Position numbers and translations under genes: made by a program. Below are positions 1 to 38,518 of a stretch of DNA of 38,518 nucleotides, piece by piece. Position 1 is the stretch's first letter. Every line of letters begins with the position of its first letter. The notes below the pieces were generated by a model that did no database searches, had not been told where the DNA came from, and worked only from the letters and a program-made list of their open reading frames with translations. Source of the stretch: a virus; IMG/VR virus record IMGVR_UViG_3300025168_000222, positions 1-38,518 of that record; one strand, 5' to 3'.

Positions 1-137
1 AGACACGAGAAGAATTATCACAAGAAATGTTTGAGCTAGACAGCTTAATGAGAAAGGCTATCTGGAAAGCAGATAGCTTGGGCATATATAATGATTTGTA
101 TATAGATGCTTATAGGATTAACAATGGCAGTAACTGA
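1..137 (+). CDS. C-terminal end of a truncated gene
   Basis: The open frame starting at base 3 runs to a TGA at 135-137 and gives about 44 residues, beginning TREELSQEMFELDSLMRKAI. No start codon is inside the window, so this is the 3' end of a gene cut by the left edge. The peptide is helical and charged, with no recognisable domain. Its TGA overlaps the ATG of the next gene (TGATG), which supports this frame. It may be the end of the head-tail gene that starts at 38080 and runs off the right edge, but simply joining the two ends does not keep the frame. Confidence 0.6.
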   Translation, partial: TREELSQEMFELDSLMRKAIWKADSLGIYNDLYIDAYRINNGSN

Positions 138-430
138 TGATTGAATTTATAGTAGGACTAGCAGTAGGTATGATGGTTAGTGGCTCTGATTTAGGTGAGC
201 CTGTACCTTATCAAACCATTACTTATACAGATAGTGGTAGGGTAGTAAAAGTTTATAACACTTCAGCGTTTAAATATCGCTATATGCCTAATGCGTATGC
301 AATAGGTTGGAATACAAATGACTATCGTTACTGGGATACAAGACACATGCATACACCTGTTTATACTAAAAGTATTGTAATTAACAAAAAACCTAAACCA
401 AGACCAAAACCAAAAACTGAAGATGAATAA
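137..430 (+). CDS. Small membrane-anchored protein with Lys-Pro tail
   Basis: This 97-aa protein is of unknown function. Residues 1-16 form a short hydrophobic segment (IEFIVGLAVGMMV) that could be a membrane anchor or signal sequence. The middle is rich in Tyr and Asn, and the C-terminus is a basic Lys-Pro repeat (KPKPRPKPK). The ATG overlaps the preceding TGA, and the stop overlaps the next start at 423. The position just before the holin and endolysin genes suggests an envelope or late-stage role; this is inference only. Confidence 0.65.
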   Translation: MIEFIVGLAVGMMVSGSDLGEPVPYQTITYTDSGRVVKVYNTSAFKYRYMPNAYAIGWNTNDYRYWDTRHMHTPVYTKSIVINKKPKPRPKPKTEDE

Positions 431-686
431 ACCAATTAACGCAAATAGCGAAGTACATATAAGCGTAGCTCTATTAATTAAAGCTGGTATACTAATAGCT
501 ATCGTTACTGGCTCTTGGTATCAAGCACAGATGAAGTTTGCAGAACAAGGAAGAAGAATAGAAGATTTGGAAGATAAAGTTACTGTGTTAACTGCTAGTG
601 TTGAAGGAATGGAATCGCAGCATATACAGAAACTTGAGGAAGAAAACAAAACCCTAATGCAAAAGTTAGGACTAAAAAGAAAATAA
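423..686 (+). CDS. TM plus coiled-coil protein
   Basis: An 87-aa protein with one hydrophobic segment at about residues 15-33 (ALLIKAGILIAIVTGSW), followed by a charged heptad-like helix (about 40-85: EQGRRIEDLEDKVTVL). This is an N-in, C-out or reverse membrane protein with a coiled-coil domain, a layout seen in phage spanin-like and XhlA-like lysis accessory proteins. There is no lipobox or other diagnostic motif, so it is only placed with the lysis region by its neighbours. It overlaps the previous gene by 8 bases. Confidence 0.65.
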   Translation: MNKPINANSEVHISVALLIKAGILIAIVTGSWYQAQMKFAEQGRRIEDLEDKVTVLTASVEGMESQHIQKLEEENKTLMQKLGLKRK

Positions 687-695
687 GGAAATATA

Positions 696-956
696 ATGGC
701 TAAAAAAGAAAATAAAAAAGAAAATGCCCCAATGTTAAACCTTGATGGGAAAGAGTACGATATCAATTCAATGAACGATGACCAAAAAACAATGGTTAAT
801 CACATTGCTGATTTAAACAGAAAGATTGATACAACAACATTTAATCTTCAGCAGTTACAATTTGGCAGACAAGCGTTTGTAGATGGACTTAAAGCTGCAC
901 TGTCTGAGGAAAATAAATATCCTTACAATAAAGAACAAGAGTCTGATAAAGGTTAG
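696..956 (+). CDS. Small conserved phage protein, NHIADL type
   Basis: An 86-aa soluble protein with a Lys-rich start, then LNLDGKEYDINSMNDDQK and a long helix containing MVNHIADLNRKIDTTTFNLQ. The pattern (short beta segment with a DGKEY motif followed by one helix with an NHIADLxRK core) is one I recognise from many small phage proteins without a known function. A weak ribosome site (AAGGAAATATA) precedes the ATG. It sits among late genes. Confidence 0.7.
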   Translation: MAKKENKKENAPMLNLDGKEYDINSMNDDQKTMVNHIADLNRKIDTTTFNLQQLQFGRQAFVDGLKAALSEENKYPYNKEQESDKG

Positions 957-997
957 TATGTTTTTTATACTTTGGATTAGAAAGAAGAGTTGGTAGT

Positions 998-1177
998 ATG
1001 GCTAAGGACTTAAAGAATGTAAACCTTAATGGATTATCTGTTATGCAAAAGAAGCAAATGCAGAAACATAAGGTTCATCATACTAAAAAGCACTTGTCAA
1101 TGATGGCATCAGAAATGAGAAAGGGTAAAACCTTTAAACAGTCACATAATAAAGCCCAAAAGATTGTTGGGAAATAG
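998..1177 (+). CDS. Small basic late protein, 59 aa
   Basis: The ATG at 998 opens a 59-aa frame with stop TAG at 1175-1177. The C-terminal half (KKHLSMMASEMRKGKTFKQS then HNKAQKIVGK) has the pattern HxxMMxxEMRxGKxFxxxHxxAxxxVGK, which I recognise from short proteins of other tailed phages; their function is unknown. The protein is strongly basic, with several His residues (HKVHHTKKH). Its stop codon overlaps a GTG start of the next small gene. Confidence 0.65.
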   Translation: MAKDLKNVNLNGLSVMQKKQMQKHKVHHTKKHLSMMASEMRKGKTFKQSHNKAQKIVGK

Positions 1178-1323
1178 TGATTGATAAAGCAATTCTTGCA
1201 GGAAAATTTATTATGTCTGTTATGCTAGCGTTTAGTATTAGACAAGAGATGCTCCTGCAAGTAATGCTTGGATTTTTATTTTTAATTGGTTTAAAAGCGA
1301 CGAAGAAAGTATTAAATGATTGA
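1177..1323 (+). CDS. Small hydrophobic membrane protein, GTG start
   Basis: A 48-aa frame begins with GTG at 1177, overlapping the previous TAG, and ends in TGA at 1321-1323, overlapping the ATG of the next gene. Residues about 8-20 and 27-40 are hydrophobic (LLQVMLGFLFLIGL), with a basic C-terminus (KATKKVLND). Two short membrane passes and the position before other membrane genes make it a holin-like or holin-helper candidate. The tiny size limits certainty. Confidence 0.5.
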   Translation: MIDKAILAGKFIMSVMLAFSIRQEMLLQVMLGFLFLIGLKATKKVLND

Positions 1324-1621
1324 AACATACGCTGAGTACGGTGCTGTAGGTGTTATCGTATCTTTGTTTGTACTGATGATAGTTAATCTAATGAAGAGCC
1401 AAAGAGCTCAAAATGAAGATTTAGATAACATAAGACAAGCGATAGCTAAGATAGAATCTACAATAAAGAATGTAGAAGGGATAACTATAAAGTTAATAGA
1501 GAGATGGAACAAGTCAGACGATATAGGACAGAGACATAGAGAAGATATAGTTAAAGAGTTAAACGATGTAACCGATGATTTAGCGTACCTTAAAGGTCGC
1601 ATTAATGGAAAGGCTGGTTGA
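1316..1621 (+). CDS. Holin-like TM and coiled-coil protein
   Basis: A 101-aa protein with one N-terminal membrane segment (about residues 9-27, GAVGVIVSLFVLMIVNLM) and a long amphipathic helix after it, acidic and basic in alternation (DLDNIRQAIAKIESTIKNVE). Phage holin-associated proteins of the XhlA/BhlA style have a related layout, with the coiled coil at one side of the membrane. It overlaps its upstream neighbour by 8 bases and lies four genes before the endolysin. A lysis role is inferred from topology and context. Confidence 0.65.
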   Translation: MIETYAEYGAVGVIVSLFVLMIVNLMKSQRAQNEDLDNIRQAIAKIESTIKNVEGITIKLIERWNKSDDIGQRHREDIVKELNDVTDDLAYLKGRINGKAG

Positions 1622-1625
1622 TAGA

Positions 1626-1775
1626 ATGATAGATTCAACTAAGGCAGTAATTAATGGAATGGTTGGAGTAGGTGTTTGGTGGGTTAACTTACCAATGTTA
1701 CTGCAAATGGCTGTTTCTGTTGCAACTTTAGTATATTTAATAGTTAAAACAAATAATGAGATTAGGAGAAAATAA
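1626..1775 (+). CDS. Putative small holin
   Basis: The ATG at 1626 opens a 49-aa frame whose TAA overlaps the next ATG at 1775 (TAATG). It has two hydrophobic stretches separated by a Pro (about 8-22 GMVGVGVWWVNL and 24-41 MLLQMAVSVATLVYLIV) and a short charged tail (KTNNEIRRK). Size, two-pass topology, charged C-terminus and closeness to the endolysin are typical of class II phage holins, which permeabilise the inner membrane at the time of lysis. No sequence-specific family motif is visible. Confidence 0.6.
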   Translation: MIDSTKAVINGMVGVGVWWVNLPMLLQMAVSVATLVYLIVKTNNEIRRK

Positions 1776-2002
1776 TGGGCTTAAAAGAAATGTTAGTAGC
1801 TGCGGCTGAAAGTCAAGCAGATACAATTAAAAAACAAATGGTTGATCAACTCACTTCAGATGAAATGGCTAAGACAATCGCTACAAAAATTAATGAGAAG
1901 ATTGATATTCCATTTGTAAGTGAAGACAAAGAGCAAGTCTTTTTTGAGAAGTGTGTCGATGTTGTTACTGATTTAATAGAAGGTTTAATTAAGGGTAAGT
2001 AA
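1775..2002 (+). CDS. Unknown 75-aa late protein
   Basis: A helical, mixed-charge protein of 75 aa with no recognised domain (begins MGLKEMLVAAAESQADTIKK). It is joined by TAATG-type overlaps to the holin candidate upstream and the endolysin downstream, so it is almost certainly translated with them. An amphipathic C-terminal helix (CVDVVTDLIEGLIKGK) could contact membrane or a partner. The lysis cassette position is the only hint of function. Confidence 0.65.
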   Translation: MGLKEMLVAAAESQADTIKKQMVDQLTSDEMAKTIATKINEKIDIPFVSEDKEQVFFEKCVDVVTDLIEGLIKGK

Positions 2003-2394
2003 TGCCAAGATTTAGCACAAAAAGTAAAGGTAAATTATATACTTGCGATGAACGATTGATTGAGTTATTTGAAGAGGTAGTAGAAGGTTTTGATTGCACA
2101 GTATTAGAAGGTCATAGAGGACAGAAAGCTCAAGATGCGGCATATAATAGAGGAAATAGTAAACTTAAGTTCCCGAATGGTAAGCATAATAAAAGTCCCA
2201 GTATTGCTGTTGACGTTGCTCCTTATCCTATTGATTGGGATGATAGGGATAGGTTTCATTACTTTGGCGGTTACGTTCTTGGAGTTGCTAAAGAGATGGG
2301 ATTAAAAATAAGATGGGGCGGAGACTGGGATATGGACACCAAGACCAAAGATAATAAGTTTGATGACTTAGTACATTTTGAGATAAAGGAATAA
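2002..2394 (+). CDS. Endolysin, M15-type peptidase
   Basis: This 130-aa protein matches the zinc peptidase family M15 (VanY / L-alanyl-D-glutamate endopeptidase type) used by phages to cut peptidoglycan cross-link peptides. Visible zinc-site residues are H62 in GKHNKSPS, D71 in SIAVDVAPYP and H125 in DDLVHFEI. The length equals a bare catalytic domain with no cell-wall-binding domain and no signal peptide, so release through a holin is expected. The start overlaps the previous stop. It is clearly functional by motif; the exact bond cut is inferred from the family. Confidence 0.9.
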   Translation: MPRFSTKSKGKLYTCDERLIELFEEVVEGFDCTVLEGHRGQKAQDAAYNRGNSKLKFPNGKHNKSPSIAVDVAPYPIDWDDRDRFHYFGGYVLGVAKEMGLKIRWGGDWDMDTKTKDNKFDDLVHFEIKE

Positions 2395-4760
2395 TGCCTA
2401 AACAGTTTAAAACATACACACGTTTTGATGGTGGTCTTAACACTAAGACTAACTCACGCTCTATTGCAGATAACGAACTAGCTCAAGCTAATAATGTTAT
2501 TGTAGATGAGTTTGGTACAGTAAAGTCATCTGGCAGAGTAACTGATAATACAAGCGATTATGGAACAATTAATTTAGACGCATCTCAGCCTGGATATGGA
2601 TTGTTTCAAGCAAGAGTGGATTATACTGGAGTAAGTGGATCTGGAACAAATACTTCTACCATTAAAACATTCTTAGCGGATACAGATGCTACTTCAGATA
2701 CTAGAATAGATGTTGGGGATAGTAATGGAACATTTGCTGAAGCAATAGATTTAGGTAGCACTGCAAATGGTAAAGTAATATATGATTTAGCTGATGGTGT
2801 GGTAAGAGTTTGTGATACTAATTTTGGTGCTGGTAATAGTGTAAAATGGTATGGATATGTAAATAAAAAACTATGGCTAGATGACAGCTTTAGCCAGTTA
2901 AATGTTGGAGGAGGTAGTGCTCAGACAGTAAATCAATGGGTAGTATCTGATGCTCCGCCAAAGCAACCATTTGCTGGAACTGCTGCTTCGGCTACTAATA
3001 GTAAAGCTGCAACTGGATTAAATCTTGCCGTTCTTGGTTTTGAAGATACTCTTGAGGGTATTGCTAGTGGAACTGGTATTGAACTAGCTAACAATATAAC
3101 TGATACTGGAAATACTTCTGGTTCTGATACTCAGCTAGACACTGGTTTGTATACTATTGTTAATTCATCTGGAACTGATACAGTGGGAATAGCTTCTAGA
3201 ACTGATAACGATACTTTGATTATAGATTCTTCTAAAACTTGGAATGCTGCTGGTAGCGATGTCAAGCTTTACATATTCCCTGACGCTGGTTTAGGCTTCA
3301 ATGTTCAGGCTTTGGCTTCTGGAAGCGATGGAACAATACCAGCTGGTACATATGAGTTTGCACAAACATTTATTTATGATGGTGCTCAAGAGTCGTTACC
3401 TACAGTAATGACTGGCTTAACAGATGTCTCTGCTAATAACAGGCTCAGTATATCTATTGCAGCATCACATGGATATGATGAAAGAATTACTGGTGGTAGA
3501 GTATACTTTAGAGATTCTACTTCAAAGGGAGAGTTTCAATTATTAGTTGATATAGATTTAACGTATGGTTGTAGAACAAATTTAGAAGCAAAGCACGTTG
3601 GTTGGTCAACTATATATAATAATGCTTCTTTTCTGTTTTGTACAGTAGCAATACAAGACCCAAATGTTGATACATATAGCTCGTTAAATGGATATAACGC
3701 TGATTTATCTAGCATATCAATAGGAAATACTGGAGAAGGGTATAAGACTAGCGTAGTGTCAAACAGAAGAAGGTTTATAGCTAATGTAAAGTCTATTAAT
3801 GACAAAGGACAAACAGTTGTTCAGTCAGATAGATTAATGTATAGTGAGGTAAATAAATTTGATACATTCCCACCTTTTAACTTTATTGATATAGGTGTTA
3901 ACGATGGAGAAGACTTTGTAAAGATAGAGTCTTATGCTGATAGACTGTTAGCATATAAGAATAGAACATTGTATGTTATTAACGTGGGTGGTGGTTCTGA
4001 TACTCAATGGTTCTTAGAATCAGAGCATAAAAATATGGGAGTAGACTTCCATGCAGCAGTCGTAAAAACAGATTTCGGTGTAGCTTGGGTAAATAAAAAT
4101 GGTTTATTCTTTTATGATGGTTCACAAATAAGAAACTTGCAAAACAAAGTACTGGAGTCAGAGTGGACAAGTTTTGTAAACGATGATACTATTATTGGAT
4201 ATGAACCAACTCATAAACATTTAGTTATAGTTAGAGATGCTGCTGCTTCTGGTAGTACAAGTGGTGATTCTTATGTTTATAGTTTTATTACAAACAGCTT
4301 TACTTTTGTAATAAATATGGTTGATAACGCTGTAAAAACTAATATTATTACAGACCTACATAATAATATGACTTTAGGTGTAGGAACAGATGAGTTAGAA
4401 TCTTATGACGGAGAGCCAGATTCTGCAGTTAGATTTGATATAAAGTTAAAAGACGATGATTTTGGTTTACCTAATACAGTTAAGAAGATTTATGGTGTAA
4501 CTGTAGAGTATTCTAGTGATGCTGACCATAGCAGTGGGTTAAAATATAGCAATACATCTGATTTGGGTGTAAAGCAAGGAACTGGGACTATTGGAACCTT
4601 AGGCAACACTAATGGAGACTTGGATGTAAATAGAATTACATTTACAAATCCATTATTAGCTTCTTCTTTTCAAATTCAATTAGATTTAAATGGAAGTACT
4701 ATAACAAAAGTAAGTAGTGTTGCAGTAGAGTATAGACCATTATATAAGAGAATTACATAA
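2394..4760 (+). CDS. Large tail structural protein (nozzle/tubular-like)
   Basis: A 788-aa beta-rich, Gly/Ser/Thr/Asp-rich protein with few Cys. Its start (FDGGLNTKTNSRSIADNELA then QANNVIVDEFGT) is a pattern I know from large virion proteins of short-tailed phages, where it lies between the head genes and the internal virion proteins. In that place T7-like phages have tail tubular protein B (nozzle), often with a propeller-like fold. Mid-protein WVNKNGLFFYDG and similar repeats would fit propeller blades. Assignment to the nozzle is inference; that it is a virion protein is well supported by context. Confidence 0.75.
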   Translation: MPKQFKTYTRFDGGLNTKTNSRSIADNELAQANNVIVDEFGTVKSSGRVTDNTSDYGTINLDASQPGYGLFQARVDYTGVSGSGTNTSTIKTFLADTDATSDTRIDVGDSNGTFAEAIDLGSTANGKVIYDLADGVVRVCDTNFGAGNSVKWYGYVNKKLWLDDSFSQLNVGGGSAQTVNQWVVSDAPPKQPFAGTAASATNSKAATGLNLAVLGFEDTLEGIASGTGIELANNITDTGNTSGSDTQLDTGLYTIVNSSGTDTVGIASRTDNDTLIIDSSKTWNAAGSDVKLYIFPDAGLGFNVQALASGSDGTIPAGTYEFAQTFIYDGAQESLPTVMTGLTDVSANNRLSISIAASHGYDERITGGRVYFRDSTSKGEFQLLVDIDLTYGCRTNLEAKHVGWSTIYNNASFLFCTVAIQDPNVDTYSSLNGYNADLSSISIGNTGEGYKTSVVSNRRRFIANVKSINDKGQTVVQSDRLMYSEVNKFDTFPPFNFIDIGVNDGEDFVKIESYADRLLAYKNRTLYVINVGGGSDTQWFLESEHKNMGVDFHAAVVKTDFGVAWVNKNGLFFYDGSQIRNLQNKVLESEWTSFVNDDTIIGYEPTHKHLVIVRDAAASGSTSGDSYVYSFITNSFTFVINMVDNAVKTNIITDLHNNMTLGVGTDELESYDGEPDSAVRFDIKLKDDDFGLPNTVKKIYGVTVEYSSDADHSSGLKYSNTSDLGVKQGTGTIGTLGNTNGDLDVNRITFTNPLLASSFQIQLDLNGSTITKVSSVAVEYRPLYKRIT

Positions 4761-4951
4761 TGCCTATTGATAGAGAAAAAAGATTTTTATATAACTCTAA
4801 GGGAGTTAAAACAAAATTACAACAAGGATATCCATCAAACGATTCTGGCAACGATGGAGAAGAAAGACTGGTAAAAACACCAGATGGTAAGCTTAGGCTT
4901 TACAGAAAAGAAATTGGTGCATGGCACTATTTAGAATTTACAAGGAGTTAA
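4760..4951 (+). CDS. Small structural-region protein, 63 aa
   Basis: A 63-aa charged protein whose ATG overlaps the previous TAA (TAATG). The C-terminus (TPDGKLRLYRKEIGAWHYLE) reads like a short beta hairpin ending in WHYLEF. No family is recognised with certainty. The spacing between two virion genes suggests a minor tail or assembly protein. Confidence 0.65.
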   Translation: MPIDREKRFLYNSKGVKTKLQQGYPSNDSGNDGEERLVKTPDGKLRLYRKEIGAWHYLEFTRS

Positions 4952-4952
4952 A

Positions 4953-5627
4953 ATGACTTTAGCAGAATTAATGGCAAATTTACAATCTAGCCAATCAACT
5001 GGATTTGGATCGGCTGGATTAGATTTATCTATGGATGCATCCTCTGAAAGAAGAGCCTTACAAGACGCTCGAAGACAGCTACAAGAACAAGAAAAAGCAA
5101 GAGGTAGGTCAGCTAAAAAAAGAGAACAAAATAGAGGATTTGGAAGAATTCTTGGTGCTGGACTAGGTGCTGGAATAGGAGCTTTACTTGCTCTACCAAC
5201 TGGTGGATTAAGTTTAGGTGCTGGTGTTGCATTAGGTAGTGCTTTCGGTCAAACTGCTGCTACTCGTGGTCAAAGAGTAAGAGGAGTAGAGTCTGGTCTT
5301 GGTAGTGGTATGTTTTTTAAAGGAGCTAGAAAAGATTTAAGCTCAGCAGAAATGGATATTAATAGATATATTAGCGATGCCAACAAGGGTTTTACTAATC
5401 AAATAATTGCTAGTAGTGTTGGTGATTATTTTACTGGTCAATCCTTAGGGCAGTTAGGTGGTACAGCTAAATACGCTACAGCAGCAGCAGGATTTGGAAG
5501 AAATAAAGCTCTTAAGGATATGTTACTAGATTTTAGCTCGTTACTATACAAAGCACCAGGTACAGGAACAGGTTCTATGAATTACGATTTAGACCCCAAC
5601 ATAAGTACATTTGAGACAGGAACTTAA
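4953..5627 (+). CDS. Internal virion protein with glycine-zipper segment
   Basis: A 224-aa protein. Residues about 30-55 form a charged helix (RRQLQEQEKARGRSAKKREQ). Residues about 63-98 are a Gly/Ala-rich hydrophobic stretch (ILGAGLGAGIGALLALPTGG) of glycine-zipper type, able to enter a membrane. The small ejection proteins of podoviruses (T7 gp14 role) often look like this: stored in the head or connector, then inserted into the host envelope during DNA entry. It is the first of four consecutive genes of this kind. Function is inferred from composition and order. Confidence 0.65.
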   Translation: MTLAELMANLQSSQSTGFGSAGLDLSMDASSERRALQDARRQLQEQEKARGRSAKKREQNRGFGRILGAGLGAGIGALLALPTGGLSLGAGVALGSAFGQTAATRGQRVRGVESGLGSGMFFKGARKDLSSAEMDINRYISDANKGFTNQIIASSVGDYFTGQSLGQLGGTAKYATAAAGFGRNKALKDMLLDFSSLLYKAPGTGTGSMNYDLDPNISTFETGT

Positions 5628-5629
5628 TT

Positions 5630-6295
5630 ATGAATGAAAATTTAAGAGATTTAATAGAAAGAACTTTTGGTGAAGATTACTTAAAGTATTTTGACCCTGA
5701 TTCTTCAAAAATAGCTTCAGCCTTTGGATTTGAAGGAGATCAAGCAGATGCATTTTCTAAATATTTTAGACCATTCAAGCAGGATGCTTTCAATTTAGCT
5801 TCTCAAGAAATAAAAGATAGGCAAGGAACTAGGACTGGATTTTTAGAAAGAGACTATCAGTCTGGATTGACAAATCTTCAATCGCAATACGATACTGGCT
5901 TTCAAGGTTTAAATACTCAGTTAGGGCAAGCTACTAGGCAAATAGCTAATCAGCAAGCTCAGACTGGTGCATCTTTTGGGGCTACTCAAAGACAAATGTC
6001 TGAGTCTAGAGAAATGGTTGGAGATACTCTAGCTGACTTAATGCAAAGAAGACAAACAGGTATGGATTCAATGTCATTAGGAAGGGAAAGAAGTTTATAC
6101 GGAATAGAACAACAAGCTGGACAAGAAAGAGCTGGACTAACTAGGACTTTAGAAGATTATATAAATAGATTGCAGTCACAAGCGCAAAGAGTTGATTCTT
6201 TAGATATCACTGATAACGAGGATTCTAATACTGGCAACAAAAATGCAAGAGGTAGAACTGTTAGAATACCTGACACTAGAACATTTTACAGATAA
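5630..6295 (+). CDS. Internal virion protein, Gln-rich helical
   Basis: A 221-aa protein made almost wholly of Gln/Arg/Glu-rich helix from about residue 45 to 190 (for example YQSGLTNLQSQYDTGFQGLN and QAGQERAGLTRTLEDYINRL), with no Cys and no membrane segment. Long Gln-rich helices are common in podovirus ejection proteins. It starts three bases after the previous stop and is followed by two larger proteins of the same type. No catalytic motif is seen. Confidence 0.65.
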   Translation: MNENLRDLIERTFGEDYLKYFDPDSSKIASAFGFEGDQADAFSKYFRPFKQDAFNLASQEIKDRQGTRTGFLERDYQSGLTNLQSQYDTGFQGLNTQLGQATRQIANQQAQTGASFGATQRQMSESREMVGDTLADLMQRRQTGMDSMSLGRERSLYGIEQQAGQERAGLTRTLEDYINRLQSQAQRVDSLDITDNEDSNTGNKNARGRTVRIPDTRTFYR

Positions 6296-6312
6296 GATAC
6301 AAAGGGAAAAAA

Positions 6313-7758
6313 ATGGCAAACGGATTTGATTATGAAGCACCTATAAATAAACTTTTGAGCGTTACTGTTCCTCAGTTTCTTGATAAACAACTAGACAGGC
6401 AAGAAAGCTCTAGAAGGTTTGATAAACAATTACTAGCTCAAGTTGAAACTCAAAACTTGGCTCAGGATAGATTTGATAAAGAATTTGAATTCAAAGAAAA
6501 TCAAACTAAAGAACTTAATTCAATAGAAAACAGAAAAATAAATCTATCTGAAGACCAAATACTTTTTACTAGTATTAAAGAAGCGGATACAATTAGTGGA
6601 AGAAGTAGTTCTCTTAAAAACGAAGGGTTAGGTTTTAAAACCGATCTTTTTAAAAATAAAATAAAAATAGAAGAATCTAATTTACAAAAATTATCTGAAT
6701 CTAATAAAAAAGAAGTAGAAATTTATTCTAGCATAAACCCAAGATTAGGTGATATAGCAAGCGCTAGGGCTGATAATATTGACATGAACATGGAAGGTGA
6801 GGTGTTAAAGTTTTTACAGGTAGAAGGTGCTGCGAATGCTCAAAGGGGTAGCGCAATAATAGCTAACTTTAATAACGCTTCTAAATTGTATACTGAAAAT
6901 TTAAATAAATTTTCTGCAGGATTAATAAACGAAGAACAGTTTAAAGGTACTAATTCTAAAGCTAATCTTGATTCTGCGCAAAAGATGTTAAATGATTACA
7001 TAAAAGGTGAACCGTCTTTAAATTCTCTCTCTACGGGAACAGGAAGCGCAGTTGAAGCTAGCGAAGGCGGAGGAAGTTCTATTGTACCTGGAGTTCCTCC
7101 AGGTAGTATTAGCAATCCATACACTGAAGATAATATTCCTAATAGTGACGAGTTAAATAGTGGTGATGTTGTTCAGATAAACAACCAGCTATTTATATCT
7201 GACGACGAAGGAATGTTTGAGAAGCTGTCTACAGAAACTCCTGACAATCCAGAGTATATAGTGTCTCCGTCTGAACGACAGGAACTTGAAGAAAGTTTTG
7301 CTGGTATGGATAATCCTTTAGGATTTTTAGAAAAAGCTGCTAAGGACTTTGCTCCCATATTAAGATATTCTCCAAAACAATCATTTAAAGCTGTAAAGAA
7401 TTTTGAAAATCAAGTCGATAAAGCCTATGGAGAGCTAGTCGATACAAGGGAAAGGGCTTCGGGTAATAGGTTGACCTTTACAAAAGAAGAAGGCTCTCCA
7501 GAGTATCAAGCTTCTGCCACTAAAATGCAAAACTTAATACAAGATGGCTATAACTTGTACCTTAGGACAGACCCAGATACTAAGGGAGGTAAAATTCTTA
7601 GAAAAAGATTAAAAAATAGAATTCAAAGGTATAAAAAAATTGCAGAATCAGCATTGAAAAAAGGAAGAAGCATTGAAACAGGTACGCCTAGAGGTGGGTA
7701 TTCAGTATTTTCACAAAGTCCAGATTTAATACAACTACTAGACTCAATAGAGTTTTAA
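6313..7758 (+). CDS. Internal virion protein, 481 aa
   Basis: A 481-aa protein with a helical N-terminal half (residues about 20-220, rich in Gln, Asn, Lys, Glu) and a Gly/Ser/Pro-rich linker at about 237-270 (SLSTGTGSAVEASEGGGSSI). A second helical part follows and ends in a Lys-rich segment. There are no Cys or enzyme motifs. It has a ribosome site (AAAGGGAAAAAAATG). Position between the shorter coiled-coil protein and the 1167-aa protein fits the middle member of a three- or four-protein ejection complex. Confidence 0.65.
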   Translation: MANGFDYEAPINKLLSVTVPQFLDKQLDRQESSRRFDKQLLAQVETQNLAQDRFDKEFEFKENQTKELNSIENRKINLSEDQILFTSIKEADTISGRSSSLKNEGLGFKTDLFKNKIKIEESNLQKLSESNKKEVEIYSSINPRLGDIASARADNIDMNMEGEVLKFLQVEGAANAQRGSAIIANFNNASKLYTENLNKFSAGLINEEQFKGTNSKANLDSAQKMLNDYIKGEPSLNSLSTGTGSAVEASEGGGSSIVPGVPPGSISNPYTEDNIPNSDELNSGDVVQINNQLFISDDEGMFEKLSTETPDNPEYIVSPSERQELEESFAGMDNPLGFLEKAAKDFAPILRYSPKQSFKAVKNFENQVDKAYGELVDTRERASGNRLTFTKEEGSPEYQASATKMQNLIQDGYNLYLRTDPDTKGGKILRKRLKNRIQRYKKIAESALKKGRSIETGTPRGGYSVFSQSPDLIQLLDSIEF

Positions 7759-7761
7759 TCT

Positions 7762-10700
7762 ATGCCACAAAAATATACATTTGACCAGCTCATGGCTATA
7801 GGTCAGTCAAACCCAGATGTAAAAAAATATTCTTATGAAGAATTATATAAGCAATCTACTGGTAAAGACTATACGCCAAAAGTAGATGATGGTTTTTTAG
7901 ATGAATGGTTGCCAGATTGGATTAAAAAAGGTTACAATGAATCTATAACTGGTATGGCCAGACAAGTCGTTACTGGAGAAAAAAGATTTGATTTAGATAA
8001 ATATGACCCAGGAGTTCTTGGAGATATAGGTTCTGCGATAGCAGGATTTTTAATGCCAGCTGACCTTGCAGCAACAGTTGCTGGCGGTGGCATTGGTAGC
8101 GTAGCTACAAGAACCGCTGCTAAAGTTGGTTTAAAGAGAGCTATAAATATGGGTTCAAAAAGATTAATTAATCTTGGAACTAAAAAAGAAATTGCAGATA
8201 AAGTAATGGAGCAAGGAGCAAAAAATCTTATATCTGGTGCTAGTGTTCAAGCTGGTGCTTTGTCAACTTACACTGGTTTAAATACAGCCTTAAAACAACA
8301 AATAGAAGACAATGAAGTTAACTGGAAAACAGTTTTAACCGATTCCGCTAAATCTGGTTTAGCTGGAGCAGTGGGCGGAGCTATGTTTGGTAGAGCTATG
8401 GGTAGGGGTAGTACAACAACCGCAGCATTAGCTCAAGAAGCAATAGGCTTTGGAACAGTTGAGCCCTTGTTAGCTGGAGAAATTCCAGAGCCTCAAGATT
8501 ATGTAGGCGCATTGGGAGTTGTTTTAGGAATTGGAGCTGCTAAGTCTTTACCTAAAGCAATAAGAGGTTATGTAAAATCAGTATCAGACGAATACAGTTC
8601 AAAAAAAATAGACCCTACAGGTAGATTATCTGTATCAGAGAAAAACAATATTAGGTCAGTTGCAGAAAGCTTTGCTACTCAAGAATGGCTTTCAAAACAA
8701 GGTAGCGAAATTTGGAATTTAAGACAAGATATTAAGGGTAGTTTCTTACCAGAAGTAAGAATATTGAGAGAAGTAAAAATTAAAAAAGGAAACAAGCAAT
8801 TACCTGGTTATAAAATATTAGAAGAAGGTGGAACAAAAACTAGAACTCTTACCACAAAAGAATTTAATTCCGTATATCAAAGAAATCAATTAGTTAGGCA
8901 AAATTCAGAGCAATTAACTTTAAAGTTAAAAGAGTCTTTAAAATTAACAGATGATGAATTCAAAGAACAGTTAATAAACATACCGATAGAAAAACAAACT
9001 GATGCTCAACTTAGAGAAGTAAACAAGAGATTGTTCACTAGGTATAAAGTTGAAACTCATTATAAAACATTTACAGAACACGCTTCTGAATTACCAGTTA
9101 AAGATATGTTTGATCACATTCTAGGAGATATGTCTATTGCTTTTAAAACAGCATCAAAATCATTTAAAGATGAGGGTGCTCGCTCTGTTATAAAAATGAT
9201 GGATGATGTTAATAGAAATAAAATTGCCAGAGTTTCTACTAAAATATCAGAGTTACAATCATCTCCTTTACAAAAAATAGCAAAAGATAAAAAACGAATG
9301 GAAGATGTTTACAGGGAAACCACTGGTCTTAGAGTTAGAAGTGCAGAAAATAAAGAATACGTTGATTGGTTAGAAAATTGGGCTTCGGAAAGCTTTGACT
9401 ATGCTGGTAGTTCTGGAGTAAAAAGAGCTGCTAAGAGAAAAAATTACCTTCCCGTTGTATGGAAACCAGAAGTTAGGGATGCCTTGTTTAACGACCTTCT
9501 TACATTAGATGAAAAGTTTAAATTAATTGGAGATGATTTTATACCAGATGGAGAAGCTCGAGTAGCATTTAATAACATGTTATCTTCTATGGCTGCAAGA
9601 AAAGAATTTTCTTCTAGCAGTATAAAGATATTAAACAATATTCGAAAAACATATAATGTAGATTATGCTGAAGCATATAAAATGATGAAGTCTGATATCA
9701 TTCCAGATAAAATAGCACCCTTTAATAATATAGAAAATTTAAGAAAATACGATATAACAGATGAATTGGTTCCGTTATTAGAAACTGATTTAAGAGCTTT
9801 AGTTACTGTTTACGACGAGCGACTAGCTAGAAGAGCTGAAACAGTTAAAATGTTTGGCAGAAAAAACGAAGCGTTAAGAGAAATAGTTCCAGAAATATTT
9901 AGAAGAAATCCTAAAGAAGCAAACTTAATTCAAGAAGCTATGGATAGACTCACTGGAGCTGTTGAGAGAGACCCTACTAAAAATTTTAGCCCAAGAGTTA
10001 GAAAATATTTTGAAAACATAATGGCTTTTGAAGCTATGAGTAAGATATCTCTTGGTACTGCAACAATAGCAAACTTAACTCAAACTTTTATATCTATACT
10101 ACCTCAACTTGGATTATATAGAACCACTAAAGGTTTTTTAAAACTTGCTAATCCAGAATTTAGAAAAAAACTACAAGCTCCTCAAGCAGATTTTATTAGA
10201 GAGATGTTGGGAGAAGTTGGAAGCTCATCTGTAATGAGAAAGTGGTCTGATAGATTTGCAAAGTATAGTTTATTTACTGGTATAAATAGATTCAATAATT
10301 TAGCTTCTGCTTCCACTGCAAAAATTGGTATAGATGATTATATAAACACATTTAGAAAAAATCCAAGCTCTATTAAGGGTCAGTATGCAAAGAAAAAACT
10401 TAAAAAATTATTTAACATAGACATTAGGCAAGGAGTAGATGTTGCTGAAAAAGATATAATAGCTGGAATGTCTAACTTCGCAAGAACATCTCAGCTTCAA
10501 AGGGATTTTTTAAAAGAACCATTATGGGCTAGTAATCCAAAAGCTAGACCTTTTATAATGTTTAAAAGCTTTGGTTACAAGCAAGCTACTATGATAAAAG
10601 ATGCAATTAAAATGGAAATGAAACTAGGAAATCCATTGATATTTTTAAGGCTAGGGGTAGGAGGATTTGCTGGAGGTAAATTTGTACAGTGGTCAAAAGA

Positions 10701-11265
10701 AAATATATATTCTTGGTTGTCTGGTAGAGAAGTTTATAATCCACAAGATACTAAATGGCAAGAATTTATAGAAACCATGTCTTCTGTGGGTGCTTTTGGT
10801 ATGCTTACAGATTTTATAGATGCAGAAGATTTTTTGGGTAATGTAAAGTTTGTGGTTACTCCTCCCTTTTTAAGTGATTTGCAAACTGGATTTAAAGCTT
10901 TAGAAGAATTTAGTAGGAGCGTAGATAGTTTTGGATTTACTCAAACATCTTTTAGAAGAGCTGCTTATAAAGGTGCTCCTATATTTGGATCGCTTCCAGC
11001 TAGAGCTGCGGAAAGATTTGTAGCAACAGAAGGTCAAAAGAGAGCCTCTCAAAAAAGCAGAAAAGCTAGAGAAAAAACCAAAATATTAGACTATATGATG
11101 GGAGGGAAAACTGATATAGCTAAAACTAGATTGCTTCAATGGAATAAAAACAATCCTAGGAATCCGTTTACGTATAACGACATAGGGCACAAGGCAATTT
11201 ACAGAAAAGCTCTTCAAAAAAGAATGAAAAAAATAAAAGAAAACATGCCTTCAGTAAGAGTATAA
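7762..11265 (+). CDS. Large internal virion (ejection) protein, 1167 aa
   Basis: The largest gene of the window. Residues about 1-40 are Tyr/Asp-rich. Residues 85-125 and 190-260 contain Gly/Ala-rich, membrane-compatible stretches (GFLMPADLAATVAGGGIGSV; SGLAGAVGGAMFGRAMGRGS), and the rest is long basic and acidic helix. The size, helical nature and order after three smaller ejection-type genes match the large internal protein of podoviruses (role of T7 gp16). I see no lytic transglycosylase motif, unlike T7 gp16, so any wall-cutting activity would have to come from elsewhere. The C-terminus is strongly basic. Confidence 0.7.
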   Translation: MPQKYTFDQLMAIGQSNPDVKKYSYEELYKQSTGKDYTPKVDDGFLDEWLPDWIKKGYNESITGMARQVVTGEKRFDLDKYDPGVLGDIGSAIAGFLMPADLAATVAGGGIGSVATRTAAKVGLKRAINMGSKRLINLGTKKEIADKVMEQGAKNLISGASVQAGALSTYTGLNTALKQQIEDNEVNWKTVLTDSAKSGLAGAVGGAMFGRAMGRGSTTTAALAQEAIGFGTVEPLLAGEIPEPQDYVGALGVVLGIGAAKSLPKAIRGYVKSVSDEYSSKKIDPTGRLSVSEKNNIRSVAESFATQEWLSKQGSEIWNLRQDIKGSFLPEVRILREVKIKKGNKQLPGYKILEEGGTKTRTLTTKEFNSVYQRNQLVRQNSEQLTLKLKESLKLTDDEFKEQLINIPIEKQTDAQLREVNKRLFTRYKVETHYKTFTEHASELPVKDMFDHILGDMSIAFKTASKSFKDEGARSVIKMMDDVNRNKIARVSTKISELQSSPLQKIAKDKKRMEDVYRETTGLRVRSAENKEYVDWLENWASESFDYAGSSGVKRAAKRKNYLPVVWKPEVRDALFNDLLTLDEKFKLIGDDFIPDGEARVAFNNMLSSMAARKEFSSSSIKILNNIRKTYNVDYAEAYKMMKSDIIPDKIAPFNNIENLRKYDITDELVPLLETDLRALVTVYDERLARRAETVKMFGRKNEALREIVPEIFRRNPKEANLIQEAMDRLTGAVERDPTKNFSPRVRKYFENIMAFEAMSKISLGTATIANLTQTFISILPQLGLYRTTKGFLKLANPEFRKKLQAPQADFIREMLGEVGSSSVMRKWSDRFAKYSLFTGINRFNNLASASTAKIGIDDYINTFRKNPSSIKGQYAKKKLKKLFNIDIRQGVDVAEKDIIAGMSNFARTSQLQRDFLKEPLWASNPKARPFIMFKSFGYKQATMIKDAIKMEMKLGNPLIFLRLGVGGFAGGKFVQWSKENIYSWLSGREVYNPQDTKWQEFIETMSSVGAFGMLTDFIDAEDFLGNVKFVVTPPFLSDLQTGFKALEEFSRSVDSFGFTQTSFRRAAYKGAPIFGSLPARAAERFVATEGQKRASQKSRKAREKTKILDYMMGGKTDIAKTRLLQWNKNNPRNPFTYNDIGHKAIYRKALQKRMKKIKENMPSVRV

Positions 11266-11297
11266 AAAAGTAAAAGAATTTAATAGAGGAAAAAATA

Positions 11298-11477
11298 ATG
11301 CCTAAAAAGAAAAAACGAAAAGGTTTATACGCTAATATCCACGCTAAGCGTAAAAGAATAAAGGCTGGTTCAGGGGAAAAGATGAGAAAGCCAGGAACTA
11401 AGGGAGCTCCTACAAAAAAAGCTTTTAGAAAATCTGCTAAGACAGCTAAAAAAACAAGAAGAAAAAGAAAAAGATAA
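11298..11477 (+). CDS. Very basic 59-aa protein (IHAKRKRIKAGSGEKMR type)
   Basis: The ATG at 11298 follows a GAGGAAAAAATA ribosome site, and the 59-aa frame ends in TAA overlapping the next ATG. The sequence contains LYANIHAKRKRIKAGSGEKM and KPGTKGAPTKKAF. I recognise this as a widespread small phage protein of unknown function, coded near internal virion proteins. More than a third of the residues are Lys or Arg, which suggests DNA contact, either inside the particle or soon after entry. The role is inference. Confidence 0.75.
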   Translation: MPKKKKRKGLYANIHAKRKRIKAGSGEKMRKPGTKGAPTKKAFRKSAKTAKKTRRKRKR

Positions 11478-11782
11478 TGGCGGCTAAAAAAACAAAATCA
11501 AAAAAAGACTCACGACTAAAGAGAGCTGGTGTATCTGGTTTTAATAAGCCAAAGAGAACGCCAAGTCATCCTAAGAAAAGCCATGTGGTAGTAGCTAAAG
11601 TCGGAGATAAAATTAAAACTATTAGATTTGGAGAGCAAGGAGCTAGCACTGCTGGTAAAGCTAAAGCTGGAGAGTCTAAAAAAATGAAAATGAAACGTAA
11701 GTCTTTTAAGGCTAGACATCGTAAGAATATAGCTAAAGGAAAAATGAGCGCAGCTTATTGGGCTAATAGGGTCAAGTGGTAG
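11477..11782 (+). CDS. Basic small phage protein, 101 aa
   Basis: A 101-aa basic protein with the segments DSRLKRAGVSGFNKPKRTPS, HPKKSHVVVAKVGDKIKTIR, FGEQGASTAGKAKAGES and, at the end, KGKMSAAYWANRVKW. This is a family I know from many phages and metagenomic viral contigs, function unknown. The conserved HPKKSH and C-terminal YWANxVKW are present, so it looks intact. It is one of three consecutive Lys/Arg-rich genes placed after the ejection proteins. Confidence 0.8.
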   Translation: MAAKKTKSKKDSRLKRAGVSGFNKPKRTPSHPKKSHVVVAKVGDKIKTIRFGEQGASTAGKAKAGESKKMKMKRKSFKARHRKNIAKGKMSAAYWANRVKW

Positions 11783-11896
11783 ATGCCAAATAAAAAAGCC
11801 AAAGAAAGAAAGCGTAGAAAAAGAAAGCTTACGATTGAAAATAAATCTATTAAGAGATTAATGAAAAAGAAAAAGAAAGAACAAGCAGATGAATGA
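11783..11896 (+). CDS. Tiny basic protein, 37 aa
   Basis: The ATG at 11783 follows the previous TAG directly, and the 37-aa frame (MPNKKAKERKRRKRKLTIEN then KSIKRLMKKKKKEQADE) ends in TGA at 11894, overlapping the next gene by 8 bases. Nearly half the residues are Lys or Arg. Similar tiny MPNKKAKxRKRxKRK proteins occur in other phages. The overlaps on both sides and the trend of its neighbours support translation. DNA or RNA binding is likely on charge alone. Confidence 0.6.
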   Translation: MPNKKAKERKRRKRKLTIENKSIKRLMKKKKKEQADE

Positions 11897-12581
11897 AGAA
11901 AAAACAATAAACGACATAATAAATGCAAGTGATATTGCAGAGTTTTTATCAAATAGCTTGAAAATCAGAAGACCAGAAGGTTTTCTGCCGCCTGAAGAAA
12001 AATTTGGGTACAATACAGGTGCTTTCACAACCCCAAGTAGACCAAAAGACTATTACGACTATCTTGAAAATCTTGAGGATATGGCAGCAGAAGGAGAAGA
12101 GGTTAGAGCTACAGATGAAAATTTAGTAAAGTATTACCTATCTAAATTTCAAGGAAGTTCTCCAACTGGCATGAGTAGAAATCCTGTTACAGAAGAGATG
12201 GAAAGCAACTATGTAAACAAAATGAGAATGTTTGGAGATAGAAGCAAAAAAGAGGGAAGATATGTAATGGGTGACCCTCGCAATGAAGAGTTGCGAGATG
12301 CGTTTGCAGTTAAAGAACACTTAGAACAAGGAAAAAGCTTTGATAAGTTAGGCTCTGGTTTAAAAAATCAAGTTGTAAAAAGGGCAAAAGCTTTCAACCG
12401 AAAAGAAAGTGATAGTCTCAATAATTTCTTTGACAGATACTATGAAGATATAAAAACAAACCCAATGAGTCCTAACTACAGAATGCAAGAAGCTCCTATG
12501 CCTAATATAGAAACTGAAAGCGCTCAATCTCCAAGTATTCTTGATTTGCTTAAAACAGCAATGTCTGGTGGATTTAGATAA
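11889..12581 (+). CDS. Unknown late protein, 230 aa
   Basis: A 230-aa acidic to neutral, largely helical protein with no recognised domain. Its C-terminus (SAQSPSILDLLKTAMSGG) contains an SILDLL motif that reappears as SILDLM near the N-terminus of the next protein; this may be a shared docking or packaging tag. Being at the end of the virion operon, it may be a minor virion protein. The start codon overlaps the tiny basic gene before it. Confidence 0.65.
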   Translation: MNEEKTINDIINASDIAEFLSNSLKIRRPEGFLPPEEKFGYNTGAFTTPSRPKDYYDYLENLEDMAAEGEEVRATDENLVKYYLSKFQGSSPTGMSRNPVTEEMESNYVNKMRMFGDRSKKEGRYVMGDPRNEELRDAFAVKEHLEQGKSFDKLGSGLKNQVVKRAKAFNRKESDSLNNFFDRYYEDIKTNPMSPNYRMQEAPMPNIETESAQSPSILDLLKTAMSGGFR

Positions 12582-12593
12582 AAGAACAGAGAG

Positions 12594-13301
12594 ATGAATG
12601 ATTTAATGAAAATGTTATCTGAGCTTATGAGTTCAGAGCCAGCTGTTTCTACAAGAACTCAACCTTCTGGTCAATCAATTTTAGACTTGATGACTCCAGA
12701 TTCTGTTAAGTACGGTAGTCCAACTACGATAATAAAAGGTAAGACTGAATCTACTGGTATACCGATGAATGTCGTTGCTATTAGAAAAGCCCTAGAAAAA
12801 ATTGCTGAATCAGACAATTTATCTACTGCAATAGGCTCAGAAATACTAAACAAAAGAGATGAATTTAATCAAAAAAGAGAAGGTAGGTTTGTTGTTAAGA
12901 CAATGCTGGACAAACTAGCTACTGGAAACGCTCCAGGAGGTTTAGTTGCTTATAGAACAGAGCAAGGTTTTCCACGTAAGAGTCGTGGAACAATAACCGC
13001 AGCAGATTTTAGAGAGGCTTTAAATCAAAGTAGTCCAGACACAATAGCAGTGTTTGGCAATAAGAGTTCTGATCCTCGTTATAAAGAAATGCATGTCAAC
13101 AGTATTTTGCATGAACTAATTCATGCTGGGTCTAAAAAAGATACTAAATTATATAGGCATGGAAAACGCAGGGAACATCAAGAGACATTTGATAAGGCTG
13201 TAAATAAATCACTAAAAAATAGAACTTTTAAAGATTTGCTTTATAACGCTATGAATGAAAAAAGTGTTGATGGAAACTTTTTAGATATGATAACTAGGTA
13301 A
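12594..13301 (+). CDS. Putative zinc metallopeptidase of the virion operon
   Basis: A 235-aa protein with a zincin motif HELIH (H173, E174, H177) inside a hydrophobic helix (VNSILHELIHAGS). A nearby downstream KRREHQETFD (H195, E197) could give the third zinc ligand. The N-terminal 60 residues are helical and contain SILDLM, a motif shared with the C-terminus of the upstream protein. The last gene of the late operon, it could be a virion-borne or maturation protease. The peptidase family is not assignable by eye and the substrate is unknown. The HExxH site is intact, so activity is plausible. Confidence 0.65.
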   Translation: MNDLMKMLSELMSSEPAVSTRTQPSGQSILDLMTPDSVKYGSPTTIIKGKTESTGIPMNVVAIRKALEKIAESDNLSTAIGSEILNKRDEFNQKREGRFVVKTMLDKLATGNAPGGLVAYRTEQGFPRKSRGTITAADFREALNQSSPDTIAVFGNKSSDPRYKEMHVNSILHELIHAGSKKDTKLYRHGKRREHQETFDKAVNKSLKNRTFKDLLYNAMNEKSVDGNFLDMITR

Positions 13302-13307
13302 AGAAAC

Positions 13308-13338
13308 GGGGTGCAGAAAATAGATAAAACCACACCCC
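13308..13338. terminator. Hairpin between convergent operons
   Basis: GGGGTG (13308-13313) can pair with CACCCC (13333-13338) across a 19-base loop, between the plus-strand late operon and the minus-strand replication operon that meet head to tail here. Read from the minus strand it is followed by GTTTCTTT, read from the plus strand it has no U-run. It could stop or stabilise either transcript; the stem is only 6 bp, so confidence is limited. Confidence 0.45.
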
Positions 13339-13355
13339 TAGGAGCACCATGAATT

Positions 13356-13532
13356 TTATTTCTTTCTATCTCTTTTAATTTTTTTCTCTCTCTCCCTCCT
13401 AAGCTGGGAGGGCTTAGTGTAAAACCTTCGCTCTTCCAGCTCTAGTAACAAGCTAGTCTCTCTAATCTTTTTCTTAAATTCAGAAAGCATCTTAGATAAA
13501 GGTTTATTTTTTGTCTTCTTCACTAATATCAT
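13356..13532 (-). CDS. rpsU: Phage-encoded ribosomal protein bS21 homologue
   Basis: A 58-aa basic protein. The core FKKKIRETSLLLELEERRFY followed by TKPSQLRREREKKIKRDRKK follows the bS21 pattern (FKRxxxxxGxLxExRRRxFYEKPSxxRKRxKxxxxxR). bS21 is a small subunit protein near the anti-Shine-Dalgarno end of 16S rRNA and takes part in initiation. I chose the ATG at 13532 because it has a GGAGA site seven bases upstream; an upstream in-frame ATG at 13580 lacks one. It overlaps the upstream gene by 29 bases and is the last gene of the replication operon. Phage bS21 genes are known and are thought to shift translation to viral messages. Assignment is by eye but the pattern is strong. Confidence 0.8.
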   Translation of the reverse strand: MILVKKTKNKPLSKMLSEFKKKIRETSLLLELEERRFYTKPSQLRREREKKIKRDRKK

Positions 13533-13884
13533 TATTTCTCCAGTTATTATAAAACTCTTGTTTAGCCCACTTCTCTGCACTTATCTCCCACTTATTGTCA
13601 TCGTAAGGGTCTCTGCCACAATGTACAGCCATAGTACCAGCTTGGCAGTATTTTCTAACAAACTTCTTAACACCTATTCTTTTAGCATCTAAAGCGTGTT
13701 TACATTCATGTAGAATGGTAAGCATAAAGTCCTCTGCGTCTCCTTCTTTCATCTCTATATCTTTGATAATCATTTTATCTTCTTCTGGTATATACATAGC
13801 CTTGACATCTAAGTCTTTGTCCATAACTATGGTGGGATATATATCGTAAGAATGTACTATTGACCTTACAACTAAATTACGCAA
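13504..13884 (-). CDS. HECKH zinc-metallopeptidase-like protein, TTG start
   Basis: A 126-aa protein with a zincin motif HECKH (H59, E60, H63) in FMLTILHECKHALDAKRIG, and an acidic AEKWAKQEF helix about 40 residues later (E103) that could offer the third ligand. This layout resembles small SprT/ImmA-like metallopeptidases found in phages. The start is TTG at 13884, supported by an AGAGGA site 8 bases before it; it overlaps the DnaB helicase gene by 8 bases. The substrate is unknown. It lies next to the bS21 gene and across the convergent junction from another HExxH protein. Confidence 0.65.
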   Translation of the reverse strand: MRNLVVRSIVHSYDIYPTIVMDKDLDVKAMYIPEEDKMIIKDIEMKEGDAEDFMLTILHECKHALDAKRIGVKKFVRKYCQAGTMAVHCGRDPYDDNKWEISAEKWAKQEFYNNWRNNDISEEDKK

Positions 13885-15217
13885 ATGTTAAGTCCTCTTT
13901 CTTTCTCTTCTCGTGATCACTAGCTTCTACTATAGTGTTAAATAATTTGCAACTATCTCCAGAGTAACCCATCTCTACAGAGCCAGGAGTGCCATATCTA
14001 TTCTTAGATACTATCAACATCATCTCATTTGGCATCCATATTCTACCATTAGAATCCTCTTCTCCATATCTAGAAACATAAGGATAGTGCGTGAACACTA
14101 CCATTTCCGCATCCTGTTCTAACGAACCAGACTCCGCTAAATCCGATAACCTTGGGGTCGCATCTATCCTATGTTCTATGTTTCTATTAAGCTGCGAAAC
14201 TAATATTACGCACATATCATCGCCTTTGGCGAGCCACTTATATCTCATAGTAGTTTCACGTATCTTGTGTCTTAAGTCTCTGTTATCTCTAGATGGGTAT
14301 TCAATAAGACCTATGTGGTCATCTATCACTACATCTGGATTAATCTTTTTTATCTCATTAAAAGTCTCTTGCATATCTCTAACATTGTCATACATAAATA
14401 GTTTGTCTTTGTAGTTTTTCTTTATGTATTCCATAGCTCTATGTATCTCTGGCATAGATTCTTTTGTTCCATGTCTTAATCCTTTATAGGATAAGCTATC
14501 AGATTCCATAGCAATAAACTTCTTCATCATCTCTGTATTAGGCATCTCTCTATTGAACATAGCCACCCTTTTACCAGAGAGAACAAGCTCTCTAGCTATG
14601 TTAGCAGCTACAGTTGTCTTACCATTAGCTGGTCTGCCAGCTATAATAGTTATCTCTCCTCTTGTCATTCCGTGTATAACAGAATCTAGCTTATCTAAAC
14701 CAGTCTTTATTATACCTCTACTATTAAATATAGAATCATTGGTGTCGTGTAAAAGCTGATCAATATCAAATTCATTATTAGAAGGTCTAAGGTTTATAAG
14801 ATTTGAAGAGTCATTGTTTAGTTTGTTTATGAGAGAATCTAAGTCTACAGAATTATCTTCTGCAGTCTTTATTATATTGTGAGAGTGGTCAATCATTTTT
14901 CTTCTCAACCAATGCTCGTGTATTAACTTAGCATATAACTCTGACTGTGCAGAGCTAGGTTCTTTTGAAGATATACCACTTATATCGTATGCTACGCTTT
15001 TCCCACTATGTTTTTTAGCTGGAAAATTGTGTACTACAGATACTATATCTATAGTCTCTCCATTCTTATACATCTTCTTAAGGGTTCTCCATAAATCCTT
15101 ATTGAACCCATTGTAAAATACATCATCATCCTCAATCCATTTAGATACTTTTACTATACTACTTGGCTTGTTTATCAGACAACATAACAGAGATTCTTCT
15201 GTTTCTATATTGTGCAT
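13877..15217 (-). CDS. Replicative DNA helicase, DnaB family
   Basis: This 446-aa protein has the DnaB layout. The N-terminal helical domain is residues 1-105 (ETEESLLCCLI), with a linker after it. The RecA-like domain has Walker A GRPANGKTT at 194-202, a Walker B stretch PDVVIDDHIGLIEY, the ILVSQLNRNIE sensor motif and DLAESGSLEQDAEMV. It would unwind DNA ahead of the replication fork as a hexamer. Length matches the family. It starts just after a zinc-ribbon protein gene that may be its loader. No primase domain or DNA polymerase is found here, so host enzymes probably finish the replisome. Confidence 0.95.
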   Translation of the reverse strand: MHNIETEESLLCCLINKPSSIVKVSKWIEDDDVFYNGFNKDLWRTLKKMYKNGETIDIVSVVHNFPAKKHSGKSVAYDISGISSKEPSSAQSELYAKLIHEHWLRRKMIDHSHNIIKTAEDNSVDLDSLINKLNNDSSNLINLRPSNNEFDIDQLLHDTNDSIFNSRGIIKTGLDKLDSVIHGMTRGEITIIAGRPANGKTTVAANIARELVLSGKRVAMFNREMPNTEMMKKFIAMESDSLSYKGLRHGTKESMPEIHRAMEYIKKNYKDKLFMYDNVRDMQETFNEIKKINPDVVIDDHIGLIEYPSRDNRDLRHKIRETTMRYKWLAKGDDMCVILVSQLNRNIEHRIDATPRLSDLAESGSLEQDAEMVVFTHYPYVSRYGEEDSNGRIWMPNEMMLIVSKNRYGTPGSVEMGYSGDSCKLFNTIVEASDHEKRKKEDLTFA

Positions 15218-15223
15218 ATAACC

Positions 15224-15604
15224 TCAATCTATTTTAGGTGGTACTCTATCCATAGCAAGAAATTCGTGTCTTTTCTTAGCCGTCTTGCTAGAATTATTAT
15301 TATTTATAATGGCAGTAAGGTATTTTAATCCCTTGCCTTCTTGTGGTGAGTTAGCTTTTATAAAGTTATTGATTGCCATAATTACCATATCTGAATCACA
15401 GTTTTTTATCTCAGTAAGAAACCCATAGATGTCTACTTCTGCTAACTTTATATTTCTACTGCTATCAATTTGATTTGTAACATGGTCTATGAGATTGAGA
15501 CACTCCTTACTATATGACATTCTCATATTTTCTATTTGTTTAGTATACTTTTGTTTCTTTACTTGTCCTCCACAAGTGGGACATTTTTCTGTTTTTCTAG
15601 GCAA
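15224..15604 (-). CDS. Zinc-ribbon protein next to DnaB, possible helicase loader
   Basis: A protein of about 126 aa with an N-terminal Cys pair (CPTCGG) and a helical middle. The C-terminus GKGLKYLTAIINNNNSSK is similar in style to the ends of phage replication initiator and helicase-loader proteins (GLGYLLxIL). The best start is TTG at 15604, eight bases after an AGGAG site; a GTG at 15613 overlaps that site. It sits directly upstream of dnaB in transcription order, which fits a loading role. This remains inference. Confidence 0.6.
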   Translation of the reverse strand: MPRKTEKCPTCGGQVKKQKYTKQIENMRMSYSKECLNLIDHVTNQIDSSRNIKLAEVDIYGFLTEIKNCDSDMVIMAINNFIKANSPQEGKGLKYLTAIINNNNSSKTAKKRHEFLAMDRVPPKID

Positions 15605-15921
15605 CTTGAACACTCCTTTTTTTCTAGCGGCATATTACCAAAAACCTCTGGGTCAAGGTATTCTGCTTCAATCTCTCCATCCCATTTCTTATTAGTCTGA
15701 TAAGCATTCTTACAAATATTACATCTAAAAGGTTTATTAGAAAATCCTACTGTTTTTCTACTTATAGACCCTTTTGATCTATTATACTGCTGAAGACCGT
15801 CAAAGTCAAACCAATCATCTTCAAAATAATAAAGAAATGTTTCTATCTCTGCATAGTTTTTTACTAGAGCGTCTTGAGAATAATCAGCATTAAAAGACCT
15901 AGTTTCTCTTACTCGCTTCAT
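15559..15921 (-). CDS. Cys-knuckle protein, 120 aa
   Basis: The ATG at 15921 forms an ATGA overlap with the preceding gene, so this start is preferred over upstream options. The 120-aa protein has two Cys pairs (CNIC at about residue 66 and CSSC at about 106) likely to bind one zinc, and an acidic N-terminal half (FLYYFEDDWFDFDGL). It overlaps the next gene by about 46 bases. No family recognised. The operon context suggests a DNA- or protein-binding replication accessory. Confidence 0.6.
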   Translation of the reverse strand: MKRVRETRSFNADYSQDALVKNYAEIETFLYYFEDDWFDFDGLQQYNRSKGSISRKTVGFSNKPFRCNICKNAYQTNKKWDGEIEAEYLDPEVFGNMPLEKKECSSCLEKQKNVPLVEDK

Positions 15922-16229
15922 TTTGCTTGAGATAGAGAGCTCACCATCTCTAACCATTCTTCGTACCTCTGGATTACGTAAATCTGACCTCTGTCTTCTT
16001 TTACCAGCTGTATGTCCACTTCCTCTGTCGGTTTCAACCATTTTGCTACTCTCTTTCTTACTTTACATTGAACTTTATATTCTTGAATCATTAAGTCTAC
16101 TTGTTCGTTTTGACCCATAGACCTACCATCGGAACCCCATGCTCGTTTAGAACTTAATCCTTTTTCAATAGCAATGTCAACACATTCTCGTTCAAATCTA
16201 TTGCCCTTTTGTTTGCTTTTACTTGCCAT
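15918..16229 (-). CDS. Holliday-junction-resolvase-like endonuclease
   Basis: A 103-aa protein with the PD-(D/E)xK nuclease pattern of the Hjc/VRR type. Visible residues are E13 in NRFERECVD, the AWGSDGRSMG loop, D45 in NEQVDLMI, and Q54-C-K56 in YKVQCKVR. The usual E-x-K is Q-C-K here, a known variation in this superfamily. It would cut four-way or branched DNA made during recombination-dependent replication before packaging. Size matches single-domain resolvases. Neighbours coding for annealing protein, exonuclease and helicase agree with this. Confidence 0.75.
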   Translation of the reverse strand: MASKSKQKGNRFERECVDIAIEKGLSSKRAWGSDGRSMGQNEQVDLMIQEYKVQCKVRKRVAKWLKPTEEVDIQLVKEDRGQIYVIQRYEEWLEMVSSLSQAK

Positions 16230-16491
16230 TATCTACACCACCACATGAACAAGACCCTCCTGTCTTTAAATTTTTCTCTATCCAAAACCTATAATTAGAT
16301 TCACACTTATCATAATAGTCGTAACAATTACCACATAGAATATAATGTGTATCATTATGAATTGAACTACTGTCACACAAGAGTAGCGGAACCCATTTCT
16401 CGCTATCATCTGTGTCGCACCAAGAACAGTTACTAGGTAAGCTACTCGCTATCTTTTGCTTTAGCCATACGTGTACTTTCTTCGACTTCAT
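16219..16491 (-). CDS. Cys-rich small protein
   Basis: A 90-aa protein with CSWC (about residues 22-25), CGNC (about 53-56), a further Cys in YYDKCES and a C-terminal CSCGG; it probably binds one or two zinc ions. Start ATG at 16491 has a GGAG 10 bases before it, within the upstream gene, with which it overlaps by 50 bases. It overlaps the resolvase gene by 11 bases. Phage HNH-like or zinc-ribbon adaptors look like this, but no HNH catalytic residues are clear. Confidence 0.6.
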   Translation of the reverse strand: MKSKKVHVWLKQKIASSLPSNCSWCDTDDSEKWVPLLLCDSSSIHNDTHYILCGNCYDYYDKCESNYRFWIEKNLKTGGSCSCGGVDNGK

Positions 16492-16681
16492 TCTTTAGTT
16501 TCTCCGTTTTGGCTTCCATAAACTTAGCCAGTTTTTCTGTTTCTTTTTTCATCTCTAAATAATTCTCTATTAACATTCTCAACGTATCTGTTGTATGATT
16601 TATAGAGCTCATCACATTAAAAAGAGTTTGCAAATCTCTCTGCAGCTCTTTACTTGTCGGTTTTTTTCTTTTATTTTTCAT
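16442..16681 (-). CDS. Small coiled-coil protein
   Basis: A 79-aa, Lys/Glu-rich helical protein (ENYLEMKKETEKLAKFMEAK) with a basic start (MKNKRKKPTSK). No domain recognised. Its start region is duplicated just upstream (the same 20-bp stretch ending at 16707), giving a decoy start that reads MKNKRK and stops. The ribosome site is weak. It is followed by an overlapping Cys-rich gene. Confidence 0.55.
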   Translation of the reverse strand: MKNKRKKPTSKELQRDLQTLFNVMSSINHTTDTLRMLIENYLEMKKETEKLAKFMEAKTEKLKNEVEESTRMAKAKDSE

Positions 16682-16707
16682 AAGTTATTTTCTTTTATTT
16701 TTCATAA
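16664..16707 (-). repeat. 20-bp direct duplication of a start region
   Basis: The 20 bases at 16664-16683 recur exactly at 16688-16707. Read on the minus strand each copy contains an ATG followed by AAAAATAAAAGAAAA. The downstream copy is the start of the coiled-coil gene, while the upstream copy stops after six codons. It looks like a small tandem duplication of 24 bases. The gap 16708-16810 holds no gene and no clear promoter that I can see. Confidence 0.6.
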
Positions 16708-16810
16708 TATTTATGGTAGAGAGAAGATGCCAATCCTAAGTATTAAATGTCCACTCTAAACTAACAAAGTAATCCTACAAAAACGAACCCTAGGTTAATT
16801 ATTAATTTAT

Positions 16811-17005
16811 TTAATACCTCTCTACCAATTCTCTTAATTCTTCAAAAAGATGACTTTTCATATCCATAAAATTCTTTGCTTGTTGATTCCCAATAGTTTT
16901 GGTATCTCTTTCTAAGCTTGTGTAATAGAATTGTATCTTCTCTTCTAGTGAGTTCATAGATTGTTGTTCCTGGAGAGACTTCTCTTTTCGCATCAACCAT
17001 TGCAT
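16811..17005 (-). CDS. Small helical protein, 64 aa
   Basis: The ATG at 17005 overlaps the TGA of the preceding gene (TGATG) and follows a GGAGGAGAGGAG-type site, so this frame is preferred over a longer overlapping one in another register. The 64-aa product is helical and charged (SLQEQQSMNSLEEKIQFYYT; LFEELRELVERY). Function unknown. Confidence 0.6.
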   Translation of the reverse strand: MQWLMRKEKSLQEQQSMNSLEEKIQFYYTSLERDTKTIGNQQAKNFMDMKSHLFEELRELVERY

Positions 17006-17223
17006 CAACTCCTCTCCTCCATCCCATGAGGCTGCACATTTGATTTTCTATTTCTACCCACTTTTCTACTTTCATTTACATCCTCTTTAAATTTTACTAC
17101 TAAACCTCTTTTCTCTGCTTGAGTCCAGATAAATCTAATAAAGTTATCTATATCTTCTTGTGTATTACTATTTCCTTTTTCTATAATCAAAGACTCTAAG
17201 TCTTCTACCATTTCAAATTTCAT
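17005..17223 (-). CDS. Small protein after the methyltransferase, 72 aa
   Basis: A 72-aa protein starting with an ATGA overlap with the methyltransferase stop. The N-terminal 50 residues are acidic (EDLESLIIEKGNSNTQEDID), the C-terminus basic (GRNRKSNVQPHGMEERS). No family recognised. Tight coupling suggests it is co-expressed with the methyltransferase but says nothing firm on role. Confidence 0.6.
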   Translation of the reverse strand: MKFEMVEDLESLIIEKGNSNTQEDIDNFIRFIWTQAEKRGLVVKFKEDVNESRKVGRNRKSNVQPHGMEERS

Positions 17224-18329
17224 AAATACATCCTTTTAATTACTTCATAAACTACGTTAGTTGTTACTGCGTTTCCAAGAGATTTATATCTTTGTGTGTC
17301 AGATATTCCCTCTGTCCATCCATCTGGAAATCCTTGCAGCCTCTCACATTCTACTGGAGTAAGTCTCCTTATACTATCTTTCTGTAGTGTATATTGATTC
17401 ATTCCAGTATCTAATGTTTGAGCTACACCTCTACCTACCCTACCTCTTCTAGTCTTAGAATTAGGTACAGATAGATTGATAGAGTCTCCTTCTGTGGCTA
17501 CAGCATAACCTTTCTTAGTAGCTTCTTTGACTTTTATCTTCGTAGCCCCAGTTCTCTGTCCGTGATTGTCAAATCCCTTGTAGTAGTTTGCATCTATACA
17601 AGTAGAGGTATCGCTGATAACAATATCTCCCTTGTTAAACTTAGCACCTACATTATACAACCCAGTCTTAGCACCTATACCACCACCTTCAGACTTTAAT
17701 GTTGTAGATATTCCGTTCTGATCATAGACACGATATGCTTGAGCTACGTTCTTAGTAATTTCTATCGGTTTGTTCTCTCTAGAATCCTGTTGAATGATTT
17801 GCCTGATAGGTAATATTTGTCCTCTACCTTGTCCTCTAAGATGTCCGACAATATACACTCTCTCCCTATTCTGAGGGACTCCGAAGTTCTTACTATTAAG
17901 TAGTTCCCATTGCACCATATACCCAAGGTCGGAGAGAATCCTAATGATTGTCTGGAAAGTTCTTCCAGAGTCATGAGAAAATAGACCTCGTACATTTTCG
18001 AGTATAATATGTTTTGGTTTCTTGTACTTAAGAATCCTTGCGATATCAAAAAAGAGCGTACCTCTTGTGTCTTCAAATCCTTTTCTCTTTCCAGCAATGC
18101 TGAAAGCTTGACAAGGAAATCCTCCAACGAGTAAGTCGAAGTCTGGTAACTCTCTTTCATTAATTTCTGTTGCACTCCCATAGTTTTTAACACCTTTAAA
18201 ACTCCTTTCATATATTTTAATGGCATATTTATCTATCTCAGAATAACCTACAAACTTGGCATCTGGTATAGCTTTCTTTATTCCTAGCTCGAATCCTCCG
18301 ATTCCTGAGAACATTGAAAATACTCTCAT
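17220..18329 (-). CDS. DNA (cytosine-5) methyltransferase
   Basis: A complete 369-aa C5 methyltransferase. Motif I is FSMFSGIGGFELG (residues 4-16), motif IV GGFPCQAFS with catalytic C73, motif VI ENVRG at 111, motif VIII QNRERVYIVG at 153, and motifs IX/X RLTPVECERLQGFP and YKSLGNAVT near the C-terminus. It transfers a methyl group from S-adenosylmethionine to C5 of cytosine. The target sequence is set by the variable region at about 190-330 and cannot be read. No restriction enzyme lies beside it, so it is an orphan enzyme that probably protects phage DNA from host restriction or marks it. Confidence 0.95.
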   Translation of the reverse strand: MRVFSMFSGIGGFELGIKKAIPDAKFVGYSEIDKYAIKIYERSFKGVKNYGSATEINERELPDFDLLVGGFPCQAFSIAGKRKGFEDTRGTLFFDIARILKYKKPKHIILENVRGLFSHDSGRTFQTIIRILSDLGYMVQWELLNSKNFGVPQNRERVYIVGHLRGQGRGQILPIRQIIQQDSRENKPIEITKNVAQAYRVYDQNGISTTLKSEGGGIGAKTGLYNVGAKFNKGDIVISDTSTCIDANYYKGFDNHGQRTGATKIKVKEATKKGYAVATEGDSINLSVPNSKTRRGRVGRGVAQTLDTGMNQYTLQKDSIRRLTPVECERLQGFPDGWTEGISDTQRYKSLGNAVTTNVVYEVIKRMYL

Positions 18330-18342
18330 TAAGCCTCCTTTT

Positions 18343-18534
18343 CTATTTTATACAACGCGATTGTCTACTGTCATGTTGTATCGTTATTTCACAGTTGATA
18401 GTTCTACCTATATGGTCTACAAAAGATACCATATCTATTGTACCCTTTCTATAGAACTCTACTTTTTTTATCTCTTCTATATTTCTATTTTTTAAAACAG
18501 TTCTTATTGCTTGCATTAAATTTCTATCTTCCAC
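18343..18534 (-). CDS. Small protein, GTG start, 63 aa
   Basis: A 63-aa protein starting with GTG at 18534, supported by an AAGGAG site five bases upstream. It reads as helix followed by beta strands (IEEIKKVEFYRKGTIDMVSF). No family recognised. It lies between the SSB-like gene, from which a strong hairpin separates it, and the methyltransferase. Confidence 0.55.
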   Translation of the reverse strand: MEDRNLMQAIRTVLKNRNIEEIKKVEFYRKGTIDMVSFVDHIGRTINCEITIQHDSRQSRCIK

Positions 18535-18550
18535 TATATCTCCTTTATGT

Positions 18551-18587
18551 AGAGGGTGTACGCAATGCTAATAAACATACACCCTCT
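18551..18587. other. Strong intergenic hairpin
   Basis: AGAGGGTGTA (18551-18560) pairs perfectly with TACACCCTCT (18578-18587), a 10-bp stem with a 17-base loop. It lies in the 71-base gap between the SSB-like gene and the small GTG-start gene of the same minus-strand operon. On the minus strand no U-run follows, so it is more likely an RNA processing, stability or attenuation element than a simple terminator. Confidence 0.55.
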
Positions 18588-18605
18588 TTCCCTATACTAT
18601 GACAA

Positions 18606-19178
18606 CTAGAAAGGTAAATCTTCTTCCTTCTTTTTCTGTCCATCCCATGTATATATAGCACCAACTCTAGGAGTAGTTCTATCTTTTCCTTCATTGTCTA
18701 CCCATTTACTATGGTAAACATCTATAAGTACTGGCATACCAGCTATGTCGCTCTCATCTACACTGGGTAGAAAGAATCTTCCTTCACTATCTTCCTCTAA
18801 GCTTACACTAAAAGATTCTACTAACTCTTTATAAGATTTATTAGAGCCACTGTTTTCTTCTAGACCTGGGTATGTGGAGGGGTCAGGCTTTTTAAATCTA
18901 AAGAAACCTTTTGATTTTACGTTCTTTCCTACAAAGACTTTGCCGCTAACTTCTTTGCCGTCTCTTTCATACGTATTATCTGAGTTCTCTTTAGCTACCT
19001 CAAATGTAACTTCATATACATCTGCTAGGTATTTATTTTTTATTACTAAGTTCTCTTTTACTGTTAACTCAGTAGCGTAGGCTTTATAACTACCCTCTGG
19101 CATGACTCCAGAAAAGTCTGCTGCTGGATCGTAATAAGCCTCTGATTTAGAATCTAGTATACTATCTACACTACTCAT
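18606..19178 (-). CDS. SSB-like protein with acidic C-terminal tip
   Basis: A 190-aa beta-rich protein that ends in KKKEEDLPF, very like the acidic amphipathic tip (DDDIPF) by which SSB proteins recruit partners. The body (SYKAYATELTVKENLVIKNK; GKVFVGKNVKSKGFFRFKKP) fits phage SSB-like/DUF669-type proteins coded beside recombinases. It would coat single-stranded DNA and hand it to the annealing protein, whose gene overlaps by 8 bases. Assignment rests on the tail and the operon context. Confidence 0.7.
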   Translation of the reverse strand: MSSVDSILDSKSEAYYDPAADFSGVMPEGSYKAYATELTVKENLVIKNKYLADVYEVTFEVAKENSDNTYERDGKEVSGKVFVGKNVKSKGFFRFKKPDPSTYPGLEENSGSNKSYKELVESFSVSLEEDSEGRFFLPSVDESDIAGMPVLIDVYHSKWVDNEGKDRTTPRVGAIYTWDGQKKKEEDLPF

Positions 19179-19740
19179 CTATGTTCTCCTTATTTTTTAG
19201 TAATCCTTTTAAGCTACTAAGAGCCTTAGAGTAATTACTCTTGTTTAAATTACCAGAGTCTAGAGCTTTTTGTACTCTATCTCTTTCATCCTTGCCAACT
19301 GTCATAGCTAATTCAAGTATATCGTCTTTATCTTTATCACTTAAGTTAACCTCTGGCAAATCTTCTCCAGCAAATATGTAGAGACCAAGACCATGTAAGG
19401 CGATAGCTTTAGCTAAACATCTCTGTATAGAGGTGTTAACTTGAAAAGCATCTGGTGTCTTAATAGGTTGGTTTCTATTATCTAATACTGGGTGTACTTG
19501 TTCTCTCGTAATACTGTCTACAGTTACAGATACTTTTACGAAGCATCCAGCTTCTGTTTTCATGTAGGGCTGTCTATTACCTTCTATTCCCCACTCGTGA
19601 ACTTTCCAGGTGGCACTAGGAGATACTCTAAGTAACTCTCTAACTGCCCAAGCCCAACTAAGATATGTGAATCTACCTTTCTTTTCAGATTTAGTAGATA
19701 CATCTACCTTGTCAAGCACTTCAAATACATTATTATCCAT
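19171..19740 (-). CDS. Single-strand annealing protein (DUF1071/Sak3-like)
   Basis: A 189-aa protein with the pattern of the Rad52-related phage annealing proteins: KKGRFTYLSWAWAVRELLRV near residue 20, then ATWKVHEWG, and a central NTSIQRCLAKAIALHGLGLY. These match the YLSWxxAxxxL and QRCLxKAxALxGLGLY signatures of the DUF1071 group. It anneals complementary single strands in recombination-dependent replication. It lies between the Fe-S exonuclease and the SSB-like gene, the usual three-part recombination set. Confidence 0.85.
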   Translation of the reverse strand: MDNNVFEVLDKVDVSTKSEKKGRFTYLSWAWAVRELLRVSPSATWKVHEWGIEGNRQPYMKTEAGCFVKVSVTVDSITREQVHPVLDNRNQPIKTPDAFQVNTSIQRCLAKAIALHGLGLYIFAGEDLPEVNLSDKDKDDILELAMTVGKDERDRVQKALDSGNLNKSNYSKALSSLKGLLKNKENIDE

Positions 19741-19755
19741 AAGTATTTATTCTCC

Positions 19756-20619
19756 TTAAACCCAAGGACAGAGATGTCTTACGTCGCAGAAACGCTGACA
19801 TTTGATTCCTCCCCAAGTTTCTTTATCGTTGCATTTATTAGGTACTGTCTTACTCTCTAGAGCTTCTAGTAACCTATCTCTTTTCTCTTTAAAGAAGTCT
19901 AACAAGTGGTCGTTATGTATCTTTGGAACTTCAGCTAAATATATGTTTCTCTCTATACCTCTATCTCTAGCAGCTACTAAGCCACCGTCTCTAACTGTCA
20001 TTTGTACATACATTTTTTTTACTTGTTTTCCAATAGACTCTATCATAAATCTATACATATTTATCTGTAGAGCCCAATCACCCATGTCTGCTTTCTCTGG
20101 GTTTTGGAAATACCTCTTTACTTTTTTTGGAGTACCAGCTTTTCCCCATCTACCACTTCTCTTATAGACTGCACCACTAGGATCATCTTCTAAATAGAAC
20201 TCCATTCCTAGTACTTGTGATGCTTTATAAGAGCCAGTGTTTTTGTAGTCAATAAGGATTTTAGATTTAATATCGTATAAGTCTACGATTCCAGTAATAT
20301 CTATTCCTTCTAGGGAAACTTCAGACTCCTCTTCGCTTGCATTGTTCTCTAGTATTCTATGATGCATAGTTCCAGCTAGAGAGAATGCATACTCTTGAGG
20401 GTCTATATAGTACTCCTCAGTTCTCTGTAAATAAGCTTGGCAAGTACCATTAATTAACTCTGTTACAGACGGCTTTCTATCTGGGTCTCTCTGCTTAGCC
20501 ATCTCTCCTAGAGCTGTAATGTACACTCCCATTCTTTCTACATCCAACTTTCTATCTTCTAAAGCATCCTTGAAAGAGATTGTATCTCCCTCTGGATACT
20601 TGAATCCGATTGCTGGCAT
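19756..20619 (-). CDS. Cas4/AddB-like Fe-S PD-(D/E)xK exonuclease
   Basis: A 287-aa nuclease. Active-site residues seen are H86/H87 in GTMHHRILE, D113 in ITGIVDLYD and D124-Y-K126 in ILIDYKNTG. C60 together with C274, C278 and C284 near the C-terminus gives the one-plus-three cysteine pattern that holds a 4Fe-4S cluster in Cas4 and AddB nucleases. It would resect DNA ends to make the single strands used by the annealing protein just downstream. First gene of the replication/recombination operon, with a promoter candidate at 20647-20675. No CRISPR genes are nearby, so Cas4-like refers to fold only. Confidence 0.85.
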   Translation of the reverse strand: MPAIGFKYPEGDTISFKDALEDRKLDVERMGVYITALGEMAKQRDPDRKPSVTELINGTCQAYLQRTEEYYIDPQEYAFSLAGTMHHRILENNASEEESEVSLEGIDITGIVDLYDIKSKILIDYKNTGSYKASQVLGMEFYLEDDPSGAVYKRSGRWGKAGTPKKVKRYFQNPEKADMGDWALQINMYRFMIESIGKQVKKMYVQMTVRDGGLVAARDRGIERNIYLAEVPKIHNDHLLDFFKEKRDRLLEALESKTVPNKCNDKETWGGIKCQRFCDVRHLCPWV

Positions 20620-20646
20620 ATTATTTATAGTCCTTTCTCATGATTT

Positions 20647-20675
20647 AATATAAGCATAATAATATTTTATTACAA
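20647..20675 (-). promoter_or_regulatory. Leftward promoter candidate of replication operon
   Basis: On the minus strand TTGTAA, 17 bases, TATATT, with GCT before the -10 box as in the other promoters of this phage. The -10 ends at 20647, about 28 bases before the ATG of the exonuclease gene, which has an AAAGGA site. It would drive the genes down to the bS21 homologue. The -35 box is imperfect. Confidence 0.6.
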
Positions 20676-20691
20676 TAATTATATTTTCTTG

Positions 20692-20720
20692 TTGACAAAA
20701 CATTGATTAAGCTTTATATT
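20692..20720 (+). promoter_or_regulatory. Rightward promoter pointing against the amidoligase gene
   Basis: A consensus promoter TTGACA (20692-20697), 17 bases, TATATT (20715-20720) on the plus strand. All genes for the next 6 kb lie on the minus strand, so a transcript starting near 20727 would run antisense into the 3' end of the amidoligase gene. No plus-strand gene of meaningful length follows. Confidence 0.6.
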
Positions 20721-20738
20721 GTATGTACGTAGGGCGTA

Positions 20739-20768
20739 ATAATATATAATATATATATATATATATAC
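20739..20768. repeat. Alternating AT tract
   Basis: About 30 bases of nearly pure TA alternation (ATATAT...) directly after the rightward promoter and up to the amidoligase stop codon. It can fold on itself in RNA and melts easily in DNA. It could mark transcript ends or a DNA-opening site; nothing more can be read. Confidence 0.5.
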
Positions 20769-22006
20769 TATCTTATAAATCCAATAGCCTCGTAATCCTC
20801 CTTCTTATTATAATCATAGAAGTTTAAGATTCTTTTAGTAACATACTTTTCAGTATTTGAATCTAATCCTAGAAATATATAGAACTCTGCAAGAGTTAAG
20901 TCTCTTGTTCGTATTATCTTATGTAACGCTTGATTATTAATATGGTCTAGGTTTAGAGTTATGTCTCTAGCCTTATCTACTATAGAAGTACATATCCTTA
21001 TCCAATGTAAGAGCTTTTCTTTATTAAGAGTTCCAGAGTGATATCTAAACTCTATAGAGCCATGTAGTATTCTAGCGTGCATATTCATATTGCAATATCT
21101 AGCATCATTGTATTTATCCATAGAGGGGTCTACTCCCCAAGAGCTATACCAAGAATCTATAAAGTCTTGGTTGCTTCCTATGTTTCTTATACTCTCCCTA
21201 GACATTGGTATTCTCTTGCACCATCTACTAGTATCTCTTGAAGGTGGTAGCATCTTATATAGAATATTCTGTACAGACTTACCTAGTAGCAGTAGGTTCT
21301 TAATAGCTCTCCACTCTAAGTCTCTACCATCTACGTGTACATGAACTCCACAGCTTCTATTAACTGCAAAATTAGTAGAGGTATAATCTGTTATATACTC
21401 TACGTCTTTCCATAGAGCATCTCCATTCTTAGGAACTCTAGATACAAACTCTACTGCTCTAGAACCCTCTCCGTGAGCCTCTATGCTGCCGTCGTGTACT
21501 GCTCTCCAGTTACCATCTACCTCCGTAGCTCCATCCCAGTAGTCCCATCCATCAGAATAACACTCTAACTCTAGACCAACTAGTCTCTTGGATTTGATCT
21601 TCGCAAAAGACTCTGAACTAGAATCCATCTCTCTTGTATGGTAGCTATCTAAGTCTACTTCGTCTCCTCCGTCTCCAGGATAACATTCTTCGCAGTATGT
21701 ACAATCATTTTGTTCGTGATACATAGAGTAATCGTTGTGAGTCTCTGAGTTGCACTCCTCACATAGAGAAAAGTTATCATAGTAACAATCTGTACAGTAA
21801 GGGTCTCCATTCTCAGACCATCTAATCTCATTGCTATCCTCTGAATGATGTTCACTACAATCACTACAAGCATAGACATCCTCCATACACTCTTCGCATA
21901 CGTTCTCTTGAGAATTTCCATCTATACTTATGTCTGCTTCGTAGGCTGTACCTTCGTGTACTTCGCTACACATATCGCATGTGTACTGTCCTTCTCTAGT
22001 AGGCAT
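20768..22006 (-). CDS. Amidoligase with N-terminal Cys-knuckle array
   Basis: A 412-aa two-part protein. Residues 1-108 hold 12 cysteines, mostly in CxxC pairs (C10/C13, C37/C40, C47/C50, C71/C74, C82/C85, C102/C105/C108), so a multi-zinc treble-clef or ribbon array is likely. Residues 140-350 fit the glutamine-synthetase-like amidoligase family: GLELE (144-148), D172-G-S, VEFVSR (E186), CGVHVHVD (219-226), RYCNMN (283) and SIEFRYHSGTLN (297-308). Family members form amide bonds using ATP; the substrate here is unknown. The start has a GAGGAGG site. A class-II glutamine amidotransferase gene lies two genes upstream, suggesting a shared pathway. Confidence 0.85.
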   Translation of the reverse strand: MPTREGQYTCDMCSEVHEGTAYEADISIDGNSQENVCEECMEDVYACSDCSEHHSEDSNEIRWSENGDPYCTDCYYDNFSLCEECNSETHNDYSMYHEQNDCTYCEECYPGDGGDEVDLDSYHTREMDSSSESFAKIKSKRLVGLELECYSDGWDYWDGATEVDGNWRAVHDGSIEAHGEGSRAVEFVSRVPKNGDALWKDVEYITDYTSTNFAVNRSCGVHVHVDGRDLEWRAIKNLLLLGKSVQNILYKMLPPSRDTSRWCKRIPMSRESIRNIGSNQDFIDSWYSSWGVDPSMDKYNDARYCNMNMHARILHGSIEFRYHSGTLNKEKLLHWIRICTSIVDKARDITLNLDHINNQALHKIIRTRDLTLAEFYIFLGLDSNTEKYVTKRILNFYDYNKKEDYEAIGFIR

Positions 22007-22015
22007 ATATCCTCC

Positions 22016-22339
22016 TCACGCTATTGCGTAGTTTGTAGTTATTACATAGAAAGCCATATAGTTAACTTCTCTGAGCCATCCTAGAGACTTGAGAGTCTTG
22101 TATATATCTTCTGCTTTACTGCTTTTAACCTTCACTCCCTCTACATCCTCTATCTGCTTAGCAATAAACTCTAGATAAGATTCAAAACTTTCAGTATCTA
22201 CGAAAGGATTTCTCTTAGCTTTATCGTATAGCTTTTTCATTACAAACATCTTAGAGCGTACTCTAATAGGATTAGATATACCAACTACAATAGCAGACTT
22301 CTTCTTTCTAATTCCAGAAATATCTTTGCCTGGTATCAT
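22016..22339 (-). CDS. Small basic protein between amidoligase and amidotransferase
   Basis: A 107-aa protein of unknown family: basic N-terminal part (DISGIRKKKSAIVVGISNPI), acidic helix (TESFESYLEFIAKQIEDVEG) and a hydrophobic C-terminus (EVNYMAFYVITTNYAIA). The start is supported by AAAGGAG placed eight bases before the ATG inside the amidotransferase gene, which it overlaps by 32 bases. Such tight packing between two enzymes makes it a candidate partner or substrate of the amide-forming system. That is inference; no motif proves it. Confidence 0.65.
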   Translation of the reverse strand: MIPGKDISGIRKKKSAIVVGISNPIRVRSKMFVMKKLYDKAKRNPFVDTESFESYLEFIAKQIEDVEGVKVKSSKAEDIYKTLKSLGWLREVNYMAFYVITTNYAIA

Positions 22340-23429
22340 CTTTAGTCTCCTTTGGTTTATTATTATATGGTCTACTGTAATTATAATTATTACAGTCTTC
22401 GCATATATAATGATTATCTAATTTAACAGAAACACCACACCAGTCTCCACACCAATCACATTCTATTCCGTGGTCTATCTCTGCATCTCCTTCTTTATAC
22501 TCGCAATCTATACAAACGAACTTGTTCTCTCTATCGTACCAGATTAAATCCCACCAGTCAGCCATAGTCTTACAAGAAGAGCATTCTTCTTGACTGGCTA
22601 CCTCCTTGCCACCAATAGAGCAGCTTGGTTGGTTATAGTCTGTTACGTAATAGTTAGGTGCAATAGCATTTGTCTCATACTTTTTCTTACTCCAGTTGAT
22701 TTTATCAGACAACTTGTCTGTATCTAGAGTATACAAAGTGTCTACCTTTGTCTCGTGTATAAGAACATTTGCTTCTACTGTATGACGGCTTCCCTTTACT
22801 CTTTTATTTACAACTCCTAATAGAGACTTTTCTAGTATCTCTTTAGTTGATGCATAGAATAAAGCCTTAGCTTCTTTCCAATAGGCAAAAGCAGTAGGTC
22901 TACCATTCTCTCTGAGTAAGTTCAATATATTACTATTGTCCTTAACCCAAGATAGAGCGTAGTCTCCATACAGCTCGTCTAGACATTCTTGAAGATTACT
23001 GTTCTCATCGAACAGAGCAAATATAGATTGAGAATCTACCTCGTAAGACTTGCTTACAGAGACATCATCGTGATTATATATTACTCCATTATGAGTGCCA
23101 ATGATAGAGCCTATCCTAAAAGGATGAGCATTATCTAGAGTAACTTTGCCATGGGTAGCATATCTAGTATGCCCCAAAACAATGTTAGTCTCTGGGGTTA
23201 GCTGTTCTCTGATCGTATTCCAATCTTTACTCTTTACTAAGTTGCTAGACTTTTTAAGAGATTTAAAGACAATAGGATTACTATCTTCTTTAAAGAACGC
23301 TAAGCCAGTAGAATGTTCACCTCTAATCTCTGACTCTCTAGTCAGATTAGTAAGGACTTTATCTATCTTCTTCATCTGAGACTTTGTTTGTGCATTCTGT
23401 TTTTTAGCAATTCCGTATATTGCACACAT
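22308..23429 (-). CDS. Class-II glutamine amidotransferase with C-terminal Cys knuckles
   Basis: A 373-aa protein. The N-terminal Ntn-hydrolase domain is complete for a class-II glutamine amidotransferase: Cys2 as the nucleophile after Met1 (MCAIYGIA), RGEHSTG (36-42), GHTRYATHG (86-94), AHPF (101-104) and GTHNGVIYNHDD (111-122). It would free ammonia from glutamine. No sugar isomerase or synthetase domain follows, unlike GlmS or AsnB. Instead residues 283-346 carry CxxC pairs (C283/C286, C306/C309, C324/C327/C331, C343/C346), like the knuckles at the front of the amidoligase. Free ammonia probably goes to that ligase or to another acceptor. Confidence 0.9.
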   Translation of the reverse strand: MCAIYGIAKKQNAQTKSQMKKIDKVLTNLTRESEIRGEHSTGLAFFKEDSNPIVFKSLKKSSNLVKSKDWNTIREQLTPETNIVLGHTRYATHGKVTLDNAHPFRIGSIIGTHNGVIYNHDDVSVSKSYEVDSQSIFALFDENSNLQECLDELYGDYALSWVKDNSNILNLLRENGRPTAFAYWKEAKALFYASTKEILEKSLLGVVNKRVKGSRHTVEANVLIHETKVDTLYTLDTDKLSDKINWSKKKYETNAIAPNYYVTDYNQPSCSIGGKEVASQEECSSCKTMADWWDLIWYDRENKFVCIDCEYKEGDAEIDHGIECDWCGDWCGVSVKLDNHYICEDCNNYNYSRPYNNKPKETKDDTRQRYFWN

Positions 23430-23480
23430 CTATTTATTCTCCTGTTCTAGTTGTCGAGTATTATTACATCATAGGCTACC

Positions 23481-23897
23481 CTATATCCAATAATACTCTA
23501 GGTTATCTGGTTCAGTCCAACCATAACTTGAATAGAACTTAAAGTCTTTTCTAAGTAGGTTGCTTCTATGAGAAGCGTGTAGCTTCTCTTTACCGAGCCA
23601 GTGCGGCATCTCTACGTTGTCGGATATACCATACATTTCCATAGTATTTTTATACCCTCTAAGTATCCATTCCTCTATCATTTTATTCTTGTAGAGAAGC
23701 AGAGCCTCTTCGTAGCCTTGCCACATAGTTACAGCTGGATGATTCTTCCAGCCTTTGTACTCTCTACCAGTCTTCGTAGGTACGCCTGTTAAAGCGTTGA
23801 AGATTTGTAGAGCTTCCACTCTCTGTTTACCTAGCCTTCTGTAGTCTAGGCATTGTGCAGAGAGCGTAAAGTCTTTATATGGTAAAAATGTCTGCAT
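23481..23897 (-). CDS. Pyrimidine-dimer DNA glycosylase-like protein
   Basis: A 138-aa protein beginning MQTFLPYKDFTLSAQCLDYR then RLGKQRVEALQI, followed by GWKNHPAVTMWQGYEEALLL. These are the signatures of the MSMEG_6728 / pyrimidine-dimer excision (T4 endonuclease V-related) family. Such enzymes nick DNA at UV-made pyrimidine dimers, useful for a phage of sunlit water. The N-terminus differs from T4 DenV (no Thr2), so the chemistry is inferred from the family. It lies directly upstream of the amidotransferase gene in the same operon. Confidence 0.85.
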   Translation of the reverse strand: MQTFLPYKDFTLSAQCLDYRRLGKQRVEALQIFNALTGVPTKTGREYKGWKNHPAVTMWQGYEEALLLYKNKMIEEWILRGYKNTMEMYGISDNVEMPHWLGKEKLHASHRSNLLRKDFKFYSSYGWTEPDNLEYYWI

Positions 23898-23903
23898 TAA
23901 TTA

Positions 23904-24056
23904 TTATCTCCAGAACTTATCCTCTATCCAGGATACTATGTATTTTGCTAGTAGAGTAATGTTTACCACTATAAAAGATACATATATATACACATAATGT
24001 GTAAAGCCGTGTGGTTCTCCACACAAACCGAGTAGATGTTTTAGTGTCTCTAGCAT
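23904..24056 (-). CDS. Small membrane protein, LLGLCGEPHG type
   Basis: The ATG at 24056 opens a 50-aa frame ending in TAA at 23904: MLETLKHLLGLCGEPHG, then one membrane segment (YVYIYVSFIVVNITLLAKYI) and a WIEDKFWR tail. The LLGxCGExH motif followed by a hydrophobic segment is one I recognise in many small phage membrane proteins of unknown role. It overlaps the previous gene by 7 bases and is followed at once by the glycosylase gene. Confidence 0.75.
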   Translation of the reverse strand: MLETLKHLLGLCGEPHGFTHYVYIYVSFIVVNITLLAKYIVSWIEDKFWR

Positions 24057-24496
24057 CCGCAGCTACCAGATTTACAGTTAGAGTTCATTTCTTTAGGATG
24101 AGTTATTATAGTTGGCTTCTTTGATAGAACTGCTTTATCAAACCACTTGTCTCCTACTTTTACTTCTCTACCATCTTCTACATACTCTACTATATAACAC
24201 CACTTACTAGCTCTAGAGTTATATCCCTTTAGCTTTACTTTGCTACCATTGAGAGTATATTCTTTCTCTACGTCAAATCCTATTATCTTTGCTAGTTGTA
24301 GTAAACTGTCCCACTCTTTAGTAATTATCTTTCCATCTTCTGATAGTGTATTTACTTTCATCTGAAAGGTAGCTTCATTCTCTGAGTAGCTACAATTACC
24401 TAGGCTTATCTCTACATTATGTTTCTCTCCGACTGCTTTCAGAGCTTCGTTACTATATCCTCTGATTGATGTCAGTGTCTTATTATCTAGTGTCAT
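24050..24496 (-). CDS. Conserved-type phage protein with C-terminal CxxxCGC
   Basis: About 148 aa from the ATG at 24496 (in a TAATG context); an in-frame ATG at 24529 lies inside the upstream gene and seems less likely. The front (NKTLTSIRGYSNEALKAVGE then KHNVEISLGNCSYSENEATF) matches a common phage layout: helix with an AVGEKHxxxxxLGNxxYS turn, then beta strands. It ends NCKSGSCGC, a Cys cluster that could bind a metal. No biochemical role is known to me. Confidence 0.65.
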   Translation of the reverse strand: MTLDNKTLTSIRGYSNEALKAVGEKHNVEISLGNCSYSENEATFQMKVNTLSEDGKIITKEWDSLLQLAKIIGFDVEKEYTLNGSKVKLKGYNSRASKWCYIVEYVEDGREVKVGDKWFDKAVLSKKPTIITHPKEMNSNCKSGSCGC

Positions 24497-24656
24497 TAGC
24501 TTTGTCTTTCTCTCTATACCATATTGCATAGAGTTGTTTTTTGTTATAAGAGTTTGCTTTACTCTTGGTTATGTCAAATCTTTTTATAGCCCACTCTACG
24601 AGATGTATCTTTCTAGTATGTGGACATCGAGAGTAGCTGTATTGTATATTACTCAT
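24483..24656 (-). CDS. Small basic protein, 57 aa
   Basis: The ATG at 24656 overlaps the upstream stop region by 8 bases and gives a 57-aa frame ending TAA at 24483: MSNIQYSYSRCPHTRKIHLV, then EWAIKRFDITKSKANSYNKK and QLYAIWYREKDK. The segment ITKSKANSYNKKQLYAIWYR reads as a helix-turn-helix-like or nucleic-acid-binding helix pair. No firm family. Coupled start and stop codons on both sides support it. Confidence 0.6.
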   Translation of the reverse strand: MSNIQYSYSRCPHTRKIHLVEWAIKRFDITKSKANSYNKKQLYAIWYREKDKANDTR

Positions 24657-24828
24657 CAGTCTCTTTGTAGTCTGTTATAATAGAATCAAGACTCTCTAGT
24701 AGTCTTTCGTCTGTCCAGCCATTACTCTCTCCGAATAAATTTTTGTAGACTTCGCATCTGATCAGCTCTGCAATCTCTGTGAGAGCGTTGAACTGCTCTA
24801 GATTAATTTTTCTTACTGGTTGTGCCAT
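24649..24828 (-). CDS. Small acidic protein, 59 aa
   Basis: The ATG at 24828 has a clear AAGGAG site five bases upstream, and the frame ends TAA at 24649. The 59-aa product is helical and acidic (MAQPVRKINLEQFNALTEIA; GWTDERLLESLDSIITDYKE). No family recognised; part of the run of small genes typical of phage host-takeover regions. Confidence 0.6.
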   Translation of the reverse strand: MAQPVRKINLEQFNALTEIAELIRCEVYKNLFGESNGWTDERLLESLDSIITDYKETDE

Positions 24829-24837
24829 CTCTACTCC

Positions 24838-25026
24838 TTATCTGAGTCTAAAGAACTCTAGAACTCTATATATAAATGATTCTCTACAATAGTTTTTCCA
24901 GGCAGATAGAACTACGTCTCTTTTTATCTGTGCCTCTCCATAAGCTAAAGATAATATTCTTTTCTTTATCTTATACTTTTTTATTACATCTCTAAATTCT
25001 TCTAGAGTGTTATCTGTTTTAACCAT
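24838..25026 (-). CDS. Small basic helical protein, 62 aa
   Basis: A 62-aa protein with a GGAG site nine bases before its ATG. The middle is Lys-rich helix (RDVIKKYKIKKRILSLAYGE) and the C-terminus is amphipathic (YRVLEFFRLR). No family recognised. Confidence 0.55.
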   Translation of the reverse strand: MVKTDNTLEEFRDVIKKYKIKKRILSLAYGEAQIKRDVVLSAWKNYCRESFIYRVLEFFRLR

Positions 25027-25038
25027 ATTACTAGTCTC

Positions 25039-25209
25039 CTATTTGTTATTGTCTCTAAGTAATTTCTTCTCTAATAGTAATTCTTCTCTAAATTTCTTTG
25101 TAGCAGCTACTCTGCTATATCCGTAGTATACTCTTTTAAAGAGAGAGTCATATCTCTCTATATACTCATAAAATAAATACGAGCCATCGCTCTGTCTATC
25201 GCTTATCAT
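25039..25209 (-). CDS. Small Tyr-rich protein, 56 aa
   Basis: The ATG at 25209 lies one base after the stop of the upstream gene, and the 56-aa frame ends TAG at 25039. It is Tyr-rich at the start (SYLFYEYIERYDSLFKRVYY) with a charged helix after it (KKFREELLLEKKLLRDN). No family recognised. Position and spacing support translation. Confidence 0.55.
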   Translation of the reverse strand: MISDRQSDGSYLFYEYIERYDSLFKRVYYGYSRVAATKKFREELLLEKKLLRDNNK

Positions 25210-25210
25210 T

Positions 25211-25645
25211 CTACCAGGTTTTCTCCTCTCTGAGAATCGGTCTTAGCAGCTTGGGGTCTATTCTCTTAGTGGTGCTTCTTATAGGCTGAGTTTGATTTCT
25301 ACGTACTTTGAGATTATGTTTATACATTCTCTCTTTCTCTTCCCATTGCTCTAATGAGCTAAGCACTCTATTCATATGCATGTAGCCTACTTTGATTAGA
25401 CTACGTTTGTTTTTATCATATACATTGATGTACGTTCCATTATCATAGAGATGGCTACGCATGTAGAATAATATTTCACTAATCTCTTTCAATGTCTTTC
25501 TAGCAAATATTTTCTCTCCATGCATAAAAAGCAGCCATTTATTATCTACGTGTTCAATCTCTATAAGAATAGTATCTTTCTTACTGTCCTCATTATCTAT
25601 ATAATGGTCAATCTCTGTAATATGTTTGTAAGATTGATTTAGCAT
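25211..25645 (-). CDS. Unknown protein, 144 aa, start of accessory operon
   Basis: A 144-aa protein with alternating beta strands and helix (DTILIEIEHVDNKWLLFMHG; ARKTLKEISEILFYMRSHLY) and a basic C-terminus. It is the first gene downstream of a strong terminator, preceded by a GAGAG site. I could not find a clear promoter between 25646 and 25683, so read-through or a weak promoter must feed it. No family recognised. Confidence 0.6.
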   Translation of the reverse strand: MLNQSYKHITEIDHYIDNEDSKKDTILIEIEHVDNKWLLFMHGEKIFARKTLKEISEILFYMRSHLYDNGTYINVYDKNKRSLIKVGYMHMNRVLSSLEQWEEKERMYKHNLKVRRNQTQPIRSTTKRIDPKLLRPILREEKTW

Positions 25646-25683
25646 TTATCTCTCAATTTCTTTAGTTAGAGTAAAAATAGGTT

Positions 25684-25715
25684 AAAGAAAAACCCGTATT
25701 TCTACGGGCTTTTCT
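25684..25715 (-). terminator. Rho-independent terminator
   Basis: CCCGTA (25693-25698) pairs with TACGGG (25703-25708) around a four-base loop. On the minus strand the stem is followed by TTTTTCTTT; on the plus strand by CTTTTCTT, so it could act both ways. It lies 19 bases after the stop of the gene at 25734-26153 and separates that gene from the accessory operon. Confidence 0.8.
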
Positions 25716-25733
25716 TGTAAGGTTTTTTACTTT

Positions 25734-26153
25734 CTAGCTCTCTTTCACCTCTTTAGCTGGCTTGACTTCCTTGCCGTTAGTATCTAAGAATTTGTAAGTA
25801 GCTTTAATATTGATATCATAGCTATTAACAGAGACTTCGACTCTAGATACTTGCTCATAGTTAGAACCGAGCTTTTCTACTTGCTTAGTAGTTAAAGACT
25901 TTTTTTCATATTTAAAAGCCTTAAGAGATTTTACTAGCTCTCTAGCTTGGTAAAAATTCTCTTTGGTTTCAGAGTCTGAACAGAAGTCTATATGAGATTC
26001 TCTATCTTTCTTTTCTACAATCGTACAATCTTGTTCAATCTGTTTAGTATCGATATTAACTCCACGTCCTTGTAATTTACTTAATAGTGCTAATTCGCTT
26101 GTTGTTAATGTAGTCATATTATTATTCTCTTTCTTTTCTTGTCTAGTTGTCAA
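25734..26153 (-). CDS. Self-contained regulator candidate, TTG start
   Basis: Unknown protein of about 139 aa. The start is most likely TTG at 26153, because a perfect AAAGGAGGA site lies five bases before it; an in-frame ATG at 26117 and another at 26258 have poor sites, and the latter would place two operator copies inside the gene. The product has helical N-terminal and beta C-terminal parts (TSELALLSKLQGRGVNIDTK; VSRVEVSVNSYDINIKATYK). With its own promoter, operator copies in the leader and a terminator, it forms a one-gene unit that may control itself. No DNA-binding motif is certain. Confidence 0.6.
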   Translation of the reverse strand: MTTRQEKKENNNMTTLTTSELALLSKLQGRGVNIDTKQIEQDCTIVEKKDRESHIDFCSDSETKENFYQARELVKSLKAFKYEKKSLTTKQVEKLGSNYEQVSRVEVSVNSYDINIKATYKFLDTNGKEVKPAKEVKES

Positions 26154-26174
26154 AATATCCTCCTTTCCACCAAG

Positions 26175-26510
26175 TTGAGACTGAATCTCATTATCAGTGT
26201 TATTGAGACTGAGTCTCATTAGCATTACTGAGGTCTTGGATTTAGGGAGGTTGTTCATGTGCTGTAATATACTACAATTCTACATGAGATACAAGCACTT
26301 TATAGAGATAATATTTTATAGAGTACGCCAGGCAGCCTTATTGCTACTGAGACTCATTCTCATTAAATAGGCTTTTATGCTAGATCGATATTGAGACTCA
26401 TTCTCATTAAGCATAATCCTGGGTGTAGCACGTTACAAGTTACAAATAAATATTTATATGAAGCAAGTGTTATTATTTTAGGACTAATGATATTGAGACG
26501 CAATCTCAAT
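26175..26510. repeat. Five 18-bp palindromic operator/iteron sites
   Basis: Copies at 26175-26192, 26203-26220, 26347-26364, 26391-26408 and 26493-26510 share TTGAGA-N5-TCTCAT (first copy TTGAGACTGAATCTCATT). The fifth, with centre CGCAA, is a perfect TTGAGA/TCTCAA inverted repeat; the third has C for the first T. All are in the same orientation, on both sides of the leftward promoter at 26266-26294. They look like binding sites for a dimeric repressor or for a replication initiator. Confidence 0.8.
26266..26294 (-). promoter_or_regulatory. Leftward promoter between operator sites
   Basis: On the minus strand TTGTAT, 17 bases, TATATT (-10 at 26266-26271). Transcription would begin near 26259 and give a leader of about 100 bases that contains the first two palindromic sites before the TTG start at 26153. 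The -35 box is weaker than in the other promoters, in keeping with control by a bound protein. Confidence 0.5.
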
Positions 26511-26687
26511 TAAGATTTTTTCAACCAAATCCCAAAAATCGCAAACAATCGCATGGGGTGGGCCGCCCGTGAAGAGAAGAGGCGTACACAAAATAGTACT
26601 ATTTTTTACAATTTAGGAGTGTATTCCGTTATATCTTAAAACATAGGGTTAGAATCTGTAGTAGGTATAGCTCTATTTGTCCCAAAT
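26511..26687. other. Gene-free control stretch with GC-rich patch and palindrome
   Basis: No gene is visible in 26295-26687 apart from the palindromic sites. This part has a local GC-rich patch at 26551-26580 (GGGGTGGGCCGCCCGTG), unusual for this AT-rich genome, two ATCGCA copies just before it, and the perfect 14-bp palindrome AAATAGTACTATTT at 26591-26604. The same palindrome recurs inside the portal promoter. The stretch may hold an origin or a regulatory hub; this is inference. Confidence 0.5.
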
Positions 26688-26939
26688 TTAGGTCAATTTG
26701 CTACTTTTTTGATTTTTGCGAGTCAATATACGTTGATTATGTTTTTTGTGTATAAATCGACGTTTTACGAACTCATACTTTTGGTGGTATGTACACCAGT
26801 TGTCTCGATTAAGTTTTAAGTAACGGTAAGAATGTTTGTTTCCTACAAAATCTTGTAGAATTGTAGGTGTATCGCTGATCGCATTAGTATTTACGTTGCA
26901 ACCAGTAAAAAGAAACCACACAAAAAGAATTTTTTTCAT
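26688..26939 (-). CDS. Small putative lipoprotein
   Basis: An 83-aa protein with a short signal peptide and lipobox (MKKILFVWFLFTGC, Cys14), so it is probably lipid-anchored to an envelope membrane. The mature part is basic with several Tyr and His residues (SYRYLKLNRDNWCTYHQKYE). The ATG overlaps the TAA of the 47-aa gene upstream (TAATG). Phage lipoproteins made early often block superinfection or entry; that role is inferred only from location and anchor. Confidence 0.6.
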   Translation of the reverse strand: MKKILFVWFLFTGCNVNTNAISDTPTILQDFVGNKHSYRYLKLNRDNWCTYHQKYEFVKRRFIHKKHNQRILTRKNQKSSKLT

Positions 26940-27082
26940 TATAGTTTTTTCTCAACCTTTCTTTTTTTATCAAGTTGTACCTCTGTAGTAGTATTTTTTA
27001 TCCATTCTCCAAATATTTTTGTATAATTTTTTCTATACTTAGTATAGTTAGTTATCCTACTCTTATCTCCTTTTCCGTTCAT
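26939..27082 (-). CDS. MNGKGDK-type small phage protein
   Basis: The ATG at 27082, with a GGAGAG site, opens a 47-aa frame: MNGKGDKSRITNYTKYRKNY, then TKIFGEWIKNTTT and a Lys-rich tail. The MNGKGDxxRxxxxxxYxxNYxxIFG start is a widespread small-phage-protein signature that I recognise; function unknown. It is the first gene of the leftward transcript from the promoter at 27180-27208, so it is probably made early. Confidence 0.8.
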   Translation of the reverse strand: MNGKGDKSRITNYTKYRKNYTKIFGEWIKNTTTEVQLDKKRKVEKKL

Positions 27083-27128
27083 AATCTCTCCAAATCTTTT
27101 TGCAAGTTATGTTAATAACTTGTTTTTT

Positions 27129-27160
27129 AATAATATATATATTATATATATTATATATTT
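27129..27160. repeat. AT-only tract in early leader
   Basis: About 30 bases of A and T in ATATAT-type order between the leftward promoter and the MNGKGDK gene. It could open easily or fold in the leader RNA. It resembles the tract at 20739-20768, which also lies just beside a divergent promoter pair. Confidence 0.45.
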
Positions 27161-27179
27161 AAGTCTTCTAGTTACTTAC

Positions 27180-27208
27180 AATATAAGGCTTATAAGGTCT
27201 TTTGTCAA
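27180..27208 (-). promoter_or_regulatory. Leftward early promoter
   Basis: A perfect consensus on the minus strand: TTGACA (27208-27203), 17 bases, TATATT (27185-27180). It lies back to back with the rightward promoter; the two -35 boxes are only 15 bases apart, so polymerases or a regulator would compete here. It would drive the MNGKGDK gene and the lipoprotein gene. Confidence 0.8.
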
Positions 27209-27223
27209 CAAGTATCTTACCAC

Positions 27224-27252
27224 TTGACAAGATTGTGTTTTAGAGTTATATT
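27224..27252 (+). promoter_or_regulatory. Rightward early promoter, probably leaderless
   Basis: TTGACA (27224-27229), 17 bases, TATATT (27247-27252). The expected start of transcription, about seven bases after the -10 box, falls on the A of the ATG at 27259, so the first gene would have no leader. Confidence 0.8.
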
Positions 27253-27258
27253 GAGTGT

Positions 27259-27453
27259 ATGGAAAATTATAAAAAGCAACACGCACGTCTACACTGTGCT
27301 AACTGGGATGCTGGTAAGTGTCTAGGTTGTGATATAAAGACTAAAGAAAACATATTGATACTGCACATAGATTCTAAAAAAGAGAACAAAGAGTGCGTTG
27401 TAGATAAAGGATGTGCCTACTTTGATAGGGTAGTGGTACCAGGTATAGTATGA
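27259..27453 (+). CDS. Cys-rich small phage protein (CANWDAGKCLGC)
   Basis: A 64-aa protein with HARLHCANWDAGKCLGC in its N-terminal part and CVVDKGCAYFDRVVVPGIV at its end. The CANWDxGxCLGC ... DKGCxYFxxxVVPG pattern is a common small phage family without known function; six Cys residues (C13, C20, C23 and others) probably bind a metal. No Shine-Dalgarno site precedes the ATG, which seems to lie at the transcript's first base. Its TGA overlaps the next ATG. Confidence 0.8.
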   Translation: MENYKKQHARLHCANWDAGKCLGCDIKTKENILILHIDSKKENKECVVDKGCAYFDRVVVPGIV

Positions 27454-27665
27454 AGAAGGTAACTCCAAAGAAGATAAAGTTCCTAGAGAAAATAATAAAC
27501 GATGTAATCATTAGTTCCAATCGTTACAGAGGTTCTGGCACAAATCATTCAGAGCCTATGTGGGGTTGGGGAAGGGAAGAGTCAAATGAGAGAAAAAGAA
27601 GTAATCAATGCGATAGAGAAAGCTTATCCAAAGATGATGAAGAGGTTCAACCAGATAACGGATGA
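27450..27665 (+). CDS. Small early protein, 71 aa
   Basis: A 71-aa protein starting in an ATGA overlap with the gene before. The first 45 residues (TPKKIKFLEKIINDVIISSN, then RYRGSGTNHSEPMWGWGREE) look like a real helical unit with a Gly/Trp turn. The rest is low-complexity and overlaps the next gene by 80 bases. No family known to me. Confidence 0.5.
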   Translation: MKKVTPKKIKFLEKIINDVIISSNRYRGSGTNHSEPMWGWGREESNERKRSNQCDRESLSKDDEEVQPDNG

Positions 27666-27936
27666 TCAATATAAGTTGTTTTGTAAAAAACAGTATGACT
27701 ACGGTAGCGGCAATATAAATTTAGGAGGAGACTTAGAAGACGATGACGATAGAATGTTTGCGTTAACAGCTTTAGTTATACGAATGAACGATAAGGTTAA
27801 CAGATTAAAGAACATTATTGTAAAACATAGAGGCAACAACGCTGTTGCGGATGAAACCTACCTAGATGCATTTCGTGATTTATCTATTTACGGTATAATT
27901 GCTCAACTTGTATCTGAGAAAGAGTGGGGCAGATGA
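27586..27936 (+). CDS. Nucleotide-modification-associated (Nmad1/DUF1599-like) protein
   Basis: A 116-aa helical protein with the family pattern: CKKQYDYGSGNINLGGD (D in QYDYG), then ALVIRMNDKVNRLKNIIVKH and TYLDAFRDLSIYGIIAQLVS. These fit the DxxYDYG ... RxxDKxxRL ... DxxxDLxxYxIxA layout of the Nmad1/DUF1599 group, all-alpha proteins thought to act on modified nucleotides. The biochemical role is predicted only. It may relate to DNA or nucleotide modification in the phage life cycle. Confidence 0.7.
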   Translation: MREKEVINAIEKAYPKMMKRFNQITDDQYKLFCKKQYDYGSGNINLGGDLEDDDDRMFALTALVIRMNDKVNRLKNIIVKHRGNNAVADETYLDAFRDLSIYGIIAQLVSEKEWGR

Positions 27937-28022
27937 AAAAGTTATACTATTTAGTGGAAGCCTTGATAATAAAAGGAATGTTAAGAATACTAAACATAGG
28001 TAAAGATAATGAAATGGACTAA
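27933..28022 (+). CDS. Possible 29-aa hydrophobic peptide
   Basis: The ATG at 27933 overlaps the preceding TGA (ATGA), and a 29-aa frame (MKKLYYLVEALIIKGMLRIL then NIGKDNEMD) ends at 28022, overlapping the exonuclease start by 14 bases. It could be a short membrane-active peptide, or simply a frame that couples translation to the next gene. Confidence 0.35.
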   Translation: MKKLYYLVEALIIKGMLRILNIGKDNEMD

Positions 28023-28971
28023 TCAAGAAGTAAAAATACTTAAACAGTATCAAACCACTGCTAAAACTATGTCTGATATTCATAATGATTTGGCTGTCTT
28101 TGGTTACGATAGAACGTATAAGGCTGTAACAAGGAAAATAGAGTCAATGCGTCTAAACAAACCTTTTAAAAAGGTGAATATCGCTAACCTACCTAAGATA
28201 TTAATTTTAGATATTGAGACTACCCCTATAGCTGTGTGGACTTGGAGCCTTGGAAAACAGTATGTTAATCCAATGAGCATAATGAAAGATAAGAACAATA
28301 AGTCTATGGATTGGTATGTACTTAGTTGGTCTGCAAAATGGTTGTATGACGATAAAGTTCTGAGCGATGTTGTTACTCCTGCAGAAGCTAAAGATAGAGA
28401 CGATAAGAGGATTACACAATCTGTTTGGAAACTATTAGATGAAGCAGATATAATAATTGCTCACAATGGAGATAAGTTTGATTTGAGAAAATTAAAAGCA
28501 AGGTTTATTGCTAACGGTATGATTCCACCTATGCCGTATAAAACAATAGACACACTTAAAGTTGCAAGAAAAGAGTTTGCATTTAGTTCTAATAAACAAG
28601 ATTACATTACTAAGTTCTTAGGATTAGAAGAAAAGCTAGATACAAATTTTCAGCTATGGTTAGACTGTATGAATGGAGACGAAGAAGCTTTAGAGAAAAT
28701 GGAAAGATATAATAAAACAGATGTAGTTGGTTTAGAAGAAATGTATCTTAAGCTTAGACCTTATATTAAGAACCATCCTAACATAGCTATAATGATGGAT
28801 GAAAATGTTTGTTCTGTTTGTGGTGGAGACTCTTTAGTAGAGACTGGTAAGTCATACCATACTGGAGCAAGTAAATATGATATATTTTATTGCGAAGGTT
28901 GTACGTCTCCACACATTAGAGGTAAGAGTAGTACGCTGCAAACAAATATAAATGTTAGATCTTCTTCTTGA
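28009..28971 (+). CDS. DEDDy 3'-5' exonuclease with HTH and zinc ribbon
   Basis: A 320-aa three-part protein. Residues 1-50 form a Myb/SANT-like or helix-turn-helix unit (WTNQEVKILKQYQ ... KAVTRKIESMRL). Residues 62-245 form an RNase-H-fold exonuclease of the DEDDy kind: D68 and E70 in LILDIETTP, D158 in HNGDKFDLRK, Y234 and D238 in RYNKTDVVGL. The C-terminal CSVCGG and CEGC (C268, C271, C295, C298) make a zinc ribbon. It would degrade or proofread DNA from 3' ends; there is no polymerase domain. The DNA-binding ends suggest targeting to a particular substrate. Confidence 0.85.
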   Translation: MKWTNQEVKILKQYQTTAKTMSDIHNDLAVFGYDRTYKAVTRKIESMRLNKPFKKVNIANLPKILILDIETTPIAVWTWSLGKQYVNPMSIMKDKNNKSMDWYVLSWSAKWLYDDKVLSDVVTPAEAKDRDDKRITQSVWKLLDEADIIIAHNGDKFDLRKLKARFIANGMIPPMPYKTIDTLKVARKEFAFSSNKQDYITKFLGLEEKLDTNFQLWLDCMNGDEEALEKMERYNKTDVVGLEEMYLKLRPYIKNHPNIAIMMDENVCSVCGGDSLVETGKSYHTGASKYDIFYCEGCTSPHIRGKSSTLQTNINVRSSS

Positions 28972-28996
28972 CTTTAATACTAAAATCGCTTATATT
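28968..28996 (+). promoter_or_regulatory. Promoter of the terminase unit, short or no leader
   Basis: TTGACT (28968-28973), 17 bases ending in TCGCT, TATATT (28991-28996). The start of transcription is expected near 29003, only about three bases before the ATG at 29006, which has no Shine-Dalgarno site. The spacer shares TACTA and the TTCGCT/ATCGCT ending with the portal promoter. Confidence 0.75.
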
Positions 28997-29005
28997 GTAT
29001 TATAG

Positions 29006-29773
29006 ATGATTAATCGTGTAATAAATAAGATTAGTCATTCTATATATAAAGATATAGAAGAATTCAAGAGGTACAATCCTAATACTGACGCTAAGTATAA
29101 TTGGAGGGATGGTACCGAAGGTAACTGGGTAGTTTCAGACGATGGTCAAGTTTGTCAAGTTCTGAAGCGAGGGAAGCTAAAAGCATCTAGGTCTGATAAG
29201 GTTATAAAAAACTATATCAGGGTACCTCTTGGAACTTTTGTGTGTACAGATAAAACTAAAATGGAGGGTGATCCTAGGAAAAACCTTTATTCGTTTGGCT
29301 TGGCTAATACTAATGCTTATAAACATAAGATTGAGAAAAAAGAAACCACACAAAGAGAGTTTTTGTTTGCTCAGTTTGTTGCAAAGGGCACTGATTTGGT
29401 AGATGCTTTTTTAAAAGCATACCCTACTGAAAATAGGAGGTACGCTGAAGGTCAAGCTAAGATTTTATTAAAAGCAAAAAGGATACAAAGATTGATTAGG
29501 GAAGAAATAGATAAGGTTTTAGTTGATGCAGACATTACACCTCTGTATTTATTAGAACAAATGAAGTCAGTAGTGGACAATCAAAGCTCTAACGACAGAG
29601 ATAAGATACAAGCTATTAAAACATTAATGCAAATAACTGGAATGATGGATACTGAAAAAAGAACAGAGTCAGTAGCTGTATTTCAAGGCTTTACAAAGGA
29701 ACAATTAGATGCCATTGGCTCGGGAAAAGTTAAGCAAATTGCAAGCGCTGAAAGAGAAGTTGACGTCAAGTAG
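29006..29773 (+). CDS. Terminase small subunit
   Basis: A 255-aa protein. Its C-terminal 150 residues fit the small terminase pattern (EFLFAQFVAKGTDLVDAFLK, AYPTENRRYAEGQAKILLKA, RIQRLIREEIDKVLVDADIT, then IQAIKTLMQITGM). This includes the helix-turn-helix that recognises packaging sites. The first 105 residues are an extra region (YNWRDGTEGNWVVSDDGQVC) that I cannot assign; it looks like a small beta domain. The subunit guides the large terminase to phage DNA. The gene lies just after a promoter and 0.8 kb before the large subunit. Confidence 0.85.
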   Translation: MINRVINKISHSIYKDIEEFKRYNPNTDAKYNWRDGTEGNWVVSDDGQVCQVLKRGKLKASRSDKVIKNYIRVPLGTFVCTDKTKMEGDPRKNLYSFGLANTNAYKHKIEKKETTQREFLFAQFVAKGTDLVDAFLKAYPTENRRYAEGQAKILLKAKRIQRLIREEIDKVLVDADITPLYLLEQMKSVVDNQSSNDRDKIQAIKTLMQITGMMDTEKRTESVAVFQGFTKEQLDAIGSGKVKQIASAEREVDVK

Positions 29774-29933
29774 CTGCAAACTTTGTGGGAATAGTTTATT
29801 CCCAAAATCTTACATAATACATAACTTAGAAAATAAAAAATATTACGTTGAATGTTTTACTTGCTTAACAGTCTACACTCATAAACTAAAAATAAAGCAC
29901 GTTGGTATGCCAGAAGTTCATGGAGTAAGTTAA
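29709..29933 (+). CDS. Zinc-ribbon small protein
   Basis: A 74-aa protein with CKLCGN and CFTC pairs (about residues 23-26 and 49-52) and a Tyr/Lys-rich middle; one zinc is likely. The ATG at 29709 has an AAAGGA site but lies inside the small terminase gene (65-base overlap). A TTG at 29760 in the same frame is the alternative start, giving 57 aa. Function unknown; placed between the two terminase subunits. Confidence 0.55.
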   Translation: MPLAREKLSKLQALKEKLTSSSCKLCGNSLFPKSYIIHNLENKKYYVECFTCLTVYTHKLKIKHVGMPEVHGVS

Positions 29934-29967
29934 TTTACTATAACACTATTAAAAGTAGAGGGAAATA

Positions 29968-30180
29968 ATGAAGAAAGTTGTTTTTGAATTAGAGTTAGAA
30001 GTTCATAAGGATTTAGATATTAAAGTTTTTGAAGAGTATCTTTATCACTATTTATTTAATCAAGAATCCATTGACGAGTTAACAGCTTCTGTCATTGGAG
30101 AAAAAGAATACCCAAATCATTTTGGTGCAACTTTTAAAAAGTTTGAATTAAAAAAAACAGCTACTAAAAAGAAAAAATGA
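29968..30180 (+). CDS. Small protein, 70 aa
   Basis: A 70-aa protein with an acidic alternating start (KKVVFELELEVHKDLDIKVF) and a Lys-rich tail (KKTATKKKK). A GAGGG site precedes the ATG, and the stop overlaps the next ATG (ATGA). The beta-alpha style is seen in small phage proteins of unknown role. Confidence 0.6.
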   Translation: MKKVVFELELEVHKDLDIKVFEEYLYHYLFNQESIDELTASVIGEKEYPNHFGATFKKFELKKTATKKKK

Positions 30181-30521
30181 AGTTAGCTGTATACGGAACA
30201 CTTAGAGCTGGTTCTAATAGAACTGGAGTTATTAAAAACTCTTCACTAGTATACCCAGGGCATGAAAGCTTTCCAGCGGTTATACACAATAAAAAAGGCT
30301 CTGGAACTGTAGTAGAAGTACATGATGTATCAGAAGAAGATTTAGTAAGATATGATATGTATGAAGGAGTAAGCTCTGGTTTGTATAGAAGAGTTAAGAC
30401 TAAAGTAAATATGGATGACGGATCAAAAGAAAAAGTTTGGCTTTATGTAGCAGGGGATGAGTTGTTGCAACGAAGTAATATGTTTAGAGTAATTCAAAGC
30501 GGAGATTGGTACAATAGATAA
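30177..30521 (+). CDS. Gamma-glutamylcyclotransferase-like (AIG2) protein
   Basis: A 114-aa protein with the family's YGTLR signature (LAVYGTLRAGSNRTGV), GTVVEVHDVSEEDLVRYDMYEG with an acidic residue in the usual catalytic area (the YDMYEG glutamate), and a WLYVAGDE strand. Enzymes of this fold remove gamma-linked glutamyl or similar amide groups by cyclisation. Its phage job is unknown. Its family fits the amidoligase and class-II glutamine amidotransferase in the accessory operon, but it lies in the terminase unit, coupled to the gene before it by ATGA. Confidence 0.8.
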   Translation: MKLAVYGTLRAGSNRTGVIKNSSLVYPGHESFPAVIHNKKGSGTVVEVHDVSEEDLVRYDMYEGVSSGLYRRVKTKVNMDDGSKEKVWLYVAGDELLQRSNMFRVIQSGDWYNR

Positions 30522-30561
30522 TTTTAATATAAACTCAAGCAATCTTTCAGAAAAAGAAAGA

Positions 30562-32085
30562 GTGTTAAACATAGTATCAAAAGACTTAGTTGCTTTTGGT
30601 CAACTGTTTTTACCAGACGATTTTATGAAGTCATCTCCAGCTCCATTTCATTATGAAGTTGGAAATAAACTACTAGATAGAAGTCTTAGAAAACTGTGTG
30701 TTGTTTTACCTAGAGGTCATTCTAAGTCAACAATGGCTAAGGCTGCTTTACTCCATAGAATTTATTTTAATCCACAAGGAAAAAAAGAGTTTGCTGCTTG
30801 GGTATCGGAAGAGCAAGGTCAGGCGATTGATCATTTAAAATATATAAAAAATCATATTGAGTATAACAATGCTCTTAATTATTATTTTGGAGATATGGTT
30901 GGAGCAAAATGGACTGAAAAAGAAATTACTACTAGTCGTGGAGACAGGATAATTGCAAAGGGTACTAGCCAAAGATTGCGTGGTAGGTCTGAACTTGGCA
31001 CTAGATATACAAATATTATTTTAGATGACTTTGAATCTGAGTTAAATACAAAAACTCCAGACAGAAGAAGAGAGATTAAAGAATGGTTGATGTCAACTGT
31101 CTATCCATCTTTAGAAGAATCAAAGGGCAACGAGGGATCCATCTGGTTAATTGGCACTATCGTACATTACGATTCAGCATTACAGGCTATATACGATGGA
31201 TACCTTGAAGCTCAAGATAAAAATACTAAATATACTTGGGATGTAATTTTTCATAGAGTTTTAGAGGATGGAAAGCCTTTATGGAGCTCTTACTTTAGCA
31301 AAAGCAAAATAAATGAAATACGAAAAGATTATGAAAACGTAGGACAGCTCCACAAGTTTGCTCAAGAATATATGAATGATGCTAGGGATTTAGCTACTGC
31401 TAAATTTAAAATAGATAAGCTACAGCATCACGACTATCAAGTAGTATCTGGAAACAATCAAATTTATTTAAAAGATAACAGCACAATCATTCCAGTTAAT
31501 GTATACATTGGTGTTGACCTAGCCTATGAATCAAATGCTAACAATGATTATCAGGTTATTATGGTTACTGCTGTAGATAGTGAAAAAAATTATTATATAA
31601 TAGATTACTATCGTGAGCACTTACCTCTTTATGAAATGCCACAAAAGATTTTTGAGTATGCAAAAATGTATTCTCCAGTTAGAAGAGTTAATGTTGAGCA
31701 CGTAGGAGCCCAGGGAATAATAAAGGATGCAGTTAATAAGATGGGTGGCTTTGATAGAAAAATGGCTCCTGGAATTGCAAGAGGAGTTAGACCTCCTAAC
31801 GGAATAAAAAAAGAAGATAGATTAGAATCTTTGCTTTGTCCTATAGTAAATAGAGGAAAATTATTTCATAGAAAAATTCATCAGGAGATAGTAGATGAGA
31901 TGTTTCATTTTCCAAAAGGAAAGAACGATGACCTCCTAGATGGTCTTTGGTATTCAATAACTAATGCAAGGTCACCTTTAAGCAGTAAGTTTGAATCTGA
32001 CGACTTTACGGCAGAAAGTAAAGAAGAATACAAGAAATCTAAAAAATCTGTGATAAGAAGTTGGATTACTGGACAAAGATTATAA
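30562..32085 (+). CDS. Terminase large subunit
   Basis: The packaging motor ATPase and nuclease, 507 aa from the GTG at 30562. The Walker-A-like VLPRGHSKSTMAK is at residues 48-60, Walker B NIILDDFESE at 151-160, the coupling IWLIGT further on, and an RNase-H-type nuclease begins with YIGVDLAYES (about 312-321) and closes with NDDLLDGLWYS. The start is uncertain. The GTG has only a weak site, and the frame is open upstream to 30487, coding a plausible NINSSNLSEKER lead-in, with GGAG nine bases before an ATA at 30514. A rare start may therefore be used. Confidence 0.95.
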   Translation: MLNIVSKDLVAFGQLFLPDDFMKSSPAPFHYEVGNKLLDRSLRKLCVVLPRGHSKSTMAKAALLHRIYFNPQGKKEFAAWVSEEQGQAIDHLKYIKNHIEYNNALNYYFGDMVGAKWTEKEITTSRGDRIIAKGTSQRLRGRSELGTRYTNIILDDFESELNTKTPDRRREIKEWLMSTVYPSLEESKGNEGSIWLIGTIVHYDSALQAIYDGYLEAQDKNTKYTWDVIFHRVLEDGKPLWSSYFSKSKINEIRKDYENVGQLHKFAQEYMNDARDLATAKFKIDKLQHHDYQVVSGNNQIYLKDNSTIIPVNVYIGVDLAYESNANNDYQVIMVTAVDSEKNYYIIDYYREHLPLYEMPQKIFEYAKMYSPVRRVNVEHVGAQGIIKDAVNKMGGFDRKMAPGIARGVRPPNGIKKEDRLESLLCPIVNRGKLFHRKIHQEIVDEMFHFPKGKNDDLLDGLWYSITNARSPLSSKFESDDFTAESKEEYKKSKKSVIRSWITGQRL

Positions 32086-32092
32086 AAAACTC

Positions 32093-32121
32093 TTGACAAA
32101 TAGTACTATTTCGCTTATATT
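32093..32121 (+). promoter_or_regulatory. Portal promoter with palindromic spacer
   Basis: TTGACA (32093-32098), 17 bases, TATATT (32116-32121). The spacer starts with the perfect palindrome AAATAGTACTATTT (32098-32111), which also occurs at 26591-26604. A protein bound there would overlap the -35 box and block or tune transcription of the head genes. The transcript would start near 32128. Confidence 0.8.
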
Positions 32122-32150
32122 ATATATATAGATCTTAAAGGAGTCTTAAT

Positions 32151-34172
32151 ATTAACTACGTAGAAACTTTTGCTGAGCACGAAGAAGCTCAGAATAATAG
32201 AGATTTATGGAGGCGGTACAGAGACGCTAGAGCTAACTGGGAAATAGAAGCTAGAGATGCCATTGATTTTTCTTTAGGCAATCACTACTCTACAGAAGAA
32301 TCAGAAATTCTTCAAGCAGTTGGTCAAGGCGATTTTATTATAGACAGAGTCTATGCCGCTGTAGATAAATTAAAATCTTTATTAACTTCTAGAAATCCAA
32401 AATTCTCTGCAGTTGCAAGAGAGGATTCTGACTATAAAATGTCTAACGTATGGCGTACTATACTTGAGTACGTCTGGGATATTTCTAATTGTAATACCCA
32501 CTTTAAACAAGTAGTACATGATTACTCTACTACTGGACTAGGATATTTTTATGTTTATGTTGACCCAGAATCAGATTATGGCAGAGGCGATGTTAAGATT
32601 ACAAGCATTAATCCATTCCGTGTGTACGTTGATCCAGCTTCTAGGGATAGATTCTATGCGGATGCTTCTCATATTTTATTATCTACAATTCTTAGTAGAA
32701 GCCAAATTCTTGGGTTATATCCACAGCTAGAAAAAATAATTGATAATATAGATAGTTCAACAGATGAAGAAGATTATCCTTCGTCTACAAAAAAGAACTC
32801 ATCTTCTTCTTTTACTCCAGACGTAGTTAAGGATTATGATAGAGGTGGGTACGAAAAATATAGAATTGTTGAGCGATTTGAAAAAATAAAAGTTCCATAT
32901 TACAGATTATTTAATAAAGAAACTCAAGAAGAAAAAATAGTTGATTTAGAATCATTTAATAACATTCTATCTGAAAACTCTCATTTGATAGAATCGGGAC
33001 TGGTAGAGGCTGTCGAAGTTCTGCAGACACGTATTCGCCATGTAGCTACAGTCGGTCAAGTTCTTCTTTATGAACAAGTTCTCAATACCGACGTTTATCC
33101 TATTGTACCAGTCCCAAATATTTGGACAAACACACCTTACCCTAAATCAGATGTTACAAAGGTTAAAGATTCTCAAAGATTAATTAATAAATTATTTTCT
33201 TTGACTCTTAGCCATGCCCAATCATCTGCTGGTTTAAAACTTTTAGTTCCAGAGGGTAGTGTTGACGATATAGGTCAACTAGAGAGAGACTGGGCAAATC
33301 CTAATGCTGTTATTGAGTACAATCCAGAGTTTGGAGAACCTCATTATCCAGCACCACAACCACTTGCATCTGAGTTTTACGCTTTGATAAGCAGAGTAGA
33401 AACATATATTGATTTAAATTTTGGTATATCTGAATTAATGCAAGGATTTAAAAGAGGAGCTGCTGATACAGCTAGAGGAACATACTTACTTCAAGAAATG
33501 GGAGAAACTAGAGGTAGGTCAAAGCTTAAAGATATAGAGGGAAGCCTAGATGTTCTTGGAAAAGTTACATATAACTTTTGCAAAGGACACTATGGATTTA
33601 AAAAGACTTTTAGAATAGTGCAACCAAATAATGATTTAACTGAATTTACCATTAACAATAAAATGTATGATGATAAGACAAATGAGTTAATGAGTATTGA
33701 CAATGATATATCATTAGGTCAGCACGATATTCGGATAGTATCAGGTTCAACGCTACCATCAAATAGAATGGCTGAGTACAATATGTATTTAGACGCGTAT
33801 AAATTGGGCTTGGTAGATGATGTCGAGGTATTAAAGAAAACTGATATCTATGACAAAGAAGGTGTTCTGCAAAGGAAAGGTGCGATGAGTCAAATGCAAT
33901 CGTACATAAAACAACTTGAAGAAGAGGTTAAAAAACTAAGTGGTGATTTACAAACTTCTGAGCGCGAAATGATTAACGCTAGGAAGCAAACCATCACTCA
34001 GAAATTTAAAAGCGGACTTGATTCAGTTCTTAACGAAGTGAAAGACAAGGAAAGAAAAAATCTCAATAGGTTGGAAAATGTAATTGATAAAGCTGATTTG
34101 CAATCCAAGTACGGTAATAAGCAAGGACAAGGCATACAGGGTGCCGAAGAAGGCGTTGAAGGTAATATATAG
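32151..34172 (+). CDS. Portal protein, probable ATT start
   Basis: The 12-mer ring through which DNA enters and leaves the head, P22/podovirus-type by size and content (DAIDFSLGNHYSTEESEILQ; DYSTTGLGYFYVYVDPESDY). The frame holds strong portal-like sequence from 32151, yet the first ATG is at 32439; an in-frame stop lies at 32136 and no ATG, GTG or TTG occurs between. An ATT at 32151 lies seven bases after AAGGAG and gives 673 aa, so a rare ATT start is the best reading. The C-terminal 100 residues are a coiled coil (QSYIKQLEEEVKKLSGDLQT). A sequence error is the alternative. Confidence 0.85.
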   Translation: MNYVETFAEHEEAQNNRDLWRRYRDARANWEIEARDAIDFSLGNHYSTEESEILQAVGQGDFIIDRVYAAVDKLKSLLTSRNPKFSAVAREDSDYKMSNVWRTILEYVWDISNCNTHFKQVVHDYSTTGLGYFYVYVDPESDYGRGDVKITSINPFRVYVDPASRDRFYADASHILLSTILSRSQILGLYPQLEKIIDNIDSSTDEEDYPSSTKKNSSSSFTPDVVKDYDRGGYEKYRIVERFEKIKVPYYRLFNKETQEEKIVDLESFNNILSENSHLIESGLVEAVEVLQTRIRHVATVGQVLLYEQVLNTDVYPIVPVPNIWTNTPYPKSDVTKVKDSQRLINKLFSLTLSHAQSSAGLKLLVPEGSVDDIGQLERDWANPNAVIEYNPEFGEPHYPAPQPLASEFYALISRVETYIDLNFGISELMQGFKRGAADTARGTYLLQEMGETRGRSKLKDIEGSLDVLGKVTYNFCKGHYGFKKTFRIVQPNNDLTEFTINNKMYDDKTNELMSIDNDISLGQHDIRIVSGSTLPSNRMAEYNMYLDAYKLGLVDDVEVLKKTDIYDKEGVLQRKGAMSQMQSYIKQLEEEVKKLSGDLQTSEREMINARKQTITQKFKSGLDSVLNEVKDKERKNLNRLENVIDKADLQSKYGNKQGQGIQGAEEGVEGNI

Positions 34173-34224
34173 TAGAGTCAAGCTTTACCTAAAATATTAG
34201 AGTAAAGAGATTCGGAAAGGAAAT

Positions 34225-35103
34225 ATGGAAGACCAAACAACAGAAAAAAAAGTAGGAAAAACTTATGAGGATAAGTTAGCTGATGAAAGACAAGGTATTG
34301 ATATATCAATGCCAGATGTTGAAATTGTAAGTAAAGAAGTTCCAGTTGATGAAAACATGGAGCCTCAAGGCGAAGGATTTGAAAGAACTCCTAGCATTAT
34401 TAGCGATGAAGGTAACGAAGAAGAAGTAAATTATGCTACCGACTGGGAAAACGAAAGTAGAAAATTTCAGTCCATGTATGATAAACAAAAAGCTGATTAT
34501 AATTCTTTACAAGGACAAGTTCAAAATCTAGAACCTTTGAAACAGTTACAATCCGTATTAGAATCTAGACCTGATGTTGTTCAAGCAATTCAGGAAAGAT
34601 TAGAGGGAAAGCCTGCTAGTAAAAATGAAGAACAATCTGCTGAAAGTTCAGTAGATGAAAACTCATTTGACCCATGGGAAGCCTATTACAAACCCGAATC
34701 TCCATCGTATAAATTACGTGTAGGTAAGGAAAAAGCTTTGGTTAATGAAGCAGTCTCTGAACAGATGGCTGGTATCCAAAGTCAAGTTGCCATGCAAAAT
34801 CTTAAGAGCGAGCTTAAGTCTAAGTATGATATGACAGATGATAACGAAATTGATCAATTTATTAATTTTGCTATGACACCAAGAGAACAGCTACCAGTTG
34901 ATTTCTTGATTAATGTTTATAAGCAATTTTATAATAAAGGAACCAATGCTCCATCCTCTGAAAATATTCAAGCTGTGGCTGATGCTCAAGCTATGCCAAG
35001 GTCAGCTGGAGTTTTACAAGGGGGCGACCCTAAAGTAAAAAGCGAAGTTGATGTTTCTTGGGATAGAATCTTAAAAGCTGGTAACTCAGGAAGATTACTC
35101 TAA
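34225..35103 (+). CDS. Scaffolding protein candidate
   Basis: A 292-aa acidic, Gln/Glu-rich, helical protein lying between portal and major capsid genes, the usual place of a scaffold. It has a disordered start (VPVDENMEPQGEGFERTPSI), a helix at about 75-120 (WENESRKFQSMYDKQKADYN), and a C-terminal part with SWDRILKAGNSGRLL. It has no Cys. It should guide capsid assembly and leave or be cut before packaging. No protease domain is seen. Confidence 0.75.
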   Translation: MEDQTTEKKVGKTYEDKLADERQGIDISMPDVEIVSKEVPVDENMEPQGEGFERTPSIISDEGNEEEVNYATDWENESRKFQSMYDKQKADYNSLQGQVQNLEPLKQLQSVLESRPDVVQAIQERLEGKPASKNEEQSAESSVDENSFDPWEAYYKPESPSYKLRVGKEKALVNEAVSEQMAGIQSQVAMQNLKSELKSKYDMTDDNEIDQFINFAMTPREQLPVDFLINVYKQFYNKGTNAPSSENIQAVADAQAMPRSAGVLQGGDPKVKSEVDVSWDRILKAGNSGRLL

Positions 35104-35131
35104 ATAAAATAAATAACGGAGGTTATTAATA

Positions 35132-36508
35132 ATGGCTATTACACAAGGGACTAAACTCTCAAGTAATATTACGGCTGCTGCAACTAGTGCAGGCGTAGGT
35201 CAAGCTCCTGATAGAAGACGGTTATACGATTTTAGTGATCGAGTTGCTGAACTAGCTCCCGAAGAATCACCTTTTTTCGTATATTTGTCTCAAGTTGCTA
35301 AAGTACCTACGGATGACTCAGTCTTTCGTTTCTTAGAAAATCGTTCTAAGATTGACTGGACAAGTCGTAATTTTCAATTAGCTGCTGCAGTAAATAGCGG
35401 TGGCGCAGTATCACCTGGAAGCTCTTATGCTTTTACAGTTGATTCTAACAGTGCTTCAGTAGATTACCTAATAAAAGGAATGGTGTTTGCTGTAAATACC
35501 ACTACTGACGCAGAAACAGCAGGATATGCTCAAGCTCTAGTAAGGATTGAAACTGGTGTAACCGATGCTGGATCTACTAGTACTTTTACTGGTAAGATTA
35601 TTGATGTTTCTAATTCAGGCGTATCTGGATATAATGTTCTTGCAAATAATGACGATTGCCAAGTAATTGGTACCGCATTTGCTGAAGGTTCTGCTTCTCC
35701 AGACGTTTGGTCAGGCGAGATTGAGGATGACTATGGTTATACTCAAATCTTTAAAACTGCTTGTGAACTTTCAAATACTGCAATAGCAACTCGCTATCGT
35801 GGATATTCAAACGAATTTGAGCGCATTTGGGCAACCAAACTTCGTGAACATAAAGTTGATATTGAAAGAGCAATGCTGTTTGGACAAAAAGCAAGAGTTG
35901 GTGGTGTTCAATACACTGAAGGTCTTGCTGGACATATTGTAAAAAATGCAAGTCCACAAACTACAGACACAGTTGCTTTATCTTATACAAGCGGTGCTCC
36001 TTACTATCGTAGTGTTACTTCTGGTGGGTTAACTTATGATCGTCTACTTGGCGACTTAGAAGTTATTTTTGACCCAGCTCGTGGTGGCTCAAGCGACAGA
36101 CTAGTGCTTGCATCACTTCCAGTTATAACATTCTTTAACAAATTAGGCGACGGTGCGTTCATGGATGCTTCTATGGGTGGCTCTGGTTTAATTAATCGTT
36201 ATAACTTTGAAGAAAGACAAGGTCAATTTGGTCATAAAATTATGACTATCGACACTGTTCATGGAACAATGCACTTAGTAAAAGAACCTCTTTTCAGAGG
36301 TCAAGCTTCTGGATTCATGCTTATGGCTGATATGACCAAGTGTCAATATCGCCCATTAGTTGGAAACGGTTTAAATCGTGATACTCATATTATGACTAAC
36401 GTACAGAATTCTGATGAAGACTTACGTAAGGATATGATTGTTACTGAAGCTGGTCTTGAAATAACACTTCCAGAGTGCCATGCACTTTACGAAGTAGAAT
36501 CGGTGTAA
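35132..36508 (+). CDS. Major capsid protein
   Basis: A 458-aa protein following the scaffold gene, with a strong GGAGG site. The start (DFSDRVAELAPEESPFFVYL then SQVAKVPTDDSVFRFLENRS) matches the SU10-type major capsid family, an HK97-fold group used by several podoviruses. A Gly/Ser/Ala-rich insertion at about 90-200 (FTGKIIDVSNSGVSGYNVLA) could be a surface domain. The C-terminal part (TLPECHALYEVESV) is well kept. It builds the icosahedral shell. The family call is by pattern; capsid function is strongly supported by order and size. Confidence 0.85.
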   Translation: MAITQGTKLSSNITAAATSAGVGQAPDRRRLYDFSDRVAELAPEESPFFVYLSQVAKVPTDDSVFRFLENRSKIDWTSRNFQLAAAVNSGGAVSPGSSYAFTVDSNSASVDYLIKGMVFAVNTTTDAETAGYAQALVRIETGVTDAGSTSTFTGKIIDVSNSGVSGYNVLANNDDCQVIGTAFAEGSASPDVWSGEIEDDYGYTQIFKTACELSNTAIATRYRGYSNEFERIWATKLREHKVDIERAMLFGQKARVGGVQYTEGLAGHIVKNASPQTTDTVALSYTSGAPYYRSVTSGGLTYDRLLGDLEVIFDPARGGSSDRLVLASLPVITFFNKLGDGAFMDASMGGSGLINRYNFEERQGQFGHKIMTIDTVHGTMHLVKEPLFRGQASGFMLMADMTKCQYRPLVGNGLNRDTHIMTNVQNSDEDLRKDMIVTEAGLEITLPECHALYEVESV

Positions 36509-36519
36509 GGAGGATTTAA

Positions 36520-37416
36520 ATGAAAACTGATATTATAAATAAAAATAGTGGTAAGTTTATAGAAAAACTAAGTCCTGAAACCATTTTTGAATGGAATTAT
36601 ATTGATTGCGCTCCACCAGTTGTATCATCTATAGGTAACTCAGGTGATGGTATAATGGCTGATGGAGATCACGGTAGTGTTTTATTTCCTGGTAAAAATG
36701 GAGAACTTTATCCTTCAACTATGTGTTATATTGGAGCTTTTACAGCTGTTGGTACAACACCAAATGTTGATGGAACAGTTCCCTCGGTAGACACTAATAA
36801 CACTGCAGCTGGCTGGAATATGCAAATGGATGCAGAAACAGCTGACAATACTGGACTTGAATTAGTCTTAGGTGGTAGTCAGTTTGGTAGCAATAGTAAT
36901 AAAATTGTTGCTGGAACTCACGCAGCTGTAATTGACATGACAATCTACAATGTTGACTGGACTGATTTTGACGCAGCAGTCATAGGTATTAGAAAAGCTC
37001 AAGGTTTTGAAACTGGACACGGTGGAATTTTAGCCGCAGCTTCTGGAGACCCAGCATATACTGACTTTGTAGCTTTTGGATGTCAATCAGCAGATGATGT
37101 ACAAATAGCAAGCGCCTTAAATGACGGTTCTCGTACTTATACAGATTCTACGCAAGCTACAGCAGCTGACAAGAATCACAGATTCCAAATTACTTTGGCT
37201 GCTGATGGTTCGGTTACATTCGCACATGTTGGTGCTGCTGTCGCTGGAGAAGGAGCATTAGCTGCTCCAACAGTAACAGCTGCTTATACTTTTGATAGTG
37301 GAGATGTTTTAGTCCCTTATATGTTAGTACAAGGAACAAATCAAAACAGCGCTATTTATCTAAAAGATATAAAAGTAACACGCACACCAGTTGTTGATGG
37401 ACATAGTGTATCGTAA
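36520..37416 (+). CDS. Beta-rich head protein, possible decoration or fiber
   Basis: A 298-aa Gly/Ala/Thr/Asp-rich protein, almost all beta strands (GWNMQMDAETADNTGLELVL; FQITLAADGSVTFAHVGAAV), in the style of a concanavalin-like sandwich. It comes directly after the major capsid gene with a GGAGG site, and so may decorate the capsid or form head fibers. It might bind sugars on surfaces; nothing in the sequence proves it. Confidence 0.65.
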   Translation: MKTDIINKNSGKFIEKLSPETIFEWNYIDCAPPVVSSIGNSGDGIMADGDHGSVLFPGKNGELYPSTMCYIGAFTAVGTTPNVDGTVPSVDTNNTAAGWNMQMDAETADNTGLELVLGGSQFGSNSNKIVAGTHAAVIDMTIYNVDWTDFDAAVIGIRKAQGFETGHGGILAAASGDPAYTDFVAFGCQSADDVQIASALNDGSRTYTDSTQATAADKNHRFQITLAADGSVTFAHVGAAVAGEGALAAPTVTAAYTFDSGDVLVPYMLVQGTNQNSAIYLKDIKVTRTPVVDGHSVS

Positions 37417-37454
37417 AATCCGAATAAATAAGGATTGACAGTTTTGGATACTGT

Positions 37455-37482
37455 GGGGCTATTCGTAAAAAGGTTTAGCCCC
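37455..37482 (+). terminator. Hairpin after the capsid genes
   Basis: GGGGCTA (37455-37461) pairs with TAGCCCC (37476-37482) over a 14-base loop in the 100-base gap after the beta-rich head gene. No run of T follows, so it may only weaken transcription below the highly expressed capsid genes or protect the 3' end of their message. A TTGACA lies just before it at 37435, without a good -10 box. Confidence 0.5.
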
Positions 37483-37516
37483 AAACATCCTAAAGATTTT
37501 AAAATAAGGAAATAAA

Positions 37517-37720
37517 ATGGCTGTTTATGACAATGTAAAAGTAAAAGTTTTTGTGCATGATGCTACTCCAAATATAGAAACTGCTGCGGTTGGAGAGATG
37601 GCAAGAGACTTAAAAGACCATATTGATACTTTAGATTCTACTAACAATAAAGTTTTATCAATTACTCATACCACTCTTAGAGGTGATAGAGTGTTAACTG
37701 TAGTTATTGGTGGAGCTTAA
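37517..37720 (+). CDS. Small head-region protein, 67 aa
   Basis: A 67-aa protein with beta-helix-beta features (NVKVKVFVHDATPNIETAAV; VLSITHTTLRGDRVLTVVIG) and an AAGGAAATAAA site before its ATG. The stop overlaps the next start (TAATG). Its place after the capsid gene suggests a minor head or assembly protein. No family recognised. Confidence 0.65.
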   Translation: MAVYDNVKVKVFVHDATPNIETAAVGEMARDLKDHIDTLDSTNNKVLSITHTTLRGDRVLTVVIGGA

Positions 37721-37929
37721 TGGCTAAATGTCAGCATTGTAAAGAGCCAAATAGAGAGAATTGGTTCTATTGTAGAGAATGTGGTAAAAGAGCATCTGCT
37801 CCAAAGTTTACTACAAACTCCTGGATGAGAACTGACAGAGGAGTGAGGAGTGATATAGAATTTAATTCTATGGATATGAATAAAAGTATTGATAAAATGA
37901 GAAACCAAAAGTGGGGATTAGATGGGTAA
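37720..37929 (+). CDS. Zinc-ribbon small protein, 69 aa
   Basis: A 69-aa protein with CQHC (4-7) and CREC (18-21), a typical zinc-ribbon (KCQHCKEPNRENWFYCRECG), and a charged tail (MNKSIDKMRNQKWGLDG). Small proteins like this are common in the head regions of phages. It overlaps the next gene by 8 bases. Function unknown. Confidence 0.7.
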   Translation: MAKCQHCKEPNRENWFYCRECGKRASAPKFTTNSWMRTDRGVRSDIEFNSMDMNKSIDKMRNQKWGLDG

Positions 37930-38053
37930 ATTTGGTAAAGGTTTAAAAACTGTTTCTAGTCGTACAATGACTGGAGGAAAGGGTGTATCAGATGATGTAC
38001 AAAAAGCCAAAAAAAATGGCAAAGAAAAAGAAAAAAGCAAAAAAGCCTACTAA
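37922..38053 (+). CDS. Small basic protein, 43 aa
   Basis: The ATG at 37922 overlaps the previous stop and gives 43 aa: MGKFGKGLKTVSSRTMTGGK, GVSDDVQKAKKNGKEKEKSK, KAY. It is Lys/Gly-rich. A second, also basic reading frame overlaps its 3' half, so one or both may be used. Confidence 0.45.
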   Translation: MGKFGKGLKTVSSRTMTGGKGVSDDVQKAKKNGKEKEKSKKAY

Positions 38054-38075
38054 AAAAAGAACAATGAGATATTAA
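37992..38075 (+). CDS. Alternative tiny basic peptide, 27 aa
   Basis: In another register an ATG at 37992 opens a 27-aa frame of nearly pure Lys (MMYKKPKKMAKKKKKAKKPT then KKRTMRY) that ends TAA at 38073-38075, five bases before the next gene. The KKRTMRY end resembles tiny basic phage peptides. It overlaps the 43-aa gene by 62 bases. GGAGG lies 14 bases upstream, rather far. Confidence 0.35.
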   Translation: MMYKKPKKMAKKKKKAKKPTKKRTMRY

Positions 38076-38079
38076 TAAG

Positions 38080-38518
38080 TGGCTGAAACAAAATTTAACG
38101 CACAAGTAGTAAACCTAGTAGGAGCATTTAGCGATGAAACTGCATTAGACTCTTTTATAACAGAAGGAGCTAATGAGGTTATTAACGCTATGCCTCGCTC
38201 TATAATGGAAAGAGTAGCAGATGAAGTTACAGTTTCTGACGGTAGTACGTCATCTGAAACTCATAAAATATTACACGTTCTTTTAGATGATCAACCTTGT
38301 AGATTGGTTTTAGCTAGAGACAGAGGTAGAATACAAGACTCTTCAGATATGCATTTTGCTACTGCATCAGACCCAGCTTACTACATACAAAACGAAGCGA
38401 TAAATGTTTTTCCTAATAGCGGAGTTATTAAAATGGTTGGAGTGCCAGTTTATAATCAAACCACTCCTATAGATGCTAGTGATAAATCTACTATTACAAA
38501 TTTTCCAGATGAGTATGA
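38080..38518 (+). CDS. Head-tail structural protein, truncated by window end
   Basis: A GTG at 38080 opens a frame that runs to the right edge (146 codons, no stop): VAETKFNAQVVNLVGAFSDE, then ALDSFITEGANEVINAMPRS and a beta-rich part ending NFPDEY. I know this style from adaptor-like virion proteins of marine phages coded after the capsid genes, where it is followed by FPDEYE-type sequence. It is probably a head completion or tail-adaptor protein. The 3' end is missing. Confidence 0.75.

Follow-up and report, generated by a model that had tools for sequence, protein, structure and literature searches.

What does a phage do with a class-II glutamine amidotransferase (GAT) encoded close to a GS/GCS-like amidoligase, and on which molecules do the two enzymes act? 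The pair lies in the stretch of DNA analysed here (the window), which is an entire IMG/VR record of 38,518 bases and an incomplete record of the phage genome. A related contig of 80,282 bases (G001) carries two copies of the window's genome type about 44 kb apart, and the window is therefore probably most of a genome of about 44 kb. A first-pass annotation had singled out the two enzymes and a 107-aa protein encoded between them (p107) as a possible tagging system, an interpretation that our analysis partly supports. The reading that we favour, tentatively and at slightly less than an even chance, is that the window carries a reduced module for making and removing gamma-glutamyl amides, probably on cell-wall peptides.

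Two enzymes and a small protein in one gene run

The genes of the GAT, p107 and the amidoligase form an overlapping, tightly packed minus-strand run at 20768-23429 (Table 1), for which the coordinates, strand, lengths and 32-base overlap first reported proved exact. Shine-Dalgarno-like AGGAG/GGAG sequences lie 5′ of each gene, that of p107 within the end of the GAT gene, suggesting that the three are probably one translationally coupled unit. The GAT and the amidoligase are real genes, fast-evolving for their neighbourhood. All three members of the run are under purifying selection, with dN/dS of 0.14-0.40 compared with 0.05-0.11 for the adjoining PDDEXK exonuclease. Between the window and copy B of G001, identity is 54% for the amidoligase and 61% for the GAT, as against about 80-90% for DnaB, the Sak protein, the exonuclease, terminase, portal and capsid. 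Relatives of the window's terminase and capsid are distant and come from mixed hosts.

Table 1. Positions in the window of the two enzymes, their domains and the candidate partner proteins.
Feature	Coordinates	Strand	Remarks
GS/GCS-like amidoligase, 412 aa	20768..22006	-	PF12224
Amidoligase catalytic domain, about residues 139-350	20957..21592	-	
Amidoligase N-terminal array	21683..21979	-	three C4 finger pairs, treble-clef/LIM-like
p107, 107 aa, clade-specific	22016..22339	-	overlaps GAT by 32 bases; 9 bases before amidoligase
GAT, 373 aa	22308..23429	-	N-terminal Ntn-hydrolase GAT domain and C-terminal zinc-finger-like tail
GAT C-terminal fingers	22392..22583	-	two C4 pairs: C283xxC-C306xxC, C324xxC-C343xxC
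74-aa single zinc-finger-like protein	29709..29933	+	just upstream of GGCT
GGCT/GGACT (AIG2-like gamma-glutamyl cyclotransferase), 114 aa	30177..30521	+	

The enzyme family assignments are close to certain, and both enzymes named in the first-pass annotation are real: the GAT matches PF13522 (GATase_6, E 5.2e-15) and the amidoligase PF12224 (Amidoligase_2, E 7.5e-18), each above the Pfam cut-off. The GAT has all the hallmarks of class II, namely a Cys after the Met, a Gln-binding Arg and Asp, and an oxyanion Asn-Gly. Across 12 aligned phage GATs, C2, R89, T92, H113-N114-G115 and D132 are invariant and align with the glutaminase domain of E. coli GlmS, which is also matched when a phage GAT profile is searched against the PDB (E 1.1e-18). 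Two stand-alone class-II GAT relatives, EgtC and Dug3, trim gamma-glutamyl amides; against the EgtC model TIGR03442 (NCBIfam) the window's GAT scores 26 bits (E 5e-6), far below the cut-off of 218.65. Of the 86 phage GAT matches, 72 have two or more CxxC motifs in their C-terminal part.

The amidoligase has the ExE, HxH and ExR motifs and a GCS/GS fold. Among 39 sequences, G144, E146, E148, S174, E186, H222, H224, E319 and R321 are invariant and D172, R257 and N308 nearly so; much like the GAT, the enzyme thus keeps its active-site residues in homologues. Its profile has no sequence match in the PDB. In structure comparisons, the catalytic domain of the predicted model (pLDDT 84.7) best matches YbdK, a glutamate-cysteine ligase type 2 (Foldseek E 2e-5, Z 13.2-13.4, at only 11-14% identity) that differs in having neither fingers nor a GAT partner. 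Plant glutamate-cysteine ligase follows at Z 12.2, and glutamine synthetases and Dop at Z 10-11 (Dop 10.4-10.6). This ranking points to gamma-glutamyl-type ligation. As had been proposed at first, formation of an amide or isopeptide bond is the best inference that the sequences allow, and gamma-glutamyl amide chemistry in particular appears probable from the enzyme families. In the N-terminal array, CxxC motifs lie at residues 10, 37, 47, 71, 82 and about 102-108, and the array weakly matches the LIM domain 2co8 (Foldseek prob 0.77, E 0.3). The Cys pattern suggests that the arrays of both amidoligase and GAT would bind zinc.

The protein between the enzymes, p107, has no Pfam match above cut-off; JetA was considered as a relative and set aside, its similarity falling below cut-off. 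We know p107 from 11 IMG/VR loci, the window and copy A of G001, and in every one it sits between GAT and amidoligase, so that the gene order first noted is indeed conserved. Mean column identity across 8 relatives is 74%, and a pattern scan of 84,980 bacterial and archaeal genomes confirmed no further relative. Its predicted core comprises three helices (residues 30-85, pLDDT about 72-86, a modest confidence, with unreliable termini), for which the PDB offers no fold match (best E 3). A comparison by hhalign shows no relation of p107 to small genes in other cassettes or to their ~190-aa protein. Whole genomes are syntenic across the p107 clade, and conserved order alone is for this reason discounted: within the clade it is weaker evidence than co-occurrence across unrelated phages.

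Recurring partners in this clade and in other phages

The partner that recurs elsewhere is a gamma-glutamyl cyclotransferase (GGCT), not p107, and the three-gene unit as such is not supported. In the window, GGCT lies 6.7 kb from the GAT-amidoligase run, on the opposite strand and in a separate operon; the run is inside a replication/recombination gene block and GGCT adjoins packaging genes. GGCT matches PF06094 (E 5e-14, above cut-off) and phrog_2520 (E 1.2e-13) and carries the YGTLRxG and YDMYEG motifs as well as, by alignment, the catalytic Glu; phmmer finds no PDB match. It is above the PF06094 cut-off in 4 of 4 records tested and present in every p107-clade locus. The 74-aa protein is kept upstream of it in 13 of 13 p107-clade loci, matches LIM/TRASH only below cut-off (E 0.002-0.003) and is possibly an accessory part of the module. 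None of the four proteins matches the PADLOC models of anti-phage defence. GGCT, the CxxC arrays, the 74-aa protein and prior knowledge of the phage GAT-amidoligase pairing were all absent from the first-pass annotation.

An IMG/VR scan seeded on the GAT gave 80 loci, in which cassette partners were detected by HMMs built from phage members; PF14395 (COOH-NH2_lig) has no match anywhere, controls included, and PF08443 barely detects known phage ATP-grasps. The amidoligase is present in 76 of the 80 loci, the other four ending soon after the GAT. COOH-NH2 ligase was detected in 67, ATP-grasp in 65, and GGCT within the retrieved stretch in 32. Eleven loci have GAT and amidoligase without either extra ligase, and an N-terminal finger array is found in 10 of these compared with 1 of the 65 others (Fisher 1e-10, a value that overstates the evidence because the rows are related and the array occurs in roughly three lineages). 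Every array-bearing amidoligase in the survey, in L010 and in L126 has an adjoining GAT. Conversely, no GATase_6 was detected in the complete records of Bacillus phage 035JT001, a Porphyromonas phage and NatCom_991, whose amidoligases have no array. Neither ATP-grasp nor COOH-NH2 ligase was detected in the window or in 80.0/80.3 kb of G001 (two relatives). Both are very likely absent from the whole phage, which is short of proof since the window is an incomplete record.

A tree of the amidoligase catalytic domain (89 rows, quick IQ-TREE, rows without the trimming motif left out) places 64 full-cassette amidoligases on one side of a branch with SH-aLRT 98 and the window's outside it. The 13 p107-clade amidoligases form their own group (support 99), which joins Arthrobacter, Bacillus, Porphyromonas and NatCom_991 proteins with a modest support of 87. 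This placement indicates that the window's system is not just a full cassette that has decayed.

RIO-1-like podoviruses carry a seven-gene set described as a peptidoglycan modification cassette and thought to prevent superinfection (PMC5498523, which also cites Iyer et al. 2009), and PMC10580990 credits the idea of peptidoglycan modification to Iyer et al. 2009. GAT and amidoligase occur together in PaP3, phiEco32, Proteus phage 3H10_20, CVT22, two oyster-associated phages and QDWS535, joined by an ATP-grasp, a COOH-NH2 ligase, a ~190-aa protein and, usually, a nearby GGCT; UFV-P2 has a similar annotation (PMC3890496). With the podovirus cassette (RIO-1, PSA-HP1, LUZ24, PaP3, tf, phiEco32) the window shares a finger-tailed GAT-II, an adjoining PF12224 amidoligase and GGCT. 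It differs in having no detected ATP-grasp, COOH-NH2 ligase or ~190-aa companion, in its separate opposite-strand GGCT, in the N-terminal three-finger array of an amidoligase outside the full-cassette clade, and in the addition of p107.

Other combinations of these genes occur elsewhere. In the unrelated Arthrobacter phage Shrooms (Laroyevirus), the consecutive genes 96-98 encode GGCT, amidoligase and GAT, gene 96 being annotated as hypothetical and matching PF06094 with E 7.8e-19. Shrooms has the same three enzymes as the window and an amidoligase of the same broad branch (87 support), and neither ATP-grasp nor a second ligase was detected in the gene stretch; unlike the window, it has the three genes in one operon, lacks p107 and encodes an amidoligase devoid of N-terminal fingers. 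Bacillus phage 035JT001 and NatCom_991 have a same-branch amidoligase with GGCT nearby, and clostridial prophages have an amidoligase-GGCT pair (PMC11318856, PMC11253131), but here no GAT was detected, and fingers and p107 are absent. L010 (MW202733), L126, L036-L038 and L092 resemble the window in an amidoligase with an N-terminal CxxC array directly adjoining a GAT; they have no p107, and GGCT was found only in L037 and L038. Of the records in which it was not found (L010, L036, L092), L036 and L092 may be fragments.

What the module may make

The favoured make-and-remove reading has to be weighed against several others. If the GAT channelled ammonia and the amidoligase amidated a carboxylate, for example that of D-Glu or DAP in the peptidoglycan stem, the product would be a primary amide. 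MurT/GatD and LtsA carry out such peptidoglycan amidation with unrelated ligases. The closeness of the GAT to GlmS, an ammonia-channelling enzyme, fits this, as do the tight linkage of the pair and the finger tails on both enzymes, which could dock. Yet GATase_6 is undetectable in the whole records of some phages that encode an amidoligase from the window's branch, which indicates that this type of ligase does not need a GAT and leaves unproven the initial statement that the GAT gives ammonia. The repeated GGCT partner moreover implies gamma-glutamyl rather than primary amides, and we consider primary amidation unlikely. Production or recycling of a small soluble gamma-glutamyl compound, glutathione-like or serving nitrogen metabolism, would make these auxiliary metabolic genes; the likeness of the amidoligase fold to glutamate-cysteine ligases and the weak, far-below-cut-off likeness of the GAT to EgtC agree with such a role, and auxiliary metabolic genes of Phage-ZRK32 are claimed to promote growth (PMC10945688). 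Against it, the zinc-finger-like arrays suggest a macromolecular partner, and the GAT and amidoligase diverge faster than adjoining replication and packaging proteins, unlike housekeeping metabolism. A GshB-like ATP-grasp was not found in these records either, although PF08443 is insensitive and misses its cut-off on known phage ATP-grasps. A metabolic role seems distinctly unlikely.

Tagging, as first proposed, would have the amidoligase join p107, as protein tag or adaptor, to its targets. The constant position of p107 between the enzymes, its overlap with the GAT and its conservation, at least equal to that of the enzymes, speak for it; some of that constancy of order reflects synteny across these genomes as a whole. 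Related GAT-amidoligase systems (L009, L010, L036-L038, L092, L126) have no p107, nor does the GAT-amidoligase-GGCT set of Shrooms, and p107 is consequently not a universal substrate or adaptor. Its relatives end in AIA or GIA (AIS in one copy), that is in Ala or Ser without a C-terminal Glu/Gln or GG, which disfavours a Pup-like role, and the amidoligase fold is nearer to YbdK than to Dop. We find tagging very improbable; a scaffolding or regulatory role specific to the clade is likelier for p107 than that of a general substrate. In a related scheme, amidoligase, GAT and p107 would assemble into a finger-docked complex, with p107 either presenting the acceptor or serving as the acceptor itself; GGCT would undo the resulting phage-specific peptide conjugate, giving a small reversible cycle different in kind from the cell-wall cassette. 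This we regard as improbable. Modification of nucleotides or DNA bases by GAT and amidoligase could be suggested by the cytosine-C5 methyltransferase encoded in the window, and some DNA-modification pathways of phages combine GAT-II with QueC. However, the methyltransferase is not adjacent to the pair, QueC (PF06508) is absent from the window and its relatives (records G000, G001 and G003) with the control positive, and GGCT is not known to act in base-modification pathways, making this alternative extremely doubtful.

In the favoured cycle of making and removing gamma-glutamyl amides, the amidoligase would act as an ATP-dependent carboxylate-amine ligase of the YbdK/glutamate-cysteine ligase type, joining to an amine a carboxylate, most probably that in the gamma position of Glu or of a Glu-containing peptide. 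The N-terminal Cys of the GAT would hold a gamma-glutamyl group, the enzyme either releasing ammonia or glutamate for use in the reaction or trimming gamma-glutamyl amides, and GGCT would remove gamma-glutamyl groups as 5-oxoproline. Together with p107 in this clade, the zinc-finger-like arrays on the GAT and the amidoligase probably serve either to keep the complex assembled or to choose the acceptor. That GGCT, a splitter of gamma-glutamyl amides, recurs with the amidoligase fits such a cycle, and the placement of the pair in the replication block and of GGCT by the packaging genes could separate making from removing in time, though not as a general feature, because Shrooms has the genes together. 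The likeliest acceptor would be a cell-wall peptide of the infected host, altered to hinder superinfection or tune lysis. This target, suggested by analogy with related cassettes, is plausible but somewhat less than evenly probable; cell-wall peptides were among the targets first listed, and the cassette literature (PMC5498523 and PMC10580990) proposes them as a prediction, with no experimental test found there. Counting against the favoured reading are the undetected ATP-grasp and second ligase, which would build the peptide in the full cassette, the separate opposite-strand operon of GGCT, and the records (L010, L036, L092) in which GGCT was not found.

A minimal form of a known phage theme

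Many phages were already known to pair a GAT with an amidoligase, frequently alongside GGCT, and the system is thus less novel than the first-pass annotation held. What is new here is a minimal, finger-bearing form of this theme that includes p107. Phage amidoligase cassettes have been annotated for more than 15 years, and the targets given in their literature are predicted only. Two adjoining enzymes with a remote GGCT and a small partner would be far easier to reconstitute than a seven-gene cassette, and the tendency of finger arrays on the amidoligase to go with a GAT offers a hint, open to testing, of what keeps the complex together. Reconstituting this minimal set could decide whether the module targets cell-wall peptides, proteins or metabolites.

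Glutamine amidotransferase, amidoligase and cyclotransferase genes in other phages

Gene 96 of Arthrobacter phage Shrooms (L009:2981-3445), annotated as hypothetical, is a gamma-glutamyl cyclotransferase (GGCT; PF06094, E 7.8e-19), and a hypothetical protein of MW202733 (L010:3488-4399) is a divergent class-II glutamine amidotransferase (GAT; PF13230, E 3.2e-6) that follows an amidoligase bearing zinc-finger-like CxxC arrays. Two amidoligases, both devoid of such fingers, occur together with two GATs in a 158-kb virus contig (L041:40-11116).

Small proteins and neighboring genes of the window

Features flanking the GAT and GGCT genes
Feature	Position	Location	Match
Pyrimidine dimer DNA glycosylase	23481-23897	Directly upstream of GAT	PF03013, E 2.1e-24
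One-finger protein, 74 aa	29709-29933	Upstream of GGCT	LIM/TRASH, sub-threshold

The one-finger protein keeps its place in all 13 of 13 loci of the clade carrying p107, the 107-aa protein encoded between GAT and amidoligase. The C-terminus of p107 itself (TTNYAIA, within 22016-22060) resembles an ssrA-type C-terminal degron, a likeness that could be due to chance.

A contig with two genome copies, and variable regions among relatives

The 80,282-base contig IMGVR_UViG_3300030708_000851 (L110-L113) holds the window's phage genome type twice, as divergent copies about 44 kb apart that each include GAT, p107, amidoligase and GGCT; it is either a chimeric assembly or a pair of adjoining phages. 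The glycosylase is 88-96% identical in these two copies, and is far better conserved than GAT and amidoligase. Another relative has a putative PAPS-reductase-like gene (L022:12101-12877, judged by eye from sequence) inserted beside its C5 methyltransferase, with none at the corresponding place in the window. Among relatives, identity of the large 1167-aa protein adjoining the structural genes (7762-11265) has fallen to 29-39%. Within the double contig, the two copies are also strongly dissimilar at 2394-4760 and 4953-6295; divergence at these three regions suggests mosaic exchange.
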